A stretch of DNA of 64,000 nucleotides from Paenibacillus sp. FSL R7-0337 (GTDB lineage: Bacteria; Bacillota; Bacilli; Paenibacillales; Paenibacillaceae), in contig NZ_CP150218.1 of NCBI RefSeq assembly GCF_037969875.1, positions 7,564,001 through 7,628,000 on the forward strand, in the 5' to 3' direction. Positions 1-64,000 of the stretch are shown here, piece after piece; position 1 is the stretch's first letter, and each line of letters begins with the position of its first letter. Below the pieces are notes generated by a model. The model made no database searches. It was not told where the DNA came from and saw only the letters and a program-made list of their open reading frames with translations. The position numbers were made by a program, and so were the translations under genes.

Positions 1-1
1 A

Positions 2-196
2 GCAGATAGAAACACGTTAATTCAGGTTTCTAACATTATCCAGTTGGATAAGACGTTTCATATTGCTTATTTTGGGGAAGACCACAGAGGAGTCGAACAA
101 AAGTGTTTTCTGTCAGAGAAGGGCTATAAAGAAATTCTCAAATACGTAAAGACATTCGAATCGGATATTCAATTAGTGGAGCTGCCCCAGTGGTAG
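2..196 (+). CDS. 3' end of an unrecognised protein (partial)
   Basis: An open frame runs in from the left edge and stops at TAG 194-196, giving the last 64 residues. It ends in VELPQW and contains a GEDHRGVEQKC segment. No start or domain is visible and I do not recognise the family. A hairpin terminator at 267-319 lies downstream, which fits a real gene end. The start of the protein lies outside the window. Confidence 0.5.
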   Translation, partial: ADRNTLIQVSNIIQLDKTFHIAYFGEDHRGVEQKCFLSEKGYKEILKYVKTFESDIQLVELPQW

Positions 197-266
197 CTTT
201 ATCTTTTATTGAGGTTGGCGCTCTTTTTCAGGCTGAGAAGCGATGAGTAGATCCGGTAATGGTATA

Positions 267-319
267 AAAATAAGGCTGACCCTGCGCTGTTCTGCTGCGC
301 CCCGGGCCAGCCTTATTTA
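267..319. terminator. Bidirectional rho-independent terminator
   Basis: The arms AAATAAGGCTG and CAGCCTTATTT form a long stem around a GC-rich loop, with A-rich and T-rich flanks on both sides. It lies between two convergent genes and could serve both. Confidence 0.75.
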
Positions 320-326
320 GGTTAGC

Positions 327-857
327 TTAATCTGTAGCTAACTTGGAATACATACAGAGATTAATGAATGTTCCTTTAGACCGCTCACTCTGCCTCAAAG
401 TTCCTTCCAGCGAAAAGTTTAATCTCTGCAGCACCTTAATAGAATTGATATTAGCAGGCTGGGCCTTTGCTTCTATTCTATTGAAGCCCAGTGTATCAAA
501 CGCATAATCTATTAGCGCGCGAAGGGCTTCAAGCATATATCCTTTTCCCCAGCACTCGCGGCTAAGGTCATAACCGATCTCTGCCTTGGCATTGTCATAG
601 TCCAGCGCATTGAAACCACAGGAGCCGATAATCCGGCCGGATTCTGCTTCCATGATGGAATAGCGGATCGCCTGATTCTCGGTGGCTAGATTATCAAGCA
701 GCTCAATCATCTCTACGGCCTGACACTCATCCGTGAAGCTGCTGATATTCATAAACCGGGTGACTTCAGGATCGGACCAGATCGAGAAGAGACTGGTTGA
801 ATCGGCGGGGCGCATTTGTCTTAATACTAATCTCTCGGTTTGTAATTCTGTAATCAT
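327..857 (-). CDS. GNAT family N-acetyltransferase (RimJ/RimL-like)
   Basis: Predicted acetyl-CoA dependent N-acetyltransferase of about 176 residues. It opens with the typical ITELQTERLVLRQMRPAD strand. It keeps the IGYDLSRECWGKGYMLEALRALIDYAF region that corresponds to the acetyl-CoA loop and helix of RimJ/RimL proteins, and ends with the usual LRQSERSKGTFINLCMYSKL stretch. These features suggest transfer of acetyl to the N-terminal amine of a ribosomal protein or to a small amine; the substrate cannot be told. The ATG at 857 is preceded by GGAGGTAA at 9 nt. A TTG one codon upstream (860) is an alternative start. It is a single gene, convergent with the partial gene at the left edge. Confidence 0.85.
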   Translation of the reverse strand: MITELQTERLVLRQMRPADSTSLFSIWSDPEVTRFMNISSFTDECQAVEMIELLDNLATENQAIRYSIMEAESGRIIGSCGFNALDYDNAKAEIGYDLSRECWGKGYMLEALRALIDYAFDTLGFNRIEAKAQPANINSIKVLQRLNFSLEGTLRQSERSKGTFINLCMYSKLATD

Positions 858-1419
858 CAATAAGTTACCTCCATTAAATATATATGGTATTGGTGAGGTA
901 CAACTATTGATATCTGTGCATAGTTCAGTCCTTTCCGTGTGTAAGCTGCCTCTATTATATAGAATACAGGGGAGGAAGTTAACATCAATTCAGGACTGCT
1001 TCAACAAGTCTTCACAAAGAGGGGGACTCTGCTTGGTGGCAACCTCGAATCTATCAACATATCAACATGTCCTATTTATTGTGAGAGCTAAGTAACTTAG
1101 ATGATTCGTTCCTCTCAAATATATTGCGCAATGGAGAGGGCTGAAGATAAAGGATGTGCTTGTATTTTTCTTTGAGCTTTGGGGACAAAATAGAAATATA
1201 TGGGGCACAAAAGGCTGGCTTTCCTCAACAGTACCTTTATGGAGGCCGGCGAACCCCGCTATTTGGTATTGCGTCCCCCTCGGGAATGAAGCTACTTCAA
1301 CAGAATCATCGCGGAAGCGAGAAAGGCAAAGCTTAAAAATCTGGTCTTTGATTTCGTGGCGTCTTCGCATCTTTTACAAGCTCCTCGTCATTGCGTCCTT
1401 GTAAAATTATGCTACGGTT
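858..1419. other. Intergenic region without a supportable gene
   Basis: About 560 bases hold the GNAT promoter side and then sequence with only short, overlapping open frames on both strands. None of these has a convincing ribosome binding site or a recognisable motif. The right part leads into the decayed Rpn-type gene and may be remnant DNA of the same event, but I cannot show this. Confidence 0.4.
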
Positions 1420-1959
1420 ATGTGTTGCAAGCAATATCTAGTTTTAAGACACGCCCTAATGAATCCGTACACAGATAAGGATGCTCCAGCGGAGAAACAG
1501 TCAATTCTGGACATCAAGGCCAAGACGGCTGAGGGCAAACGGATCAACATCGAAATGCAGCTGTTCAATCCATACAATATGGAGAAGCGGACACTTTTCT
1601 ACTGGAGCGAGATGTATTACCACCAAATTCAAAAAGGCGACGACTACAGTCAATTGAAGAAGTGTGTGACGATCAATATACTGAACTACTCCTGTCTCCC
1701 TAATGACCGTCATCATAATGTGTTTCACCTTCGTGAAGATCACACCGGGATTCAGTTGAATAACGATCTGGAAATTCATGTGATGGAATTAACAAAGCTC
1801 GAGGAGCAGGCCGTTCCATTAACTGGCGGACTGATTAACTGGTTATTATTCCTGAAGGGTGTTGAACAACCAAACTGGGAGGTGCTGACCATGAATGAAC
1901 CGATGTTGAAAAAAGCAATGGATACGCTGGAGTTCCTGGCGGAAATATTGCGAAATTAA
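1420..1959 (+). pseudogene. Rpn family PD-(D/E)XK nuclease/transposase fragment
   Basis: The frame contains a long match to the Rpn recombination-promoting nuclease/putative transposase family. It carries the core DKDAPAEKQSILDIKAK, the catalytic-type D followed by IEMQ, then FNPYNMEKRTLFYWSEMY, NYSCLPNDRHHNVFHLRE and a C-terminal NEPMLKKAMDTLEFL. Full-length members are about 300 residues. Here the N-terminal segment, which normally begins with a NDFVFKxLF-like motif, is absent: homology starts only near residue 13, after an unrelated MCCKQYLVLRH. The C-terminal tail stops right after DTLEFLAEILRN. No ribosome binding site precedes the frame. I read it as a remnant truncated at both ends. 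It keeps the central nuclease residues but probably not function. Confidence 0.75.
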
Positions 1960-2019
1960 CACCGTTGCAGTGAAAATTTAACAAGGGCAAAGCACTTTCA
2001 TTCATATCATAAAAATATC

Positions 2020-2049
2020 TTGCCATTTCCTCACGTCCTGTGTTATTAT
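2020..2049 (+). promoter_or_regulatory. Promoter of tRNA-Val
   Basis: TTGCCA at 2020-2025 and an extended -10 TGTTATTAT ending at 2049 are separated by 18 nt. They lie a dozen bases upstream of the tRNA 5' end, as expected for a SigA promoter. Confidence 0.6.
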
Positions 2050-2061
2050 AAATCTCGTTGC

Positions 2062-2133
2062 AGGACGGTAGCTCAGCGGGAGAGCACTATCTTGACAGGG
2101 TAGGGGTCATGGGTTCGAACCCCATCCGTCCTA
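2062..2133 (+). tRNA. tRNA-Val (GAC anticodon)
   Basis: A full cloverleaf of 72 nt can be drawn. The acceptor stem AGGACGG pairs with CCGTCCT, discriminator A. The D arm is GCTC/GAGC. The anticodon stem CTATC/GGTAG encloses TTGACAG, giving anticodon GAC (valine). The T arm is ATGGG-TTCGAAC-CCCAT. CCA is not encoded. It is a single tRNA with its own promoter and terminator. Confidence 0.93.
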
Positions 2134-2140
2134 TACGCAG

Positions 2141-2168
2141 AAAGCCTTGAGATTCAAGGCTTTTTTGC
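2141..2168 (+). terminator. Terminator of tRNA-Val
   Basis: AAGCCTTGA and TCAAGGCTT form a 9-bp stem with a short loop, followed by a T run, directly after the tRNA. Confidence 0.85.
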
Positions 2169-2356
2169 TTTTTATGGAACTTTTAAAACGTGCCTAATTT
2201 GAAATTGGCGCCTATTTGGTACCGTAAATTCCATTCTTATAAAAGCTTTCTCAACTACCTTGCCAGCTGGCGACGTCATCATTTAGGGATGAGTTACATA
2301 TTAATAATCGAGGGCCAGGAACAGTAATAGGAGATGAATATGAGAGAAAAACGAAG

Positions 2357-3220
2357 ATGAATAAGCCCAAAAAGCGGAAAGGAAATGATAAGATGGGTTT
2401 CGGATACAAGCCGCCTGTTTTTGACAGCAAAACAGCCATATTTCTCTCAGCGATTAGCTATCAGACGTACCCGTTCTTTTTCGAGGGAAAGCTGGTTTTG
2501 CCCAAAGGCTTCAAACTTCGTTTTACGATCCGCGCTTTTGCCGACGTTGAGAATCCTACAGAGCTTGTATTCGGATTTATTGCTGAGTCGCCGGATCAAA
2601 TCGTTGTTGCGTTCAGAGGATACGCTTCGTATCCGGCAGATCTTCTTGCCTCCTATGATATCTTTTTGATCCCGTATCCATTCGTCCGAAACGGTGGGAG
2701 AACGTCGCGCGGCTTTACCTGCCTGTATCGATCAACCCGAAACCAAATCATCCGGGAATTAAATAAGCTTGCCACAACAAAAAAGTTGTATGTTACCGGT
2801 CACAACTACGGCGGAGCTTTGGCCACGCTGGCCGCTTTGGATATTGCGGTAAACACCCGATTCAAGCATCCATTCGTCTATACATACGGTAGTCCGCGCA
2901 TCGGAGACCCTGACTTCGTTTCCCGCTTTAACAGGACGGTCACACACAGTGCGCGAATCGTCAACGTTCATGATTCATTCCCCACTTTCCCCGCCCGAAG
3001 GTATCTGCCTCCATTTACAAAGAAAGGTTTAATCTATCGGCATGTAAAAACGAAGATCCCGATCACTTTTCAATGGAACGATGTGCCGCGCAATGACTCA
3101 ATTGCCTGCTATTTTAAAAACCTGAGCCGCAAAAACCCTCTTTTTGCCAAATCATTATGCGAAGATAATCCGGGATTTTGTCCTGATACCAGCATGTGTT
3201 TTCCGTTTGAAGGTTGTTGA
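2357..3220 (+). CDS. Class 3 lipase-like protein lacking the catalytic serine
   Basis: A 287-residue alpha/beta-hydrolase of the lipase_3 type, first of two tandem paralogues. Family landmarks are present: VVAFRGY near the oxyanion loop, a GSPRIGDPDF segment, Asp206 in NVHDSFP and His229 in IYRHV. The nucleophile motif reads GHNYG (residues 148-152). The expected serine is Asn150 (codon AAC at 2804-2806), while its neighbour has GHSLG. The reading frame is intact and long, so this looks like a pseudoenzyme kept under selection or a recent loss, not a frameshift wreck. It has no clear signal peptide. The tail holds four cysteines in CEDNPGFCPDTSMC and a final Cys. Translation may start at 2393, where an AAAGGA-type site and alignment with the paralogue fit better than at 2357. 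Confidence 0.85.
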   Translation: MNKPKKRKGNDKMGFGYKPPVFDSKTAIFLSAISYQTYPFFFEGKLVLPKGFKLRFTIRAFADVENPTELVFGFIAESPDQIVVAFRGYASYPADLLASYDIFLIPYPFVRNGGRTSRGFTCLYRSTRNQIIRELNKLATTKKLYVTGHNYGGALATLAALDIAVNTRFKHPFVYTYGSPRIGDPDFVSRFNRTVTHSARIVNVHDSFPTFPARRYLPPFTKKGLIYRHVKTKIPITFQWNDVPRNDSIACYFKNLSRKNPLFAKSLCEDNPGFCPDTSMCFPFEGC

Positions 3221-3265
3221 AAGTCTGTCCGCCTGAGAATTGAATGCAAGGAAGGAGTTACCTAT

Positions 3266-4111
3266 ATGAAGCGTTCAGGTATGTTCAACAATGAACAGGC
3301 AATCTTGCTTGCGGCCATGATCGCGCAGTCTTATCAGCAATTTGAGCACGATAAGCTGGTATTGCCTAAAGGCTATTTGCTTCGCTTCACCATTCGCGCT
3401 CTTGCCGGTGTCGAGGAGCCGGAGGAGGAAGTATTCGGTTATATCGCGGAGTCGAAGGATAATATCGTGATAGTTTTTAGAGGAACCCGAACATTCAAGG
3501 ACAATGAGTCGGATCAGGATTTATATCAAGTACCCTACCCCTTCGTCAGAAATGCCGGTAACACCCATCGCGGATTCACTCGCATCTATCAATCGGCAAG
3601 AAATGAGCTGATAGGAGCATTGAACAAGCTTTCCGCAGCCAAAATGCTGTGGGTTGCAGGCCACAGTTTGGGTGGAGCATTAGCCGTGTTAGCTGCCTTC
3701 GATATTTCGGCAAACACACGATTTCAGAATATTGCCGCATATACTTACGGCAGTCCACGGGTCGGAGACCCGGACTTCACTTCCCCGTTCAACCGAACGG
3801 TAAAAAATAGTTTTCGTATTATCAACATCCATGACATTATTCCGACTTTACCGGCTATTGCGTATCCGCCTCCATTTACCAAGAACGGTTTGTTTTATAG
3901 GCATGTAAACACGAAGGTTCCGATCTCTTTCCAACTGAACAGTTTGCCTGTCCGCAATCATGAGATTGTCTGCTATTTCAAATTCCTAAGCCAACGAAGT
4001 CCTGATTTCACCAAATTATTATGTGCCGATAACCCGGGGTTTTGTCCAGATACGGGATTATGTGTTCCGTTTATAGGAATATGCAGTGCGGAGGAAGAAG
4101 ACGAAGAATAG
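3266..4111 (+). CDS. Class 3 lipase family protein (intact triad)
   Basis: A 281-residue lipase_3 protein expected to hydrolyse ester bonds of acylglycerols or similar esters. The triad is visible as Ser134 in GHSLG, Asp190 in NIHDIIP and His213 in FYRHV, with FRGTRT as oxyanion-side motif. It is clearly a duplicate of the gene 45 nt upstream: LVLPKG, PYPFVRN, YGSPRxGDPDF and DNPGFCPDT are shared. The C-terminus adds an acidic EEEDEE tail. AAGGAG lies 8 nt before ATG 3266. No secretion signal is obvious. The two genes are probably co-transcribed, with no terminator between them. Confidence 0.88.
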   Translation: MKRSGMFNNEQAILLAAMIAQSYQQFEHDKLVLPKGYLLRFTIRALAGVEEPEEEVFGYIAESKDNIVIVFRGTRTFKDNESDQDLYQVPYPFVRNAGNTHRGFTRIYQSARNELIGALNKLSAAKMLWVAGHSLGGALAVLAAFDISANTRFQNIAAYTYGSPRVGDPDFTSPFNRTVKNSFRIINIHDIIPTLPAIAYPPPFTKNGLFYRHVNTKVPISFQLNSLPVRNHEIVCYFKFLSQRSPDFTKLLCADNPGFCPDTGLCVPFIGICSAEEEDEE

Positions 4112-4267
4112 GCTGTCCTCAGATGGATGATCCTAGCGTTGATCGTGCGGGTTACTCTGCGGGCAATGAAAAAAGTGACAAAAACCCACGACACCCCATC
4201 CATATAATACTACAATAATTGCAGCTGTATGGAAGATTCTAACCAACAAAAAAGGTGGAGTAAAGTC

Positions 4268-4690
4268 ATGATCGTAACGTTGTATGAAGCGGAGTGTCCT
4301 GGGGTGAGTCTCAAATATGTAGTGATTTTTATGAAGCAAGGGGAGGATTGGGTGCTGGTGCGGCACCGTGAGCGGTCCACATGGGAGTTTGCCGGCGGGC
4401 ATATTGAGGCAGGTGAGAGTCCCGGAGAAGCTGCGGTAAGAGAGCTGTACGAAGAGACAGGTGCCGAAGACTATGAGCTGCATCCGTTATGCATCTATTC
4501 GGTCAGCAGTGATGAGCTGGCAGAGAGCTACGGGATGTTGTATTATGCTGATGTCAAAAGGTTCGGAACTTTGCCCCCGTACGAAATGGCGGAGCTTCGA
4601 AGCTTCAGCGAGCTGCCGCAGGCGGTGACCTACCCGGGGATCTACCCCACGCTATATGCGAGAGTGTGTGAATATGTTAAGCATCTGTGA
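4268..4690 (+). CDS. NUDIX hydrolase
   Basis: Predicted pyrophosphohydrolase of nucleoside diphosphate-linked or oxidised nucleotide substrates. The complete Nudix box spans residues about 44-66, from GHIEAGE through REL to EETG, so the metal-binding glutamates are present. I start it at ATG 4268 because GGTGGAG lies 7 nt upstream. An upstream in-frame ATG at 4229 has no such site. The protein is 140 residues, a single-domain size. A MIVTLYEAECPG start and YPGIYPTLY end surround the box. The substrate cannot be assigned. It stands alone, followed about 60 nt later by a regulator gene. Confidence 0.88.
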   Translation: MIVTLYEAECPGVSLKYVVIFMKQGEDWVLVRHRERSTWEFAGGHIEAGESPGEAAVRELYEETGAEDYELHPLCIYSVSSDELAESYGMLYYADVKRFGTLPPYEMAELRSFSELPQAVTYPGIYPTLYARVCEYVKHL

Positions 4691-4752
4691 ATCAACCTTA
4701 ATCGCATTTCTAGTAGAATAGACACACGATTGGCTGAAAGGAGGCCCAGCGC

Positions 4753-5562
4753 ATGAGTTATGAGATTACGAGGTTTAAGCGTCTTGGCGAATACCTGAGA
4801 TCACGCCGGGACCGTCTGCAGCCCGAAGCTGTAGGGATTAAGGAAACGAACAGTCAGCGCAGAACACCGGGGCTGCGGCGGGAAGAGGTTGCGGTTCTGG
4901 CCGGTCTCAGCAGTACGTATTATACATGGCTGGAGCAAGGCAGGGAGGTTACAGCCTCCAGAGAGGTCATGGAGAGTCTCAGTCAGGCGCTGCGGTTGTC
5001 GGCAGATGAGCGCAAGCATCTATTCGAGCTCTGGAATCCTGGCTTGTCGGATACACTTGCTTCTATAGATACGGTCAGTCCGGAGTTGAACCCGCAGTGG
5101 CGGGATATTATCCGGCAATTGACTTATCCGTCTTTTATTACGAATGAGCGGTCTGAGGTACTGGCCTGGAATGATAAAGCAAGTGAAGTGCTTAGTGATT
5201 TCGGAGGTCTGTCTGCTTCTGAGCGCATTATGATGCGTCTTCTGTTCCTGGATCTGGAGCTGCGCTGCCGGATGCTGAACTGGGAGGAGTTCGCCCTACA
5301 TTCAGTAGGTGTGTACAGAACCTATTATGACTTGAACCTGCATGATCCTTGGCACAAGGAGATGGTCGATCAGCTTTTGGAGGACAGTGCAGATTTCGCC
5401 GAGATGTGGAAGCAGCACAATATTCAGGGGAAAAGGGTCAACCGTGTAGTTATAGAGAGCCTGGTTACAGGTGAGCCTGTAGTCTATGACATTAATTCGA
5501 TGGCCAATCTGGCGGATCACCCGGGCCTGCATATTTGTATCTATACCCCTGTCATAACCTAG
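4753..5562 (+). CDS. XRE/MmyB-like transcriptional regulator
   Basis: A 269-residue DNA-binding protein. Residues about 10-75 form a helix-turn-helix with the MmyB signature RRTPGLRREEVAVLAGLSS and WLEQGR. The C-terminal part (about 110-260) matches the MmyB-type ligand-binding domain: NEVLAWND-like NERSEVLAWNDKAS, RCRMLNWEEFA and the W-rich middle. The family often controls an adjacent oxidoreductase gene in response to a small, possibly fatty-acid-like, ligand. The aldo/keto reductase that follows on the same strand is the likely target. AAGGAGG lies 8 nt before ATG. The 157-nt gap to the reductase contains an 8-bp inverted repeat (GATCTTAC at 5618, GTAAGATC at 5683). Confidence 0.88.
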   Translation: MSYEITRFKRLGEYLRSRRDRLQPEAVGIKETNSQRRTPGLRREEVAVLAGLSSTYYTWLEQGREVTASREVMESLSQALRLSADERKHLFELWNPGLSDTLASIDTVSPELNPQWRDIIRQLTYPSFITNERSEVLAWNDKASEVLSDFGGLSASERIMMRLLFLDLELRCRMLNWEEFALHSVGVYRTYYDLNLHDPWHKEMVDQLLEDSADFAEMWKQHNIQGKRVNRVVIESLVTGEPVVYDINSMANLADHPGLHICIYTPVIT

Positions 5563-5719
5563 CAGAGGATCATCTGAAGGCACATGTCTAACTGGTCTGT
5601 TGCTGCTCCCTGGTAATGATCTTACTAGCATAAACGTACTGTGGCTGCTCCACGGCAGGACAGTTAGAATAAGGACATGTTCGTAAGATCTATTACAGGT
5701 ACAAGAGGGAGGCAACCAT

Positions 5720-6673
<954 letters not shown>

Positions 6674-6724
6674 GTTATCATACAGAGCGGACAGCCGTTG
6701 TGTATTCATCCAGATTAAATTCCC

Positions 6725-6787
6725 GGAGCGCTCTTCTCTGCGCCGCTTGCTTTAGTGAGCGGTACGCAGGGAAGAGCGCTTTTTTTA
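6725..6787 (+). terminator. Terminator of the aldo/keto reductase gene
   Basis: AGCGCTCTTC and GAAGAGCGCT, extended inside by CTGCG and CGCAG, form a long stem followed by seven T. Confidence 0.88.
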
Positions 6788-6789
6788 AA

Positions 6790-6883
6790 GATAAGAATGT
6801 ATATGCTTCGCGCTATAAGTATCCATATCTTTCTCGCTGAAACGGTACCGTCCTCTAAAAGGACGGAAATACCGTTTCCACTT
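6790..6883. repeat. Intergenic repeat, type A
   Basis: Begins ATAAGAATGTATATG, ends CGTTTCCACTT, and carries the nested hairpin GAAACGGTACCGTCCT / AGGACGGAAATACCGTTTC. Near-identical copies lie at 16483-16579 and inside 37533-37719; a shortened reverse copy lies at 44014-44076. The right end runs into the stop codon of the methionyl-tRNA synthetase gene. Confidence 0.8.
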
Positions 6884-8531
6884 AACCCATCCGCTCCAAC
6901 TCCTCTTCTATCCGTTGCACCTCTATCCGCTCAAACAGTAATTCAAGCTCCAGTATAGGCTGCTTTGCAAGGACGGATACCGGATGCCATACAGGCTGTT
7001 CTATGGACAGGAAGCCTCTAATCTTCTCGCAGGAGAAAGGAATGAACGGGTTCAGCAGGTTAGCCAGGTTGGCAATAATCTGAACACAAGTGTACAGCGT
7101 GTTGCCCCCGGCCGCAGGATCATGCTTGATCTGGAGCCACGGCTGCTGCTGATCGAAATACTTGTTAGCCAGGCGGATATGCGAGAAGATGAATTCCAGA
7201 GCTTCCTTGAAATGTCCGGCTTCAATCAGACTTCCTGCCTCCTTATACAGATCCTTAAGACTGCTAACCCATGCTTCGTCCAAGACTCCATCTGGAACTC
7301 TGCCGTTCCAGAACTTATTCACGAATACGAGGCTGCGGTTGACGAAATTGCCGAACGCGCCCAGCAGCTCGCTGTTATGGCTATAGATAAACTCTCTCCA
7401 GGAGAAGTCGGCATCCCGCTTCTCGGGACCGTTCGCAGTCAGGAAATAACGGACCGAGTCCGGGTCATACCGGCTGAGAATATCCGGCACCCAGACCGCC
7501 CAGTTGCGGCTGGTGGAGAATTTCTGCCCTTCCAGGGTCAGGTATTCAGAAGAGAAGATCCGGTCCGGCAGATGCAGTTCCTCAGCTCCGAGCAGGAGAG
7601 CCGGCCAGATCAGGCTGTGAAAGGGAATATTGTCCTTGCCGTGCACGTAGTAAGCAGTTATAGGCGGCTGCCCATCGTTATCTTGTGCGGACGCTACAGA
7701 CCAGAAATCCTCCCACCGGTTGCCCGTCTCCGCCGCCCATTGCTTGCTGGCGGACAGATATCCGCTGACGGCTTCGATCCAGACATAGATTTTTTTGTCT
7801 GAGAAGCCGTCGATGGGGACATCCACGCCCCAGTCCAGATCGCGTGTTGCTGCCCGGTCCTGCAAGCCTTCCTGCAGATATCTGCGGGTTAACCGGACGG
7901 CATTATCTCTCCAGCCTTGTGCGGAATCAGCATATTCTGTGAGTGCTTGCTGAAAGCTGGACAGCGACAGGTAGTAATGCTGAGTTGAGCGCAGCACAGG
8001 CTTAGAGCCGCAGAGGGCACATATGCGCTCCAGCAGATCCACCGGATCGAGAATCGTTGAACAGTAATCGCATTGGTCCCCCCGGGCCTGCTGTCCGCAG
8101 ACCGGACAGAGGCCATGGACATAACGGTCTGGCAAGAAGCGCTGATCTTGCTCACAATAGCACTGGAGACCGGGTTTCTGGTACAGATATCCGTGATCCA
8201 GCAGCTTAAGGAACAGCTCCTGCACCGTACTGTGGTGATGTGTCTGATCGGTCCGGGTATACAAGTCATGAGTGAAGCCTAAGGCGCGGAAGCAATCGGC
8301 GAACTCCTTATGATACCGGCTGGCGAATTCACCCGGCGTTACCCCCTCCTGCGCCGCCTGTACAGCAACAGGAGTCCCATGGCAGTCACTGCCGGATACA
8401 TAGAGTACAGCGTCACCTTTGGCACGGTGGTAGCGGGCCAGAATATCTCCCGGAAGAATGCTGGCGAGTCTGCCCAGATGCAGGGAGCCGTTGGCATAAG
8501 GCCAAGCCCCTCCGATAAAAATGTTAGTCAT
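6882..8531 (-). CDS. metG: Methionyl-tRNA synthetase without the C-terminal tRNA-binding domain
   Basis: Class I aminoacyl-tRNA synthetase that charges tRNA-Met, 549 residues. The ATP-binding HIGH-type motif is HLGR (18-21) and the KMSKS-type motif is KFSTSRN, near residue 335. The connective peptide has two zinc knuckles, CPVCG...CDYC (from about 142) and CALCG (about 171), with the first knuckle before it in CYCEQD; this suggests the two-knuckle MetRS subtype. The usual extra EMAP/Trbp111-like domain at the C-terminus is missing: the protein ends soon after the anticodon-binding helices, in ERMG. Its upstream region is a T-box leader, so expression should respond to uncharged tRNA-Met. It may be a second MetRS beside a housekeeping one elsewhere. 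Confidence 0.93.
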
Positions 8532-8554
8532 ATTTCTCTCCTCCTCAAATTAAT

Positions 8555-8868
8555 TGGACGCAAAAAAGGCACTCATCCCCTAAAGGGACGAGAGCCTGTG
8601 CTCACGTGTTACCACCCAAATTCATCAATGCCTCGCAGCATTCACCTCTTCAGGTACGTCCGCAGAAAATAAGCGGGTATACCCTAGCATGGTAACGGAT
8701 GCGGGTTCCGGCGCAGCCTACGACCCGTTCATGCCGGGGTTCGGTGCGCAGCTCTGAGACCATATTCCCGAGGGTCTTCTTTGCTCCTTTTCACCGGCCG
8801 GAGCTCTCTGTGGAAGAATTACCAGGGTACTCTTTCTCTTCGCAGCTATTGTGGTTATCCTAATTACT
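8555..8868 (-). promoter_or_regulatory. T-box leader of metG
   Basis: Reading the minus strand from about 8866 there is a roughly 300-nt leader. A stem I region contains GGGAATATGGTCTC, where ATG is the likely methionine specifier. The T-box core GGGTGGTAACACG lies at 8605-8618, followed at once by a terminator stem GGCTCTCGTCCC / GGGGATGAGTGCC with six T (8560-8600). When uncharged tRNA-Met binds, the antiterminator should form and metG be read. The specifier assignment comes from position and context, not from a fold calculation. Confidence 0.85.
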
Positions 8869-8872
8869 GGAT

Positions 8873-8902
8873 ATCATATATGCAGGCCGGGAGATTTGTC
8901 AA
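8873..8902 (-). promoter_or_regulatory. SigA-type promoter of the metG T-box transcript
   Basis: On the minus strand, TTGACA (8902-8897) and TATGAT (8878-8873) are 18 nt apart and sit just upstream of the T-box leader. Confidence 0.7.
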
Positions 8903-9034
8903 CATCATAAGTCTATTTGCAATCCACCGCACTCCTGTGCGACAGTAGAGAGTAAGGGCAACGGGAAGCAGAAGAGTGCTTGTTCCGTGGCCTGGAAGTG
9001 AAGCGACACAGAGATCAAAAGGAGATTGAGACTA

Positions 9035-10111
9035 TTGCAGGAAAACAAACAGGAGAAAAAAAGCTCGGGCGCATGGGGATGGCTGGGCAGCGGGGCGGTA
9101 CTGCTACTCCTTAAGGGAAAGGCTATTATCTCTCTGCTTAAGCTGGGGAAAATCGCAGGTCCGCTGATCTCCATGATGATATCGATCTGGGCCTATGCAC
9201 TTATTTCACCATGGCAATTCGCTGTGGGCTTCGTTGCGTTATTATTCGTTCATGAGATCGGTCATGTTATCGCTGCCAAGCGGATCGGACTGCCGGTAAG
9301 CGCTCCGCTGTTCATTCCTTTTATGGGCGCACTGATTACGATGAAGAAGCAGCCGCTGGATGCCAGAGAGGAAGCTTATGTCGCTTTTGGCGGTCCTATA
9401 TTGGGGAGTATCGGTGCACTGATCGTGTTCGGAGCTGCCTATTATTATCATAGCCCCTTGTTATATTCACTGGCCTACATCGGCTTCTTCCTAAATCTGA
9501 TTAATCTGCTGCCGATCCATCCGCTGGACGGGGGGAGAATTGCCACGGCAGTTACCCGCTGGTTATGGCTGGTAGGGCTCATTGGAGGATTAGCTGTAAT
9601 CATCTATCTGAAATCTATCCTGTTCGGCATCATCTGGGTAATGTTCGCCTATGATATGTATAAGAAGTACATCAGCCGGCGTACGAAGAGCCAGATGCAT
9701 ACGGTGCTCAAAAGCTTCCTGATCCCCATCGGGGATCTGCAGGAGCAAGGGTATCTGATCCCCGGCCCTGAGCATAAACGGGAGCTGCCGTTCACCACCT
9801 ACAGTGATTTGAACCGCCAGCAGTTTGTCGGGGTACGTTGGGATAACTTGGATTACTATGGAACGACAACCCTGCCAGTACAGTCGTTGATCGGAAAAGT
9901 CAAAGTCGTGCAGCTCGACCAGCTGTATGTGGACACCAGTCTTCATATGAAGATGACCTGTGAGATCAACTTTACGATCCATGACAATGATAAGTATTAT
10001 GAAGTGCCTGCTGCTTCCCGCTTGAGATATGGGGCTGCATATTTTGCACTTGCCGCCTTTCTGGGGGGAATGATGTATCTTGTCCATGTGGTCGGCAATG
10101 TAAATCTGTAA
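9035..10111 (+). CDS. M50 family (site-2-protease-like) membrane metalloprotease
   Basis: A polytopic membrane protein of about 358 residues with zinc-protease motifs: HEIGH (about 73-77) in the first core helix and NLINLLPIHPLDGG with the third metal ligand Asp near 165. Hydrophobic stretches around both motifs and one more helix near the C-terminus are visible. A long soluble segment (about 215-335) follows the protease core. The family cleaves substrates inside the membrane, often to release a regulator; the substrate here is unknown. I choose TTG 9035 because AAAAGGAG ends 10 nt upstream; the in-frame TTG at 9026 is too close to that site. The small lipoprotein gene follows 77 nt later. 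Confidence 0.85.
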   Translation: MQENKQEKKSSGAWGWLGSGAVLLLLKGKAIISLLKLGKIAGPLISMMISIWAYALISPWQFAVGFVALLFVHEIGHVIAAKRIGLPVSAPLFIPFMGALITMKKQPLDAREEAYVAFGGPILGSIGALIVFGAAYYYHSPLLYSLAYIGFFLNLINLLPIHPLDGGRIATAVTRWLWLVGLIGGLAVIIYLKSILFGIIWVMFAYDMYKKYISRRTKSQMHTVLKSFLIPIGDLQEQGYLIPGPEHKRELPFTTYSDLNRQQFVGVRWDNLDYYGTTTLPVQSLIGKVKVVQLDQLYVDTSLHMKMTCEINFTIHDNDKYYEVPAASRLRYGAAYFALAAFLGGMMYLVHVVGNVNL

Positions 10112-10188
10112 ATCTGAAAAATTTCGTTTATGAATCTCCCGATTCGTCAAAGCTGTAAAGAGCCGAGAAGGATGAGGGGGTATTAACA

Positions 10189-10404
10189 ATGCGCATGGCA
10201 AGAGTATGTCTATTATGGATTGGAGCCTGTCTCCTTCTGGGAATCGCCGGATGTGCGTCAGGCAAGGAGATTCCTGAATATACGGATGTTCACAACATGA
10301 CCGGACTGGACGGGAGTCTGAATTCACGGGATAGCCTGACCTCACCGGTTCTGCGGGATGTGTATGACCGCTCGATTCCCGAGGAGGTCTATGACACTCC
10401 CTGA
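10189..10404 (+). CDS. Small lipoprotein, function unknown
   Basis: A 71-residue precursor with a basic start (MRMAR), a hydrophobic stretch and the lipobox LGIAGC, so a mature lipoprotein of about 50 residues is expected on the outer face of the membrane. The mature part is acidic and low in hydrophobics, with no domain I recognise. A GGGGG-containing site lies before ATG. It follows the M50 protease gene on the same strand and may be in its operon. Confidence 0.75.
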   Translation: MRMARVCLLWIGACLLLGIAGCASGKEIPEYTDVHNMTGLDGSLNSRDSLTSPVLRDVYDRSIPEEVYDTP

Positions 10405-10527
10405 AATCAGTGTCCGGCGGTTCCCTGCCCGCTGGCCTTACCCGGAAGCTCTCAGGCTCTATACAGGATATTAATAATTCTGTATAATGCTCCATATTGA
10501 TTGGACCTATAGAGAGGAGCCAGGGAG

Positions 10528-10971
10528 ATGGCAGTGGAAATCGTACATGTTACTACAGAGGAGCAGCTTCAAATGGCGCTGGAGATCCGCAAGAAGGTAT
10601 TTGTGGAAGAACAGAAGGTGCCGGTAGAAGAGGAAATCGACGAATATGATGTCATTAGTGAGCATGTGCATCATTTCCTGCTCATGGAGGGCGAACATCC
10701 GGCTGCAACCGGCCGGATGATCTATTATAAAGCGGACACAGCCAAGATGCAGCGGATTGCCGTTCAGGAGGCCTTCCGCGCTAAGGGATGCGGACGTATC
10801 CTGCTGCTGGCTATGGAAGAACGCGCACGTGAGCTGGGTCTGCAAGCATCCATTCTGGATGCCCAGTGTCAAGCAGAACCCTTTTACCGCAAGCTTGGCT
10901 ATGAAGTGATCTCCAAGGAACCTTTCTATGATGCCGGGATTCTGCATGTCAGAATGAGTAAGGCTCTGTAA
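10528..10971 (+). CDS. GNAT N-acetyltransferase (YjcF-like)
   Basis: A 147-residue single-domain acetyltransferase. It carries the IRKKVFVEEQKVP motif typical of the YjcF/ElaA-like subgroup. The acetyl-CoA binding stretch is IAVQEAFRAKGCGRILLLAMEERARELG, and the closing AEPFYRKLGYEVISKEPFYDAGILHVRMSK is diagnostic of the group. Substrate unknown. GGAGCCAGGGAG precedes ATG. Monocistronic as far as can be seen. Confidence 0.88.
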   Translation: MAVEIVHVTTEEQLQMALEIRKKVFVEEQKVPVEEEIDEYDVISEHVHHFLLMEGEHPAATGRMIYYKADTAKMQRIAVQEAFRAKGCGRILLLAMEERARELGLQASILDAQCQAEPFYRKLGYEVISKEPFYDAGILHVRMSKAL

Positions 10972-11062
10972 TCTGCCGGGTACATACTCTTTCGCTGCGA
11001 TGGACAAGCTAGAATCGGGCCAGGGTAGCTGGCTAATTCTAGTGCGAAGGAGACGATCCTAA

Positions 11063-11299
11063 GTGATGAATCAAGAACGGGAACGCTTTATTGCCGCCAA
11101 ACGTAACGGTGACGGGGACCTGACCGGGTTCCAGACCTCCTCCGGGCGTGTGCTGGATTATCAGCAGGCTCTTCAGGAGGTTCAGTCCGGCAGCATCGCA
11201 GGGGTCAATGTATTTAAGGGCAAAGACGGTGAAATGTATATCCGCGGCGATGCAGATGGAGATCCTACGAATAATCTGGATCAGCTTCCGCAATTTTAG
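11063..11299 (+). CDS. DUF3892 family protein
   Basis: A 78-residue protein with the compact DUF3892 pattern: RFIAAKRNGDGDLTGFQTSSGRVLDYQQALQEV, then a G-rich turn and IRGDADGDPTNNLDQLPQF. The function of this family is not known; members are common in Bacillales. The start is GTG 11063 (AAGGAG 10 nt upstream), with ATG 11066 immediately after as an alternative. It ends in a strong terminator. Confidence 0.82.
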   Translation: MMNQERERFIAAKRNGDGDLTGFQTSSGRVLDYQQALQEVQSGSIAGVNVFKGKDGEMYIRGDADGDPTNNLDQLPQF

Positions 11300-11319
11300 C
11301 CGGGCATAGATAACAGGGG

Positions 11320-11366
11320 AACGGCCGGACAGGCGTCTTACAGGCGCTGAAGTCCGGCCGTTTCTA
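11320..11366 (+). terminator. Terminator after the DUF3892 gene
   Basis: AACGGCCGGAC and GTCCGGCCGTT form an 11-bp stem around a loop that can pair further (GGCGTC/GGCGC), followed by a short T tract. Confidence 0.75.
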
Positions 11367-11554
11367 TGTGCTAAGGGCGACTTCGGACTCCCTTGCCATG
11401 CATCGTTAAGGTCTGCGTACAAGCCGAAACCGGTTGCACGAGGGCTTGATTTTCTTTTCTTCTGCAAAAAGAAATAAATCCCTGAATTCTGCGCAACTTG
11501 TCGAAGGCTTAACAGTATACATTAACAGCATGAATTATTTGGAGGGGCTTTACA

Positions 11555-12109
11555 ATGAGATGGAGAAAAATTGCTCTGTGCACGGTTGTGTTTTTCATGA
11601 TGGGAAGCTCCTATTTGTTCGCGGACGCTGTGAACCAGAAGATCAAAGTATGGAGCAATGGAAAGGAAATAGCCGATGGCGGCTATTTGATTGACGGCAA
11701 GACCTATATTCCCGCCAGGGAGGCAGGGGGCGTCGTCAGCTGGGACGGCTCGGGCAGAGTGACGATCCTCAAGCCGAATGTTCATATCGTATTGTTCAAA
11801 GGCGACACGGTATTCGGCAATGTCAACACAGGTAAGCTGAAGATGAAGATTCTAACGCAGGTGGACAGCCTGAAGGACAGCATCGCTGCCGTGAAGGTGG
11901 CAATCACCGACCCTGCCGGGAATGTGAAGGATATTCTCGAGGATGCCGTCGGCTCCAAGAATGAGGATTTCTGGTTCTCTACACCGGAGTTCACCTATGA
12001 TTTCAAGGAACCGGGCAAATATAGCGTAGGGTTCTTCATGAAGGCAGCGAGGAACGGAGATTACATTCTTGTGTCCGAGAAGGTAGTTACGGCCTCATCC
12101 AAGAATTAA
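11555..12109 (+). CDS. Secreted stalk-domain (copper amine oxidase N-domain-like) protein
   Basis: A 184-residue exported protein. Residues 1-24 form a signal peptide (basic RWRK, hydrophobic VVFFMMGSSYLF, cleavage after FADA). The next part, VNQKIKVWSNGKEIADGGYLIDGKTYIPAREAGGVVSWD, is the strand pattern of the stalk or copper-amine-oxidase N-terminal-like domain frequent in Paenibacillus surface proteins. The C-terminal half, with a DPAGNVKDI and YSVGFFMKAARNGDYI stretch, looks beta-rich. TTTGGAGGGG precedes ATG by the usual distance. No catalytic residues are visible; a structural or binding role at the surface is inferred. Confidence 0.75.
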   Translation: MRWRKIALCTVVFFMMGSSYLFADAVNQKIKVWSNGKEIADGGYLIDGKTYIPAREAGGVVSWDGSGRVTILKPNVHIVLFKGDTVFGNVNTGKLKMKILTQVDSLKDSIAAVKVAITDPAGNVKDILEDAVGSKNEDFWFSTPEFTYDFKEPGKYSVGFFMKAARNGDYILVSEKVVTASSKN

Positions 12110-12123
12110 GTCCCTCCTGCAAA

Positions 12124-12153
12124 TTGACCTGTCCTTATCTTACGTGTTACGAT
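12124..12153 (+). promoter_or_regulatory. Promoter of the DUF1292 gene
   Basis: TTGACC (12124-12129) and TACGAT (12148-12153) are separated by 18 nt, 40 nt upstream of the ATG. Confidence 0.55.
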
Positions 12154-12192
12154 ACCAAATGTAGGATAATTCAATTAAAGTGAGGTATTACA

Positions 12193-12516
12193 ATGAGCGA
12201 TCACAAACATGAGCATGGCCATGAACATGGTGAAGCATGCGGTTGCGGACATGATCACGACCATGAGCACGAGGAGTTTGTGCTGACCTTGACGAACGAG
12301 CAGGGCGAAGATGTAGAAATGGTACTGGTGGAAACGTTCGACGTAGGCGAGAAGTTGTACGCCCTGCTGCTTGAGCGCGAGAATCCTGAAGCAGACGGAA
12401 TCATCCTTCGTATGGAAGAAGAAGACGAGGAAATGGTTCTGTACAACATTGAAGATGAGGCTGAATGGAAAGCTGTTGAAGAAGCTTATAACGAGCTGCT
12501 TGCCCAGCAAGAATAG
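12193..12516 (+). CDS. DUF1292 (YrzB-like) protein with a His/Cys-rich N-terminal extension
   Basis: A 107-residue protein. Residues about 28-105 fit DUF1292: FVLTLTNEQGEDVEMVLVETFDVGEKLYALLL followed by GIILRMEEEDEEMVLYNIEDEAEWKAVEEAYNELL. Ahead of it sits a metal-binding-looking stretch of about 25 residues with ten histidines and the motif CGCGHDHDHEHEE; ordinary YrzB proteins lack it. This suggests binding or buffering of a transition metal, an inference from composition only. YrzB-type genes often lie with ruvX and alaS-region genes. Here the gene is alone, with its own promoter and a terminator. Confidence 0.85.
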   Translation: MSDHKHEHGHEHGEACGCGHDHDHEHEEFVLTLTNEQGEDVEMVLVETFDVGEKLYALLLERENPEADGIILRMEEEDEEMVLYNIEDEAEWKAVEEAYNELLAQQE

Positions 12517-12533
12517 ATTTCAGGCATTCATGC

Positions 12534-12571
12534 AAAACCCCGATACTCTATACGTATCGGGGTTTTGCATG
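12534..12571. terminator. Bidirectional terminator between DUF1292 gene and speA
   Basis: CAAAACCCCGATACG-type arms (GCAAAACCCCGATAC and GTATCGGGGTTTTGC) form a near-perfect 15-bp stem with A and T tracts on either side, between convergent genes. Confidence 0.9.
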
Positions 12572-12593
12572 TCGCACTGCTATAGGACAAGCC

Positions 12594-14069
12594 TTAGGAG
12601 ATAGGCTCTGCTTCGACGATCACCTTCACATTGGTAATGCTGCGGTCCTCGGGTCCTTTGACAGGCAGTCCGATTTCTACATGGTCGATGATATAGTCGA
12701 TATTATCCTGGGTAATAACTTCTCCAGGGAGAAGAATTGGAATTCCCGGCGGATAGACGTAGATGAATTCTGCAATGATATAGCCGGCAGATTCCCGGAA
12801 AGGAACCAGCTGCGTATCCGCGTAGAAGGCATCTCTCGGGATCAGGGCCAGCTGCGGGATATTCGGCACCTGTACCTTAAGCTCATAGATTTCACCCTTG
12901 CTGTAATGGATCGCTGAGAGCACCTGCAAGGCCGCAAGCAGCTTATCTACCGATTCCTGTGTATCTCCAGGGGTAATCAGGCAAAGAATATTATACATGT
13001 CGCTGAGTTCAACTTCGATGTTATACTTCTGCCGGAGCCAGTTCTCAGTCTCGTAACCGGTAATGCCCAGATGCCGGACATGGATGTTCAGCTTCGTCGG
13101 ATCATGATTGAAGGTAGCTTCTGTTCCGAGAATTTCTTTGCCGAAGCTGTACAGCCCCTCGATCTCATTAATCGAGTTACGGGCATAATTGGACAGGGCA
13201 ATGGTTCTCGCTGCCATCTCTTGACCGTTCAGGGCAAGGTTGCGTCTGGAGGTATCCAGAGAGGCAAGCAGAATATATGAAGTTGAAGTGGTGGTCAGCA
13301 TGCTGAGAATGGTCTGTACCCGCTGTGGGTTGACAAGACCCGTCTTGGCATTGAGGTTCAGTACCGAGCTCTGCGTCATGGAGCCGCCCAGCTTATGCAC
13401 ACTGGTTGCTGCCAGGTCTGCACCGGCCTGCATGGCCGATACCGGTAAGTCCTCATGAAAATGAATCAGTACTCCATGTGCCTCGTCCACAAGTACGGGA
13501 ACCCCGTAACTATGGGCCAGGTCGACAATCGAACGGAGGTCGGCGCATACGCCAAAATACGTTGGATTGATAACGAGGACACCCTTGGCATCCGGATGGC
13601 GCCTTAAAGCCCGTTCCAGCGAGCTGGTGGTTATGCCGTGGTCTATCCCAAGATTCTCATCCTGTACAGGAGAGACGAAAATAGGCTTGGCTCCGGAGAA
13701 AATAATGGCCGACATCACCGATTTGTGAATATTGCGCGGCACAATAATTTTGTCTCCTTCTGAGCAGACAGAGAGGATCATAGTCATGATGGCATTGCTC
13801 GTGCCTTGTACACTGAAATATGTGTAATCGGCGCCGAAAGCCTCTGCAGCCAGCTTCTGAGCTTCAAGAATAACCCCGGTGGGCTGATGAAGATCATCAA
13901 GCGGTGCAATATTGATCAAATCTATGGATAGAGCGTTATCGCCGATAAACTCACGGAATTCGGCATCGGTCCCTAGCCCCTTCTTATGTCCCGGAATATG
14001 GAATTGAACTGGATTTCCGGCGGCATGCTTTTTGAGAGCAGTGAAGAGGGGAGTAGCTTGTTGATTCAT
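12594..14069 (-). CDS. speA: Orn/Lys/Arg decarboxylase (SpeA type)
   Basis: PLP-dependent fold type I decarboxylase, 491 residues, cytoplasmic. This is the same size and architecture as Bacillus SpeA, which makes agmatine from arginine for polyamine synthesis. FHIPGHKKG is the family's opening motif. The cofactor lysine lies in ATSVHKLGGSMTQSS, preceded by VLVDEAHGVLIHFHEDLP, where the Asp contacts the pyridine nitrogen and the His stacks on it. The C-terminal domain contains YPPGIPILLPGE. Lysine and arginine decarboxylases are hard to separate on sequence, so the substrate is tentative. It is divergent from the MFS gene. Confidence 0.9.
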   Translation of the reverse strand: MNQQATPLFTALKKHAAGNPVQFHIPGHKKGLGTDAEFREFIGDNALSIDLINIAPLDDLHQPTGVILEAQKLAAEAFGADYTYFSVQGTSNAIMTMILSVCSEGDKIIVPRNIHKSVMSAIIFSGAKPIFVSPVQDENLGIDHGITTSSLERALRRHPDAKGVLVINPTYFGVCADLRSIVDLAHSYGVPVLVDEAHGVLIHFHEDLPVSAMQAGADLAATSVHKLGGSMTQSSVLNLNAKTGLVNPQRVQTILSMLTTTSTSYILLASLDTSRRNLALNGQEMAARTIALSNYARNSINEIEGLYSFGKEILGTEATFNHDPTKLNIHVRHLGITGYETENWLRQKYNIEVELSDMYNILCLITPGDTQESVDKLLAALQVLSAIHYSKGEIYELKVQVPNIPQLALIPRDAFYADTQLVPFRESAGYIIAEFIYVYPPGIPILLPGEVITQDNIDYIIDHVEIGLPVKGPEDRSITNVKVIVEAEPIS

Positions 14070-14212
14070 TTAATGCTGTCACAACCTTTCGCGAAGAGTA
14101 GTTTTAGATTTCGCTGAAGCAAAAGGCGTCCCCGGAGGGGCAGAATACCTATTTCTACTTGAGCAAGCATCAGTATAACAAATCAATCAACATAATACTA
14201 GGATGTGATGAA

Positions 14213-15502
14213 ATGTCTGGCAAAGTAGCGCAACGTATGCATATCAGTTTAGCCTCACCGTTCATATTAGAAATGTGGATCATTATTTTCCTGGTCGAAT
14301 TCGTAAAAGGATCGCTGCTGGTAGCTCTGCTGCCGGTCTATATGGAGAATATTCTGGGCCTCTCCGTAACGGTGGTGGGGTTCGCCTTCGCGCTGCAGTA
14401 TCTTGGAGATAACCTGTTCCGCAGCCCGTTCGGCTGGGTGATGGAGCGGATCGGTTACCGCTGGACGATGACTGGTGCTCTGGTGCTGCTAGTGGTGGCT
14501 GTCGGGCTGATCATCTATGCCAAAGATGCCGTAAGTTTGTCCATCGCCTGTCTGATTCTGGGGATCGGTACCTCGCCGCTCTGGCCTTGTACGATGACGG
14601 GCATCACCGAATTGGCAGGCTCTACCCAGAGCGGCAGCAGCGGCGCAGCCATGGGGGCGGTGGAGATGGCCTCACTGGCTGGAACCGGCGTCGGTCCGAT
14701 TATCGTCAATTTCATGATGGATCATGGCGGACAGGGCTACCGGACGGTCTTCCTGGTGCTGATGGGCTTCGCTGCCGCTGTTGTAGCCGTGGCGCTGTTC
14801 CTGCCTTCGAAGATCGGCGGTCATGCGCCGCGCGCTGTCCGCGAGATATCGGCGGAGGGGCCGCAGGTGCCGCGTAAGCCAGTAAGGCCGCTCCAGAGTC
14901 TGAAGCGTACCTGGCAGCAGGTCACCTCCTCACTGAAGGTAAGCCGCCTGCTGTTCCCGGCGTTGTTCCTGCAGGCTTTTGCGATCGGGCTTATGACGCC
15001 GGTGGTCACCTTGTTCGCACGCTCGGAGCTGCATGTCACCCCCAACCAGTTCAGTCTGCTGCTGATTGCCGGTGGAGGGATTACCGTGCTGACGCTTATT
15101 CCGGCAGGGAAGCTGGTCGATAAGGTCGGCACCTCCATCTTCCTCAATATCGGCTTCCTGCTGGCAGCCTGCTCCATGGCCTTCTTCTCACAGGTCCGCT
15201 GGCTGCCGCTGGCCTTCGTGGCGGTGGCGATGGTCGGGATCAGCTATGCGCTGATTCTTCCGGCGTGGAACGCCTTCCTCGCCAAGCAGGTGCCGGAGGG
15301 CGAGCGCGGAACCGTCTGGGGGCTCTTCCTGACGCTCCAGGGCTCAGGCATGGTTGCTGGTCCGGTCGTGTCAGGTAAGCTGTGGGATACGGTCAGCCAC
15401 GGTGCGCCTTTTCTGGCCAGTGCCGGAGTAATGGTTCTGTTATTCGGTCTGCATCTGCTGATTGTTCACCGGACGAAGCTAAAGCACGGCAGAGCGCACT
15501 GA
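14213..15502 (+). CDS. MFS transporter
   Basis: An integral membrane protein of about 429 residues with roughly twelve hydrophobic segments in two halves joined by a basic loop (about residues 205-250, rich in Arg, Pro and Lys). The cytoplasmic loop 2-3 motif reads DNLFRSPFGWVMERIGYRW, a variant of the G-x-x-x-D-R/K-x-G-R-R signature, and the second half repeats it as AGKLVDKVG. Substrate unknown. ATG 14213 is preferred because AGGATGTG precedes it; an upstream in-frame TTG at 14159 has no site. It is divergent from speA, which might hint at polyamine or amino acid transport, but nothing proves it. Confidence 0.85.
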   Translation: MSGKVAQRMHISLASPFILEMWIIIFLVEFVKGSLLVALLPVYMENILGLSVTVVGFAFALQYLGDNLFRSPFGWVMERIGYRWTMTGALVLLVVAVGLIIYAKDAVSLSIACLILGIGTSPLWPCTMTGITELAGSTQSGSSGAAMGAVEMASLAGTGVGPIIVNFMMDHGGQGYRTVFLVLMGFAAAVVAVALFLPSKIGGHAPRAVREISAEGPQVPRKPVRPLQSLKRTWQQVTSSLKVSRLLFPALFLQAFAIGLMTPVVTLFARSELHVTPNQFSLLLIAGGGITVLTLIPAGKLVDKVGTSIFLNIGFLLAACSMAFFSQVRWLPLAFVAVAMVGISYALILPAWNAFLAKQVPEGERGTVWGLFLTLQGSGMVAGPVVSGKLWDTVSHGAPFLASAGVMVLLFGLHLLIVHRTKLKHGRAH

Positions 15503-15544
15503 GTAGAGCGAGCACAGGGTAGTGAACCTGGTGTGGAAAGGCAA

Positions 15545-15597
15545 GAAGCCGCAGCCCCCCTGAAAAGGAGGTGAAATGCGGCTTTATTGCTTTTTTG
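15545..15597 (+). terminator. Terminator of the MFS gene
   Basis: GAAGCCGCA and TGCGGCTTT arms flank an inner CCCCCCTGAAAAGGAGG segment, then TTGCTTTTTT. Confidence 0.7.
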
Positions 15598-15829
15598 CGT
15601 ATAATAAGACTGGCCAATACCTCCTAATGTGGGTCCCGGCGTTTGGAAAAGGTCTAAAACGGGTAAAAATAGTCAATAAACCAAGTTACCGCTACATAAT
15701 ATGAAGTATAAAATAAGTGTAAGCCAAACAAAGAACCAAGGTGCAAGCGGAGGTCCGGCAGTCTGTTCTACTCTTAGGTTAGGCCATGAAGCTGACTATG
15801 CTTAAATCAAGCAGTTAGGGGGGAGTGCC
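15598..15829. other. Intergenic region, nothing identified
   Basis: AT-richer stretch between the MFS terminator and the next gene. It presumably contains that gene's promoter, but I see no convincing boxes, repeat or small gene. Confidence 0.4.
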
Positions 15830-16426
15830 GTGAACAAAAACGATGAGGTGGAGTACTGCAATCTGGAGCTGCGGTTTGACAGACAACATATCCAGGATCT
15901 AATCAAGGACTTGATCAAGGAAGGTTATTCCCTGTACTGGAGTGAGAACGAGAGTGTTTTTCTTATTTCGGTGCGCACCGGCCGCAAGCTTGTGAAGCTG
16001 CGCTTCCAGCGGATTAAGGACGGCTTCAAGCTGGTGGGAGATTACATGATCCGTGATGCGCGCCTGTCAGAATGGATGGAGAAGCTGATTGGGGATATGA
16101 GAGGTCATGCCGTTGTCAAGCGCTTCCGCGACCGTCAGATCATTATAGAGAATATTTTATTCGGTGAAGTCATCCGCCTGGTGGAGATTTCCGGCTATCA
16201 GCAGCGGGTGCTGTACCAGAAGGGGCCGCTGCTGTCGGATCAGGAGCTGACGAAGCTGTTCTACTCCATAGAGGGCGAAGAGCGGATCCGCGACCGCAGG
16301 CTTGCCGTGGATGAACAGCTCGACTTGCTGAATGAAGCTATGCGTGAGCTCGATACGGAAGCGGTGCAGGCCAGCACAGCGAGGCTTGAGCAATTGACCA
16401 GGGAACTTGCGGCGCTGGAGTGGTAA
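15830..16426 (+). CDS. Uncharacterised cytoplasmic protein
   Basis: A 198-residue soluble protein. The first about 110 residues are mixed alpha/beta (YCNLELRFDRQHIQDLIKDLIKEGYSLYWSENESVFLISVRTG). The rest is a charged helical region ending in paired helices (DEQLDLLNEAMRELDTEAVQASTARLEQLTRELAALE) that could form a coiled coil. No motif lets me assign a family or role. The start is GTG 15830, with GGGGGGAG a few bases upstream. It lies alone before a repeat-rich gap and gnd. Confidence 0.7.
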   Translation: MNKNDEVEYCNLELRFDRQHIQDLIKDLIKEGYSLYWSENESVFLISVRTGRKLVKLRFQRIKDGFKLVGDYMIRDARLSEWMEKLIGDMRGHAVVKRFRDRQIIIENILFGEVIRLVEISGYQQRVLYQKGPLLSDQELTKLFYSIEGEERIRDRRLAVDEQLDLLNEAMRELDTEAVQASTARLEQLTRELAALEW

Positions 16427-16446
16427 TACGCGGAGTGAATAATTAC

Positions 16447-16580
16447 GATTAAGGGCATCCCATAGCGGGGTGTTCTTTTAAATTATAAGAATGTATAGGT
16501 TTCACGCTATTCATTATCCTTCTATTTCTCGCTGAAACGGTACCGTCCTTTAAAAGGACGGCAAAGCCGTTTCCACTTGT
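16447..16580. repeat. Type B right end followed by a full type A repeat
   Basis: 16447-16475 resembles the right half of the type B repeat (ATTAAGG...CGGGGTGTTCTTTT). Directly after it, 16483-16579 is a full type A element, from ATAAGAATGTATAGG to CGTTTCCACTTG, with the GAAACGG/CCGTCCT double hairpin. The remaining gap to gnd (16581-16789) holds the promoter region of gnd, with no gene I can support. Confidence 0.7.
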
Positions 16581-16789
16581 TGTGCCTTTCTGGAGGAGGG
16601 GGTTCACTTCTGCGCACAAAACCGTTAAAATAGTCATTGTGAGCAATTTCCCTGATGGATCGAAGTTTGTCAATGAAATTGATCTCTCTTTCGCAGGCAG
16701 AACTTTGCTGTCTCTGACAAAGGGTGGTATTCTAATACTGCGAGAAATGGATTTCACAAAAATACAGGGTGTAAAGGGTGGAGAACCAG

Positions 16790-18202
16790 ATGTCAAAACA
16801 ACAAATCGGCGTTATTGGCTTGGCGGTAATGGGCAAAAATTTGGCTCTTAACATCGAGAGCAAAGGCTTCAGCGTATCCGTGTTTAACCGTTCCCCGGAG
16901 AAGACACATGATCTGGTTGCAGAAGCAGCAGGCAAGAACCTGGTGGGCACGTTCTCCGTTGAAGAGTTCGTAGGGTCGCTGGAAGTACCGCGCAAGATTC
17001 TGATCATGGTTCAGGCAGGCCAGGCTACGGATGCCACCATTGAGCAGCTTCTGCCGTTCTTGGATCAAGGCGATATCATCATCGATGGCGGGAACGCTTA
17101 TTTCCCTGACACGGTACGCCGCAGCAAATATCTTGAAGACAAAGGCTTCCGCTTCGTCGGCACCGGCGTGTCCGGCGGTGAAGAAGGCGCGCTCAAGGGC
17201 CCTTCTATTATGCCAGGCGGTCAAGAAAGCGCGTATAAACTGGTTGAACCTATCCTTACGGCGATTTCAGCTCACGTGGGCGGAGAGCCTTGCTGTACAT
17301 ATATCGGGCCGGACGGGGCAGGACACTATGTGAAAATGGTGCATAACGGCATCGAGTATGGTGACATGCAGCTGATCGGCGAAGCCTACCACCTGCTCAA
17401 GGACGTCCTGGGTCTGGATGCCAAGGAGCTGCACAGCACCTTCGCAGAATGGAACAACGGCGAGCTGGACAGCTATCTGATCGAAATTACGAAGGATATC
17501 TTCGCCCAGTATGACGAAGAGACCGGCAAGCCAATGGTGGATGTCATCCTTGATGCTGCCGGACAAAAGGGTACCGGCAAGTGGACAAGCCAAAGCTCGC
17601 TGGATCTTGGCGTGCCGCTGTCCATGATTACCGAATCCGTCTTCTCCCGCTTCCTGTCTGCTATGAAGGAAGAACGCGTTGAAGCCAGCAAGGTGCTGAG
17701 CGGACCTGCTACAGCTCCATTTGACGGCGACAAAGCTGAATTCATTGAGAACGTGCGCAAAGCATTGTTCGCCAGTAAGATCGTATCGTACGCTCAGGGC
17801 TTCGCCCAGCTGCGTGTGGCTTCTGACGAATACGGCTGGAATCTGAAATACGGCGAGCTGGCCAAGATCTGGCGCGGCGGCTGCATTATCCGTTCCCGGT
17901 TCCTGCAGAACATCACGGATGCTTATGAGAGCAATGCAGAGCTGAAGAACCTTCTGCTTGATCCGTTCTTCAAGGATGTTATGGACAACTACCAGTCGGC
18001 ATGGCGCAAGGTTATCGCTTCGGCTGTAACTCTGGGTATTCCGGTTCCTGGATTCTCCAGCGCCCTTGCATACTACGACAGCTACCGTACAGAACGTCTT
18101 CCGGCGAACCTGCTGCAAGCACAGCGCGATTACTTCGGCGCTCACACCTTCAAGCGTGTGGACAAAGAAGGCGTGTTCCACCACAACTGGCTGGCAGAGT
18201 AA
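16790..18202 (+). CDS. gndA: 6-phosphogluconate dehydrogenase, decarboxylating
   Basis: Oxidises and decarboxylates 6-phosphogluconate to ribulose 5-phosphate in the pentose phosphate pathway. 470 residues, the standard size. It opens with the Rossmann motif [20 protein letters not shown] and continues [40 protein letters not shown] and the catalytic Lys/Asn region [29 protein letters not shown] is the family signature in the helical C-domain. The final [19 protein letters not shown] is typical. GGTGGAG lies before ATG 16790; a GTG four codons upstream is inside the binding site. The NADP/NAD preference is not assigned. Confidence 0.96.
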
Positions 18203-18227
18203 CAGGCAGCGTTCAGGTTAATGTTAG

Positions 18228-18276
18228 GAACCCGAGATGCTTTCCGCTTCATGCGGAGGGCTTTCGGGTTTTTTGC
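18228..18276 (+). terminator. Terminator of gndA
   Basis: AACCCGAGATGCTTTCCGC and GCGGAGGGCTTTCGGGTT form a long imperfect stem around TTCAT, followed by TTTTT. Confidence 0.8.
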
Positions 18277-18333
18277 ATCCATGAGGCATAGCCATGGCAG
18301 GTATAGCCCGCTTCAAAATGAAGGCTGCCGGCA

Positions 18334-18363
18334 TTGTGCAAACTTTTCACCCTGTGTTATGAT
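18334..18363 (+). promoter_or_regulatory. Promoter of aroK
   Basis: TTGTGC (18334-18339) and TATGAT (18358-18363) with an 18-nt spacer, 30 nt before the ATG. Confidence 0.6.
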
Positions 18364-18392
18364 ATGACAAATGTCGCGGCTTGGAGGTAGTT

Positions 18393-18899
18393 ATGGACGA
18401 TCGAAATATCATTCTCGTCGGGATGATGGCTACGGGGAAATCCACAGTAGGCGCCATTCTGGCCGAGGAGCTTGACTATGAACTGATTGATCTGGATGCA
18501 GTGATTACCGGAAGAGAGGGCCGCAGTATTGCGGATATCTTCGCAGATGGCGGAGAGCAGGCATTCCGGAGCATTGAATCAGAAGTACTTCAGGAAATGT
18601 TGCAGGGAGAACGCAGAGTGATCTCAACTGGCGGCGGGGCGGTACTTGCGCCCGGAAATGCCGAAATCATGTTGGAGCATGGATTCGTTGTGGCCCTTAC
18701 AGCCTCTGAGGATACCATTATTGAACGGGTCAGCGGGGATGAGAACCGGCCGCTGCTCGCCGGCAATGCGGCAAACCGGGTCCGTTCCATTCTGGAACAG
18801 CGCAGGGAAGCTTACCGTTTCGCGCATTGCACGGTCGATACAACGGAGCTGAACGTGGCTGAGGTCTCGCAATACATTTTACTGCGTTACCGCGCTTGA
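18393..18899 (+). CDS. aroK: Shikimate kinase
   Basis: Phosphorylates shikimate at the 3-hydroxyl with ATP, the fifth step of the common aromatic pathway. 168 residues. The P-loop GMMATGKST is at about 10-18. Shikimate is bound by the Asp in LIDLDAVI, by the Arg of the EQAFRSIE segment and by the GGGAV loop (STGGGAVL). The lid contains ENRPLLAG. ATG 18393 follows TTGGAGG by 5-6 nt; the in-frame TTG inside that site (18381) is not credible. The EPSP synthase gene, the next step of the pathway, lies 0.5 kb downstream, with an opposite-strand rhodanese between. Confidence 0.94.
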   Translation: MDDRNIILVGMMATGKSTVGAILAEELDYELIDLDAVITGREGRSIADIFADGGEQAFRSIESEVLQEMLQGERRVISTGGGAVLAPGNAEIMLEHGFVVALTASEDTIIERVSGDENRPLLAGNAANRVRSILEQRREAYRFAHCTVDTTELNVAEVSQYILLRYRA

Positions 18900-18937
18900 G
18901 CTTTTATGTGTGTTGGCGACATGCATCAGGATGAAGC

Positions 18938-19246
18938 TTATTCCGCACTGGTATCATCCCACTCGATCATGCCGCCGCTCAGGTTAGAGCCTTGAATGCC
19001 GAATTGCTGCAGATATTCACAGACCCGCTGGCTGCGGTTGCCGGAACGGCAGATGAAGATGATCTCAGTGTCTGCCGGAAGCTTCTCCGTCTGCTGCGGG
19101 ATCTGGCCCATCGGGATATGCTGCGCGCCGGGAATCATGCCAAAGGCAACCTCATCCTCTTCACGGACATCGATCAGTACAAGCTCTTCGCCGGCAGCGA
19201 GCCGCTTACGCAGCTCCTGCGGTGTAATTTGCGGAATTTCATTCAT
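18938..19246 (-). CDS. Rhodanese-like domain protein
   Basis: A single rhodanese domain of 102 residues, predicted to move sulfane sulfur onto an acceptor in the cytoplasm. It shows LVLIDVREEDEVAFGMIPGAQHIPMGQI. The active loop is CRSGNRS, with the persulfide Cys preceded by IIFI, followed by LSGGMIEWD. ATG 19246 is taken because GAGGGT lies just upstream. A longer frame to 19306 has no such site. It is encoded against the flanking aroK and aroA genes, in the gap between them. Confidence 0.9.
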   Translation of the reverse strand: MNEIPQITPQELRKRLAAGEELVLIDVREEDEVAFGMIPGAQHIPMGQIPQQTEKLPADTEIIFICRSGNRSQRVCEYLQQFGIQGSNLSGGMIEWDDTSAE

Positions 19247-19372
19247 GGTAGTACCCTCTTTTCTGCCCGAATGGGAATGGATTCTCTTCACGCAATGATA
19301 ACACAACTGCGGATTACCCTGTCAAACAGGCCCGTACATACAGACTATATATGATGAAGGAGCGCTTATACT

Positions 19373-20665
19373 ATGGACGTTATTGTTAGGCCTACGCCGA
19401 CGCTGCAAGGAGAATTCGGAGCCCTGTCCTCCAAAAATTACACCACGCGCTACCTGCTGGTAGCCGCTCTCTCTGAAGGAGTCAGCACGATCTACCATCC
19501 TGCCCACAGCGAGGACAGCGACGCGATCCGCAGATGTATCGCCGATCTTGGCGCAGTCCTAACCGAAGATGATGAGAAAATCGTAGTGCAGGGGTTCGGA
19601 CGCCATCCCCGTGACGTCAAGGAGCTGAATGTCGGGAATGCCGGCGCTGTGCTCCGCTTCCTGATGGCAGTGGCTGCGCTTAGCCCGGAGGTTACCTTCG
19701 TGAATACGTATCCCGATTCTCTGGGCAAGCGGCCGCATGACGACCTCATTCTGGCACTGGGGCAGCTCGGCGTGGAAGTGAAGCATAATAACGGAAGGCT
19801 GCCGATTACGATCCGCGGCGGCAAGCCGCAGGGCGGACGGATTACCGTCTCCGGCGCTGTCAGCTCACAGTATCTCAGCGCACTCTTATTCCTGACCCCG
19901 CTGCTTGAAGAAGACAGTGAGATCATCGTGCTGGATGATCTGAAATCCAAGGTGGTCATCGGCCAGACACTGGAGGTGCTGGAGCAGGCCGGGATCATCG
20001 TACACGCGGCGGACGATTATATGTCCTTCAAGGTGCCTGGACGCCAGACCTATGCAGCCAAGACCTATACGGTGCAAGGCGATTATCCGGGATCAGCCGC
20101 AGTGCTTGCGGCCGCAGCGGTGACGAAGTCGGATGTGACCATTCACCGGCTGGCTGAGAGAAGCAAGCAGGGGGAGCGGGCTATTGTCGATGTGCTGCGG
20201 ATGATGGAGGTACCGCTCACCCATGAGAACGGAACAGTGCATGTGCAGGGGAACGGCATTCTGAAGGCAGTAGAATTCGACGGTGATGCGGCAACCGATG
20301 CGGTGCTGGCTATGGTGGCCGCGGCGGTTTTTGCCGAAGGGACCTCACGCTTCTATAATGTGGAGAATCTGCGCTACAAGGAATGCGACCGCATCACGGA
20401 CTACCTGGCTGAGCTGACCCGGGCCGGTGCGAAGGTCGAGGAACGCAGGGACGAGATCATTGTGCATGGTACACCGGAAGGCGTGGAAGGCGGCGTAACG
20501 ATTAATGCCCACTATGACCACCGTGTGATTATGGCGCTTACTGTAGTAGGTCTGCGGGCCCGCCAGCCGCTGCTCATCAAGGATGCCCATCATGTGGCGA
20601 AGTCTTATCCGCAGTATTTCGATCATCTGCGCTTGCTGGGTGCGGATGTGGAATGGGTGAAGTGA
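19373..20665 (+). CDS. aroA: EPSP synthase (3-phosphoshikimate 1-carboxyvinyltransferase), divergent form
   Basis: Transfers the enolpyruvyl group of PEP to shikimate 3-phosphate. 430 residues. Expected contacts are visible: Lys in SSKNYTTR and its Arg five later, SSQ in AVSSQYLSAL, the Asp in FDGDAATDAVLAM, NLRYKECDR and YDHRVIMAL, and the Lys in VAKSYPQYFDHL. The PEP/glyphosate loop reads GNAGAVLRF where E. coli has GNAGTAMRP, so positions equivalent to Thr97 and Pro101 are Ala and Phe, and Ser23 is Asn. Paenibacillus-type genomes usually also have an aroA in the trp/tyr operon, so this may be a second, specialised copy. aroK lies upstream. GGAG precedes ATG 19373. Confidence 0.9.
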   Translation: MDVIVRPTPTLQGEFGALSSKNYTTRYLLVAALSEGVSTIYHPAHSEDSDAIRRCIADLGAVLTEDDEKIVVQGFGRHPRDVKELNVGNAGAVLRFLMAVAALSPEVTFVNTYPDSLGKRPHDDLILALGQLGVEVKHNNGRLPITIRGGKPQGGRITVSGAVSSQYLSALLFLTPLLEEDSEIIVLDDLKSKVVIGQTLEVLEQAGIIVHAADDYMSFKVPGRQTYAAKTYTVQGDYPGSAAVLAAAAVTKSDVTIHRLAERSKQGERAIVDVLRMMEVPLTHENGTVHVQGNGILKAVEFDGDAATDAVLAMVAAAVFAEGTSRFYNVENLRYKECDRITDYLAELTRAGAKVEERRDEIIVHGTPEGVEGGVTINAHYDHRVIMALTVVGLRARQPLLIKDAHHVAKSYPQYFDHLRLLGADVEWVK

Positions 20666-20762
20666 GTCGGATTTAGCTCCTGAGGAAGGCTGTGGAGATT
20701 TGGAACTTTTTCCGATGCAGAGTATGATGTAGGTATATCTAACCGGAAGGGGAAATACACAC

Positions 20763-21197
20763 ATGAGCTTTGAGAACCCAAGCAGGGAAGAGATCGGCGA
20801 GATTCTGGCTGCGGCAGGAAATATCGCTGTTGTTGGCCTATCCGACAAAACAGACCGCACCTCATATATGGTTGCAGGGGCTATGCAGAGCCGGGGCTAC
20901 CGGATCATTCCGGTTAATCCGTCAGTGGACGGGGAGATCCTGGGCGAGAAATGCTACCATACGCTGGCGGAGATTCCGGAGCCGGTGGATATTGTGAATG
21001 TGTTCCGCCGCAGTGAATACTGCGCGGCTGTTGCGCAGGAGGCTGCTGATATCGGCGCACGTGTGCTCTGGCTGCAGCAAGGGATTGTCAGCCAGGAGGC
21101 GGCGGATATTGCCGCTGCGAATCATATGATTGCGATCATGGACCGCTGCATCAAGGTGGAGGAAGCGATCACGATGAAGGGCCGGAGCCGGGGATAA
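20763..21197 (+). CDS. CoA-binding protein (YccU/YneT family)
   Basis: A 144-residue Rossmann-like CoA_binding_2 domain: IAVVGLSDKTDRTSYMVAGAMQSRGYRIIPVNPS, then ILGEKCYHTLAEIPEPVDIVNVFRRSE and VLWLQQGIVSQEAADIA, ending in the family's C-terminal MDRCIKVEEA. Members bind CoA or another nucleotide; no reaction is established. AACCGGAAGGGGA precedes ATG by the usual distance. It stands about 100 nt after aroA without an obvious terminator, so it may be read from the same message. Confidence 0.9.
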   Translation: MSFENPSREEIGEILAAAGNIAVVGLSDKTDRTSYMVAGAMQSRGYRIIPVNPSVDGEILGEKCYHTLAEIPEPVDIVNVFRRSEYCAAVAQEAADIGARVLWLQQGIVSQEAADIAAANHMIAIMDRCIKVEEAITMKGRSRG

Positions 21198-21344
21198 GAC
21201 GATTCGTGTGCATGATCAGGTGCACAGATGCCGGATATACTTGTAGGTCAGAGTTATCCAGATTAAATTTTGCGGAAACGTACCCCAGACCTGGTTGCTG
21301 CATTCTCGATTAGTTTTCACTAACAATTATTGAAATGATTTACA

Positions 21345-21398
21345 CAGACGAAGAACGTCCTTTACTCCATTAACAAGGGGAGAAGGGCGTTTTTTTGC
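21345..21398 (+). terminator. Terminator
   Basis: GAACGTCCTTTACTCC and GGGGAGAAGGGCGTTT form a stem with the loop ATTAACAA, then seven T. Confidence 0.8.
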
Positions 21399-21423
21399 AT
21401 TTTCCGGGAGGGGGAAGGTAGAT

Positions 21424-22095
21424 ATGGAATTTGAAATGGCACACAGCAGCTTTATGGAGGCACATACGAATGAAAGAACGGGTGAACGGAGGGGGAGGCT
21501 GCTGCGCGGACATAACTATGCGGAGAAGCTGTTTCTGCAGAATGTATGGTGGCCGCTATTCGAGTCACTGGAGCATCTGCACCCTGAATATGAGGTGTAC
21601 GACTGGAACCGGAAGTCGCAGTTTCTGGATTTTGCTTTTCTGCCGCAGAACGGAACCCGCTTTGGCATCGAATGTGACGGTTATCAGAGCCATATCAAGG
21701 ATATGGACCGGGAAAAATTCAACTATGCGCTGAACCGGGACACCTTCCTTACCGGGATGGGCTGGAAGATGCTGCACTTCTCGTTCGACGATATTCAGCA
21801 GCGTCCCGAAGTGTGCCGGATGCTGCTGCAGCTGGCGCTGGCACCGTTTTTGGCGCGGAGTAGAGTGGCCGGAGCACAACTGTTGTCTGGAGAAAAAGAC
21901 GTATTACGTTTAGCCTGGCAGATTGGAAGACCCCTTCGTCCTAAGGATGTTACAGACTATTTTCAGATCAACTATAGAACGGCGCGCAAGCTGCTCAGCG
22001 CTCTGAGCGAGAAAGGACTGCTCCAGCCTGTCGCTGGCGGAAGAGGGATAAGATCCTATGAACTGAGGCCAATGCATCAGGATCAGAGTTGGTGA
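21424..22095 (+). CDS. DUF559-like endonuclease fused to a winged helix
   Basis: A 223-residue protein in two parts. Residues about 28-140 resemble the Vsr/DUF559 branch of the PD-(D/E)XK fold: GHNYAEKLFLQNVWWPLFE with a conserved Glu, then FLDFAFLPQNGTRFGIECDGYQSH (acidic Asp and E-C-D), and a basic helix ALNRDTFLTGMGWKMLHFSFDDI. Residues about 155-215 look like a winged helix (RLAWQIGRPLRPKDVTDYFQINYRTARKLLSALSEKGLLQPV). A DNA-binding or DNA-processing protein is inferred; target and partner are unknown. No restriction, Vsr methylase or toxin partner is adjacent. A GGGAGGGGG site precedes ATG and a terminator separates it from the gene before. Confidence 0.7.
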   Translation: MEFEMAHSSFMEAHTNERTGERRGRLLRGHNYAEKLFLQNVWWPLFESLEHLHPEYEVYDWNRKSQFLDFAFLPQNGTRFGIECDGYQSHIKDMDREKFNYALNRDTFLTGMGWKMLHFSFDDIQQRPEVCRMLLQLALAPFLARSRVAGAQLLSGEKDVLRLAWQIGRPLRPKDVTDYFQINYRTARKLLSALSEKGLLQPVAGGRGIRSYELRPMHQDQSW

Positions 22096-22153
22096 GAAGA
22101 CGGAACTTCATTGGTTAAAAGGCTTTGAATAGTCGCAGCCGCACCAGTGTGAA

Positions 22154-22333
22154 TGTATTTTGTACATTAGAATTTAGTCAAAACCCGCGATTTCGAGCTT
22201 CTGTTGCATTTTATACAGTAGAATTTTTATTTATGGTTGGTTATGATGTAATTCTGAGAATTCTAATGTACGAAATACAATAGATCGTGGATATGAGCGG
22301 AATTTCGGCCAATCTGTTGTACAAAATACAATC
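22154..22333. repeat. Cluster of four TGTATTTTGTACA-type repeats
   Basis: Two copies in direct orientation (22154-22176 with core TGTATTTTGTACATTAGAA, and 22204-22229) are followed by two in inverted orientation (22258-22283, TTCTAATGTACGAAATACA, and 22316-22333). The first and third form a 21-bp inverted pair with one mismatch. Each core is itself a TGTA-n5-TACA palindrome. They lie in a 480-nt gene-free region ahead of the PTS operon. Confidence 0.75.
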
Positions 22334-22376
22334 ACCGCTCTATTGGTAGGCTGTCTATGCTCATGCTACACTTTAG

Positions 22377-22464
22377 CGGGTGCGAAGGGTGCGAAGGGTG
22401 CGAAGGGTGCGAAGGGTGCGAAGGGTGCGAAGGGTGCGAAGGGTGCGAAGGGTGCGAAGGGTGC
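22377..22464. repeat. Nine-base tandem repeat (GCGAAGGGT)n
   Basis: About nine perfect head-to-tail copies of a 9-bp unit. In one frame they encode Ala-Lys-Gly repeats within a 70-codon open frame starting at TTG 22343. That frame lacks a ribosome binding site, so I do not call it a gene. It sits between the palindrome cluster and the PTS promoter. Confidence 0.9.
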
Positions 22465-22517
22465 TGACGGTGCCGTCTTCGTAGCGCGCTTCACCTCCGG
22501 TTCATCCCCAGATTCTT

Positions 22518-22547
22518 TTGACAAAAACTGCTGTAACGCTTACCATT
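22518..22547 (+). promoter_or_regulatory. Probable promoter of the PTS operon with a cre-like core
   Basis: TTGACA at 22518-22523 is followed after 17 nt by TACCAT. The spacer and -10 overlap the sequence TGTAACGCTTACC, whose complement contains the symmetric core GTAAGCGTTAC reminiscent of CcpA cre sites. The match to the cre consensus is partial, so CcpA control is only suggested. Confidence 0.45.
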
Positions 22548-22575
22548 CAATATAGAAAGAAAGGAGAGGGTCGCC

Positions 22576-24462
22576 TTGAATTGGCTCGGATCTTTGCAGC
22601 AGTTGGGCAGAGCCATTATGCTTCCTACCATGGTGCTTCCGGCGGCAGCTATCCTGCTGAGTCTGGGCAGCTTACCGTGGTCTGCATGGGGACTTTCTTC
22701 GGTATCCGAAGTGACGACGTACGCGGGGCAAGGAATATTCTATTTCATGCCTTATTTGTTTGCTGTCGGTGTTGCGTGGGGGTTGTCCAATCAGGCCGGA
22801 CCGGCCGGACTGGCCGCACTCGCAGGGATGTTCACTTATGACCGGATTGTGTCCAACATGGGAGACGGGGCTGTACAGCCTGCAACATTAATTGGGATTA
22901 TCCTTGGGATTGTAGCCGGTGTAGCGCATAACCGGTTTAAGAATATCAAGCTGCCGGAGGCGATCCAGTTTTTTGGAGGGTCGCGTTTTGTTTTGCTGTT
23001 CATGGGCTTATTCTCGGCGTTATTCGCCTGGGTCATGCTCGGAGTGTCACCGCTCTTGCAGGAGCTACTCAATGAGCTGTTCAGAGTAGTGCAGGTGACC
23101 GGCGGGTATGGAGTGTTTGTCTACGGGGTGCTATACAGGGTGCTGACGGCCTTTGGCCTGCACCATATTCTGAATAATGTGTTCTGGTTCCAATTGGGCT
23201 CCTTTACGACGCCTGACGGCAGTGCGGTCGTACAGGGGGATTTGCCGCGCTTTTTTGCCGGCGACCCTACAGCAGGTGTGTTCATGGCCGGGCTGTTCCC
23301 GATTATGATGTTCGCTCTGCCGGCAATTGCCTTTGCGATCATTCAGGAAGCACGCGAGGACCTCAAGCCCAAGATCAAGAAGACTTTTTTGCGTGCAGCT
23401 TTGGTGTGCTTTCTGACCGGCGTGTCGGAGCAGATTGAATTTGCCTTCCTGTTCGCGTCGCCGTATTTGTTTGCGCTGCATGTGGTCATGTCCGGGCTTG
23501 CGATGGTGCTGACCTACTCGCTCGGGATTCATCACGGTTTCTCCTATTCGGCGGGGACCATCGACTTCTTCCTCAACATGCATCTGTCCCAGCGGGCTTG
23601 GCTGCTGATTCCGATCGGGATCGGCTATGGCATTGTCTATTATAACGTGTTCCGCTGGGCGATCCGCCGGTTCCAGATACCTACGCCGGGCCGCGAGGAA
23701 GGCTCTGAACTGGGCGACTGGGCGGGCAATATCCCGTATCAGGCTCCGCTGATTCTGGAGGCGCTGGGCGGCAAGGAGAATATTGTGCAGGTTCAGGCCT
23801 GCATCACCCGGCTGAGATTAACGGTGCATAATGACCGCTTCATAGATACAGGGGCGCTTAAGGGGCTGGGTTCCGCAGGTATTATTAAGCTGGGCGGGGG
23901 CAATGTGCAGGTCGTCTTCGGGACGTATTCGGAGCTGATCCGTGAGGAGATTGACAAGCTGATGCTGCGCGATCTGCCGCAGGTGCTGTTCAGTGCGCCG
24001 ATCCAGGGGCGTATGATGCCGATTGAAGAGGTGCCGGATCATATTTTTGCCGCGAAGCTGGTGGGGGATGGAGTGGCCTTTGTCCCGGAAAAGGGAGAGC
24101 TGGTCTCGCCCGTATTCGGCAAGGTGATGCACGTATACCCTACAATGCACGCAGTGGGCATAGCTACGCCCGAAGGGCTCGAGGTGCTCATGCATATCGG
24201 GATTGATACTTCGCAGCTTAAGGGGCCGTTTGAGGCGCTTGTACAGGAAGGTGACAGCGTGGAGCCGGGGCAGCTGCTGGTCAAGTTTGATCTGGCCTAC
24301 TTGAAGGAGCATGCCGCTTCACTGGCGACACCGATGGTGATTACCAACCCGGACCGGGTCAAATCCTGGAGCTATGCGCCATTCAAAAACGTGAAAAAGG
24401 GGCAGTCTTCCGTCATGTCCGTGGTACTACATGAAAGCAATGTTGGAGGGATCGAAGCATGA
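22576..24462 (+). CDS. PTS transporter EIICBA (glucose/N-acetylglucosamine family)
   Basis: A 628-residue phosphotransferase permease that imports and phosphorylates a hexose or amino sugar. Domain order: EIIC (residues 1-370, about ten membrane segments, with GLHHILNNVFWFQLG and LTGVSEQIEFAFLF), then EIIB with Cys409 in VQACITRLRL, then EIIA with His540 in VLMHIGIDT. Both phosphorylation sites are intact. Sequence resembles the PtsG/NagE branch; glucose versus GlcNAc cannot be decided. The start is TTG 22576 after AAAGGAGAGG. The stop overlaps the ATG of the enzyme I gene by 4 nt (ATGA), so the two are translationally coupled. No HPr gene lies in the operon. Confidence 0.92.
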   Translation: MNWLGSLQQLGRAIMLPTMVLPAAAILLSLGSLPWSAWGLSSVSEVTTYAGQGIFYFMPYLFAVGVAWGLSNQAGPAGLAALAGMFTYDRIVSNMGDGAVQPATLIGIILGIVAGVAHNRFKNIKLPEAIQFFGGSRFVLLFMGLFSALFAWVMLGVSPLLQELLNELFRVVQVTGGYGVFVYGVLYRVLTAFGLHHILNNVFWFQLGSFTTPDGSAVVQGDLPRFFAGDPTAGVFMAGLFPIMMFALPAIAFAIIQEAREDLKPKIKKTFLRAALVCFLTGVSEQIEFAFLFASPYLFALHVVMSGLAMVLTYSLGIHHGFSYSAGTIDFFLNMHLSQRAWLLIPIGIGYGIVYYNVFRWAIRRFQIPTPGREEGSELGDWAGNIPYQAPLILEALGGKENIVQVQACITRLRLTVHNDRFIDTGALKGLGSAGIIKLGGGNVQVVFGTYSELIREEIDKLMLRDLPQVLFSAPIQGRMMPIEEVPDHIFAAKLVGDGVAFVPEKGELVSPVFGKVMHVYPTMHAVGIATPEGLEVLMHIGIDTSQLKGPFEALVQEGDSVEPGQLLVKFDLAYLKEHAASLATPMVITNPDRVKSWSYAPFKNVKKGQSSVMSVVLHESNVGGIEA

Positions 24463-26225
24463 TACAAGGCATAGGCGCCGCAGCAGGTGTTGCCATCGGG
24501 AAGGCCTTTGTCTTGCCGAACTGGGAATGGAGTCTGCCGGACACCCAGGTCAATCCGGTGGATCTGGCGAAGGAGTTCGAACGGTTGTACGAAGGCATTC
24601 GAACCTCCAAGGACGAAATCGAGTTTATCAAAAAAGAATTCCGCGAGGTCGTCGGACCAGAGGAATCGAGTATTTTCGATGCCCATCTGGCAATTCTGGA
24701 TGATCCGGTGTTCATGAGCGAAATCCGCGGCATTATCGAACGCCAATACAAGGCGGCCGAGGTGGCGGTCAAGGAAGCGATCGACCACTTCGTGGCGATG
24801 TTCGATTTGCTCGACGATGAATATATGAAGGAGCGGGCTGTGGACATTAAGGATGTCGGTAACCGCCTGCTGAAGCATCTCCTGGGTGCGCCTGAGGTCA
24901 CTCTGCCGTCGGATACCCAGCCGTACATCCTGGTAGCGAAGGAGTTGTCCCCCTCACAGCTGGCGCATTTGAATCCGGCGTATGTGCTGGGCATCGTGAC
25001 GATGATGGGCGGCAAAACCTCGCATTCCTCCATCATGGCCCGTGCGCTCGGCATTCCGCTGGTGGCGGGCCTGGAGAACAAGATCCTGACTCCTATCCAG
25101 ACAGGGGACATGCTGGTGCTCGATGGGGAGACCGGAGCGGTCATGATTCATCCGGATGAATCCACACTTCTTGACTTCAACACCAGACGCGCGAAGCAGC
25201 AGCGGAAGCGGGAACAATTGGAGCTGCTTGCAACCGTTGAAGCGGTGACGAAGGACGGTGTGTCTCTGCGGCTGGCCGGCAATATCAGTTCCGTGAAGGA
25301 GCTGAATATGGCGCTGAAATACGGGGCCGAGGGAGTGGGGCTGTTCCGCACAGAGTTTCTGTACATGGACCGCAGTTCTTTTCCGACAGAGGAGGAGCAG
25401 TTCGAAGTCTACAAGCTGGTCGCGGAAAAAGTCGGCAAGGAGTCCGTGGTCATCCGCACGCTTGATATCGGGGGAGACAAGCATCTGGATTACTTCCAGC
25501 TGCCGGAGGAGCAGAACCCGTTCCTTGGCTACCGGGCCATCCGGATCAGCTTGGACCGCAAGGACATGTTCAAAACCCAGATTACAGCCATTCTGCGGGC
25601 CAGTCATTACGGCAATGTCCGGATGATGTTCCCGATGATCTCTTCTGTCGAAGAGGTGCAGGCGGCCAAAGCGGTGCTGAACGAGGTGAAAAGTGAGCTG
25701 GACAGCCGGGGAGTACCGTATAACCGCGAGATGAAGGTAGGTATAATGATCGAGGTTCCGGCCGCAGTGATGATTGCCGACCTGCTGGCAGAGGAAGTGG
25801 ACTTCTTCAGTATCGGCACGAATGATTTGGTGCAGTATGTACTGGCTGTGGACCGGATGAATGAGCAGATTGCCCATATGTATCATCCGTACCATCCGGG
25901 AGTGCTGCGCATGATCCGCATGACGGTGGATGCGGCACGCAGCGTAGGCATCGATGTCAGTGTATGCGGCGAGATGGCCGCAGACGAGCGCTCACTGCCG
26001 CTCTGGCTGGAGCTGGGGATCGGTGTGCTGAGCATGTCGCCGCAAGCCTTGCTGAAGGTGAAGCACCGTACGCTGAACACCCTGGCTTCTGAGGCCAGAG
26101 AGATTGCGAAGGTCTGCTTCCGCAACCGCACCAGCTCGGAGACAGAGGAGCAGCTTACAGCTTTTGTAGGACGGAGCGGATTCCCGCTGGGCGCTGGCGG
26201 AGATTCCAAAGAGAAGACGTCATAG
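24459..26225 (+). CDS. ptsI: PTS enzyme I (phosphoenolpyruvate-protein phosphotransferase)
   Basis: Takes phosphate from PEP and passes it to HPr at the head of the PTS chain. 588 residues. The phosphorylated His189 lies in GGKTSHSSIMAR. The PEP-binding barrel shows GVGLFRTEFLYM, IRTLDIGGDKHLDYF, NPFLGYRAIRI, MIEVPAA, IGTNDLVQY and the Cys-containing VSVCGEMA. It extends beyond the usual about 572 residues by a short tail (GRSGFPLGAGGDSKEKTS). ATG overlaps the preceding EIICBA stop. In Bacillus ptsI follows ptsH; here it follows a permease gene, so HPr must come from elsewhere. It ends before a terminator and a type B repeat. Confidence 0.95.
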   Translation: MIQGIGAAAGVAIGKAFVLPNWEWSLPDTQVNPVDLAKEFERLYEGIRTSKDEIEFIKKEFREVVGPEESSIFDAHLAILDDPVFMSEIRGIIERQYKAAEVAVKEAIDHFVAMFDLLDDEYMKERAVDIKDVGNRLLKHLLGAPEVTLPSDTQPYILVAKELSPSQLAHLNPAYVLGIVTMMGGKTSHSSIMARALGIPLVAGLENKILTPIQTGDMLVLDGETGAVMIHPDESTLLDFNTRRAKQQRKREQLELLATVEAVTKDGVSLRLAGNISSVKELNMALKYGAEGVGLFRTEFLYMDRSSFPTEEEQFEVYKLVAEKVGKESVVIRTLDIGGDKHLDYFQLPEEQNPFLGYRAIRISLDRKDMFKTQITAILRASHYGNVRMMFPMISSVEEVQAAKAVLNEVKSELDSRGVPYNREMKVGIMIEVPAAVMIADLLAEEVDFFSIGTNDLVQYVLAVDRMNEQIAHMYHPYHPGVLRMIRMTVDAARSVGIDVSVCGEMAADERSLPLWLELGIGVLSMSPQALLKVKHRTLNTLASEAREIAKVCFRNRTSSETEEQLTAFVGRSGFPLGAGGDSKEKTS

Positions 26226-26285
26226 CCTTCTAGCGGCCGAATATTATTGGCGTACAAGGACAAGTTGAACAAGAATATTGATATT

Positions 26286-26331
26286 AAGTCCGGGGTGAGG
26301 GTCAAGGGGGCCATACACACCGGGCTTTTTT
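26286..26331 (+). terminator. Terminator of the PTS operon
   Basis: GTCCGGGG and CACCGGGC arms (with a G-T pair) followed by TTTTTT. The stem is weaker than others here. Confidence 0.55.
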
Positions 26332-26420
26332 CAATGATAAGAATGTATATGTTTTGGGGTTCCCGCAAAGTATCTGAGTCATCATCGAAGCTTAATCCCC
26401 ACTTTGTGGGGTTATTTTGC
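26332..26420. repeat. Intergenic repeat, type B (intact)
   Basis: Starts AATGATAAGAATGTATATG, continues GGGGTTCCCGCAAAGTATC, and ends with the hairpin TCCCCACTTTGTGGGG plus TTATTTTG. The start is shared with type A, the rest is different. Related copies: 40889-40972, and the two outer parts of 37533-37719. The gap to the next gene (26421-26530) otherwise holds only the sigma gene promoter region. Confidence 0.75.
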
Positions 26421-26530
26421 TTTGAAATTACAGGAGAACAAGCCCGCTGTCAAAAAAGCAAAACCGTTTGGACTACTCGGCAGTCAGTATATACAGAAGT
26501 CAAAAAAAAGAAAGGGGAGACTAAGCCTGG

Positions 26531-27055
26531 ATGGAACATACGTGGGAAGGCGAGCAGGTGCGCCACTTGAATGAACAGGAGCAGCTGTTTATCAGCCGGG
26601 TACTGGAGCAGAAGAAAATACTCTACAGCATTGCGTACAGCTACTTGCGCAGCGAGGCTGAGTCACTTGAAATGGTTCAGGAAACTACATACCGGGCCTG
26701 GGTCAAGCGCAGGAGCCTGAAGGACGAGGGCCGGTTCGCACCCTGGCTGACCCGGATTCTGATCAACTGCTGCAAGGATGAACTGAAACGGAGGAAGCGG
26801 CTAGCTGCTCCTGTGCCGGAACCGGCAAGCGCTGGACTACAGGAGATGACCAGTGACCGTAAGCTGGATATGGAGCAGGCCCTGGAAGCGGTAAAGCCGA
26901 AATACCGTCAGGTGCTTGTGCTGAAATACTACCGGGATATGACGCTGACAGAAATTGCCGAGGTGCTGGGTAAGCCGGAAGGAACGGTTAAGACCTGGCT
27001 GAACAAGGGACTTAAGCAGTTGCGCGACAAAATGAGAATCAAAGGGGGACTATAG
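26531..27055 (+). CDS. ECF RNA polymerase sigma factor (SigV/SigW-like size)
   Basis: A 174-residue alternative sigma factor. Region 2 reads YSIAYSYLRSEAESLEMVQETTYRAWVKRRSLKDEGRFAPWLTRILINCCKDELKRRKR. Region 4 is ALEAVKPKYRQVLVLKYYRDMTLTEIAEVLGKPEGTVKTWLNKGLKQLR. It should direct RNA polymerase to a stress regulon when released by its partner. AAAGGGGAG precedes ATG. The next gene starts 2 nt after the stop and encodes a membrane protein with DUF4179, the usual anti-sigma arrangement. ECF genes usually control themselves; I could not fix a promoter with confidence. Confidence 0.92.
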   Translation: MEHTWEGEQVRHLNEQEQLFISRVLEQKKILYSIAYSYLRSEAESLEMVQETTYRAWVKRRSLKDEGRFAPWLTRILINCCKDELKRRKRLAAPVPEPASAGLQEMTSDRKLDMEQALEAVKPKYRQVLVLKYYRDMTLTEIAEVLGKPEGTVKTWLNKGLKQLRDKMRIKGGL

Positions 27056-27056
27056 C

Positions 27057-28463
27057 ATGGTCAAGACAGAAGAAGAGCTGCTGAAGGAGTACTACCACAG
27101 TCTGTCGGCAGAAGCGGATGAGGTTGCAGAGATGAAGCTGAATACGGCAATCCGTAAAGGCATAACGCGTTCACGCAGAAGCTCTATGTCACTAAGGAAG
27201 CGTTATGCTCTGGCTACAGCGGCGGCAGTACTTGGGATTGTGCTGTTATTCTCCTTTCCCCGGGCGGGTGAGGTGTTGAAGACCCAAGGGGCAGCTCCCG
27301 ATCAGGCAGCAATATATCAGAGCTACGGACCCCTTGAAAAGTACATTCCAGCTGTGATGACCACAAACGCCGTATCTTCGGCAATCGAGGCTGGCCTTGT
27401 ACAGCGCATTACGGGTGTTACCGCGGAGCAGAACGGATTTGTCCTGACTGTAGACGGAATTGCTGTAGATCAGAAGGGGATTATCATTTTGTATTCCTTG
27501 CAGAATAAGACTGATGAGAAGGCCCGAGTAGCACATATTCAGTTAACATCAGCTGTTTCAAATCCTTTGCATACATCCCTGGGGCCTGAGAACTCAATTT
27601 CCCCAAATCGTATAACCTACGGGTATGAATTAAGGCAGTGGGAGAGTGATGCAGGCGCTCTTCCCGATCAATTTACGTTTGAGCTGGAGCTTGGTAAATA
27701 CAAACAGTTTGCCCCAGCTTCAGCAGACAGCCTTTACGCTAAACTGTCTGTAGCCATTCCGCTGGACCGGGAGCAGCTCGCCAAGGTAGGAGAAACCATA
27801 CATGTAGACAAAACACTGGAAATAGACGGTCAGAAAATTAAAATTAATCAGGTCTATCTGGCCGCCTCCGGCATTTATCTGGACTATACCTGCGACCCGC
27901 TGAACTCCAAACAGATCTTCTCCATGTACAAACCGGGGCTCTTGGCAGGCGGCAGTGGTGATTATACGTATCTGGCTTTACGCGCCGCCAGCTTTACGGA
28001 CAGTGGGGGCAGACTGATATTTGCAAACGACAGCAGCTCTACACAATCGCTCCAGCTGCAAATCAATGGAATTCTGGCGCTGGATAAGAAGGCAACCCAA
28101 TTAATTGTAGATACGGATAAGCAACAAATTATCAAGGCTCCGGATCCGTATCTGCAAATGTCCGTTCACAACACGGAGAGGGGCTCTACGATGGTGCTGG
28201 AGTATGATTCTCAGGCACAGACTAACAGTATCTACAATAACTTAATGCTGGGGCGAAAATTCACCGATGGAGCAGGTTCAGTTCATTCAGCAGATAAGTT
28301 TGATATCGATATTCCGCTGCGCACGGAGCCGGAGAATGCGAAGTCAATCCCTCACATGTATTACCAGGGTCTGGGCAGTAATAAATACCCGCAGCCGCTG
28401 ACGTTCACCATTAAGGCATATCCTGCCCTGATCAAAGAGAAACTGTCCGTTCCAATCCGGTAA
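27057..28463 (+). CDS. DUF4179 membrane protein, probable anti-sigma factor
   Basis: A 468-residue single-pass membrane protein. About 47 cytoplasmic residues (acidic, then RSRRSSMSLRKR) are followed by the helix YALATAAAVLGIVLLFSF and a large extracytoplasmic region that matches the DUF4179 type: ITGVTAEQNGFVLTVDGIAVDQKGIIILYSLQN, later IKINQVYLAASGIYLDY. Its position 1 nt after an ECF sigma gene argues that it holds that sigma factor at the membrane and senses an envelope or extracellular signal. No HHCC zinc anti-sigma motif is visible in the N-terminus. AAAGGGGG lies before ATG. Confidence 0.85.
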   Translation: MVKTEEELLKEYYHSLSAEADEVAEMKLNTAIRKGITRSRRSSMSLRKRYALATAAAVLGIVLLFSFPRAGEVLKTQGAAPDQAAIYQSYGPLEKYIPAVMTTNAVSSAIEAGLVQRITGVTAEQNGFVLTVDGIAVDQKGIIILYSLQNKTDEKARVAHIQLTSAVSNPLHTSLGPENSISPNRITYGYELRQWESDAGALPDQFTFELELGKYKQFAPASADSLYAKLSVAIPLDREQLAKVGETIHVDKTLEIDGQKIKINQVYLAASGIYLDYTCDPLNSKQIFSMYKPGLLAGGSGDYTYLALRAASFTDSGGRLIFANDSSSTQSLQLQINGILALDKKATQLIVDTDKQQIIKAPDPYLQMSVHNTERGSTMVLEYDSQAQTNSIYNNLMLGRKFTDGAGSVHSADKFDIDIPLRTEPENAKSIPHMYYQGLGSNKYPQPLTFTIKAYPALIKEKLSVPIR

Positions 28464-28480
28464 TCCTCCTTTAAAAGCAG

Positions 28481-28530
28481 GAACAAGCCCTGAACCCTGT
28501 CAGACGACAGGGCAGGGCTTGTTGTTTGTA
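28481..28530 (+). terminator. Terminator of the sigma/anti-sigma operon
   Basis: AACAAGCCCTG and CAGGGCTTGTT form an 11-bp outer stem with an inner CCCTGTC/GACAGGG stem; the T tract is broken by G. Confidence 0.75.
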
Positions 28531-28550
28531 TCAGATATCACTATTGCCTG

Positions 28551-29075
28551 CTATTCACCAGCAAGCGCATCGCAGAACGCTTTGCCGTAAGGCGGCAGAT
28601 CCGGCGGGCGGCGGGCGGAGATGATATGGCCGTCAGTGACTACAGGCTCGTCCTTCCAGATGGCTCCAGCGTTCTCCATATCGTCACGGATGCCCGGTGT
28701 GGAGGTGACGGTGACCCCTTCAAGTATTTTGGCGGAGATTAAGACCCAGCCTGCATGGCAGATCTGTCCAATCGGCTTCTTCGCAGTATTGAAATCCTGC
28801 ACCAGCTTCAGCACTGCGCTGTACCGGCGGATTTTGTCGGGAGCCCAGCCTCCGGGAACAAGGATGCCGTCATAGTCGGCTGCCTTAAGCTCATCCCAGC
28901 TGTATTCAGCAGTGGCCGGGACGCCATATTTGCCGACATATGTCTTCCCCTTCTCAAGGCCGGCCAAATGAACCTCGGCCCCTTCCTCGCGGACGCGGTA
29001 TACGGGATACCACAGCTCAAGATCTTCAAATTCATCGTCCACCAGCGCAATGACTTTTTTACCTGACAGTCTCAT
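28551..29075 (-). CDS. DJ-1/PfpI family protein
   Basis: A 174-residue protein of the glutamine amidotransferase-like PfpI group (protease, deglycase or chaperone activities are reported for members). The nucleophile elbow is GQICHAGWVLISA with Cys near 106. The upstream acidic residue expected in this family is provided by the DDEFEDLELWYP segment, and GILVPGGWAPD is the G-rich loop. ITARRPPDLP-type ending (HIISARRPPDLPPYGKAFCDAL) is typical. The substrate is unknown. Single gene, convergent with the anti-sigma operon. Confidence 0.9.
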   Translation of the reverse strand: MRLSGKKVIALVDDEFEDLELWYPVYRVREEGAEVHLAGLEKGKTYVGKYGVPATAEYSWDELKAADYDGILVPGGWAPDKIRRYSAVLKLVQDFNTAKKPIGQICHAGWVLISAKILEGVTVTSTPGIRDDMENAGAIWKDEPVVTDGHIISARRPPDLPPYGKAFCDALAGE

Positions 29076-29289
29076 TCTATACAGCTCCCTTCGGCTTAAC
29101 TTCCTGATATCTATGTCATTCTATCAAAAGAGACACGTGAAGTCACATTTTGATATGGAAAAAAATTAAATCATTGCCAATTAAAACATGATATGCAAAC
29201 TTGCAGGGATTCAGGGGAATGAAGTCGAATACTAGAAAGGGAAAAGGCAAAACCATGCGTTTTTAAAAGATCATTCTGAGGTGTGGGAG

Positions 29290-29745
29290 ATGTATAAGGA
29301 ACAATTAATGAAGAAGTCTTGTGGCTGCGGCGGGATCATGACCATACATATGCATACGCTGATTTATAGTGCGAAGATCAAAATTACTCATGTCCCTGTA
29401 TATACCTGCGGGCAATGCGCCCGCTATGAGCCCTTGCCGGTTATCAAGCGTGACCTGGGTCTGCTGATCCAGGAGCTTGGAGAGCGTCCTGCGGGCAAGC
29501 TGCATTTGTCCTTTGCGGACCGCAATGAGTGGGCCAGTGTGCTGAAGGATACGCTTTCTGCGGGCCTGTTTGCCGGTGGCTTGCCGGAACTGGAGGAGTC
29601 TATCCGCACGGCTATGCAGAGCCGGATTGATCTGCTGCTGGATGTATACCGCACGGCTGCGGATCTGTCTGACCGGAAATGGATGGAAGAAATAGGCCTC
29701 CGGCTATCCCAGTTGACGGCTCAATCGGCAGAAAGTGCCAAATAA
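29290..29745 (+). CDS. Small zinc-ribbon protein, unknown function
   Basis: A 151-residue cytoplasmic protein. Two Cys pairs, CGCGG (Cys11, Cys13) and YTCGQCARYE (Cys40, Cys43), are spaced like a zinc ribbon. The rest is mainly helical, with VIKRDLGLLIQELGER and a C-terminal helix pair. It resembles YgiT-type zinc fingers in its first 45 residues, but I cannot assign a role. ATG 29290 is favoured because GAGGTGTGGGAG precedes it; a GTG at 29281 lies within that site. It precedes ccpA by about 320 nt on the same strand. Confidence 0.7.
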   Translation: MYKEQLMKKSCGCGGIMTIHMHTLIYSAKIKITHVPVYTCGQCARYEPLPVIKRDLGLLIQELGERPAGKLHLSFADRNEWASVLKDTLSAGLFAGGLPELEESIRTAMQSRIDLLLDVYRTAADLSDRKWMEEIGLRLSQLTAQSAESAK

Positions 29746-29904
29746 AGAGTATTTTTTGACATTTTGAAAAAAAGTCTGCAAAAACAATGAAAAATTTTCA
29801 GTGAATGTTGGATTTTTCACGCGCTTTTTGATACGATAGAGAAAGCTTATAGAAATCTTGAAATTATAAGGGCTTTCATCTGGAAGTTACTGGAGGATCA
29901 GAAA
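29746..29904. other. AT-rich region upstream of the ccpA leader
   Basis: Very A/T-rich sequence with possible -35/-10 elements (TTTTGACATTTTG near 29756, TTGATACGATAG near 29828). It carries no gene and may hold an upstream promoter for the short open frame and ccpA. Confidence 0.35.
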
Positions 29905-29976
29905 TTGGCGGAAGGCGTTAAAGCCGCGCCAGGACTGGCGTTTCAACCTTTGAAAGAAATTTTGAAAGGAAAATGA
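29905..29976 (+). CDS. Possible 23-codon leader peptide upstream of ccpA
   Basis: TTG 29905 is preceded by CTGGAGGATC, a good ribosome binding site at about 8 nt, and opens a 23-codon frame to TGA 29974-29976. The peptide would begin with MAEGVKAAPGL and end with a basic KEILKGK. The stop overlaps a cre-like sequence and lies just ahead of a ccpA promoter. It may be a small protein, a leader peptide or chance; coding evidence is only the site and the frame. Confidence 0.3.
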   Translation: MAEGVKAAPGLAFQPLKEILKGK

Positions 29977-30015
29977 AGCGTTATCATTGCACAATTGTAC
30001 AAAGTGTCGTATCAT
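29973..30015 (+). promoter_or_regulatory. ccpA promoter with an overlapping cre-like site
   Basis: TTGCAC (29987-29992) and TATCAT (30010-30015) are exactly 17 nt apart. Immediately upstream, 29973-29986 reads ATGAAGCGTTATCA. Its right part, AAGCGTTATCA, equals the conserved part of B. subtilis cre sites, while the left part is shifted by one base. Autoregulation by CcpA is inferred. Confidence 0.6.
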
Positions 30016-30063
30016 AATTTTAATTAGTCGAACGATAAAATTTATCGCAATGGAGAGAGTAAT

Positions 30064-31074
30064 TTGACGGTAACCATTTACGATGTAGCTCGAGAAGCAG
30101 GCGTATCTATGGCTACGGTATCACGGGTTGTGAATAATAACCCCAACGTGAAACCGCAGACCCGGAAGAAGGTTTTTGAAGCGATTGAGCGTTTGGGCTA
30201 TCGTCCGAATGCTGTGGCGAGAGGTCTCGCCAGCAAGAAAACGACAACCGTAGGGGTTGTTATCCCTGATATCTCAAACTCGATTTTTGCGGAAATTGCA
30301 CGCGGGATTGAAGATATTGCCAATATGTATCACTACAACATTATTCTCTGTAACGCTGACAAGCGCAAAGAGAAAGAGATTCGTGTCATTAACACACTGC
30401 TCGAGAAGCAGGTGGACGGGCTGCTGTTCATGGGCGGAACCGTTACGGAAGAGCATATTCAGGCGTTCCAGACCTCTGCTGTGCCTATCGTACTCTGTGC
30501 GACCCGCGATGAGAAGGGAACGTATCCTTCCGTGGATATCGACCACGAGACGGCTGCATTTGATGCAGTGAATACGCTGATCCGCCACGGACACCGTGAG
30601 ATCGCCATGATCAGCGGCACACTGCAGGACCCTGCGAACGGATATGCCCGGTTCCACGGCTACAAGAAGGCGCTGGAAGCGGCAGGTATCGAGTATCAGG
30701 AGGATCTGGTGCGCATCGGTAACTATCGATACGAATCCGGTGTCGAAGCGATGAAGTACTTCCTGGGTCTGAAGAAGAAGCCGACAGCTATCTTTGCCGC
30801 TACCGATGAGATGGCAATTGGCGCCATTCACAGTATTCAGGATGAAGGCCTTAAGGTACCGGATGACTTCTCGATTATCAGTGTAGACAACATCCGGATG
30901 GCTTCGATGGTTCGTCCGCTCCTCACTACTGTAGCACAGCCGATGTATGATCTCGGTGCTGTAGCGATGAGACTGCTGACGAAGCTGATGAAGAAGGAGA
31001 CCGTTGAGAATCCGCGGGTAATTTTGCCGCATGAGACCATTCTTCGTCTGTCTGTCAATCATGTCAACAAATAA
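30064..31074 (+). CDS. ccpA: Catabolite control protein A (LacI family)
   Basis: Global regulator of carbon metabolism that binds cre operators together with Ser46-phosphorylated HPr or Crh. 336 residues. The DNA-binding head is [34 protein letters not shown] with the hinge [24 protein letters not shown]. The core is a periplasmic-binding-protein fold with [37 protein letters not shown] and [22 protein letters not shown], closely CcpA-like throughout. The start is TTG 30064 with GGAGAG 7-8 nt upstream. The order ccpA ... acuA/acsA ... rpsD matches the Bacillus region. A cre-like site overlaps its promoter. Confidence 0.96.
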
Positions 31075-31110
31075 GATCAGTATGTCTAGCACGTGAATAT
31101 AGGTTTCTTA

Positions 31111-31134
31111 AGAAGCTCCTTCGGGAGCTTTTTA
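31111..31134 (+). terminator. Terminator of ccpA
   Basis: AAGCTCC-TTCG-GGAGCTT, a 7-bp stem on a stable tetraloop, followed by three T, between ccpA and the nucleosidase gene. Confidence 0.75.
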
Positions 31135-31168
31135 TGTTTGCGGTCAGAAAATTCAAGGGGGCTATGAA

Positions 31169-31864
31169 ATGAGCGGAGTGCTGGGTCTGATTGGCGCAAT
31201 GGATGAAGAAATCAAGCTGCTGCTGGAAGAGATGGAGAATCGGCAGACCACGGTGAAGGCCGGAATTACCTTTTATGCAGGGACAGTGTTCGGGAAAGCA
31301 GCTGTGGTCTGCAAATCAGGAGTAGGGAAGGTGAACGCCGCAGTAACCACACAGATTCTGCTGGACAGCTTCGACGTAGAGCAGGTGCTGTTCACAGGAG
31401 TGGCCGGAGCGCTGCATCCTGAGCTGAACATCGGGGATATTGTTATTTCGTCCTCCTGTATTCAGCATGATATGGATGTTACAGCGCTCGGTTATGCCAG
31501 AGGGGTGATTCCCTATCAGGAGATCTCCGCCTTCCAGGCAGATCCTCTGCTGGTGAAGTTAGCAGAAGAGGCTTGTCAAGAGCTGAAGCAGAAGTCTGTA
31601 ACTGGCATTGTACTGTCCGGGGATCAATTCATCGCCAGCAGGGCATCAGTAGCTATGCTGCGTGAGCAACTGGACGGGGCCTGTGCAGAGATGGAGGGTG
31701 CGGCGGTTGCCCAAGTCTGCCATATGAACGGGATACCTTTTGTAGTCGTACGTTCAATGTCAGACAAGGCAGACGGCTCAGCCCATGTAAATTACAGTGA
31801 GTTCACCGTAACTGCCTCGCAGCATTCGCATGCCATTCTGGAGCATATGCTTAAGGCAATGTAA
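31169..31864 (+). CDS. mtnN: 5'-methylthioadenosine/S-adenosylhomocysteine nucleosidase
   Basis: Cleaves adenine from MTA and SAH, feeding methionine salvage and the activated methyl cycle. 231 residues, the family size. It begins GLIGAMDEEIKLLLEEME with the catalytic Glu of the MDEE motif. FTGVAGAL, the substrate region VLSGDQFIAS, EMEGAAVAQVC (ribose-binding M-E) and VRSMSDKADG with the catalytic Asp follow. AAGGGGG lies before ATG. It stands alone after the ccpA terminator and is convergent with acuA. Confidence 0.95.
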   Translation: MSGVLGLIGAMDEEIKLLLEEMENRQTTVKAGITFYAGTVFGKAAVVCKSGVGKVNAAVTTQILLDSFDVEQVLFTGVAGALHPELNIGDIVISSSCIQHDMDVTALGYARGVIPYQEISAFQADPLLVKLAEEACQELKQKSVTGIVLSGDQFIASRASVAMLREQLDGACAEMEGAAVAQVCHMNGIPFVVVRSMSDKADGSAHVNYSEFTVTASQHSHAILEHMLKAM

Positions 31865-31885
31865 CCTGCAGGCAGGCCGCCTGAA

Positions 31886-32518
31886 TTAATACATAAACCG
31901 CTGTCTGAAGCGCACCCGGTCGAAGGTCTCGCGGGAGGATAGCGGTACTTCCTGACCCATGCGGACCATGAGGCAATTAGCCGGATGCGAGCAAATCTCC
32001 GGATCATCGGTAGCATACCACACCATATCTACCGTCTTCATCAGCTTCTCCATCATCTGGCGGTACTCCCATACGGTAAGGCCGCTCCCCTTGAGGTCCC
32101 AGTGCCAATAATATTCGGTTGTGAATACGATGCAGTTCTCCAGTTGTCCCTCTTCAAAAGCGCTTGAAACCAGCAGCTTCGCAAGCCCGCTCCCGCGGTA
32201 CTCGTCAGCCACTTCTATAGCTCCCAGCTCAATCAGATCTTCCATTCCGCCCTGAGACCATAACTCCAGTTCATCCGGATAATGAAAAGTGACATAGCCC
32301 ACGATAACGTCTGAGACCACTGCTGCTACGATGCGTCCTTCAGGTAAGCCCGATATCTCTATCAAGGCTTCAAGCTGCTCCTGCGGCTTACGGAAGGCGT
32401 CCAGATCTCGGTGCATACTTAAGGTCTGAAGCGTTTCGGCGGATAAGGGTCCGCGGACAGAAATCAGCCGGCCTTGATGCTCTATCGTATGGAATACAGG
32501 GATTTTATAATGCTCCAT
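31886..32518 (-). CDS. acuA: Acetyltransferase AcuA
   Basis: In Bacillus AcuA is the GNAT-type protein that acetylates and so switches off acetyl-CoA synthetase AcsA; AcuC reverses this. The protein here has 210 residues, the size of AcuA. It carries the acetyl-CoA motif LGAIEVADEYRGSGLAKLLVSSAFEE and the AcuA-typical HWDLKGSGLTVWEYRQMMEKLM and NCLMVRMG segments. It lies back to back with acsA, its expected target, separated by 159 nt containing cre-like sequences. acuB and acuC do not follow, unlike in Bacillus. Confidence 0.92.
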   Translation of the reverse strand: MEHYKIPVFHTIEHQGRLISVRGPLSAETLQTLSMHRDLDAFRKPQEQLEALIEISGLPEGRIVAAVVSDVIVGYVTFHYPDELELWSQGGMEDLIELGAIEVADEYRGSGLAKLLVSSAFEEGQLENCIVFTTEYYWHWDLKGSGLTVWEYRQMMEKLMKTVDMVWYATDDPEICSHPANCLMVRMGQEVPLSSRETFDRVRFRQRFMY

Positions 32519-32552
32519 GCTTGGGCTCCCTCCGGTTCACTATAATATGGAA

Positions 32553-32637
32553 TGTAACCGCTTCCTGTGATATACTGATTCCGACACGGAATATTCACAT
32601 TTAGAACGTTGACGCAATTAATAGAAGTAGATGGTAC
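32553..32637. promoter_or_regulatory. acuA/acsA divergent control region with two cre-like sites
   Basis: 32553-32566 (TGTAACCGCTTCCT) and 32601-32614 (TTAGAACGTTGACG) each agree with the cre consensus TGWNANCGNTNWCA at about 12 of 14 positions by hand count. The second overlaps TTGACG, a likely acsA -35; a weak -10 lies near 32632. TATAATATGG near 32541 may belong to the opposite promoter. CcpA control of acsA is known in Bacillus. Confidence 0.5.
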
Positions 32638-32677
32638 CCTTAAAGCTTAAAGCAAACCAGTAGGGGAGGCAAGAGTA

Positions 32678-34402
32678 ATGGGGCAAGTTCAAGGCGAAAT
32701 TTTGCCGGGCCGGGTGCAGCGCTCGAATATGGAGGATTATTCCCGGGCAGTTGACGAATTCCGGTGGGAGGATGTCGAGCGCAGCTTCTCCTGGCATGGG
32801 ACCGGCAAGGTGAATATGGCACATGAAGCGATCGACCGTCATGTCGACGAGGGGCGTGGGGCTGCTACGGCACTGATCTACAGCGATGCGGTGCGAGAGG
32901 AGCGGTACACCTTCGCCGACTTAAGGGAACGGTCGAACAAGTTCGGTAATGTACTACGCAAATACGGAATCGGCAAAGGCGACCGGGTGTTCATCTTCAT
33001 GCCGCGTACCCCGGAGCTGTATTTCAGCCTGCTCGGCATACTGAAGACGGGAGCAGTAGCAGGTCCTCTGTTCGAGGCGTTCATGGAGACGGCGGTCAAG
33101 GACCGGCTGGAGGACAGCGGAGCCGTGGCGCTGGTGACCACGCCGGAGCTGCTGCACCGGGTGAAGCGGGAGCAGCTCCCAGGACTGCGCCATATCTTTG
33201 TGGTAGGAGCTTCTGCTGCTGAAGATTCGGGGCTGCTGAGCTATGAAGCGGAGATGGCTGAGGCGTCCGCTGAGCTGGAACCGGAATGGCTGAGCCTGGA
33301 CGACGGTCTGATTATGCATTATACCTCCGGTTCCACCGGGAAGCCCAAAGGCATCTACCATGTACAGAGAGCCATGATCCAACACTATTATACAGGCAAG
33401 GTAGTCCTGGATTTGCGGCCGGAGGATGTGTACTGGTGCACGGCCGATCCGGGTTGGGTGACTGGAACCTCTTATGGGATCTTTGCCCCCTGGCTAAATG
33501 GGGTAGCGAATGTAATCCGTGGAGGCCGCTTCAGTCCGCTGGATTGGTATAAGACGATTGAACGCTTTGGGGTGACGGTATGGTACAGTGCGCCTACGGC
33601 TTTCCGGATGCTGATGGGGGCTGGTAAGGAGACTCTGGAGGGGATTGATCTCAGCAGTCTGCGTCATGTGCTGTCTGTCGGCGAGCCGCTGAACCCTGAG
33701 GTCGTGCGCTGGGGCGACAAAATCTATCAGCAGCGGATTCATGATACGTGGTGGATGACCGAGACGGGAGCGCAGCTCATCTGCAACTACCCGGGAATGG
33801 ACATCAAACCAGGCTCCATGGGGCGGCCGTTGCCGGGGATTGAGGCAGCTATCCTTGATGACCGCGGCAACGTGCTGCCGCCTTATGCCATGGGCAATCT
33901 GGCTATTCGCACCCCCTGGCCGTCCATGATGGGCAAGGTGTGGAATAACCAGGCTAAATACGATGAATACTTCCGAATTCCGGGATGGTATATCTCCGGG
34001 GATTCGGCGTATATGGATGAAGACGGCTACTTCTGGTTCCAGGGCCGGATTGATGATGTGATCAATTCCTCCGGGGAGCGGATTGGACCTTTCGAGGTCG
34101 AGAGCAAGCTGGTGGAGCATCCGGCTGTCGCGGAGGCTGGGGTCATCGGCAAGCCGGATGTCATGCGCGGAGAGATCATCAAGGCCTTCATCTCGCTGCG
34201 GGACGGATACAGTCCAACCGCGGAGCTGAAAGAAGAGATCGCGGCATTTGTCAAAGCCGGCCTGTCTGCCCATGCTGCACCGCGTGAAATCGAGTTCAAG
34301 GATAAGCTGCCCAAGACCCGGTCCGGCAAAATTATGCGCCGTGTACTGAAGGCCTGGGAGCTGCATCTTCCGGCAGGCGATTTGTCTACCATCGAAGACT
34401 AG
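32678..34402 (+). CDS. acsA: Acetyl-CoA synthetase AcsA
   Basis: AMP-forming ligase that activates acetate to acetyl-CoA through acetyl-AMP. 574 residues, the shorter Bacillus AcsA type. The adenylate-forming signature is MHYTSGSTGKPKGIYH. WCTADPGWVTGTSYGIFAPW shapes the acetyl pocket, with WWMTETGAQ, SGDSAYMDEDGYFWFQGRIDDVINSSGERIGPFEVES and the C-terminal catalytic Lys in KTRSGKIMRRVLK; that Lys is the known acetylation target of AcuA. GGGGAGG precedes ATG. acuA is divergent. The gene ends at a strong terminator shared with the penicillin-binding protein gene. Confidence 0.96.
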   Translation: MGQVQGEILPGRVQRSNMEDYSRAVDEFRWEDVERSFSWHGTGKVNMAHEAIDRHVDEGRGAATALIYSDAVREERYTFADLRERSNKFGNVLRKYGIGKGDRVFIFMPRTPELYFSLLGILKTGAVAGPLFEAFMETAVKDRLEDSGAVALVTTPELLHRVKREQLPGLRHIFVVGASAAEDSGLLSYEAEMAEASAELEPEWLSLDDGLIMHYTSGSTGKPKGIYHVQRAMIQHYYTGKVVLDLRPEDVYWCTADPGWVTGTSYGIFAPWLNGVANVIRGGRFSPLDWYKTIERFGVTVWYSAPTAFRMLMGAGKETLEGIDLSSLRHVLSVGEPLNPEVVRWGDKIYQQRIHDTWWMTETGAQLICNYPGMDIKPGSMGRPLPGIEAAILDDRGNVLPPYAMGNLAIRTPWPSMMGKVWNNQAKYDEYFRIPGWYISGDSAYMDEDGYFWFQGRIDDVINSSGERIGPFEVESKLVEHPAVAEAGVIGKPDVMRGEIIKAFISLRDGYSPTAELKEEIAAFVKAGLSAHAAPREIEFKDKLPKTRSGKIMRRVLKAWELHLPAGDLSTIED

Positions 34403-34408
34403 GCAGAA

Positions 34409-34452
34409 TTTAAAAAAGCCCGTTCCCCTTATCCCGGGGAACGGGCTTTTGA
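34409..34452. terminator. Bidirectional terminator between acsA and the PBP gene
   Basis: AAAAAGCCCGTTCCCC and GGGGAACGGGCTTTT form a near-perfect stem with A and T tracts on both sides. Confidence 0.92.
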
Positions 34453-34480
34453 AGCTTCTACTGAAGTCTGACTGCCCTGC

Positions 34481-37453
34481 TTAACGTCCGGAGTTGCCTG
34501 GTGCGTTAGTGGCGGTACTGCCTCCGGCATTCCCGCCCGTATTCCCGCTGGTATTGCCTGCGGGCTTCCCGCCGCTGTTTCCGCCGGCTGCATTGGTACC
34601 GCCTAACGGAGTTGAATCATCAACGGCAGGCGGCTGAACAATGATCATGCCAGGGTCTTCCGTACTATCCGGGATGATTCCGGCGTCCGGTGTCGGCTCT
34701 GCGTCCGGCGTCTGTTCCGGAGTTGGCGTAGGCTCAGGTGTAGGCTTAATGCCGCCAGCCACACTGCCGGAAGCAGTCTCATGTCCGGCTACGTCCACGG
34801 CAGCCACATAGAAGGTAGCATTAGCGCCTGCCGGAGTACCCGGCTTGAAGACGGTACTTTCCCCAGCCGAGAGAACGGCCTGCTTTTGGAAAGATCCGCC
34901 GTTCAGGGAACGGTATAGGCGGTAGCCGACAACATCCGGCGAACCGCTTGGAGTGAACGTAACTACAGCTTTGCCGGTACTGTAGGAGACGATGACTTCA
35001 CCGGGAGCACTTGGCCCGTTGCCGTCATCGACCCGCGGATCGACCTCGGTCGGATAGTCGGTCTTAGCATCCTGCGGCATGTAGTACGCCAGTGACTCAT
35101 GTGATTTCATTGCCGGGAAGGCGGCCAGCAGCTCTTTGACCAGCTCCTGAATCGGCTTCTCGCGCTTGACTACGATCTTCTCCTTCAAGAAATCCTCAGG
35201 AGTTCCTTCCAGAGGGATGTAGTTCACCCCGTTGTAAGTGATATATTTGGCATTGGAAATTCCGTCGTCGCTCTCCTTAGGAACGAATTTAGCATTGAAC
35301 AGATCCGTTGTGAATCTATCCGTCAGCTTGGAAGGCTTCTTGCCGCTGTATGCCGAGACTGTCGCTTTGACGATGCCCTCCGGCTGGGCGAATTCCTTCG
35401 TACTGAACAGCTCTGGACGCTTGTCAATCACTGTATTCATTACCTTGGCCCACAGGGTTTGCGCTTGACGCTTCTGCATATCTCCCTGAAGGGTATTGAC
35501 CTGCTCTTTGTAGCCCACCCAAATTCCAAGGGTGACATCCGGGGAATAGCCCATGAACCAGACATCCCCATAGTTCTGGGTGGAGCCGGTTTTGCCGACA
35601 ATCGGAACTTCCTTGAAATGCTTATAGTTCCTCTTCACTGTAGTTGCTGTTCCGTCAGTAATTACGGTGCGCAGCATATCCGTCATCAGATAAGCGGTCT
35701 GCTTGGAGAAGACCTGCTCCGGGTTAACTTTATGCTGGTAGACGATTTTACCCTGACTGTCCACGATCTTCTCGATCATATAAGCATCATTGAAGGCACC
35801 GCCGTTACCGATGGAGGAATAAGCGTTGGTCAGCTCTTCCACGGATACCCCGTATTTCAGACCCCCGATAACCCCGGTCTGAGCGCTATAATCATTGTCC
35901 TGGATGGTAGTAATCCCCAGCTTCTTGGAGAAGGTCCAGGCCTTCTCAATTCCCACCTTGTCATTGAACAGCTTCAAGGCGGGAAGGTTCAGGGATTTGT
36001 TCAGGGCATAACGGGCGGTAACCAGACCCTGATAACGGTTGTTGGCGTTCTTGGGAATATGGTAGCCTTTGCCCCCGTCCTTCATGACAATCGGCGCATC
36101 ATCCAGAATGCCGGCAGGCTGAATGAGCCCTGCATCCAGTGCAGGCAGGTACGCCGCAATCGGCTTCATAGTGGAGCCGGGCTGGCGAATCATTTGGGTG
36201 GCGTAGTTCATCTGCTCGATGTTGAAATCGCGCCCTTCAATCATGCCGAGAATCGCGCCGGTCTTATTATTGATCATCATACCGGCTGTCTGTTCCTTGC
36301 CTCTGGCCTTGCTGTCCTTGGTGAAATTACTGCTGTCATCCGAGATGCTATGCATCGCACTGTACACTTTCTTATCTATGGTGGTGTACACCCGGTAGCC
36401 GCCTGTCATCAACTGCTGCCGCGCTTCCTCCAGCAGCTGGGCAGAATCGGTGGCAGCGGCCGCCTTGTCTGACGTACCCTGGTTCAGCTTCAACAGGATT
36501 TCGGAGGCTTTGCGTTCGGTCTCCATCATGAGATAAGGGAAGGTGGCATAGGCCTTCTTCGTATGCGGAGCAAGGGAGCTCTTGATATCGAAGAGCAGCG
36601 CCTCGTCGTACTGGGAAGTGGTAATCTTGTTCTCCTCCAGCATCCGCCGCAAGACCAGCTTCTGGCGGTCCATCGCCCGGCCGAAGGCCGTCTCGTTGAA
36701 TTCACCTATGCCATTGAATGCGGAATACTTGGAGGGGAGCTGGGGCAAGCCGGCGAGATACGCCGCCTGGGCCACATTCAGCTTCTCCAGATCATCCAGG
36801 CCGAAGATGCCTTTGGCGGCGGCCTTGATACCGAATACATTATAGCCGTTGGAACCGTTCCCGAAAGGAACCTTATTTAAATAAGCCGTTAAAATCTCCT
36901 GCTTGGACAAGAAACGTTCCAGCCGCAGGGACAGCAGGATTTCCTTCACCTTGCGGTCTTCCGTGCGGTCCAGGTTCAGGAACACGCGCCGTGCAAGCTG
37001 CTGGGTCAGGGTACTGCCCCCGGTCTGAACGGATTCGTTCAGTACCTTTTGCTTGACGGCCCGCAGGGTGCCGCTGAAATCCACCCCTTTATGATTGTAG
37101 AAATTATTGTCCTCTATAGCGAGAACGGCATCAATCACAAGCTGCGGGATATCGTTGAATTCAATAAGTCTGCGGTCTTCTTCTGTGCGGAGCTGGCCGA
37201 TCGGCTGTCCGTCACTGAAATAGGCAAAGCCGGTAATGGCGTTCAGCCCAACCTGCTGCTGGATTAGTTCTTCGGGCCGGACCGGGTCGTCCTTCACTAT
37301 TGAAGTGACGTAGCCGGCTACAGCGCCGCCGGCGAACAGGCAGCCGAGTATACCGAGTATGAACATCCACTTCACAACTGAACCGAACCTGCGGAGCCAG
37401 GATCTGCGCGGTGGACGCTGTTTTGCGGTCTTCTTTTTCTTCTCCTCAACCAT
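34481..37453 (-). CDS. Class A penicillin-binding protein (PBP1A family) with FN3 and disordered tail
   Basis: Bifunctional peptidoglycan synthase, 990 residues, type II membrane topology. It has a basic cytoplasmic head (EEKKKKTAKQRPPRR), one membrane helix (about 28-50), then a GT51 glycosyltransferase domain with catalytic Glu114 in AIEDNNFYNHKGVD and TGGSTLTQQLARR. The transpeptidase domain has PGSTMKP (SxxK, active serine), SLN (SxN) and KTGST (KTG). After it a fibronectin type III-like segment (APGEVIVSYSTGKAVVTF...AVDVAG) and a long Pro/Thr-Glu then Gly/Asn/Ser-rich tail follow; the tail is low complexity and probably lies in the wall. In Bacillus tyrS occupies this place between acsA and rpsD. 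Confidence 0.94.
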   Translation of the reverse strand: MVEEKKKKTAKQRPPRRSWLRRFGSVVKWMFILGILGCLFAGGAVAGYVTSIVKDDPVRPEELIQQQVGLNAITGFAYFSDGQPIGQLRTEEDRRLIEFNDIPQLVIDAVLAIEDNNFYNHKGVDFSGTLRAVKQKVLNESVQTGGSTLTQQLARRVFLNLDRTEDRKVKEILLSLRLERFLSKQEILTAYLNKVPFGNGSNGYNVFGIKAAAKGIFGLDDLEKLNVAQAAYLAGLPQLPSKYSAFNGIGEFNETAFGRAMDRQKLVLRRMLEENKITTSQYDEALLFDIKSSLAPHTKKAYATFPYLMMETERKASEILLKLNQGTSDKAAAATDSAQLLEEARQQLMTGGYRVYTTIDKKVYSAMHSISDDSSNFTKDSKARGKEQTAGMMINNKTGAILGMIEGRDFNIEQMNYATQMIRQPGSTMKPIAAYLPALDAGLIQPAGILDDAPIVMKDGGKGYHIPKNANNRYQGLVTARYALNKSLNLPALKLFNDKVGIEKAWTFSKKLGITTIQDNDYSAQTGVIGGLKYGVSVEELTNAYSSIGNGGAFNDAYMIEKIVDSQGKIVYQHKVNPEQVFSKQTAYLMTDMLRTVITDGTATTVKRNYKHFKEVPIVGKTGSTQNYGDVWFMGYSPDVTLGIWVGYKEQVNTLQGDMQKRQAQTLWAKVMNTVIDKRPELFSTKEFAQPEGIVKATVSAYSGKKPSKLTDRFTTDLFNAKFVPKESDDGISNAKYITYNGVNYIPLEGTPEDFLKEKIVVKREKPIQELVKELLAAFPAMKSHESLAYYMPQDAKTDYPTEVDPRVDDGNGPSAPGEVIVSYSTGKAVVTFTPSGSPDVVGYRLYRSLNGGSFQKQAVLSAGESTVFKPGTPAGANATFYVAAVDVAGHETASGSVAGGIKPTPEPTPTPEQTPDAEPTPDAGIIPDSTEDPGMIIVQPPAVDDSTPLGGTNAAGGNSGGKPAGNTSGNTGGNAGGSTATNAPGNSGR

Positions 37454-37532
37454 CGACGATAATCCTCCTTTTAACGGAACTATTATAGCACAATTTGGCG
37501 ATTTTGAATGCGCTTCTGCCGGAGAGGATTTT

Positions 37533-37719
37533 CAAAATAACCCCATAAAGTGGGGACTTCAGCTTAAATATAAGATTTTATATGTTGCACACGATACATT
37601 ATCCTTCTATTTCTGGTTGAAACGGTACCGTCCTCTAAAAGGACGGCAAAGCCGATTCCACTTGCGATGATGACTCGGATACTGTGCGGAGGCCCCAAAA
37701 TATATAAATTCTTATCATA
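37533..37719. repeat. Type B repeat interrupted by a type A repeat
   Basis: The outer parts, 37533-37566 and 37665-37719, are the two halves of a type B element in reverse orientation (ACCCCATAAAGTGGGG, then CGATGATGACTCGGATACTG and CCCCAAAATATATAAATTC). Between them, at the position that is continuous AGCTTCGATGATG in the 26.3-kb copy, lies a complete type A element (37566-37664, ending GATTCCACTTG). The gap between the PBP gene and rpsD contains only this and the rpsD terminator. Confidence 0.8.
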
Positions 37720-37754
37720 AAAAAAGCTCCCGGATAGAAATCCGGGAGCTTTGA
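37720..37754 (-). terminator. Terminator of rpsD
   Basis: On the minus strand, AAAGCTCCCGGAT-TTCT-ATCCGGGAGCTTT is a perfect 13-bp stem followed by seven T. Confidence 0.92.
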
Positions 37755-37777
37755 TCAGATTCCGCTCTAAGCGAATC

Positions 37778-38377
37778 TTAACGGTTGTAGAATTCGACGA
37801 TTTGCTTCTCATCGATATCCTGGGACAGCTCGGCACGTTCTGGCAGACGAAGGAATTTACCTTCGAATGATCCGTCAGCATATTCCAGGTAGCTTGGAAG
37901 GTGGGAGCGGTTGTCGAGAGCTTCTTTGATCGAAGTCATAGCGCGGCTTCTTTCGCGGAGTCCGATAACGTCGCCAATGCTTACACGGTAAGAAGCGATG
38001 TCGACTTTTTTGCCGTTAACGGTTACGTGGCCATGGGATACCAACTGGCGTGCACCTGCACGGGAGTTAGCGAATCCAAGACGGTAAACCAGGTTGTCCA
38101 GGCGGCTTTCGAGCAGGAACATGAAGTTTTCGCCCGCAATACCCTGGAGCTTTTGTGCCTTAGTGAAAAGAGTTTTAAACTGCTTTTCGCCCAGGCCGTA
38201 CATGTGGCGCAGTTTTTGTTTTTCCAAAAGCTGCATTCCGTAGTTACTTACTTTTCTGCGTTGGTTAGCGCCGTGCTGTCCTGGTGGGAAAGGGCGTTTC
38301 AGGTCTTTGCCTGTACCGCTAAGGGAAATGCCCAGACGGCGGCTGAGTTTGAATTTAGGTCCGGTGTAACGTGCCAT
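37778..38377 (-). CDS. rpsD: 30S ribosomal protein S4
   Basis: Primary 16S rRNA binding protein of the small subunit. 199 residues. It begins [21 protein letters not shown] and holds [30 protein letters not shown]. The S4 RNA-binding domain is [45 protein letters not shown], and the C-terminus is [17 protein letters not shown]. There are no zinc-binding Cys, so it is the C-minus form. AAGGAGT precedes ATG. Stand-alone rpsD with a long leader is the Bacillus arrangement, where S4 controls its own synthesis. The GAF-GGDEF gene is divergent, as ytrP is in Bacillus. Confidence 0.97.
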
Positions 38378-38566
38378 ATTATAGTAGACTCCTTTTAATG
38401 AAAAAATTTATTGTAGGGCCTATTTGCGCCGCAATTCGTATCCGTGAAAGCGTTAAATGGTTTCACACTGCCGAGGGAAGTTCAGCCGCTGCCCTGGCAG
38501 TAACGAAATGCGTAGAGGGTGACACAACGTTACGCCCAATAAGACTTGTTACAGTCTTGTTCAACA
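38378..38566 (-). promoter_or_regulatory. Probable rpsD 5' leader (S4 autoregulatory element)
   Basis: The transcript from the promoter at 38573-38600 would carry about 190 untranslated bases before rpsD. It has an initial AAGACT/AGTCTT hairpin and several later complementary segments, for example around CTGCCAGGGCAGCGG and CTCGGCAGTG. Firmicute rpsD leaders bind S4 in a pseudoknot. I did not fold the sequence, so assignment to that class rests on position and length. Confidence 0.5.
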
Positions 38567-38572
38567 ATAAAT

Positions 38573-38600
38573 ATTATATGAAAATGACAGTCAAAGTCAA
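38573..38600 (-). promoter_or_regulatory. Promoter of rpsD
   Basis: On the minus strand, TTGACT (38600-38595) and TATAAT (38578-38573) are 16 nt apart, a strong SigA promoter. Confidence 0.8.
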
Positions 38601-38850
38601 GCGCAACTTAAAAGAGTTTTTGTCTAGGTTTGTCGTTAGTTCTTTGGTCCTAAAAAAAATCCCGGTTTTGCGGAAAATATAATGCAATACCTCAAGAAAG
38701 GGAGTAAAATATAACTAATTGGATGTTATCGGAAAACTGTGATTTCAAATATCCTGACTATATATACGCTGGATTGGTAATGTCTCTACTATAGAATCAG
38801 GGGGCGTACTCCGGTCTGGCCTGATTGAAGATGCAAAGGAGGTACTCTTT
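38601..38850 (+). other. Upstream region of the diguanylate cyclase gene
   Basis: AT-rich, with an AAAGGAGG ribosome binding site near its right end and -10-like ATATAAT and TATATA elements. I cannot fix a single promoter. No gene or repeat is seen. Confidence 0.4.
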
Positions 38851-40857
38851 ATGTCAGAGCAGGAGGCATACGGCCATAAGGATCGGGACAGCCGTATGCT
38901 GTTACAGGACATGAGGCAATCTGGCGGAGGAGATGTAGATCCCGCCGCCTGGCTGAAGGAGACGGATATCGTGTCTCATGATTTCCCCTACGCCGCCAGC
39001 TTAATTGCCGAGAGCTTCAGGGAATGGCAAGGACAAGGAGTCCCCTCCTTCACGAAGGCCTGGAGCTGGTGTGTGCTGAATTATAAAGGTGATTGGATTG
39101 AGCCCGGCTCTGAATTCCGGCAGGGGCGCTGGAGAGCAGAGTGGGAAGAAGCGGCGGGAATCTGCCTGCAGACAGGCGGGATGTATGCCGCCGAGGTTCT
39201 GGAGGAAGGAGAAGCCTATTCATTTCTGGCTTTGCCGGTATTTACGCGCGGGCACGGGGAAATATTTGCCGTGCTTGGCTGCAGAATGCCTGCGGAGCAG
39301 TACGAGTCGGGCGGGAAGCATACGGCTGAAGCGATGGCGATGCATTTCCAGACCTGCTTTTATCACCAGTTTGAGCATGTGTTTGTCTCGGATCTTGCGG
39401 GGATTCATCTGCATGCCGAGCGTGAGGGCAGCCGCCGTTCGCTGCTTTTTCAGATTGTCCAGCGTATGCATGACAACATCGATGTAGACGCCGTACTGAC
39501 GGAGGTCATTGACAGTATCGCTGCAATGTATCCGGGGGCGCGGCTTGATTTGTTCATGTCACAGGACCATCGCAGCACGCATCCTCAGGTCAAGCCGCTT
39601 CCGCTGACATGGTCAAGCAATGATGTCTGTGACCGGGCCTTCAAGGATGGGCGGGTCACACTTCATGCCGGGCGTGATGAGAACGGGACTGTTGAGGTAG
39701 GGCTTCCGCTCGGCGGTAAGCAGGGAGTATACGGTGTATTTCATATGATTATGGACAAGGCATCCTTCCATGAGCTGGATCTTAGCTTTCTGACCATGGT
39801 CGCGGATACCGCCGGTACAGCGTTTGAGAATGCGAAGCTGTATGAACGCTCCAACCAGCTGATCAGGGAGCTGCGTATGAGCAATGAGCTTACCCAGCGG
39901 CTGAACCAGAGCCTCAGGCTCGGCGATATTTTCCAGTTTGCCTTTGAAGAGCTGCTGGCTATGTTCGAGGCGGATTATTGCTGTATCCTCCATAAGAATG
40001 AAGAACGCGGCGGGCTTGAAGTTATAGCCTGCAATTATCTGCCGCTGCTGGGTGAAATATTGGATGGCAATCAGGGGCTCGGCGGTAAGGTTTACGCTAC
40101 GGGAGAGCCGCTGCTGCTCTCCGATTACAAATATGCTGCGGGGCAGACTTCGACGCTGATGGATGCTACCGGCGCAGAGTCGCTGATCGCTACTCCGCTG
40201 AATGTGGGCGGAGAGGTGCGGGGAGCCATTATGCTGGCGCATAAGCAGGCTCACTTCTTCTCCTATGACAGCTACAGGCTGCTGCAGGCGATGGCCGGTC
40301 ATATCGGACTGGCTGTCGGAAATGCGAGGCTTCATGCCGAGGTGCGCCGCCTGGCGAACCGGGATACGCTGACCGGACTCTTTGCCCGTCACTATCTGGA
40401 TGAAGAGATTAAGCAGCGACAGTCGAGTGATTTTTGTGGAACCCTGATCGTGGTGGACATTGACCAGTTCAAGATGGTGAACGACACCTATGGACACCAG
40501 AAGGGGGACAAAATCCTGAAGCAGGTCAGCGACATCGTGAAGACCTCGATCCGTCAGGGGGATGTCGCCGCCAGATGGGGCGGGGAAGAGCTTGCGGTCT
40601 ATCTGCCACAGCTTGGGGTGCAGCAGGCCGTATTCGTAGGGGAGCGTATCCGCAAACGTGTAATGGGAGAGACCGAGCCGCGTGTGACCGTGTCCTGCGG
40701 GGTCGCCGAATGGAGCTGGACCGATGACCGGGTTAGTGTCGAATCTCTCTTTTACCGGGCAGATATGGCGCTCTACGAAGCTAAGAACAACGGGCGCAAT
40801 CAGGTAGTGATCGATAACAAAACCACAGAGAATAATTCGAAGAATCCTTGGGCTTAG
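38851..40857 (+). CDS. GAF-domain diguanylate cyclase (YtrP-like)
   Basis: Predicted sensor enzyme that makes c-di-GMP from two GTP. 668 residues, cytoplasmic, no membrane helix. An N-terminal region (1-190) of unknown fold is followed by two GAF-like domains (about 195-335 and 350-500; RAIMLAHKQAHFFSYDSYRLLQAMAGHIGLAVGNARL). A GGDEF domain follows from about 505 (DTLTGLFARHYLDEEI, VDIDQFKMVNDTYGHQKGD). The active loop reads GGEEL and an RxxD inhibitory site (RQGD) precedes it at the normal spacing, so both catalysis and product inhibition look possible. In Bacillus the gene next to rpsD, ytrP, has this GAF-GGDEF plan, which supports orthology. AAAGGAGG precedes ATG. Confidence 0.92.
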   Translation: MSEQEAYGHKDRDSRMLLQDMRQSGGGDVDPAAWLKETDIVSHDFPYAASLIAESFREWQGQGVPSFTKAWSWCVLNYKGDWIEPGSEFRQGRWRAEWEEAAGICLQTGGMYAAEVLEEGEAYSFLALPVFTRGHGEIFAVLGCRMPAEQYESGGKHTAEAMAMHFQTCFYHQFEHVFVSDLAGIHLHAEREGSRRSLLFQIVQRMHDNIDVDAVLTEVIDSIAAMYPGARLDLFMSQDHRSTHPQVKPLPLTWSSNDVCDRAFKDGRVTLHAGRDENGTVEVGLPLGGKQGVYGVFHMIMDKASFHELDLSFLTMVADTAGTAFENAKLYERSNQLIRELRMSNELTQRLNQSLRLGDIFQFAFEELLAMFEADYCCILHKNEERGGLEVIACNYLPLLGEILDGNQGLGGKVYATGEPLLLSDYKYAAGQTSTLMDATGAESLIATPLNVGGEVRGAIMLAHKQAHFFSYDSYRLLQAMAGHIGLAVGNARLHAEVRRLANRDTLTGLFARHYLDEEIKQRQSSDFCGTLIVVDIDQFKMVNDTYGHQKGDKILKQVSDIVKTSIRQGDVAARWGGEELAVYLPQLGVQQAVFVGERIRKRVMGETEPRVTVSCGVAEWSWTDDRVSVESLFYRADMALYEAKNNGRNQVVIDNKTTENNSKNPWA

Positions 40858-40879
40858 GCCTTAAGGATTTTTCTTTTTG
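40843..40879 (+). terminator. Terminator overlapping the end of the diguanylate cyclase gene
   Basis: AATCCTT and AAGGATT pair around the stop codon, followed by TTTCTTTTT. Confidence 0.65.
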
Positions 40880-40888
40880 TGTGCAAAT

Positions 40889-40972
40889 CTAAGAACTTAT
40901 ATGTTTAGGGGTCCCCGCAAAGACCCTGAATAGACATCAAAGCTTAAGCGTCACTTTGAGGGGTGTTTTGCG
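40889..40972. repeat. Intergenic repeat, type B (diverged)
   Basis: CTAAGAACTTATATG, GGGGTCCCCGCAAAG and GCTTAAGCGTCACTTTGAGGGGTGTTTTGCG line up with the 26332-26420 element, including the CCCGCAAAG core and the terminal hairpin region. Confidence 0.65.
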
Positions 40973-41052
40973 TCATCCGGCGTATAAGGCCTGTATTCAG
41001 GGAGACCCTAGGTAGAATGCAGGTACACTCTATTTTTTGCGGAAAGGGCTTG

Positions 41053-41922
41053 ATGGCCATGATGAACTTACGACGCGTCCGCACGGGATTTCTTGCACTG
41101 CTGATGCTCTCCAGCCTTGCATTCTGCGGGTGCACGGTGATGAAGGACAAACCGGCTGCGGAGGATTTGAATCTGGTAATGGCGGGGATGGATGGCACTG
41201 ACGGGGTGTCCTTCGAAGGAGCGGCTGCGCTGCTGATCGACGGGAAGACGGTCCCGGAATCTTCGCTCTACTATGGGGGTAAGGTTGCGGATCACAACGA
41301 GATCAGCCTCTATTCGCTTCTGCCGGACGGCGGACAACCCGCTCCTGCGGCGGAGTCCGGTCCGCATTCTCTGAAGCAGGGCTCGGGTGATGCGCCAGTC
41401 TATTATACACGCATGGTGAAGGAAGACGGGAAATGGACGATGAAGCAGGCCTCTCCGGCCCTGGGCGGCAGTAATCCGCTGGAGGCGCTGAATCCGCTGC
41501 GCCAGCTGGAGGAGCTGGAGAAGCTGGACAAGAAGGTGACGGAGGAAGCGGGCAGCGCCAGAGGGACCCGGGTCCTGCGGATTGAATTAACGGTAGAGGA
41601 GGCGCGCAGACAGCTCTCGGCAGAGCTTACGCAGAAGATGCAGGCAATCAAGCCGGCTGCCCGTGGAGACGCTGCTGTGCCTGCTGACACTCACGCTAAG
41701 GCACTTGCGGCTAAGAGCGCACTGTGGGAACAGAAGCTGACAGAGCTGCAGCAGAGGCTGAACCAGGCGGATATCCGTACGGTATATTATCTTAAGGTCG
41801 ACCCGAAGCGGAATCTGCCCACCCGGCTGACCTCGAACCGCACCCTAACCTATCCCGGCAAGGCCGGAGTGACCACGGAAGAAGCCTATATTACGCAGGT
41901 GGATTTCTACGGTTATAAGTGA
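41053..41922 (+). CDS. Putative lipoprotein, unknown function
   Basis: About 289 residues. The N-terminus (NLRRVRTGFLALLMLSSLAFCGC) is a signal with a lipobox-like end; FCGC deviates from the usual Leu at -3, so lipid attachment is likely but not certain. The mature part has an early VMAGMDGTDGVSFEGAAALLIDGK domain. A helical, charged middle (LEALNPLRQLEELEKLDKKVTEEAG and a long VEEARRQLSAELTQKMQ helix) follows, and then NRTLTYPGKAGVTTEEAYITQVDFYGYK. I do not recognise the family. ATG 41053 follows GGAAAGG; an upstream frame to 40963 runs into the type B repeat and is unlikely to be coding. Confidence 0.7.
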   Translation: MAMMNLRRVRTGFLALLMLSSLAFCGCTVMKDKPAAEDLNLVMAGMDGTDGVSFEGAAALLIDGKTVPESSLYYGGKVADHNEISLYSLLPDGGQPAPAAESGPHSLKQGSGDAPVYYTRMVKEDGKWTMKQASPALGGSNPLEALNPLRQLEELEKLDKKVTEEAGSARGTRVLRIELTVEEARRQLSAELTQKMQAIKPAARGDAAVPADTHAKALAAKSALWEQKLTELQQRLNQADIRTVYYLKVDPKRNLPTRLTSNRTLTYPGKAGVTTEEAYITQVDFYGYK

Positions 41923-42019
41923 GCGGTTCTCTTCCCGCAGATGGCTTGCGCTCTATGACAGGCGTGCTACAATATAACGGTATGTTTATTTTCAGTAAGA
42001 GGAAGGAAGAGAGAGACAG

Positions 42020-43135
42020 ATGAATGATCCCCGGATTCAAAAGCTTGCGGCGAACCTTGTAGGTTACTCCGTAAACGTACAGCCTGGCGAGAACGTGCTC
42101 GTCGAAATGATCGGCAGTGAACGAGATTTGATCAAAGCTGTTGTGGAGGAAGTGGGTAAGGCCGGAGGCCGTGCATTTGTGCAGCTGACCGACCGCACAG
42201 TTCTGCGCAGTATGCTCAAATATGCAACACCTGAAGGAATCAAGACCTGGGCAGAGATCGATTTGAACCGGATGAAGCAGATGGACTGCTATATCGGCAT
42301 CCGTGCCGGTGAGAATGTCAATGATCTGTCCGATGTGCCGGAAGAGAACATGAAGCTCTACAACTCCCTGTATTCCCACCCGGTACATAGCGAACAGCGC
42401 GTTAAGCACACCAAATGGGTGGTGCTGCGTTACCCTAACGCCAGTATGGCCCAGCTCGCCAACACGAGCACAGAGGCCTTTGAGGACTTTTACTTCGAAG
42501 TCTGCAACCTGGATTATGCCAAAATGGACAAAGCCCAGGATTCGCTGGCTGAGCTTATGCGCAGAACCGACAAGGTGCGTATCGCAGGTCCCGGAACAGA
42601 CCTTACATTCTCCATCAAGGGAATCGGGGCGGAGAAATGCTCCGGCCAGAAAAATATTCCGGACGGAGAAGTGTACAGCGCGCCTGTCCGTGATTCCGTG
42701 AATGGAACGATCAGCTATAATGCCGCATCAATCTACAACGGGGTGACCTTCGAGAATGTGAAGTTCACTTTCGAGAACGGCCGGATCGTAGAGGCTACCA
42801 GCAATGATAGCGCACGGCTGAATGAAATTCTGGATTCCGATGACGGCGCGCGCCATATCGGCGAGTTCGCCATCGGCTTCAACCCTTATATTTTGCATCC
42901 GATGAAGGATATTCTGTTCGATGAGAAAATTGCCGGCAGTCTGCACTTCACACCGGGCCAGGCTTATGATGTGACGGATAACGGCAACCGTTCGTCCATT
43001 CACTGGGACCTCGTGCTGATTCAGCGACCTGATTACGGCGGCGGCGAAATTTACTTCGACGATGTGCTGATCCGTAAGGATGGGATTTTTGTGGTGCCGG
43101 AACTGGAAGGTCTGAATCCGGAGAACCTGAAATAA
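42020..43135 (+). CDS. M29 family aminopeptidase
   Basis: Metallo-aminopeptidase of the AmpS/PepS/AP-T group, which removes N-terminal residues from peptides using two metal ions. 371 residues. Landmarks: SVNVQPGENVLVEM near the start, KVRIAGPGTDLTFSIKG, NIPDGEVYSAPVRDSVNGTISYN with one metal Glu, GEFAIGFNP with another, and HWDLVLIQRPDYGGGEIYFDDVLIRKDG at the end. GGAAGGAAGAGAG precedes ATG. It is soluble, probably intracellular. The next gene has its own promoter. Confidence 0.93.
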   Translation: MNDPRIQKLAANLVGYSVNVQPGENVLVEMIGSERDLIKAVVEEVGKAGGRAFVQLTDRTVLRSMLKYATPEGIKTWAEIDLNRMKQMDCYIGIRAGENVNDLSDVPEENMKLYNSLYSHPVHSEQRVKHTKWVVLRYPNASMAQLANTSTEAFEDFYFEVCNLDYAKMDKAQDSLAELMRRTDKVRIAGPGTDLTFSIKGIGAEKCSGQKNIPDGEVYSAPVRDSVNGTISYNAASIYNGVTFENVKFTFENGRIVEATSNDSARLNEILDSDDGARHIGEFAIGFNPYILHPMKDILFDEKIAGSLHFTPGQAYDVTDNGNRSSIHWDLVLIQRPDYGGGEIYFDDVLIRKDGIFVVPELEGLNPENLK

Positions 43136-43226
43136 AATGGTACAAAAGCGGTGATTCCAAAAGCACGTAATGGCCTGTTTCCAAGAAACACCTTGCGTGA
43201 GTAAGCGGATTCAATGTATCATGGAA

Positions 43227-43255
43227 TTGGTAACAAGTGAACATAAGTATATAAT
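43227..43255 (+). promoter_or_regulatory. Promoter of the HPr-like gene
   Basis: TTGGTA (43227-43232), a 17-nt spacer and TATAAT (43250-43255), followed 20 nt later by the ATG. Confidence 0.7.
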
Positions 43256-43275
43256 CAAGTTGCGGAGGGATTCCT

Positions 43276-43518
43276 ATGTCCAACAATGCGGCAATCGTGG
43301 ATATTGCACAGACAGCAAGCCAATTTAATTCATCTATCGTTCTTCAAGCGGACAACAAGTACATTGATGTTAAGAGCATCCTGGGCTTGTTCACTACTCT
43401 GGTATCCAGCCAAAGCTACGAGCTGCATGTACATGGCACAGATGCCGAGGAAGCCAAGAAAGCCATGAGCGAAGTTTTTGCCAAACACAATTTGAATTTT
43501 ACAGTAGTAGCAGAGTAA
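43276..43518 (+). CDS. HPr-like protein with the regulatory serine but without the His15 region
   Basis: An 80-residue HPr-fold relative. QTASQFNSSI and DVKSILGLFTT line up with HPr QTASKYDADV and NLKSIMGVMSL at a constant offset of 12, so Ser34 equals HPr Ser46, the HprK site used for CcpA co-repression. Residue 3, Asn, falls where His15 should be, and Ala5 replaces Arg17. The first strand of HPr, about 12 residues, does not exist: an in-frame TAA lies eight codons upstream of ATG 43276. It therefore cannot carry phosphate in the sugar relay. By analogy with Crh, which has Gln15, a regulatory role with CcpA is possible but unproven. It has its own promoter, GGAGGG site and terminator. Confidence 0.85.
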   Translation: MSNNAAIVDIAQTASQFNSSIVLQADNKYIDVKSILGLFTTLVSSQSYELHVHGTDAEEAKKAMSEVFAKHNLNFTVVAE

Positions 43519-43533
43519 TTCCAGTTTCTTCTC

Positions 43534-43567
43534 AGACGTCCGGCCTTGCGGCTGGGCGTCTTTGCTG
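43534..43567 (+). terminator. Terminator of the HPr-like gene
   Basis: CAGACGTCCGGCC-TTGC-GGCTGGGCGTCT forms a stem with G-T pairs, followed by TTTG. Confidence 0.7.
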
Positions 43568-43699
43568 TGCAGCGGGGTGATTTTGCAGGAACTTCAGGAA
43601 TAACCCAAACTGAAATCTTGTATTAGGTCCTAATTTCGACTAATATTAAGAATAATAAGCAATCGCTGCTGTAACTTTTGGACATGGGGGGGAAAATGC

Positions 43700-44002
43700 A
43701 TGACTTCATCGGATTTGCAGGAACAGCTCAATATCAAAGCAATCAATCTTCTTCAAGAAGATGCCGATAAAATTCAGAAGCTCATTGAAGTACAGATGGA
43801 GAATTTGGCAACCCGTTACTGCCCTCTCTATGAGGAAGTGCTGGATACCCAGATGTACGGCTTCTCCAGAGAGGTCGATTTTGCGGTCAGAGCGGGGCTG
43901 GTGCCTGAGCTTACAGGCAAGCAGGTGCTGAGCAAGCTGGAACGCAATTTGGCTGTACTGTATGAGGCGCTGAACAAGAAGGCTGAGGAGCGGGAGATGT
44001 AA
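43700..44002 (+). CDS. ylaN: YlaN family protein
   Basis: A 100-residue helical protein matching Bacillus Yla[55 protein letters not shown]. YlaN is needed for growth under iron limitation in Bacillus and Staphylococcus and is reported to bind iron and interact with Fur; that role is transferred from the family. The [22 protein letters not shown] block is the most conserved part and is complete. GGGGGG precedes ATG. The gene is followed by a type A repeat and a terminator. Confidence 0.93.
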
Positions 44003-44013
44003 GTCCCGGTCAT

Positions 44014-44076
44014 CAAGTGGAAACGGCATTGCCGTCCTTGTTAAGGACGGTTCCGTTTAATTCTTATATTTTCAAC
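44014..44076. repeat. Type A repeat, reverse orientation, internally shortened
   Basis: Read on the minus strand it gives ATAAGAATTAAACGG...CCGTTTCCACTTG. It has the double hairpin and both ends of type A but lacks the roughly 40-nt GTATAGGTTTCACGC...TTCTCGCTG segment. Confidence 0.7.
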
Positions 44077-44123
44077 AAAACGCACATGAAGGACCCGGGG
44101 GTCGATCATGTGCGTTTTTTTAA
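44077..44123. terminator. Terminator between ylaN and cax
   Basis: AAAACGCACATGA and TCATGTGCGTTTT, with inner GGACCC/GGGGTC, form a long stem with a T run on the plus strand and an A run on the other side. Confidence 0.85.
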
Positions 44124-44150
44124 TGGAGCTATAGGGCCTCAGAAGGGCAA

Positions 44151-45221
44151 TCAGACCAAATAGAAAGACACGCCCAGAATCATGTAGACCGCCAGCAGCA
44201 GGAGACCCTCGTACCAGTTGGTTGCGCCGTCCTGAATAATCGATTTGGCGATGAACACCGATACGGCAATGGCTACGATCTCAATCGTGGTGAACACAAT
44301 CGACATGGTGTTGCCCATGAAATAACTGGCGAAGATCAGCACAGGAGCGACGAACAGGGCAATCTGCAGACTGCTGCCTACGGCGATCTCAACTGCGGCT
44401 CCGATCTTGTTCTTCATGGCGAGCATAATGGCAGCGCTGTGTTCTGCGGCGTTACCGATAATTGCTACAAGGAATGCACCGACGAACAGCTCGCTGAAGC
44501 CAAAGCGTTCGGTGAGAGTCTCCAGCGTTCCGACCAGCCATTCACTGACGAAGGCGACCATCACAGTGGCAAGGACGAGATAGAGGATTGAACGGTTCCG
44601 GGACCAGACTGGAGCATGCTCATTCGGCAGCTCTTCCGCAGTATCGTCCGTAACATCCGCCAAATACTTCTTGTGTGTGATCATGGAGAAGACCAGCCAG
44701 GCAAGGTAGGCGGCAATCAGCAGGCCGGCAACAACAAGGCTAAGCACATCAGTGTCTTTCTCAGTGATGGAATGCGTGTTGAAGAACATGGCCGGGACGA
44801 ACAGGGCGATGACCGCAACAATCATCAGCGAGCCGTTCAGACCGGCGAGTGTGACATTGAAGTTCTGAACCTTGAACTTCATGCCCCCGGCAAAAATGCT
44901 AAGTCCGAGGACGAGCAGCAGGTTGCCGATGATGGAGCCGGTCAGACTCGCTTTTACCATGTCAAACAGTCCTTCCTTGACTAAGAAGAAGGCGATGATC
45001 AGCTCGGCCGCATTGCCGAAGGTTGCGTTCAGGAACCCTCCAAGCCGCTGTCCGGCGTAGTGGGCTACACTCTCAGTGGCCCGGCCGAGGAAACCGGCCA
45101 CGAAGATGACTGAAACGGCGGACAATACGAACTGAAGCGTATGATCCCAATTCGCGTAATGCCCTATGGCGCTAAGGATGAAGCTGATGACCAGCAGCGC
45201 CGGTGAGATCCATTTTTTCAA
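44151..45221 (-). CDS. cax: Calcium/proton exchanger (CaCA family)
   Basis: Membrane antiporter of 356 residues with about eleven hydrophobic segments. The two alpha repeats that form the ion site are visible as [15 protein letters not shown] (about 64-78) and [16 protein letters not shown] (about 253-268), each with the GNAAE acidic motif. The proteins separate at a charged loop ([23 protein letters not shown]). It is predicted to export Ca2+ in exchange for protons; Bacillus YfkE/ChaA are of the same type. Single gene. The window's right end encodes a P-type Ca2+ ATPase, but far away. Confidence 0.92.
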
Positions 45222-45315
45222 GGGTAAGCACTCTCCAGTCTCTATATGTAGGTTGAATTCATAATCAATATACCCAAATTGTTCCTGGCTGTAAACGGGG
45301 GTGAGAGAAAGTCAT

Positions 45316-45345
45316 TTGCTTTTTAGCCTGCTTTGGAATTACAAT
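45316..45345 (+). promoter_or_regulatory. Promoter of the Asp23/Gls24 gene
   Basis: TTGCTT (45316-45321) and TACAAT (45340-45345), spacer 18, 30 nt before ATG. Confidence 0.5.
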
Positions 45346-45375
45346 AATTGATAATGAGAGTAGGGGGGATATGGC

Positions 45376-45741
45376 ATGGCAGAACAGCTTCAACTGGAAT
45401 TGGGAAATATACGGATATCGAATGACGTTGTCTCAAAAATTGCCGGCCTGGCCGCGCTTGAGACTCCCGGAATTGCAGCTATGTCTGGCGGTTTGTCAGA
45501 GGGCTGGGCAAAGCGCCTGAGCGGCAAGAACGTGCAGAAGGGTGTTACTGTCGAAGTGGGTCAATTGGAAGCTGCAGTCGATCTGCGCATCATCGTACTG
45601 TACGAAACGCCGATTCATGAAGTGTGCCGCATGCTTCAGCAGAATGTTCGCGAGGCTGTGGAGAGTATGACCGGACTTCACATCGTAGAGGTTAACGTTA
45701 AGGTCGAAGGCGTAGCCTTCAAGAACGACGAGATTTCTTAA
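45376..45741 (+). CDS. Asp23/Gls24 family envelope stress response protein
   Basis: A 121-residue protein with the full Asp23 pattern: GNIRISNDVVSKIAGLAALETPGIAAMSGGLSEGWAKRLSGKNVQKGVTVEVGQLEAAVDLRIIVLYETPIHEVCRMLQQNVREAVESMTGLHIVEVNVKVEGVAF. Family members are cytoplasmic proteins that lie at the membrane and are linked to cell-wall stress; Bacillus YloU is of this kind. Here the gene is alone, not next to rpmB or the fakA-type gene as in Bacillus. GGGGGGA lies before ATG. Confidence 0.93.
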   Translation: MAEQLQLELGNIRISNDVVSKIAGLAALETPGIAAMSGGLSEGWAKRLSGKNVQKGVTVEVGQLEAAVDLRIIVLYETPIHEVCRMLQQNVREAVESMTGLHIVEVNVKVEGVAFKNDEIS

Positions 45742-45767
45742 GCACAATTATATTAGTCATCCATGCA

Positions 45768-45803
45768 AAAGGCAGTCCGGAATATATTCCGGACTGCCTT
45801 TCA
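45768..45803. terminator. Bidirectional terminator between Asp23 gene and ftsW
   Basis: AAAGGCAGTCCGGAATA and TATTCCGGACTGCCTTT are perfectly complementary with almost no loop. Confidence 0.88.
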
Positions 45804-45839
45804 ACTTGGCTCAACCCTCATCTGTATGTAGGTGGCCTC

Positions 45840-47108
45840 TTAGCGTGCGCGTGTGCCTGCACTTCTGTTGTTGCGCACTTGTCTGACCGTAGTCACAGAC
45901 TTCACGACTTCCTCCTTGGCAGGACGGTTGGTCTCCCGTGAGATGCTGAGCATAATCCCCATGCATAGCATGGTGACGAGCAGGGAGGAGCCGCCGTAGC
46001 TGATAAAGGGCAAGGTAACCCCGGTCATCGGGATCGTATTAGTGACACCGCCGATGTTGATGAAGGCCTGAATGGCAATCAGTCCCATAATCCCGATGCC
46101 GACCAGTGTGCCAAAGGGATCGGTGCACCGCAGTGAAATTAAAATCCCTCTCCAGATGAAGTACAGATAGAGCAGCAGGAACAACGCGGTTCCGACAAAG
46201 CCGAGCTCCTCACCAATGACGGAGAAGATAAAGTCGGTATACGGATACGGCAGATAATGCAGCTTCTGGATACTCTGTCCGAATCCGGAGCCTTGTGTTC
46301 CCCCCTCGCCAAGGGCGATCAGGGATTGCATAATATTGTAGCCGCTGCCGGAGGCATCTTTCTCCGGGTCAAGGAAGGCTTCAATGCGGCCCTGTCTGTA
46401 GTCTTTCTGAAATTCAGCTTTCTCGGTGTGAGGGGACAAGGAATCAATGGCTGCCTTCGCGCCTATGACGAGGGCTACCCCCAGAACAAGCAGAGCGATC
46501 GATCCCATGATGTGCTTCATGCTGGCACCGCCGGCATAGATGACAAGTCCGCTGGTTGCAACTAGAATGAGGCACGAGCCCAGATCGGGCTGCATCATAA
46601 TCAGTCCGGCGACAATTCCGACGATAATCATGACCGGGATATACCCTGTCCGCAAATCGCGCAGGCGTTCACCTTTTTTGGTGATCAGGGCAGCCAGGTA
46701 GAGAATGATAGAGATCTTGGCCAGCTCGGTAGGCTGAATCCCAAGGGTTCCGATACTCATCCAGCTCTTGGCGCCGTTAATCCCCTCAGTGGTTGCTACG
46801 AACAGCAGCAGGACGAGGGTAATCACGAAGATCGGGGCGTACCATTTCTTGAATTTGCTGTAGTGGATATTCATGACAACGAACATGATGAAGCTACCCA
46901 GCACGGCCCAGACCAATTGTTTTTTGACGAAGAAAAATGCATTATTGCTGTATTTCCCGCTGGCAAGGGTTAAGCTGGAGCTGGAGCTGAACACCATAAG
47001 TAGGCCGAAGCCTACGAACAACAGGGTGAGAATAAGCAGCTGGAAATCGGGCGTTCCTCTTTTGGGCGGGTTGGCTTTGGCGGCCGGTTTTCCCTTCGCG
47101 GTACTCAA
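45840..47108 (-). CDS. ftsW: FtsW/RodA/SpoVE family lipid II polymerase
   Basis: SEDS-family glycosyltransferase of 422 residues with about ten membrane helices that polymerises lipid II with a class B PBP. Landmarks: FGLLMVFSSSS, GAKSWMSIGTLGIQPTELAKISIILYLA, MMQPDLGSCLILV with the essential Asp, GGTQGSGFGQSIQKLHYLPYPYTDFIFSVIGEELGFVG, and TGVTLPFISYGGSSLL. These are FtsW-like rather than RodA-like by eye. Its ATG overlaps the stop of the YugN-like gene by 4 nt, so translation is coupled. FtsW genes in related bacteria often lie near ylaN, as here. Confidence 0.93.
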   Translation of the reverse strand: MSTAKGKPAAKANPPKRGTPDFQLLILTLLFVGFGLLMVFSSSSSLTLASGKYSNNAFFFVKKQLVWAVLGSFIMFVVMNIHYSKFKKWYAPIFVITLVLLLFVATTEGINGAKSWMSIGTLGIQPTELAKISIILYLAALITKKGERLRDLRTGYIPVMIIVGIVAGLIMMQPDLGSCLILVATSGLVIYAGGASMKHIMGSIALLVLGVALVIGAKAAIDSLSPHTEKAEFQKDYRQGRIEAFLDPEKDASGSGYNIMQSLIALGEGGTQGSGFGQSIQKLHYLPYPYTDFIFSVIGEELGFVGTALFLLLYLYFIWRGILISLRCTDPFGTLVGIGIMGLIAIQAFINIGGVTNTIPMTGVTLPFISYGGSSLLVTMLCMGIMLSISRETNRPAKEEVVKSVTTVRQVRNNRSAGTRAR

Positions 47109-47452
47109 GCTTCCAGCAGCGCTTTCAATTCATCGATATGCTTCTGGGCTACCTCAAGCACCGGCTGAGGCACCGGAGATTCATATTCCAGTCCGTGGGG
47201 GAAGGTGGCCTTGCCCAGATAGACGGCTTCAATCGCCAGCACCGCGTCCGCCTTCTCCAGCTTCCCTTCCACAGCACGGGTATTAATGCGCAGGAAGTAT
47301 TCGCCGCCATCCTTGCGGTCTTCTATCTTGCAGTCATAAGTCGCGCGGTAGTATTCCCATTGCCATCTGATGAATCCTGCTTTGGATGCACTCTCGTCGA
47401 GATAAAGAAGGTCGCTCTTCAATCCTTCGAGGCCCGTGTTCTCAAATATCAT
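47105..47452 (-). CDS. YugN-like family protein
   Basis: A 115-residue soluble protein of the YugN family (PF08868-like): MIFENTGLEGLKSDLLYLDESASKAGFIRWQWEYYRATYDCKIEDRKDGGEYFLRINTRAVEGKLE, then AVYLGKATFPHGLEYESPVPQPVLEVAQKHI. Function unknown. ATG 47452 follows GGGGGAG at 9 nt; an in-frame TTG at 47461 is too close to it. It is co-transcribed with ftsW, which it overlaps by 4 nt. Confidence 0.88.
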   Translation of the reverse strand: MIFENTGLEGLKSDLLYLDESASKAGFIRWQWEYYRATYDCKIEDRKDGGEYFLRINTRAVEGKLEKADAVLAIEAVYLGKATFPHGLEYESPVPQPVLEVAQKHIDELKALLEA

Positions 47453-47692
47453 AGCGCACAACTCCCCCTAATGAAGTATAATGATTCATTTGTAATTAAA
47501 ATTTGTTATTGTTCTTCCTCATGATAGTCTGTTTCCGGGGGTTGCGCAAGGTAGAACGGGCTGATCGATACCCACTTTTTTGCGTTTCTGCTACAATAAA
47601 AGAAAGTTGGCAGGCTGCGGAGCGGACTGAACTCAAGGGCTTGCCCCGCAGGCTTATCCGCAGGATACTGTCCGAGAAGGGAATGGAGAGTT

Positions 47693-48874
47693 ATGGAGAG
47701 GTTAAAGTTCGAGGAGCTGCTCCCGGAAATGGTCAAATGGCGCCGCCATCTGCACCGTCATCCGGAGCTGTCCTATGAGGAGAAGGAGACCTCCGCTTAT
47801 GTCGGGGCAAGGCTCACGGAGCTGGGGATTGAGGTCCGGCGAAGTACAGCAGGCTACGGATTGACAGGGATACTTAAAGGCCGGGAGTCCGGCAGAACGG
47901 TAGTCCTGCGTGCAGATATGGACGCGCTGAATATTACGGAGGAGAGCGGCCGGGAATATGCTTCACAGCATCCCGGGGTCATGCATGCCTGCGGGCATGA
48001 CGGGCATACCGCCATGCTGCTGGCTGCGGCAGCGTATTACAGCTCCCGCCGTGAGGAGCTGAGGGGGGAAATCCGCTTTCTCTTCCAGCCGGCGGAAGAG
48101 ATCTGTCCCGGCGGCGCAGTGGGCATGATTGCGGAAGGCGTGCTTGCGGGTGCGGACGCCGTCTACGGGCTGCATCTATGGACGCCGTTCCCGCTGGGGA
48201 CGGTAGGCAGTGCGCCGGGGCCGCTGATGGCTTCGGCCGATGAGTTCTTCATCGATCTGGTCGGCCGGGGCGGACACGGGGGCATGCCCCACCGCACAGC
48301 AGACAGCCTTGTGGCCGGTGCGGCACTGGTCACCGGGCTGCAGACGATTGTCAGCCGCAACGTTGATCCGCTGTGCCCTGCTGTGGTCAGCGTAGGAACG
48401 ATTCAAGGCGGCTCGGCCCAGAATATCATTGCCGAGCGCTGCCGTATTACCGGGACGGTGCGGGCATTCGATGGAGAGACGCGTCATCTGATCCGCCGCC
48501 GAATTGAAGAAATGGCGGCGTCCGTGGCCGCAGCGTATGGTACAGAGGCGAAGGTGGACTATCTGATGGGGTATCCGCCCCTGGTGAATGACATTGCTGA
48601 GTATAAACGTTTTGCCCGTGTTGCCCCTGAGGCGCTGGGTACAGATGCCAATGTGATGCTGATGGAGAAGATAATGCCGGCGGAGGACTTTTCCTATTAT
48701 GTTCAAGAGATTCCCGGCTGCTTCATCTTCGTGGGTGCGGGCAATGAGGCCAAGGATGCCGACTATCCGCATCATCACAGCAAATTTGATTTCGATGAGG
48801 ATGCCATGCTCTATGGCTTGAAGCTGCTGGTAGGTATGGCCGACTCCTGTCTGAATGAGTCATTATCCGTATAA
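47693..48874 (+). CDS. M20 family amidohydrolase (N-acyl-amino acid hydrolase type)
   Basis: Di-metal hydrolase of 393 residues related to hippurate hydrolase/N-acetyl-amino acid deacetylase (YxeP, AmaA). Motifs: WRRHLHRHPELSYEEKETS, VVLRADMDALNITEESG, the metal Cys/His in MHACGHDGHTAMLL, PAEEICPGGAVGMIAEG with catalytic Glu-Glu, GRGGHGGMPHRTADSL in the dimerisation lid, and HHHSKFDFDEDAMLYG with the last His. Substrate cannot be told; release of amino acids from N-acyl conjugates is likely. GGAGAG precedes ATG closely. The CBS protein gene follows about 65 nt after. Confidence 0.93.
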   Translation: MERLKFEELLPEMVKWRRHLHRHPELSYEEKETSAYVGARLTELGIEVRRSTAGYGLTGILKGRESGRTVVLRADMDALNITEESGREYASQHPGVMHACGHDGHTAMLLAAAAYYSSRREELRGEIRFLFQPAEEICPGGAVGMIAEGVLAGADAVYGLHLWTPFPLGTVGSAPGPLMASADEFFIDLVGRGGHGGMPHRTADSLVAGAALVTGLQTIVSRNVDPLCPAVVSVGTIQGGSAQNIIAERCRITGTVRAFDGETRHLIRRRIEEMAASVAAAYGTEAKVDYLMGYPPLVNDIAEYKRFARVAPEALGTDANVMLMEKIMPAEDFSYYVQEIPGCFIFVGAGNEAKDADYPHHHSKFDFDEDAMLYGLKLLVGMADSCLNESLSV

Positions 48875-48938
48875 ATGTTACCGCTACAGGAAAAACTACT
48901 CTCAAATGCCATGGTAACGTGGACAGGAGGGTTCATTC

Positions 48939-49373
48939 TTGAAGACAGTCAAAGAAGTGATGACCGCGCAGCCGGTGTCGGTTACTCTGCTGGACAATAT
49001 CTACGAGGTTGCCGTCGCTATGAGAGATAGTGGGACAGGCTTCATTCCGGTGGTAGATTCGGCTGACGGGGCAACGCTGATTGGTGTGATTACAGACCGC
49101 GATCTGGTCATCCGCGGGTATGCGGCCAAGCACCCCGGCTCAACAGCCGTGGAGACAGTCATGAGCCGGGAGGTCCTCTCCGTTCAGGAGTCCGCCTCCG
49201 TGGAGGAAGCGGCAGAGCTGATGGCCTCGGCGCAGATCCGGCGCATTCCGGTGACAGAGGGCAAGAAGCTGACCGGAGTAGTCTCCCTAGGTGATTTGGC
49301 AAATAAGAGAATGTTCGCAGATGAGGCTGCTGAGGCGCTTCACGAAATCTCACAGCGGCAGCAGCTGCATTAA
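48939..49373 (+). CDS. CBS domain pair protein
   Basis: A 144-residue stand-alone CBS pair: VKEVMTAQPVSVTLLDNIYEVAVAMRDSGTGFIPVVDS...VITDRDLVIRG and VETVMSREVLSVQESASVEEAAELMASAQIRRIPVTEGKKLTGVVSLGDLAN. Such modules bind adenine nucleotides and modulate partners; the partner is unknown. The start is TTG 48939 preceded by GGAGGG. It stands between the amidohydrolase and the XPB helicase, with a terminator after it. Confidence 0.92.
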   Translation: MKTVKEVMTAQPVSVTLLDNIYEVAVAMRDSGTGFIPVVDSADGATLIGVITDRDLVIRGYAAKHPGSTAVETVMSREVLSVQESASVEEAAELMASAQIRRIPVTEGKKLTGVVSLGDLANKRMFADEAAEALHEISQRQQLH

Positions 49374-49386
49374 TAGAATGACGAAT

Positions 49387-49421
49387 GGCTCATATCCGTT
49401 AGGCGGAGGTGGGCTTTTTCG
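49387..49421 (+). terminator. Terminator of the CBS gene
   Basis: GGCTCATATCCG and CGGAGGTGGGC pair with mismatches, followed by TTTTT. Confidence 0.55.
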
Positions 49422-49507
49422 TTGTAGGGAGAGATGCGGGTCGAATGAGTAAATGAGGGTAGGTAAAAAGAGAATTGTATCACTATAGCAGACAAGGAGG
49501 GAACAGG

Positions 49508-51223
49508 ATGAGCAGAGCAGGGGCAGGACCATGTATTACACGGAACGACCGGACGATTCTGCTGGAATGCGGACATCCGGGATCTGAGGAGGCGCGGGCG
49601 GTTCTAAGCGGATTTGCCGAGCTTGTCAAAAGTCCTCCAGCCTACCACACTTACCGGATCACACCGTTGTCCCTATGGAACGCCGCAGCCGGGGGACAGA
49701 CAGCGGCAGAGGTCATTGAAGGACTCCGCAGGCTGTCCAGGTGGGGTATTCCTTCCGAAGTGGAGGGGGAGATGGAGCTGCTGATGTCCCGTTACGGAAG
49801 CTTGCACCTGCATGCGGATGACACTGATTCACAGCTTGTAACATTAACCGCTGACCGGGCGAGTCTGCTGGATGAACTGAATAACTCTCAGAAGCTGAAG
49901 GAGCTGGGCCTGCGCCGGGCCGGAGAGCTGCATAGCCATTGTCCGAAGATGAACCGGGGGCTGCTGAAGCAGGAGTTGACTAGACTGGGCTATCCGGTTC
50001 TTGACTACGCAGGGTATCGGGACGGGCAGCAGCTGAAGATAGCCTGGCGGGAATCTCTGGGGAACAATGTCCAAGCAGGCAGCAGCAGTGGATTCGAGCT
50101 CCGGGATTATCAACGGGAGGCTGTCCGAAAGTTCCAGGGGACCGGGGGACATGGCGGCAGCGGTGTGGTGGTTCTGCCCTGCGGGGCAGGCAAGACCGTT
50201 GTGGGCCTTGCTGTGCTGGAGCAACTGCAGTGTGAGACGCTGATCCTTACTTCGAGTACGACTTCTGTGGAACAGTGGCGCGGGGAGCTGCTGCTGCGGA
50301 CCTCGCTGAGCGAAGATGAGGTCGGGGAATACACGGGAGAGCACCGGGAGGTGCGGCCTGTAACCGTTACAACCTATCAGATGCTGACCCACCGGCGCTC
50401 CAAGGGAGGAGCGTTCGTCCACATGAATCTGTTCCATGAACGGAACTGGGGGCTGATTATCTATGACGAGGTCCATCTGCTTCCGGCACCTGTCTTCCGG
50501 GCGACCGCAGATATTCAGGCTACGCGGCGGCTGGGGCTGACAGCAACGCTGGTCCGGGAGGACGGGCGGGAGGGGGATGTGTTCTCCCTGATCGGCCCGA
50601 GATGCTATGACCTGCCCTGGAAGGTGCTGGAGCGGCAGGGATGGATTGCAGCTGTCGACTGCATCGAGGTCATCGTCCCGATGAGCCAGAAGCTGCGGCA
50701 GCAGTATTTGTATGCCGGGGCGAAGGAACAGTTCCGGCTGGCTGCGGGCAATCAGGCCAAGACGCATGCGGCAGCGGTGATTGCTGCGGCGCATCCCGCA
50801 GCGGCGATTCTGGTGATCGGCCAGTACCTCGACCAGCTGGAGCAGATGGCGGCGCTGCTTGCGGCCCCGCTGATCACGGGCAAGACTCCCCAGAAGGAGC
50901 GGAATGCACTGTACGCTGCGTTCAATGAAGGCAAGCTGCCGGTGTTAATCGTCTCCAAGGTGGCGAACTTTGCTGTGAATCTCCCGGATGCCTCAGTGGC
51001 AATTGAGGTATCCGGCGCCTTCGGTTCCCGGCAGGAGGAGGCTCAGCGGCTGGGCCGCATCCTTCGTCCGAAGCCGGGGGATAACCGGGCGTATTTCTAC
51101 ACACTGGTTACGGGAGACAGCCGGGAGCAGGACTTCGCCCTGCGCCGCCGGATGTTCCTGACAGAGCAAGGCTATGAATACGGGGTTCGGATGCTGGACC
51201 CGGCGGAAGGAGTTGTTCTCTGA
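49508..51223 (+). CDS. XPB-like DNA repair helicase
   Basis: A superfamily 2 helicase of 571 residues related to eukaryal/archaeal XPB (ERCC3). The N-terminal 190 residues form the damage-recognition-like part. ELRDYQREAVRKF is the Q-type motif. The Walker A motif PCGAGKT is near 222-229, motif II is DEVH near 319 and motif III LTATLVREDG. Motif VI is AQRLGRILRPK. The RED motif of XPB is visible as VREDG. Actinobacterial XPB (M. tuberculosis Rv0861c) unwinds DNA 3' to 5'. ATG 49508 follows AAGGAGG; its TGA overlaps the next ATG by 1 nt, so it forms an operon with the Helicase_C_3 protein. Confidence 0.92.
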   Translation: MSRAGAGPCITRNDRTILLECGHPGSEEARAVLSGFAELVKSPPAYHTYRITPLSLWNAAAGGQTAAEVIEGLRRLSRWGIPSEVEGEMELLMSRYGSLHLHADDTDSQLVTLTADRASLLDELNNSQKLKELGLRRAGELHSHCPKMNRGLLKQELTRLGYPVLDYAGYRDGQQLKIAWRESLGNNVQAGSSSGFELRDYQREAVRKFQGTGGHGGSGVVVLPCGAGKTVVGLAVLEQLQCETLILTSSTTSVEQWRGELLLRTSLSEDEVGEYTGEHREVRPVTVTTYQMLTHRRSKGGAFVHMNLFHERNWGLIIYDEVHLLPAPVFRATADIQATRRLGLTATLVREDGREGDVFSLIGPRCYDLPWKVLERQGWIAAVDCIEVIVPMSQKLRQQYLYAGAKEQFRLAAGNQAKTHAAAVIAAAHPAAAILVIGQYLDQLEQMAALLAAPLITGKTPQKERNALYAAFNEGKLPVLIVSKVANFAVNLPDASVAIEVSGAFGSRQEEAQRLGRILRPKPGDNRAYFYTLVTGDSREQDFALRRRMFLTEQGYEYGVRMLDPAEGVVL

Positions 51224-53466
51224 TGGAACTGGAACCGGCAGATGATATTAGCATACTGTCTGCGGACGCTTGTGAAGTGCTGCTGCGAATAGCGGCAGAG
51301 CATGCGGCTTCGCCGTGTACAGCAGATTCTATAGAGCGTCTGCGGCCTGAATTCCTGTGCCGGGCCGAGCAGATGCTTGCCTTGGACGAATTGCTTCAAG
51401 CAGGGATGCTGGAGCTGCGGCAGAAGGTGTGGGGCGAGAGGCTGTATCAGATTCCACAACAGCAGTATCCCTTGATCCTTCGGAGCTTCTGGACGGGTTG
51501 CCCTCAGGTACAGGTGGAGGGGGCAGTACGGGTTGAGCATGCGGCGTGTTCAGAACTGGCAGGGGAGTTATTTCAAGGCCTGCTGTTCATAGCCCGGGAA
51601 GGCCTGCCGCTGACATCTAAGGGAGTGATACATAAGAAGCAGCTCAGCCGGTTAGCCGGAAGGTTGTCCATACCGGAGGAGTCTCTGGCCCTCCTTGAGT
51701 CCTCCGCCGGTCACCAGAGCTATCCGCTGCCGGTTACATTAATCATTGATCTGCAGAACGTACTGGGGCTGATTACCCGCGACAGCAGCGGGTATGTAGT
51801 AGACAGACCGATGCTGCAACGCTGGCTGGCGCTTACCGCACAAGAGATGACTGATATACTCTATACCTTGGTCATCAGCCGTTATGGTGCTCCGCTGCCT
51901 GAAGAACAGCATTTCAGACATTTTCTCTCGGCAACGGAGTTTTGGCCGGACAAGTGGTTTGCGGTAGCGCCTGTTCTAAGCTGGATGAGACAGAATGGTC
52001 TTGCCGGGGAGCTGCCTGTACCAGGGGCGGCAGGGTCTGACTCAGACTCAGGGCTTAAGCGGGCAGCAAGTGCCTGGATTCGCCTTCTGGCTGCTTTTGG
52101 CTGGTGTGAGCTGGGCTCTTCAACGGAAGGGGAGGCGTGCTTCCGCTGGAAGGCAGTGAAGCCGCAGCTAACGGGACGTAGTCTAGGGACAATCCCGCAG
52201 CATCAAGAGGGGGCAGAGGAAGAAGACAGTGACACAGAAACAACCAGCAGCAGCCCAAGAATATTCGTAAACAGCCCAAGCATAGCAGAAAGCACCCCAA
52301 ATACCGCTGCCAGCGGCACCAAACCACAAGATAGAGTCCAAACAACAGTGTGTAGAAACCTAAGTCAAGTAGACAGTGACATAGAAACAGCAGGCAACAA
52401 CTCAGAACTTGCAGACCTAGACAGCGCCTCCGAAGCTCAAGACACCGTCTTCAGCCCACAGAGTCCCGTAGCAGCAGAGGCTGCGCAGGAGCCGCTGCCG
52501 CAAGCACCGGCTTCAGCATCCCCCGGCTTCATAGTCCAGCCGGATTTCGAGGTGCTGGTTCCGCCGGAGGTCCCTTATACGGTGCGCTGGACCTTGGCCG
52601 GGTGTGCGGAGCTAATGCATCACGACGATATCTGGAGCTTCCGGTTGACCCGGGAGCGGCTGGAAGCGGCAGCGGACCAGGGCTTCGTTCCGGGTGAGGT
52701 GATCTCCTGGCTGAACGCCCATGCCGCCGGAGGATTGCCGGAGCAGATCGAACTGGCGCTCCGGCAGTGGGCCAGAGCGATCGGACGGACTGAGCTGGCG
52801 GAGGTTCTCCTGCTGTCCTGCGCCGGAGAGCAGGAGGGCGAGGATATCGCCGCCCATCCCCGGCTGCAGGACATCGTTACCCGGATCGGCCCGCTCCACT
52901 TCATCGTCCGGCCGGAGGCTGCCGGGCAGCTGCGCAAGGAGCTTGCCGCCGCCGGTCTGGCACCGTCCGTAAAGGCAGAGAATCAGAACGGGCCTGCCGC
53001 CCACCCCCAAGTGTTTGAACTGTCCGGGCCAATGGAGCGTTACGTGCTTCCTGCTTCAACAGGGGAACGGGGCCTACTGGGAACGGGCCCGCCCCCGAAG
53101 CTCCTGCCGCTTGACAGGGGCGGCCCCCCGATGCTGGAGCTGCCGGGTGAGGAGGCCGTGCCGCAGATGTGGTTCAATCAGTGGAGGCAGTATCATGTCA
53201 CCACAGCGCAAAAGGTAATGGAGCAAGCCCTAAGCTGGGGAATCAAGGTCCGGATCTCCTACGGGGGCAAGGCGGCGGATTTCATTCCAGAGCGGATCAG
53301 CGGACGTCCATGGAAGGTAAGGGGCATTCTGCTGCTTCCGGGAACGGAGACGGCAGAGGAGACAGAGCTTGCAGCGGAAGACTGGCAGGAAATTCAGCTG
53401 TTGCATCCGCTAAAGGACAGAAATTCTTCTTCTGCTGAGGCGGGCGGATATGTTATGATAAGGTAG
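51223..53466 (+). CDS. Helicase_C_3 (XPB/Ssl2-associated) domain protein
   Basis: A 747-residue protein coupled to the XPB gene by a 1-nt overlap. The first about 320 residues are helical with repeated winged-helix-like segments (ACEVLLRIAAEHAAS, GVIHKKQLSRLAGRLSIPEESLALLES). Residues about 325-425 are a low-complexity linker rich in Ser, Thr, Asp, Asn and Ala with codon use unlike the flanks (A-rich). After that FIVQPDFEVLVPPEVPYTVRWTLAGCAELMHHDDIWSFRLTRERLEAAADQG matches the Helicase_C_3 domain. A region with VRISYGGKAADFIPERISG and WKVRGILL follows, like a WYL-type ending. A gene of the same size lies next to XPB in M. tuberculosis (Rv0862c). It probably assists DNA binding or loading of XPB. 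Confidence 0.85.
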   Translation: MELEPADDISILSADACEVLLRIAAEHAASPCTADSIERLRPEFLCRAEQMLALDELLQAGMLELRQKVWGERLYQIPQQQYPLILRSFWTGCPQVQVEGAVRVEHAACSELAGELFQGLLFIAREGLPLTSKGVIHKKQLSRLAGRLSIPEESLALLESSAGHQSYPLPVTLIIDLQNVLGLITRDSSGYVVDRPMLQRWLALTAQEMTDILYTLVISRYGAPLPEEQHFRHFLSATEFWPDKWFAVAPVLSWMRQNGLAGELPVPGAAGSDSDSGLKRAASAWIRLLAAFGWCELGSSTEGEACFRWKAVKPQLTGRSLGTIPQHQEGAEEEDSDTETTSSSPRIFVNSPSIAESTPNTAASGTKPQDRVQTTVCRNLSQVDSDIETAGNNSELADLDSASEAQDTVFSPQSPVAAEAAQEPLPQAPASASPGFIVQPDFEVLVPPEVPYTVRWTLAGCAELMHHDDIWSFRLTRERLEAAADQGFVPGEVISWLNAHAAGGLPEQIELALRQWARAIGRTELAEVLLLSCAGEQEGEDIAAHPRLQDIVTRIGPLHFIVRPEAAGQLRKELAAAGLAPSVKAENQNGPAAHPQVFELSGPMERYVLPASTGERGLLGTGPPPKLLPLDRGGPPMLELPGEEAVPQMWFNQWRQYHVTTAQKVMEQALSWGIKVRISYGGKAADFIPERISGRPWKVRGILLLPGTETAEETELAAEDWQEIQLLHPLKDRNSSSAEAGGYVMIR

Positions 53467-53512
53467 TCTATCGCTGCGGTAGAACATTAAATGCAGAAAA
53501 GAGTTGAAGTTC

Positions 53513-53950
53513 ATGAGCGTAGCGGAATTAAATACGGTCGATATGGCCGAAGTGCTGACATACGCCTATGAATTAGGCGATATGATTAATCAATCCGCAG
53601 AAGTGTCGGATTACCTATACTGGAAGGGACAGGTGGATAACCATCCCCAAATCCAGGCCATGATCAAGCGGCTGCAAAGCAAGAAGGAGCTGTTTGACGA
53701 GACACAGCGGTTTGGTCATTTTCACCCGAACTATCACTCGGCCAAGGATGAGGTTGAGGCTGTAGAGCGGGAACTGGAGCAGTTCGAAGCAGTGGTCCGG
53801 TTCAAGAATGCGGAGAAGACGCTGGATGATATTCTTCATTCCATGTCTGAGGCGATCGCATTCTCGGTCTCGGACAGCATTAAGGTTCCCAGTAATGACC
53901 CCTCCCCCAAAGGCGGATGCGGCAGCGGCGGTAAATGCTCCTGCGGATAA
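53513..53950 (+). CDS. ylbF: YlbF family protein
   Basis: A 145-residue helical protein of the Y-complex (YlbF-YmcA-YaaT), which in Bacillus affects RNase Y-dependent mRNA maturation and the phosphorelay leading to sporulation, competence and biofilm. The helices (TYAYELGDMINQSAEVSDYLYWKGQVDNHPQIQAMIKRLQSKKELFDETQRFG...YHSAKDEVEAVERELEQFE) and a C-terminal Cys cluster (GGCGSGGKCSCG, a Fe-S site in Bacillus) are present. ATG 53513 is chosen; a TTG at 53504 is the alternative. ylbG follows after about 42 nt, the Bacillus order. Confidence 0.92.
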   Translation: MSVAELNTVDMAEVLTYAYELGDMINQSAEVSDYLYWKGQVDNHPQIQAMIKRLQSKKELFDETQRFGHFHPNYHSAKDEVEAVERELEQFEAVVRFKNAEKTLDDILHSMSEAIAFSVSDSIKVPSNDPSPKGGCGSGGKCSCG

Positions 53951-53992
53951 GCTGACCCATGAGGAGATAGAGAAAGAGAGGCGGATGAGCTT

Positions 53993-54256
53993 ATGTTTGC
54001 GGAACGGACAGGTTATATTGTATGGGTTAGCGACGTCAAGGCAGCGCGCAACCTGGAGAAGTACGGCACACTGCACTACGTTTCCCGTAAAATGCACTAT
54101 GCGGTAATGTACGTCAATGCGGAGCGCGCTGAGGAAGTCATGAAGAATGTCCGCAGACTTTCTTATGTGCGCAAGATTGAGCGTTCGTACCGCAATGAAC
54201 TGAAGACGGAATATACCAGCAACGGACCGGACAAGTCCAAGTACTACGGTCTGTAG
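53993..54256 (+). CDS. ylbG: YlbG family (UPF0298) protein
   Basis: An 87-residue protein with the UPF0298 pattern: ERTGYIVWVSDVKAARNLEKYGTLHYVSRKMHYAVMYVNAERAEEVMKNVRRLSYVRKIERSYRNEL. The biochemical role is not known, though it is found beside ylbF throughout Bacillales. The start is TTG or ATG within AGGCGGATGAGCTTATG; ATG 53993 preceded by GAGGCGG is used. A terminator follows. Confidence 0.92.
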   Translation: MFAERTGYIVWVSDVKAARNLEKYGTLHYVSRKMHYAVMYVNAERAEEVMKNVRRLSYVRKIERSYRNELKTEYTSNGPDKSKYYGL

Positions 54257-54276
54257 TTCAGGGATAAAGGTTATTT

Positions 54277-54307
54277 AGACAGACGCCGCTGGCGTCTGTT
54301 TTTTTGA
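54277..54307 (+). terminator. Terminator of ylbF-ylbG
   Basis: ACAGACGCC-GCT-GGCGTCTGT is a perfect 9-bp stem followed by six T. Confidence 0.92.
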
Positions 54308-54319
54308 GGGGGACCCGCA

Positions 54320-54799
54320 ATGAACAAAGAAGAACAGGTTTTAACCGCTTTCCGGGAATTATTCAATAAGATGAACTGGCTGAACAAGTCGAAGATGGAG
54401 ATCAGCCTTAAGGGCAATAAACCCTCTGAGGTACACTGCATTGAATACATCGGAACACATCCGGACGCCAACGTAACCAAGCTTGCAGAGGCCTTGTACA
54501 TGACCAGGGGGGCGATCAGCAAGATTACACGGAAGCTCCTGCATAAGGGGCTTATTGAGAGCTACCAGAAGCCGGACAATCAGAAGGAAATCTATTTCAG
54601 GCTTACTGTTCAAGGGATGGCTGTATATCAGATCCATGACGACTTGCACCGTGAGTTCCGGGAGCGGGACAGACCTGTGTTTGAGCAGGTGACCGACAGC
54701 CAGTATGCCGGTATGCTCAGCTTCATGGAGAAGTATAATAAGCATTTGGATGAAGAGATTAAGAAGCAGGAGCCGGAGAACAGTACGGAAGAAGATTAA
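54320..54799 (+). CDS. MarR family transcriptional regulator
   Basis: A 159-residue dimeric winged-helix regulator. The DNA-binding part is EVHCIEYIGTHPDANVTKLAEALYMTRGAISKITRKLLHKGLIESYQKPDNQKEIYFRLTVQG, with the wing DNQKEI. The helical ends should form the dimer. The ligand is unknown. It lies upstream of an MFS exporter gene in the same direction. A near-palindromic operator candidate is found in the gap (54909-54934), the standard MarR/exporter arrangement. GGGGGACC precedes ATG. Confidence 0.92.
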   Translation: MNKEEQVLTAFRELFNKMNWLNKSKMEISLKGNKPSEVHCIEYIGTHPDANVTKLAEALYMTRGAISKITRKLLHKGLIESYQKPDNQKEIYFRLTVQGMAVYQIHDDLHREFRERDRPVFEQVTDSQYAGMLSFMEKYNKHLDEEIKKQEPENSTEED

Positions 54800-54837
54800 T
54801 TTCCCCTCTAGACTGAGGCAAAATATTTCATCAGAGC

Positions 54838-54865
54838 TACCTTCACCCGGAAGGGTGTTTTTTTA
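54838..54865 (+). terminator. Terminator of the MarR gene
   Basis: ACCTTC-ACCCG-GAAGGGT followed by seven T; the stem is short. Confidence 0.6.
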
Positions 54866-54871
54866 TGGTTA

Positions 54872-54934
54872 ATATTTTGTTTCCGTGGAATCAAAAATGT
54901 GTTAGGATGATATTATTTCTTAGGAAACAATATC
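54872..54934 (+). promoter_or_regulatory. Probable MarR operator in the MFS promoter region
   Basis: 54909-54934 is an inverted repeat with arms GATATTATTTC and GAAACAATATC around a TTAG centre, with two mismatched pairs. A further half-site ATATTTTGTTTCC lies at 54872-54884. This fits binding by the MarR protein encoded just upstream. Confidence 0.6.
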
Positions 54935-54958
54935 ATAAGCTCTAAGGAGAGAAGACAC

Positions 54959-56209
54959 ATGTCCACATCCAGATCTGATCACCATCAAGATCAATCTTCA
55001 GAACCAAAGGTAGATAAGCACGCGCTTATATTCGGTCTAATCTCAGTGTTTTTATGCGGAATAGGCTTCAGTATCATCGCTCCTGTGGTTCCGTTCCTCG
55101 TCCAGCCTTACATTAGCGATCCCGGAAAACAAGCGGTGATAGTTACCCTGCTGACTTCAGCGTATGCGGCCTGCCTGTTCTGTGCGGCGCCTGTGCTGGG
55201 TGCGCTGAGTGATAAATACGGACGGCGTCCGCTGCTTCTCCTATGCCTGCTGGGTTCTGCTGCCGGTTACTTCATATTTGGCCTTGGAGGGGCTTTGTGG
55301 GCGCTGTTCGCCGGGCGGATCATTGAAGGGATCACAGGCGGGAGCATCGGTACAATCTTCGCTTATTTTGCAGACATCCTTCCGCCGGAGCAGCGGACCA
55401 AGTACTTCGGCTGGGTGAGTGCGGTGGTAGGGGCGGGGACGATTATCGGTCCATCTATGGGCGGGCTGCTGGCCAAGTTCGGGTATTCGGTGCCCATGTA
55501 TGCTGGCGCAGCCGTAACATTACTGAATGTGGGTTATGGCTTCCTGTTCATGCCGGAGAGTCTGGAGAAAAGTAAGAGACTGAAGGTAATCCCCTTAGTC
55601 AGGCTGAATCCCTTCTCGCAGCTTGCGAACCTGCTGTCCATGAAGAACCTTAACAGGCTGCTTGTCTCCGCGTTCCTGCTATGGATACCGAATGGATCAT
55701 TCCAGGCTATTTTTTCACAGTTCACGTTGGATAATTTCAGCTGGAAGCCGGTGATCATTGGAGTGATGTTCTCCATCATGGGCTTGCAGGATATCCTGTC
55801 CCAAGGATTCATTATGCCAAAGCTCCTCAAAAGATACACTGACAGGCAAATAGCCCTCCTCGGAATGGTCTCCGAAATTGTTGGCTACGTCCTGTTTGCG
55901 TTGTCGGCCTTATTCGCCTTTTATCCTCTTTTTATCGCAGGGATGTTTATCTTCGGCTTCGGCGATTCGGTCTTCGGGCCTTCGTTCAACGGAATGCTGT
56001 CCAAATCTGCCGCTGCGGGCGAGCAGGGACGGGTTCAAGGGGGCAGTCAATCGATTCAGGCACTGGCGAGAATGATCGGGCCGCTGGTTGGAGGACAGCT
56101 CTACGTGTCACTTGGACCGGCTGCACCGGCATTTATGGGGGTGATCCTCATTGGAGCGGCGATCCCTGTGCTCTATACAATTAACCGGACAGAAGTATTG
56201 TCGAAATAA
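54959..56209 (+). CDS. MFS multidrug/tetracycline-type exporter
   Basis: A membrane protein of 416 residues, DHA1 (12-helix) group. The loop 2-3 signature is GALSDKYGRRPLLLL. Motif C of antiporters appears as VGAGTIIGPSMGGLLAKFG, an exporter hallmark. A charged N-terminal tail (HHQDQSSEPKVDKH) precedes the first helix. The second half contains GRVQGGSQSIQALARMIGPLVGGQLY, TetA-like. The exported compound is unknown. CTAAGGAG precedes ATG 54959. Probably repressed by the adjacent MarR regulator. Confidence 0.9.
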   Translation: MSTSRSDHHQDQSSEPKVDKHALIFGLISVFLCGIGFSIIAPVVPFLVQPYISDPGKQAVIVTLLTSAYAACLFCAAPVLGALSDKYGRRPLLLLCLLGSAAGYFIFGLGGALWALFAGRIIEGITGGSIGTIFAYFADILPPEQRTKYFGWVSAVVGAGTIIGPSMGGLLAKFGYSVPMYAGAAVTLLNVGYGFLFMPESLEKSKRLKVIPLVRLNPFSQLANLLSMKNLNRLLVSAFLLWIPNGSFQAIFSQFTLDNFSWKPVIIGVMFSIMGLQDILSQGFIMPKLLKRYTDRQIALLGMVSEIVGYVLFALSALFAFYPLFIAGMFIFGFGDSVFGPSFNGMLSKSAAAGEQGRVQGGSQSIQALARMIGPLVGGQLYVSLGPAAPAFMGVILIGAAIPVLYTINRTEVLSK

Positions 56210-56337
56210 GTCGTTAGTGTGAAAAAAGGTGCGCAGAAGGCAATGCCCCGTCCCGAAGTTTATCCCTGCTTAATAATTCCAATCTATGCTGAGGAGAGTG
56301 TTATTGAATTCACGAAGACAAGCATACGGGGGATTAG

Positions 56338-57246
56338 ATGAATAAGACAGGAACCCTGTCCCGCAAGCTTGCGGCATTGCCGCAATATCTGAGATATATG
56401 AGCGGGAGATTCAGGGATGAGGTTCAGGAGCTGGGCAGATTAGCTGTGCTGCTGGATATTATGGAGCATGAATTGCTGGATACGTATTTTCAGCCGATTC
56501 TGCATTTGCGGAGCGGGGAGACGCTGGGACATGAGGCGCTGAACCGTCCGCCCGCTTCGCCGCAGTTTCCGAGCACGGAGCATTTTTATGATTTTGCCGG
56601 ACGGAGTGATCAGATGTTCCGCTTCGAGCAGTACTGCCGGAGGATGTCGCTATCCCGGTACATGGAGCGGCTGCCGGAGGCAGAGGCCGGGAACGGGGAG
56701 CTGCTGTTCGTGAATGTGCAGCCTGGTGTGCTGTATGACCCCCGCCACAAGAGCGGAGAGACGCTGGCCTATCTGAAGGAGCTGGGGCTTGCGCCGGAGC
56801 GGATCGTCTTCGAGCTGACAGAGCGTCAGGCGGTGCAGGATTATGTCCGGTTTGAAAAGGTACTGTCCCATTACCGCGAGCAGGGCTTCCGCATTGCAGT
56901 GGATGATGCCGGCTCCGGCTACAACAGTCTCAAGACGCTGGTCTATCTGAAGCCGGAATTCATCAAGCTGGACAAGTCCCTCATCCGGGGAATTCATACC
57001 AGCCGGGAGCAACAGGAGCTGCTGGGACTGGTCCGGGAATATGCCGACCGTTCCTCTACCCGGGTGATTGCCGAGGGGATTGAGACAGCGCCGGAGCTGC
57101 ATTTTTTACAGATGGCGGGGGTGGAATATGGTCAGGGCTATGCGCTTGGGAGACCGGCTCACCGGCCTGAGCGTGGAGCACTTCCGTCTCCGGTGCTTCC
57201 GTATCCAGTCAAGGGAGGGTGTAAGCATGTTTCTTCAGATCGGTGA
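56338..57246 (+). CDS. EAL domain protein, probable c-di-GMP phosphodiesterase
   Basis: A 302-residue cytoplasmic protein. The EAL domain starts at about 38 and shows HEALNRP, the metal Asn in FVNVQP, FELTERQAV, the double Asp in DDAGSGYNS (DDFGTGYSS in most active enzymes), YLKPEFIKLDKSL with the catalytic Lys, and AEGIET; QGYALGRP ends the domain. The main ligands are kept, so hydrolysis of c-di-GMP to pGpG looks possible. Its last 20 nt overlap the start of the CBS-GGDEF gene in another frame. In several bacteria EAL, CBS and GGDEF parts are one protein. Here they are two. Confidence 0.9.
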   Translation: MNKTGTLSRKLAALPQYLRYMSGRFRDEVQELGRLAVLLDIMEHELLDTYFQPILHLRSGETLGHEALNRPPASPQFPSTEHFYDFAGRSDQMFRFEQYCRRMSLSRYMERLPEAEAGNGELLFVNVQPGVLYDPRHKSGETLAYLKELGLAPERIVFELTERQAVQDYVRFEKVLSHYREQGFRIAVDDAGSGYNSLKTLVYLKPEFIKLDKSLIRGIHTSREQQELLGLVREYADRSSTRVIAEGIETAPELHFLQMAGVEYGQGYALGRPAHRPERGALPSPVLPYPVKGGCKHVSSDR

Positions 57247-58195
57247 AATCGCTGAACAAATCCCGGACATTTCGATTCATCATAAATGCGGGTTTGTGGA
57301 CCAGATTTTTAAAAGCAATCCCCAGCTCCAAGGCGTAGCCGTCACGGAAAACGGGCGGACTGCCGGATTGATTATGAGGATCAGCTTTTATCAGAAAATA
57401 GGTACGCTATACGGATATACGCTCTATATGGGCAGACCTGTAGAGCTGGTGATGGACAAAAATCCGCTGGTGGTGGACTATAACACGCCCATTATCGAGG
57501 TAAGCAGGCAGGCGATGTCGAGGCAGGAAGAGAATCTGTATGACTATGTGATCGTGACTCACGAAAAGGCCCTGTTCGGTGCGGTTAGCGTAAGGGATCT
57601 GCTGCTTAACTTCGCGGAGATTCAGGCGGTGGCCGCCAGCTTCCTGAATCCGTTAACGGGGCTGCCGGGGAATATCAGTATTACCGAGTGGATGGTGAAG
57701 ACGCTGCTTCAGGATGAATTCAGTGTACTCTACATCGATCTTGACCATTTCAAGGCATACAACGACACCTACGGTTTCAAGGAAGGCGACCGGATGATTC
57801 AGGCCACTGCGGAGCTGCTGAAGCATGAGGCGCTGCGGATGAACGGATTCCTGGGGCATATCGGCGGGGATGATTTTATTATTTTTATCAGCGATTATCA
57901 CTATGAGGAATGCTGCAGAAGCATTATCGCGGCGTTTGATATGGCGGTTAAGGATTTCTATCATGCCGGGCATCTGGCCCAGAAATATGTGCTGACCGAG
58001 AGCCGTTCGGGACAACTGGAGGAGATCCCGCTGGTCTCGATCTCGATTGCCGTGGTTACGAACCGCAGCCGCCGGTTTGCCTCCATTGAAGAGCTGTCGG
58101 TAGAGGCGGCCCGCTTCAAAAAAAGCTGCAAAATGATCAGAGGCAGCAGCTACGTCGATGACAGCGATGTCAGTATGCACCGGACGGGCAGCTGA
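57227..58195 (+). CDS. CBS-GGDEF domain protein
   Basis: 323 residues: an N-terminal CBS-like pair (MFLQIGEIAEQIPDISIHHKC...VAVTENGRTAGLIMR, then VELVMDKNPLVVDYNTPIIEVSRQAMSRQEENLYDYVIVTHEKALFGAVSVRDLL). A GGDEF domain follows, with TGLPGNISITEWM, YIDLDHFKAYNDTYGFKEGD and active loop GGDDF. The Glu of GGDEF is Asp, and no RxxD inhibitory site precedes it (RMNG instead), so activity could be altered. GGGAGGG lies 7 nt before ATG 57227, inside the EAL gene. Together with the EAL protein it may form a two-chain c-di-GMP switch gated by adenine nucleotides through the CBS part, an inference from domains only. Confidence 0.88.
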   Translation: MFLQIGEIAEQIPDISIHHKCGFVDQIFKSNPQLQGVAVTENGRTAGLIMRISFYQKIGTLYGYTLYMGRPVELVMDKNPLVVDYNTPIIEVSRQAMSRQEENLYDYVIVTHEKALFGAVSVRDLLLNFAEIQAVAASFLNPLTGLPGNISITEWMVKTLLQDEFSVLYIDLDHFKAYNDTYGFKEGDRMIQATAELLKHEALRMNGFLGHIGGDDFIIFISDYHYEECCRSIIAAFDMAVKDFYHAGHLAQKYVLTESRSGQLEEIPLVSISIAVVTNRSRRFASIEELSVEAARFKKSCKMIRGSSYVDDSDVSMHRTGS

Positions 58196-58307
58196 GGTTA
58201 CGCCATGTAAGTCTCCCGGGGATGGCGGTATGCTTGAACAACGGCCGTAAGTGCGGTAAGATTGACAACAATAAGAGCATGCCAAGACCCTTTTTACGTG
58301 GAGTGTG

Positions 58308-58751
58308 ATGACTATGCAGGGCAAGGGGATGGACTGGTGGGGGGTGCACGAACCCTTCCATATCATGCTGAATAACTACGGGATTGCCGACATCGTATTG
58401 ACCCGGCATGCCAAGAGCCGTTATGCAGACCGGGTAGCTGCTGAGGACAGCGGGAATGTGGAGGTGACCGCCTGGATTTGGCAAGCCCTGAAGCAGAACC
58501 GGCTGAGGCCATATTCGAACAGTGATTATAATGCCTATCTGATTGATAATGATACGGTGATCGTGGCTGATTTCAGGCAGCTTGAGGGCGTCAGTGCCCT
58601 CTCCGGAGAGCCGCTGTATGTCATGGTGATCGTGTCTTTTCTGGGCAAAATATCGGTGACTCCGCAGCTTCGGGATCTCAAGAGATACTATTCCTGGCTG
58701 CGTCATTCCCGGCACATGAAGCTGTCCAAGAAACGCCGCAGGCGCAAGTAG
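58308..58751 (+). CDS. Uncharacterised basic protein
   Basis: A 147-residue protein. It has an N-terminal MDWWGVHEPFHIMLNNYGIADIVLTRHAKSRYADRVAAED segment, then a WIWQALKQNRLRPYSNSDYNAYLIDNDTVIVADF region, YVMVIVSFLGKISVTPQLRDL, and a very basic tail KLSKKRRRRK that could bind nucleic acid. The RHAKSRYADR / IVADF / VIVSFL layout is reminiscent of small RelE-like folds, but I would not claim it. ATG 58308 follows GTGGAG; GTG 58305 and ATG 58314 are alternatives. Unknown function. Confidence 0.7.
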   Translation: MTMQGKGMDWWGVHEPFHIMLNNYGIADIVLTRHAKSRYADRVAAEDSGNVEVTAWIWQALKQNRLRPYSNSDYNAYLIDNDTVIVADFRQLEGVSALSGEPLYVMVIVSFLGKISVTPQLRDLKRYYSWLRHSRHMKLSKKRRRRK

Positions 58752-58769
58752 GATACTTGAAACGAGGGA

Positions 58770-58803
58770 GGCAAGCGGCTTAAGGCTGCGTGCCTTTTTT
58801 GCT
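58770..58803 (+). terminator. Terminator
   Basis: AGGCAAGCGGC-TTAAG-GCTGCGTGCCT followed by TTTTT. Confidence 0.85.
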
Positions 58804-58844
58804 CTACACTCTACAACTGTAATTAGCGAAGGAGTCAGTAACGT

Positions 58845-59744
58845 ATGAATTTTCATCAGCTTCATATTTTTTATACTGTGTCTGAACGGGGCAGCTTCTC
58901 GGCAGCGGCGCAGACTCTGCATATGACACAGCCTGCGGTGACCATGCAGATTCAGGCGCTGGAGGATTATTTCGGAACCAAGCTGTTCGACCGCTCCACC
59001 AAAAAAATCATACTCACTGAGGCCGGCCTGACGCTGATGCCGTTCGCGGTGCGCAGTATGCAGCTGATGCGTGAGACAGATCAGGCGATGTCGGCCTTCA
59101 CCCACATGCTGGAGGGCCGCCTGATGCTAGGAGCCAGCCTGACCATCGGCGAATATGTGCTTCCCCGCCTGCTGGGGCCCTTCGGTAAGGAGTATCCGAA
59201 TATCTCGATTATGATGAAGGTGATGAACACTTCACAGATTATGGATGAGATTCATAAGCATCAGCTCAATTTCGGGCTGATTGAAGCGCCGGTCTCCCAT
59301 CCGGACATGGTGATTGAACCGGTAATGGGCGATGAGCTGAAGCTGATCGTTCCCGGGGAGCATCCGCTGGCCGGCCAGGCGGAAGTGACGCTGGCGCAGG
59401 CGCTCGCCTACCCATTCGTGCTGCGTGAACGCGGTTCGGGCACGCGGCGGGTGATGGAGGAGCAGCTTGAGGCTAACGGACTAGATCCTGCGGCGATGCA
59501 AATTGTGATGGAGCTGGGCAGTACGGGAGCGGTGAAGTCGGCGGTAGAGGCGGGGCTGGGGATTACGATCATCTCGACCTCCTCCGTCAAGCATGAAGTG
59601 GCACTCGGCCTGCTGAAAATTGTTAATCTGACGGATGCCTCCTTCAAACGGCAATTCTACGCGATTCATCTGAAATCGACCTTATTGCCGATCTCGGCGG
59701 TAACCTTCCTGAGCTTCCTGCGCCAGCATGCCGGCGGACAGTAA
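58845..59744 (+). CDS. LysR family regulator (CysL-like)
   Basis: 299 residues, the LysR standard. The helix-turn-helix lies in FHQLHIFYTVSERGSFSAAAQTLHMTQPAVTMQIQALEDYFGTKLFDRSTKKIILTEAG. The effector domain has LMLGASLTIGEYVLPRLLGPF, EAPVSHPDMVIEP, VLRERGSGTRRVMEEQL and GSTGAVKSAVEAGLGITIIS. It is like CysL of Bacillus (activator of sulfite reductase genes) and CbbR-type regulators; the target cannot be read here, and no sulfite reductase gene is adjacent. GAAGGAG precedes ATG. Confidence 0.92.
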   Translation: MNFHQLHIFYTVSERGSFSAAAQTLHMTQPAVTMQIQALEDYFGTKLFDRSTKKIILTEAGLTLMPFAVRSMQLMRETDQAMSAFTHMLEGRLMLGASLTIGEYVLPRLLGPFGKEYPNISIMMKVMNTSQIMDEIHKHQLNFGLIEAPVSHPDMVIEPVMGDELKLIVPGEHPLAGQAEVTLAQALAYPFVLRERGSGTRRVMEEQLEANGLDPAAMQIVMELGSTGAVKSAVEAGLGITIISTSSVKHEVALGLLKIVNLTDASFKRQFYAIHLKSTLLPISAVTFLSFLRQHAGGQ

Positions 59745-59816
59745 CGGATATGCATAGCTAGCTGCGTCTAGCTGCATGAAAGCAGGTAAACCTAATTGAA
59801 AGAATGGAGGAATTCG

Positions 59817-60728
59817 ATGACAGACCATAAAATTCATAGCGGGCTATCAGTGGCTGCGTTAGCTACGGAAGGTCTTGCTGACTCAGCAGGAAGATGCGAC
59901 CTGCACACCCATACCCAGGCCTCGGACGGCATGCAGCCGCCGTCTGAGAATGTACGGCTTGGCTATGAGGCTGGTTTGACCGCAGTAGCCATTACTGACC
60001 ATGACACGGTCAGCGGAATAGCGGAAGCGCTGGAAGCAGGCAAGCGGTACGGGATTACTGTGGTCCCTGGTGTTGAGATCAGCACACGGCAGGGCGGCAA
60101 AGAGATCCATGTCCTCGGTTACTATGTCGACATAGAGCAGGAACTGCTGCTGTCCCGCCTGGAGGAGCAGCGGGGAACCCGGCTTGGGCGGAATGAAGCG
60201 ATTATGGAGAAGCTGCGCGGACTGGGCATTGCGATCACTCTGGATCAGGTAGTGGCCGGGCTGGGCCGCGAGCTGAAGCCTGATGAGAGCATCGGCCGGC
60301 CGCACATCGCGGATGAGCTGGTACGGTTGGGTGCAGCCGTAGATATGCGGGATGCCTTCGACAAGTATTTGGGCGAAGGGGCGGCGGCTTATGTCTCGCC
60401 ACCGCGCATTACACCGGGGACAGCCTGCGAGTGGATTCGTGAAGCAGGCGGTGCAGCGGTGCTGGCCCATCCGGGAATCTATGGAGATGACGCACTGGTA
60501 CGCAGTATCGTGGAGCAATGTGATCTGGACGGCATCGAGGTGTACCATTCCGACCATGGCCCGGCAGAGCATGAGCGCTACCTTGCACTGGCTGCGGAAT
60601 TCGGCCTGCGGGTTACCGGCGGCTCGGATTTCCACGGTGCGCGGCAGGGCGTTGTTTTCCACGGGGATATCGGCAGTGTGAGTGTGCCTGCCGCTGTGCT
60701 GGAGCAGCTTAAGGCTGCCAGAGGCTGA
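59817..60728 (+). CDS. PHP domain phosphoesterase (YciV/RNase AM-like)
   Basis: A 303-residue metal-dependent phosphoesterase. PHP motifs: DLHTHTQASDG, AITDHDTVSG, VPGVEISTRQGGKEIHVLGYYVD, then GRPHIADELV, AVLAHPG and GSDFHG. It resembles YciV-type enzymes, which remove phosphate from 3',5'-bisphosphonucleosides and trim RNA 5' ends. An N-terminal stretch of about 30 residues precedes the PHP core. ATG 59817 follows TGGAGGA. The downstream gap holds tandem repeats and a terminator. Confidence 0.9.
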   Translation: MTDHKIHSGLSVAALATEGLADSAGRCDLHTHTQASDGMQPPSENVRLGYEAGLTAVAITDHDTVSGIAEALEAGKRYGITVVPGVEISTRQGGKEIHVLGYYVDIEQELLLSRLEEQRGTRLGRNEAIMEKLRGLGIAITLDQVVAGLGRELKPDESIGRPHIADELVRLGAAVDMRDAFDKYLGEGAAAYVSPPRITPGTACEWIREAGGAAVLAHPGIYGDDALVRSIVEQCDLDGIEVYHSDHGPAEHERYLALAAEFGLRVTGGSDFHGARQGVVFHGDIGSVSVPAAVLEQLKAARG

Positions 60729-60746
60729 TCCGCAGGACATAAGAAG

Positions 60747-60782
60747 TAAGACACAAGACACAAGACACAAGACACAAGACAC
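60747..60782. repeat. Seven-base tandem repeat (AGACACA)n
   Basis: About five head-to-tail copies of AGACACA lie directly before the terminator of the PHP gene. Confidence 0.85.
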
Positions 60783-60834
60783 CAAAAACCTCCGACCCTT
60801 AGCGAATGCGCTACAGGACGGAGGTTTTTTGGTA
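60783..60834 (+). terminator. Terminator of the PHP gene
   Basis: AAAAACCTCCG and CGGAGGTTTTTT form the outer stem, with AGCG/CGCT pairing inside, then a T run. Confidence 0.85.
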
Positions 60835-60890
60835 AGAGCAATCCTTACTGTTAGTAAAGCGCATGATCAGTAAGAGGAAACCACCTGTTA

Positions 60891-61052
60891 TTGTGTTCAG
60901 GTTTCCGCATACAATGGGCCCACGCGCCTTGAGAGAGCCGGTTGTATGCTGTTTTCCTCACACAATGGGCTCATGCGTCTTCACTCGAGCTCATTGTATG
61001 CTGTTTTCCGCATACATGGTGAAGATTACCTTCGCGCGAGCTCAATTTGTTT
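60891..61052. repeat. Three imperfect 52-bp direct repeats with internal hairpins
   Basis: Units begin at 60891, 60942 and 60994, with a partial fourth at 61047. Each has the form TTGTATGC-TGTTTTCC-GCATACAA (an 8-bp hairpin), then ATGGGCTCA-like sequence and a CG-rich part ending CTCGAGCTCA. The copies differ at many positions. They fill the gap between the PHP and RqcH genes. Confidence 0.75.
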
Positions 61053-61068
61053 GCACACTACTGGAGCC

Positions 61069-62955
61069 TTAACTCCGCAGCACATTCGGCAGCTGCTTGA
61101 TCCGCTCTTCATCGGGCGTGACGAATAGTGTCCGCTGATGATCGTAGATAACGAATCCCGGCTTGGCTCCGCTCGGCTTGCGCACGTAACGGATGAGCGT
61201 GCAGTCCACTGGCACGCTGCTGGAGTGCTTGGCCTGGCTGTAATAGGCGGCGAGCTGGGCCGCTTCCTCTAGGGTGGCATCGCCGAATTCCTCGCTGCGG
61301 ATCACCACATGTGAGCCGGGGATATCCTTGGTATGCAGCCAGGTATCGTTCGGTGAAGCGAGCCGGTTGGTGACATATTCGTTTTGCAGATTGTTTTTGC
61401 CGACATAGATGTCCACCCCTTCAGAGGAAGTGAAGACTTGCAGCGTGGGTCTGGCTGCCTTCTTTTTCTTCTTGCCTTTCTTGCTGCGGTCGCGTAAGTA
61501 GCCTTGGCTGACCAGCTCCTCACGGATCTCCTCAATGTCATTCAGTGAGGCATGGGCCAATTGCTGGAGCAGCAGCTCCATATAGGCGATCTCTTCGTGC
61601 GTCTTCTGGACCTGCTCGCCGATCACCCGCAGGCTGTTCTTGTATTTGTTATATTTCTTGAAATACCGCTGTGCATTGTCCGTAGGGCTTAGCAGCGGGT
61701 CAAGCGGAACGGTAATCTCCGCCTGATTCTCATCATAGTAGTTTACTAGTTTTGCTTGCTTGTCGCCTTTGTTCACGGTGTGCAGGGAAGCGAACAGCAG
61801 CTCGCCCCAGATGCGGAACTGGTCTGCATCCTCGGCTTCGTTCAGGTCCTTTTGCAGGTTGGCCAGCTTCTTGATGTTCTTGCTGCGCTCGTTGCTGAGG
61901 AAGCGGATCAGGTCGCTAACCCGCTGCTTGACGGTGTCCTTCTCAGCCTTGTCTCCGTAATAATCCTCCAGGCAGAGGCTAATGGAGCTGTAATGCTTCA
62001 CATTTCCGCTCATGAGCTTCAGTGGAATGGCTGAGAAGACAGGCTTACCCTTGGGATTCCAGCCGGTGACCGGGGTAAAATCCTGCTTGCTTACTGGCTC
62101 CATGACAGAATGGAAGGCTTCCCATAGCTGTTCGGGTTTATCCATCCCGCTGCTGAAATCCTCAGCTTCTCCGCCTATCTCCTTGTACCGGTAGAGGATC
62201 TCTCCGGCGATCAGCGGACTCAGGCCGCTGAAGGCGTGAACCAGCCAGCCGGCCGGATCGGCTGAAGGGGCCGGGCCGCCGGAGCCGTCAGCCTGCGGAG
62301 CCTCAAGCGAGGCCAGTAATTCTGCGATCTCGCCCTCGATCATATCCTCCTCCGGCTCTTGCGGATGCTCGGCGGCGTAGCGGGCCGCTTCCTCTGCCGA
62401 GGCCAGCAGGGTTAGGAAATCGGGCTGGCTGATCTGCAGGGGATTCAGCTTATGCTGCTGCGGCGGCTGGGTATAAGCTGCTCCCGGCATAACGACCCGA
62501 TAGCTGCTGATCGACGGTGTGACATGATGAATGCCGTCGATAATCGTCCCTGTGGCCAGCTCCGTCAGAATGATGTTGCTGTGGCGTCCCATTAGCTCGA
62601 TAATGATTTTTTTGGCGGAGACATCCCCCAGCTCATCCCGGGTTCTGATGGTGATATGAATAATCCGTTCAAGCCCCACCTGGGTAATGCTCTCGATGGT
62701 TCCGCCTTCACAATGCTTGCGCATCAGCATGCAGAACATCGGCGCTTCCGCCGGGTTGATGCTGCTTCTCTCGGTCAGATGCAGCCGGGGGTATGTCGGG
62801 TTCGCCGACAGCAGCAGCTTGCCGCCGCCGCCCGCACCGCGCAGGGTGAAGACGAGGTCATGTGTGCTGGGTTGATATATTTTGCCGACGCGTGCACCGA
62901 TGAAGGGCTGAAGCTCATGCACGATCGCTTGGGTAACAATGCCGTCTAATGCCAT
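61069..62955 (-). CDS. rqcH: RqcH (NFACT family ribosome quality control protein)
   Basis: Binds stalled 50S subunits carrying peptidyl-tRNA and, with tRNA-Ala, adds C-terminal alanine tails that mark the chain for degradation. 628 residues with the NFACT-N part (MALDGIVTQAIVHELQPFIGARVGKIYQPSTHDLVFTLR, LMGRHSNIILTE), coiled-coil middle (about 335-480), a basic KKGKKKKKAARP linker and the NFACT-R domain (VYVGKNNLQNEYVTNRLASPNDTWLHTKDIPGSHVVIR). The motif that reads GLDRI in Bacillus RqcH, where Asp97-Arg98 are needed for tailing, reads GLERI here. The Fibronectin-binding label used for this family is historical. Single gene. Confidence 0.93.
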   Translation of the reverse strand: MALDGIVTQAIVHELQPFIGARVGKIYQPSTHDLVFTLRGAGGGGKLLLSANPTYPRLHLTERSSINPAEAPMFCMLMRKHCEGGTIESITQVGLERIIHITIRTRDELGDVSAKKIIIELMGRHSNIILTELATGTIIDGIHHVTPSISSYRVVMPGAAYTQPPQQHKLNPLQISQPDFLTLLASAEEAARYAAEHPQEPEEDMIEGEIAELLASLEAPQADGSGGPAPSADPAGWLVHAFSGLSPLIAGEILYRYKEIGGEAEDFSSGMDKPEQLWEAFHSVMEPVSKQDFTPVTGWNPKGKPVFSAIPLKLMSGNVKHYSSISLCLEDYYGDKAEKDTVKQRVSDLIRFLSNERSKNIKKLANLQKDLNEAEDADQFRIWGELLFASLHTVNKGDKQAKLVNYYDENQAEITVPLDPLLSPTDNAQRYFKKYNKYKNSLRVIGEQVQKTHEEIAYMELLLQQLAHASLNDIEEIREELVSQGYLRDRSKKGKKKKKAARPTLQVFTSSEGVDIYVGKNNLQNEYVTNRLASPNDTWLHTKDIPGSHVVIRSEEFGDATLEEAAQLAAYYSQAKHSSSVPVDCTLIRYVRKPSGAKPGFVIYDHQRTLFVTPDEERIKQLPNVLRS

Positions 62956-63146
62956 GATAAAGTTCTCCTGTCGCCTGATAATGAAGTACTCCCTCTATGA
63001 TGCCATACTTTTACCGGTTCGTGCAAAAGGAGAACGCTAGATGCGGTGATATTTTGGGACGACCATGAATACACTTGGACATGAACAGGTGGAAAAGCTG
63101 TGCGCCGCCGGAAGTCAAGAAACGACCGGGAGGGGAAAGATTAGTT
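62956..63146. other. Intergenic region before the Ca2+ ATPase gene
   Basis: Divergent promoter space between rqcH and the ATPase gene. A GGGAGGGG ribosome binding site lies near its right end (about 63128). No further element can be supported. Confidence 0.4.
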
Positions 63147-64000
63147 ATGGAACAAAAAAGCTGGCACCGGCTCGGTGCAGAGGAGCTGCAGGAGATGTTC
63201 GGCGTTCAGCCGGGAACGGGACTAAGCGCCGAGGACGCCGCCGCAAGGCGCAAAGAGAGCGGGTACAATGAGCTGTCTGAGGGTAAAAGGGTATCACCTT
63301 TTACGTTGCTGCTCAATCAGTTCAAGGATTTCATGGTACTGGTGCTGATGGGGGCGACACTGGTATCCGGCCTGCTCGGCGAATACTTAGACGCCATTAC
63401 GATTATCGCGATTATTCTGCTTAACGGGGTACTCGGATTCGTGCAGGAGTTCCGCGCCGAGCGTTCGTTAAGAGCGCTGAAGCAGCTCTCCGCACCTACG
63501 GCCAAAGTGATACGCGGCGGGAAGCAGGAGGTACTTCCGGCCAGAATGCTGGTTCCCGGAGATATCGTCCTGCTGGAGAGCGGGGACCGGATTCCGGCAG
63601 ATGTCCGCTGGCTGCAGTGCAGCAGCATCTATGCCGAAGAGTCGGCGCTGACAGGGGAGTCGCTGCCGGTCTCCAAGCATGCCTCGGCGATCTATGCTGA
63701 AGACATTCCGCTGGGCGATCAGAAGAATATCGGCTTCATGGGTACAATGGTGACCCGGGGAACCGGCCGGGCTGTGGTTATCCGCACCGGTATGGCTACC
63801 GAGATGGGCAAGATTGCCGATCTGATCCAGAATACCGAATCCCAGGAGACCCCGTTGCAGCACCGCTTGGAGCAGCTCGGCAAGATTCTGATCTACGTCT
63901 CACTTGGACTGACCATTGTTGTGGTCCTGGCAGGAATTATGCATGGTCAGCCTGCAACGGCGATGTTCCTGGCCGGGGTGAGTCTGGCGGTGGCAGCTAT
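63147..64000 (+). CDS. P-type calcium-translocating ATPase (5' part)
   Basis: The first 284 residues of a cation ATPase; the gene runs off the window. The N-terminal cation ATPase domain is WHRLGAEELQEMFGVQPGTGLSAEDAAARRKESGYNEL. The first two membrane segments are visible (FMVLVLMGATLVSGLLGEY and DAITIIAIILLNGVLGFVQE). The actuator domain carries LTGESLPV and GDIVLLESGDRIPADVRW, and the third membrane segment begins near the end. The phosphorylated DKTG lies outside. The PMR1/SERCA-like layout suggests Ca2+ export, as for Bacillus YloB, whose gene also lies next to the RqcH gene yloA. GGGAGGGG precedes ATG. Confidence 0.9.
   Translation, partial: MEQKSWHRLGAEELQEMFGVQPGTGLSAEDAAARRKESGYNELSEGKRVSPFTLLLNQFKDFMVLVLMGATLVSGLLGEYLDAITIIAIILLNGVLGFVQEFRAERSLRALKQLSAPTAKVIRGGKQEVLPARMLVPGDIVLLESGDRIPADVRWLQCSSIYAEESALTGESLPVSKHASAIYAEDIPLGDQKNIGFMGTMVTRGTGRAVVIRTGMATEMGKIADLIQNTESQETPLQHRLEQLGKILIYVSLGLTIVVVLAGIMHGQPATAMFLAGVSLAVAA

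Follow-up and report, generated by a model that had tools for sequence, protein, structure and literature searches.

Gene organization and genomic context

The window, which is the whole stretch of 64,000 nucleotides that was analysed, contains an open reading frame at 43276-43518 that encodes the HPr-like protein MSNNAAIVDIAQTASQFNSSIVLQADNKYIDVKSILGLFTTLVSSQSYELHVHGTDAEEAKKAMSEVFAKHNLNFTVVAE. The gene lies between genes for a family M29 peptidase and YlaN (Table 1), and this arrangement (42020-44002: M29 peptidase, HPr-like, YlaN) is an order-wide gene order in Paenibacillales. In the first set of 80 loci, YlaN follows the HPr-like gene in every case (80/80), and in 75 of them a co-directional M29 peptidase gene lies upstream of it. 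In Staphylococcus aureus, YlaN (Fpa) binds iron(II) and lifts the repression exerted by Fur (PMC11559061). As the first-pass annotation had stated, the window also carries ccpA (30064-31074; TIGR01481, 496 bits versus 442) and a PTS operon lacking an HPr gene, consisting of a ptsG-like EIICBA gene (22576-24462) and ptsI (24459-26225).

Table 1. Coordinates of the HPr-like gene, its control signals, protein elements and related genes
Feature	Position	Strand	Remarks
HPr-like gene (P0001)	43276..43518	+	ATG start; 80 aa plus stop
Peptidase family M29	42020..43135	+	conserved upstream neighbour
YlaN/DUF1507	43700..44002	+	conserved downstream neighbour
Probable promoter TTGCGT-18-TATCAT	43193..43222	+	inferred by eye from upstream regions of 80 relatives
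Shine-Dalgarno GGAGGG	43264..43269	+	distance to ATG conserved
Terminator-like hairpin GACGTCCGGCC-TTGC-GGCTGGGCGTC-TTT	43535..43563	+	between the HPr-like gene and ylaN; by eye
Helix A (residues 3-14)	43282..43317	+	N3 = HPr His15 position; A5 = Arg17 position
Helix B (residues 32-37)	43369..43386	+	K33-S34-I35-L36-G37 = HPr Lys45-Ser46 site
S34 codon	43375-43377		
Extra C-terminal strand (residues 74-77/78)	43495..43509	+	conserved; absent from HPr
Full-length HPr (L081)	L081:1489-1755 = G000:C1:4355746-4356012		

An in-frame TAA (43252-43254) stands seven codons 5' of the ATG, in agreement with the upstream stop reported earlier, and limits the open frame to 87 codons. Among 80 relatives, the protein start is conserved as MS..NN.AIV and preceded by a conserved GGAGG ribosome site, and no conserved codons were found upstream of the start; 110 of the 111 distinct family proteins are 79-85 aa long. 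The short N-terminus is therefore genuine and common to 291 of 296 Paenibacillales genomes. A TAT(C/G)AT box, recognized by eye, is present about 50-60 bases 5' of the start codon in nearly all relatives, and a second promoter-like pair from a signal scan (43227-43255) showed no conservation among them. The hairpin downstream of the gene is absent from the listing of the same scan, which demands a longer T run.

Homology to HPr and predicted structure

The protein belongs to the HPr family, as first proposed, matching Pfam PTS-HPr PF00381 (E 3.8e-8, 33.7 bits against a cut-off of 23) with residues 9-69 aligned to profile positions 20-80 of 81. Solved HPr and Crh structures were also matched by sequence in a phmmer search of the PDB, the best being 1y4y (E 1.7e-7; query 10-73 on HPr 22-86). 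Overall, the protein corresponds to HPr from approximately residue 13 onward. Scores to the NCBIfam models for HPr (TIGR01003, 33.8 bits) and Crh (PRK13782, 30.7 bits) fall under their cut-offs of 47.9 and 123, respectively, and a PHROGs search gave no useful match. The phmmer alignment confirmed the offset of 12 relative to HPr, which becomes 13 after a one-residue gap, and placed QTAS on HPr 24-27 and K33-S34-I35-L36 on HPr 45-48. Accordingly, Ser46 is retained as S34, whereas the His15 position is occupied by Asn and the Arg17 position by Ala, all as annotated before. In addition, the Met48 and Met51 positions are Leu and Phe.

AlphaFold2 models of the window protein (pLDDT 87.9) and of a 76%-identical relative (85.7) agree on a helix at 3-14, strands at 20-25 and 28-31, a helix at 32-37/38, a strand at 47-53, a helix at 57-70 and a last strand at 74-77/78. 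The predicted structure thus contains the HPr fold (helices A-C, strands B-D), and the leading structural matches are all HPr or Crh (Z ~10, rmsd ~2.1 Å over 74-75 residues, model 1-75). Folds that match the full model, including its C-terminal end, are other small alpha/beta domains of the alpha-beta-beta-alpha-beta kind. These matches are of middling strength: Z 6.2-6.3 for a designed mini-binder, Z 4.5-4.8 for the C-terminal domains of zinc transporters and for NifU-like domains, and Z ~4 for a ribosomal protein. A metal site, suggested by H51/H53 and by the zinc-transporter and NifU-like matches, was considered but set aside, as both distant relatives lack H51, one of them also lacks H53, and Z scores of 4-5 are common and middling.

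The C-terminal extension past the end of HPr, which the first-pass annotation overlooked, is conserved (NxTVVxE) and shows a strict pattern across the family, with residues 73, 75, 77 and 78 hydrophobic in 97-100% of proteins and residues 74 and 76 polar. HPr has an antiparallel sheet with the strand order A-D-B-C, so a strand joined to helix C by a short, three-residue loop is expected to run parallel to strand D and opposite to strand A. Based on this topology, the C-terminal strand probably occupies the edge left empty by strand A, in parallel orientation to strand D. The earlier statement that strand A is lacking therefore holds for the order of the sequence, where the confirmed start and the uniform length leave no room for an N-terminal strand, but the models indicate that a conserved C-terminal strand probably takes its place. 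A conserved strand in the tail points to a remodelled HPr, which is more than a truncated one. The predicted exchange of edge strands between chain ends would be a clean natural case of fold remodelling in a very small domain.

Distribution and conservation in Paenibacillales

Members of the family were detected (E below 1e-25) in all Paenibacillales genomes searched except G002, G011, G017, G028 and G164. Outside the order, clear members occur in two genomes only (G452 and G435) among about 400 class-wide and about 400 phylum-wide genomes. Near-universality within the order, together with dN/dS values of 0.015-0.026 between close relatives, indicates that the protein is functional and selected. 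Second family copies (E ~1e-28) occur at two loci, L181 (G020:C17) and L182 (G027:C22).

Residues D31, K33, S34, L36, G37, L38, L50, G54, D56, A60 and F68 are invariant in all 111 distinct proteins, which include the two distant relatives from outside the order; conservation of Ser34 was thus complete. The His15 position is Asn in 91 of 111 proteins and His in only two (not His in 109), indicating that it is not catalytic, and full-length homologues bearing His15, which were sought as evidence against the short form, did not occur. The Arg17 position is Ala in 92/111, and Arg is not among its five commonest residues. The distant relatives retain the D-x-KS-x-LGL motif and have lost H51 and the conserved synteny. 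Their loci (L158/L179 in G452 and L159/L180 in G435) have unrelated neighbourhoods, and the G452 copy has an N-terminus about 17 residues longer, in which no similarity to HPr was noticed.

Full-length HPr and HprK proteins

The source genome harbors two full HPr genes outside the window, neither mentioned in the first-pass annotation. One (L081), read by eye as lying downstream of whiA, the place of crh, carries the motif GLHARP and scores above the PRK13782 cut-off. The other (L082, ptsH-type) adjoins a PTS permease gene, also by eye, and carries GIHARP. Each of the 60 order genomes examined has the L081 type, with 82-100% identity (64% in G028), whereas strong matches to the L082 type are confined to certain families. 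Many Paenibacillales therefore pair one His15-bearing HPr with this His-less protein, a carrier/non-carrier pair like HPr and Crh in Bacillus. The L081 type is the only near-universal full HPr of the order, on which many genomes appear to rely, and it keeps His15; this suggests that Bacillus Crh lost His15 from a gene of this whiA-linked type.

HprK is encoded in 148 of 149 order genomes, and the lone genome without it (G028, a single, reduced genome) also lacks the HPr-like family. HprK does not require the HPr-like protein, since four of the five family-less genomes still carry it. Many Paenibacillales genomes encode a second HprK-like protein (~200-215 bits; G000:C1:3907195-3907701 in the source genome), identified in a search whose control list is incomplete, as the B. 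subtilis control gave no PF07475 match. This second protein was rejected as a dedicated partner because several genomes bearing the HPr-like protein have a single HprK (e.g., G109, G129, G139 and G141).

Possible functions of the HPr-like protein

Judging from its residues, the protein is unable to carry PTS phosphate, as it has lost the His15/Arg17 half-site and strand A, and the Ser46/helix-B face (DVKSILGLFTTL) is, by the same comparison, kept and hardened. Loss of the catalytic half and first strand with retention of the regulatory serine site suggests that it is probably a dedicated regulator, not a carrier. A literature search, in which subscription journals were thinly covered, returned no phosphorylation, interaction or other paper on this protein, which is real and conserved but apparently uncharacterised.

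It is quite possible, if somewhat short of an even chance, that the protein is a non-PTS paralogue of HPr that is under HprK control and acts mainly on a partner other than CcpA. HprK would phosphorylate Ser34 at high levels of glycolytic intermediates, and the phosphorylated (or unphosphorylated) protein would use helix B to bind a regulator or metabolic enzyme, in the manner of Crh, although its principal partner would probably differ from CcpA. The invariance of D31, K33, S34, L36, G37 and L38 and the near-constant presence of HprK favor such regulation; counting against it, the parts of helix A around His15-Arg17, which contact HprK and CcpA in HPr, are changed. The fuller proposal of a naturally remodelled HPr, in which strand A and the catalytic loop were deleted, a reversed C-terminal strand was gained instead, and HprK control is directed at a non-CcpA partner throughout the order, is rather unlikely in its entirety.

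A phosphorylation-independent HPr-fold adaptor, in which Ser34 caps helix B, the invariant face serves as the docking site for a fixed partner (perhaps the product of a conserved neighbour) and HprK is irrelevant, is a tenable but doubtful alternative. Ser34 is no more conserved than D31, K33, L36-L38, L50, G54, D56, A60 and F68, the strands (including H51 and H53) are conserved as well, and synteny with YlaN and the M29 peptidase is strict. However, the conserved patch is centred on the helix-B side that faces HprK and CcpA, HprK is nearly always present, and the distant relatives retain D-x-KS-x-LGL despite losing H51 and the synteny. E. coli HPr, which is not known to be regulated by HprK, also has Ser46 (PDB 1opd is its S46D mutant), so the conservation of Ser34 is no proof of phosphorylation, and the serine may be retained because it caps the N-terminal end of helix B.

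The earlier interpretation as a further-reduced, Crh-like CcpA partner, in which the Ser34-phosphorylated form would serve as a CcpA corepressor, is improbable. In the complexes of HPr and Crh with CcpA, Arg17 and the His15 loop touch CcpA, and both are absent here; moreover, Met48 and Met51 are replaced by Leu and Phe, and the Crh locus is held by another HPr with both phosphorylation sites. These features stand against the retention of Ser46, Ile47 and the helix-B face, the presence of ccpA and hprK in the genome, and the shared use of one CcpA site by HPr-Ser46-P and Crh-Ser46-P (PMC4591507). With a His15-bearing HPr at the whiA locus, Arg17 lost and the serine found in E. coli HPr too, the description of the protein as a CcpA partner of the Crh kind is unsupported.

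For the origin of the extra strand, a simple circular permutation, in which strand A of HPr would have been transferred unaltered from the N-terminal to the C-terminal end of the chain, is very improbable. The strand does come after helix C, with which HPr ends, and the tail NFTVVAE shows similarity to strand A of the ptsH-type protein (shuffle p 0.036), but the resemblance disappears against the other HPr (p 0.39), the direction expected for the strand is opposite to that of strand A, and the full-length fold matches are alpha-beta-beta-alpha-beta. An N-terminus shorter than that of HPr could suggest a sequencing error, a wrong start or a gene in decay, but this is refuted and practically excluded by the shared start and length (79-85 aa in 110 of 111) throughout an order, the conserved ribosome site and a dN/dS of ~0.02.

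Comparison with HPr and Crh

In carbon catabolite control of Firmicutes, two HprK substrates have been described, HPr and Crh. An order-wide third HPr-like protein, incapable of PTS transfer yet with an invariant Ser46 site, would add a further output to the HprK switch in bacteria that are employed in soil, plant and industrial biology.

HPr (PtsH) shares sequence and fold with the protein over HPr 13 to 86, including the Lys45-Ser46 helix-B site, but has the His15, Arg17 and strand A that the HPr-like protein lacks, and is without its extra C-terminal strand. Bacillus Crh is likewise an HPr paralogue that has lost His15, retains Ser46 and occurs alongside HprK and CcpA. However, Crh is complete, strand A included, and has retained Arg17, and its gene lies downstream of whiA, whereas that of the HPr-like protein lies between the M29 peptidase gene and ylaN. 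Orthology with Crh failed on both the PRK13782 score (30.7 versus 123 bits) and the whiA-linked gene, which encodes another protein. Crh swaps its first strand between monomers, showing that strand A is detachable (PMC3724859). In contrast to the strand-swapped Crh dimer, the HPr-like chain has no N-terminal strand, and its own C-terminal segment probably supplies the substitute.
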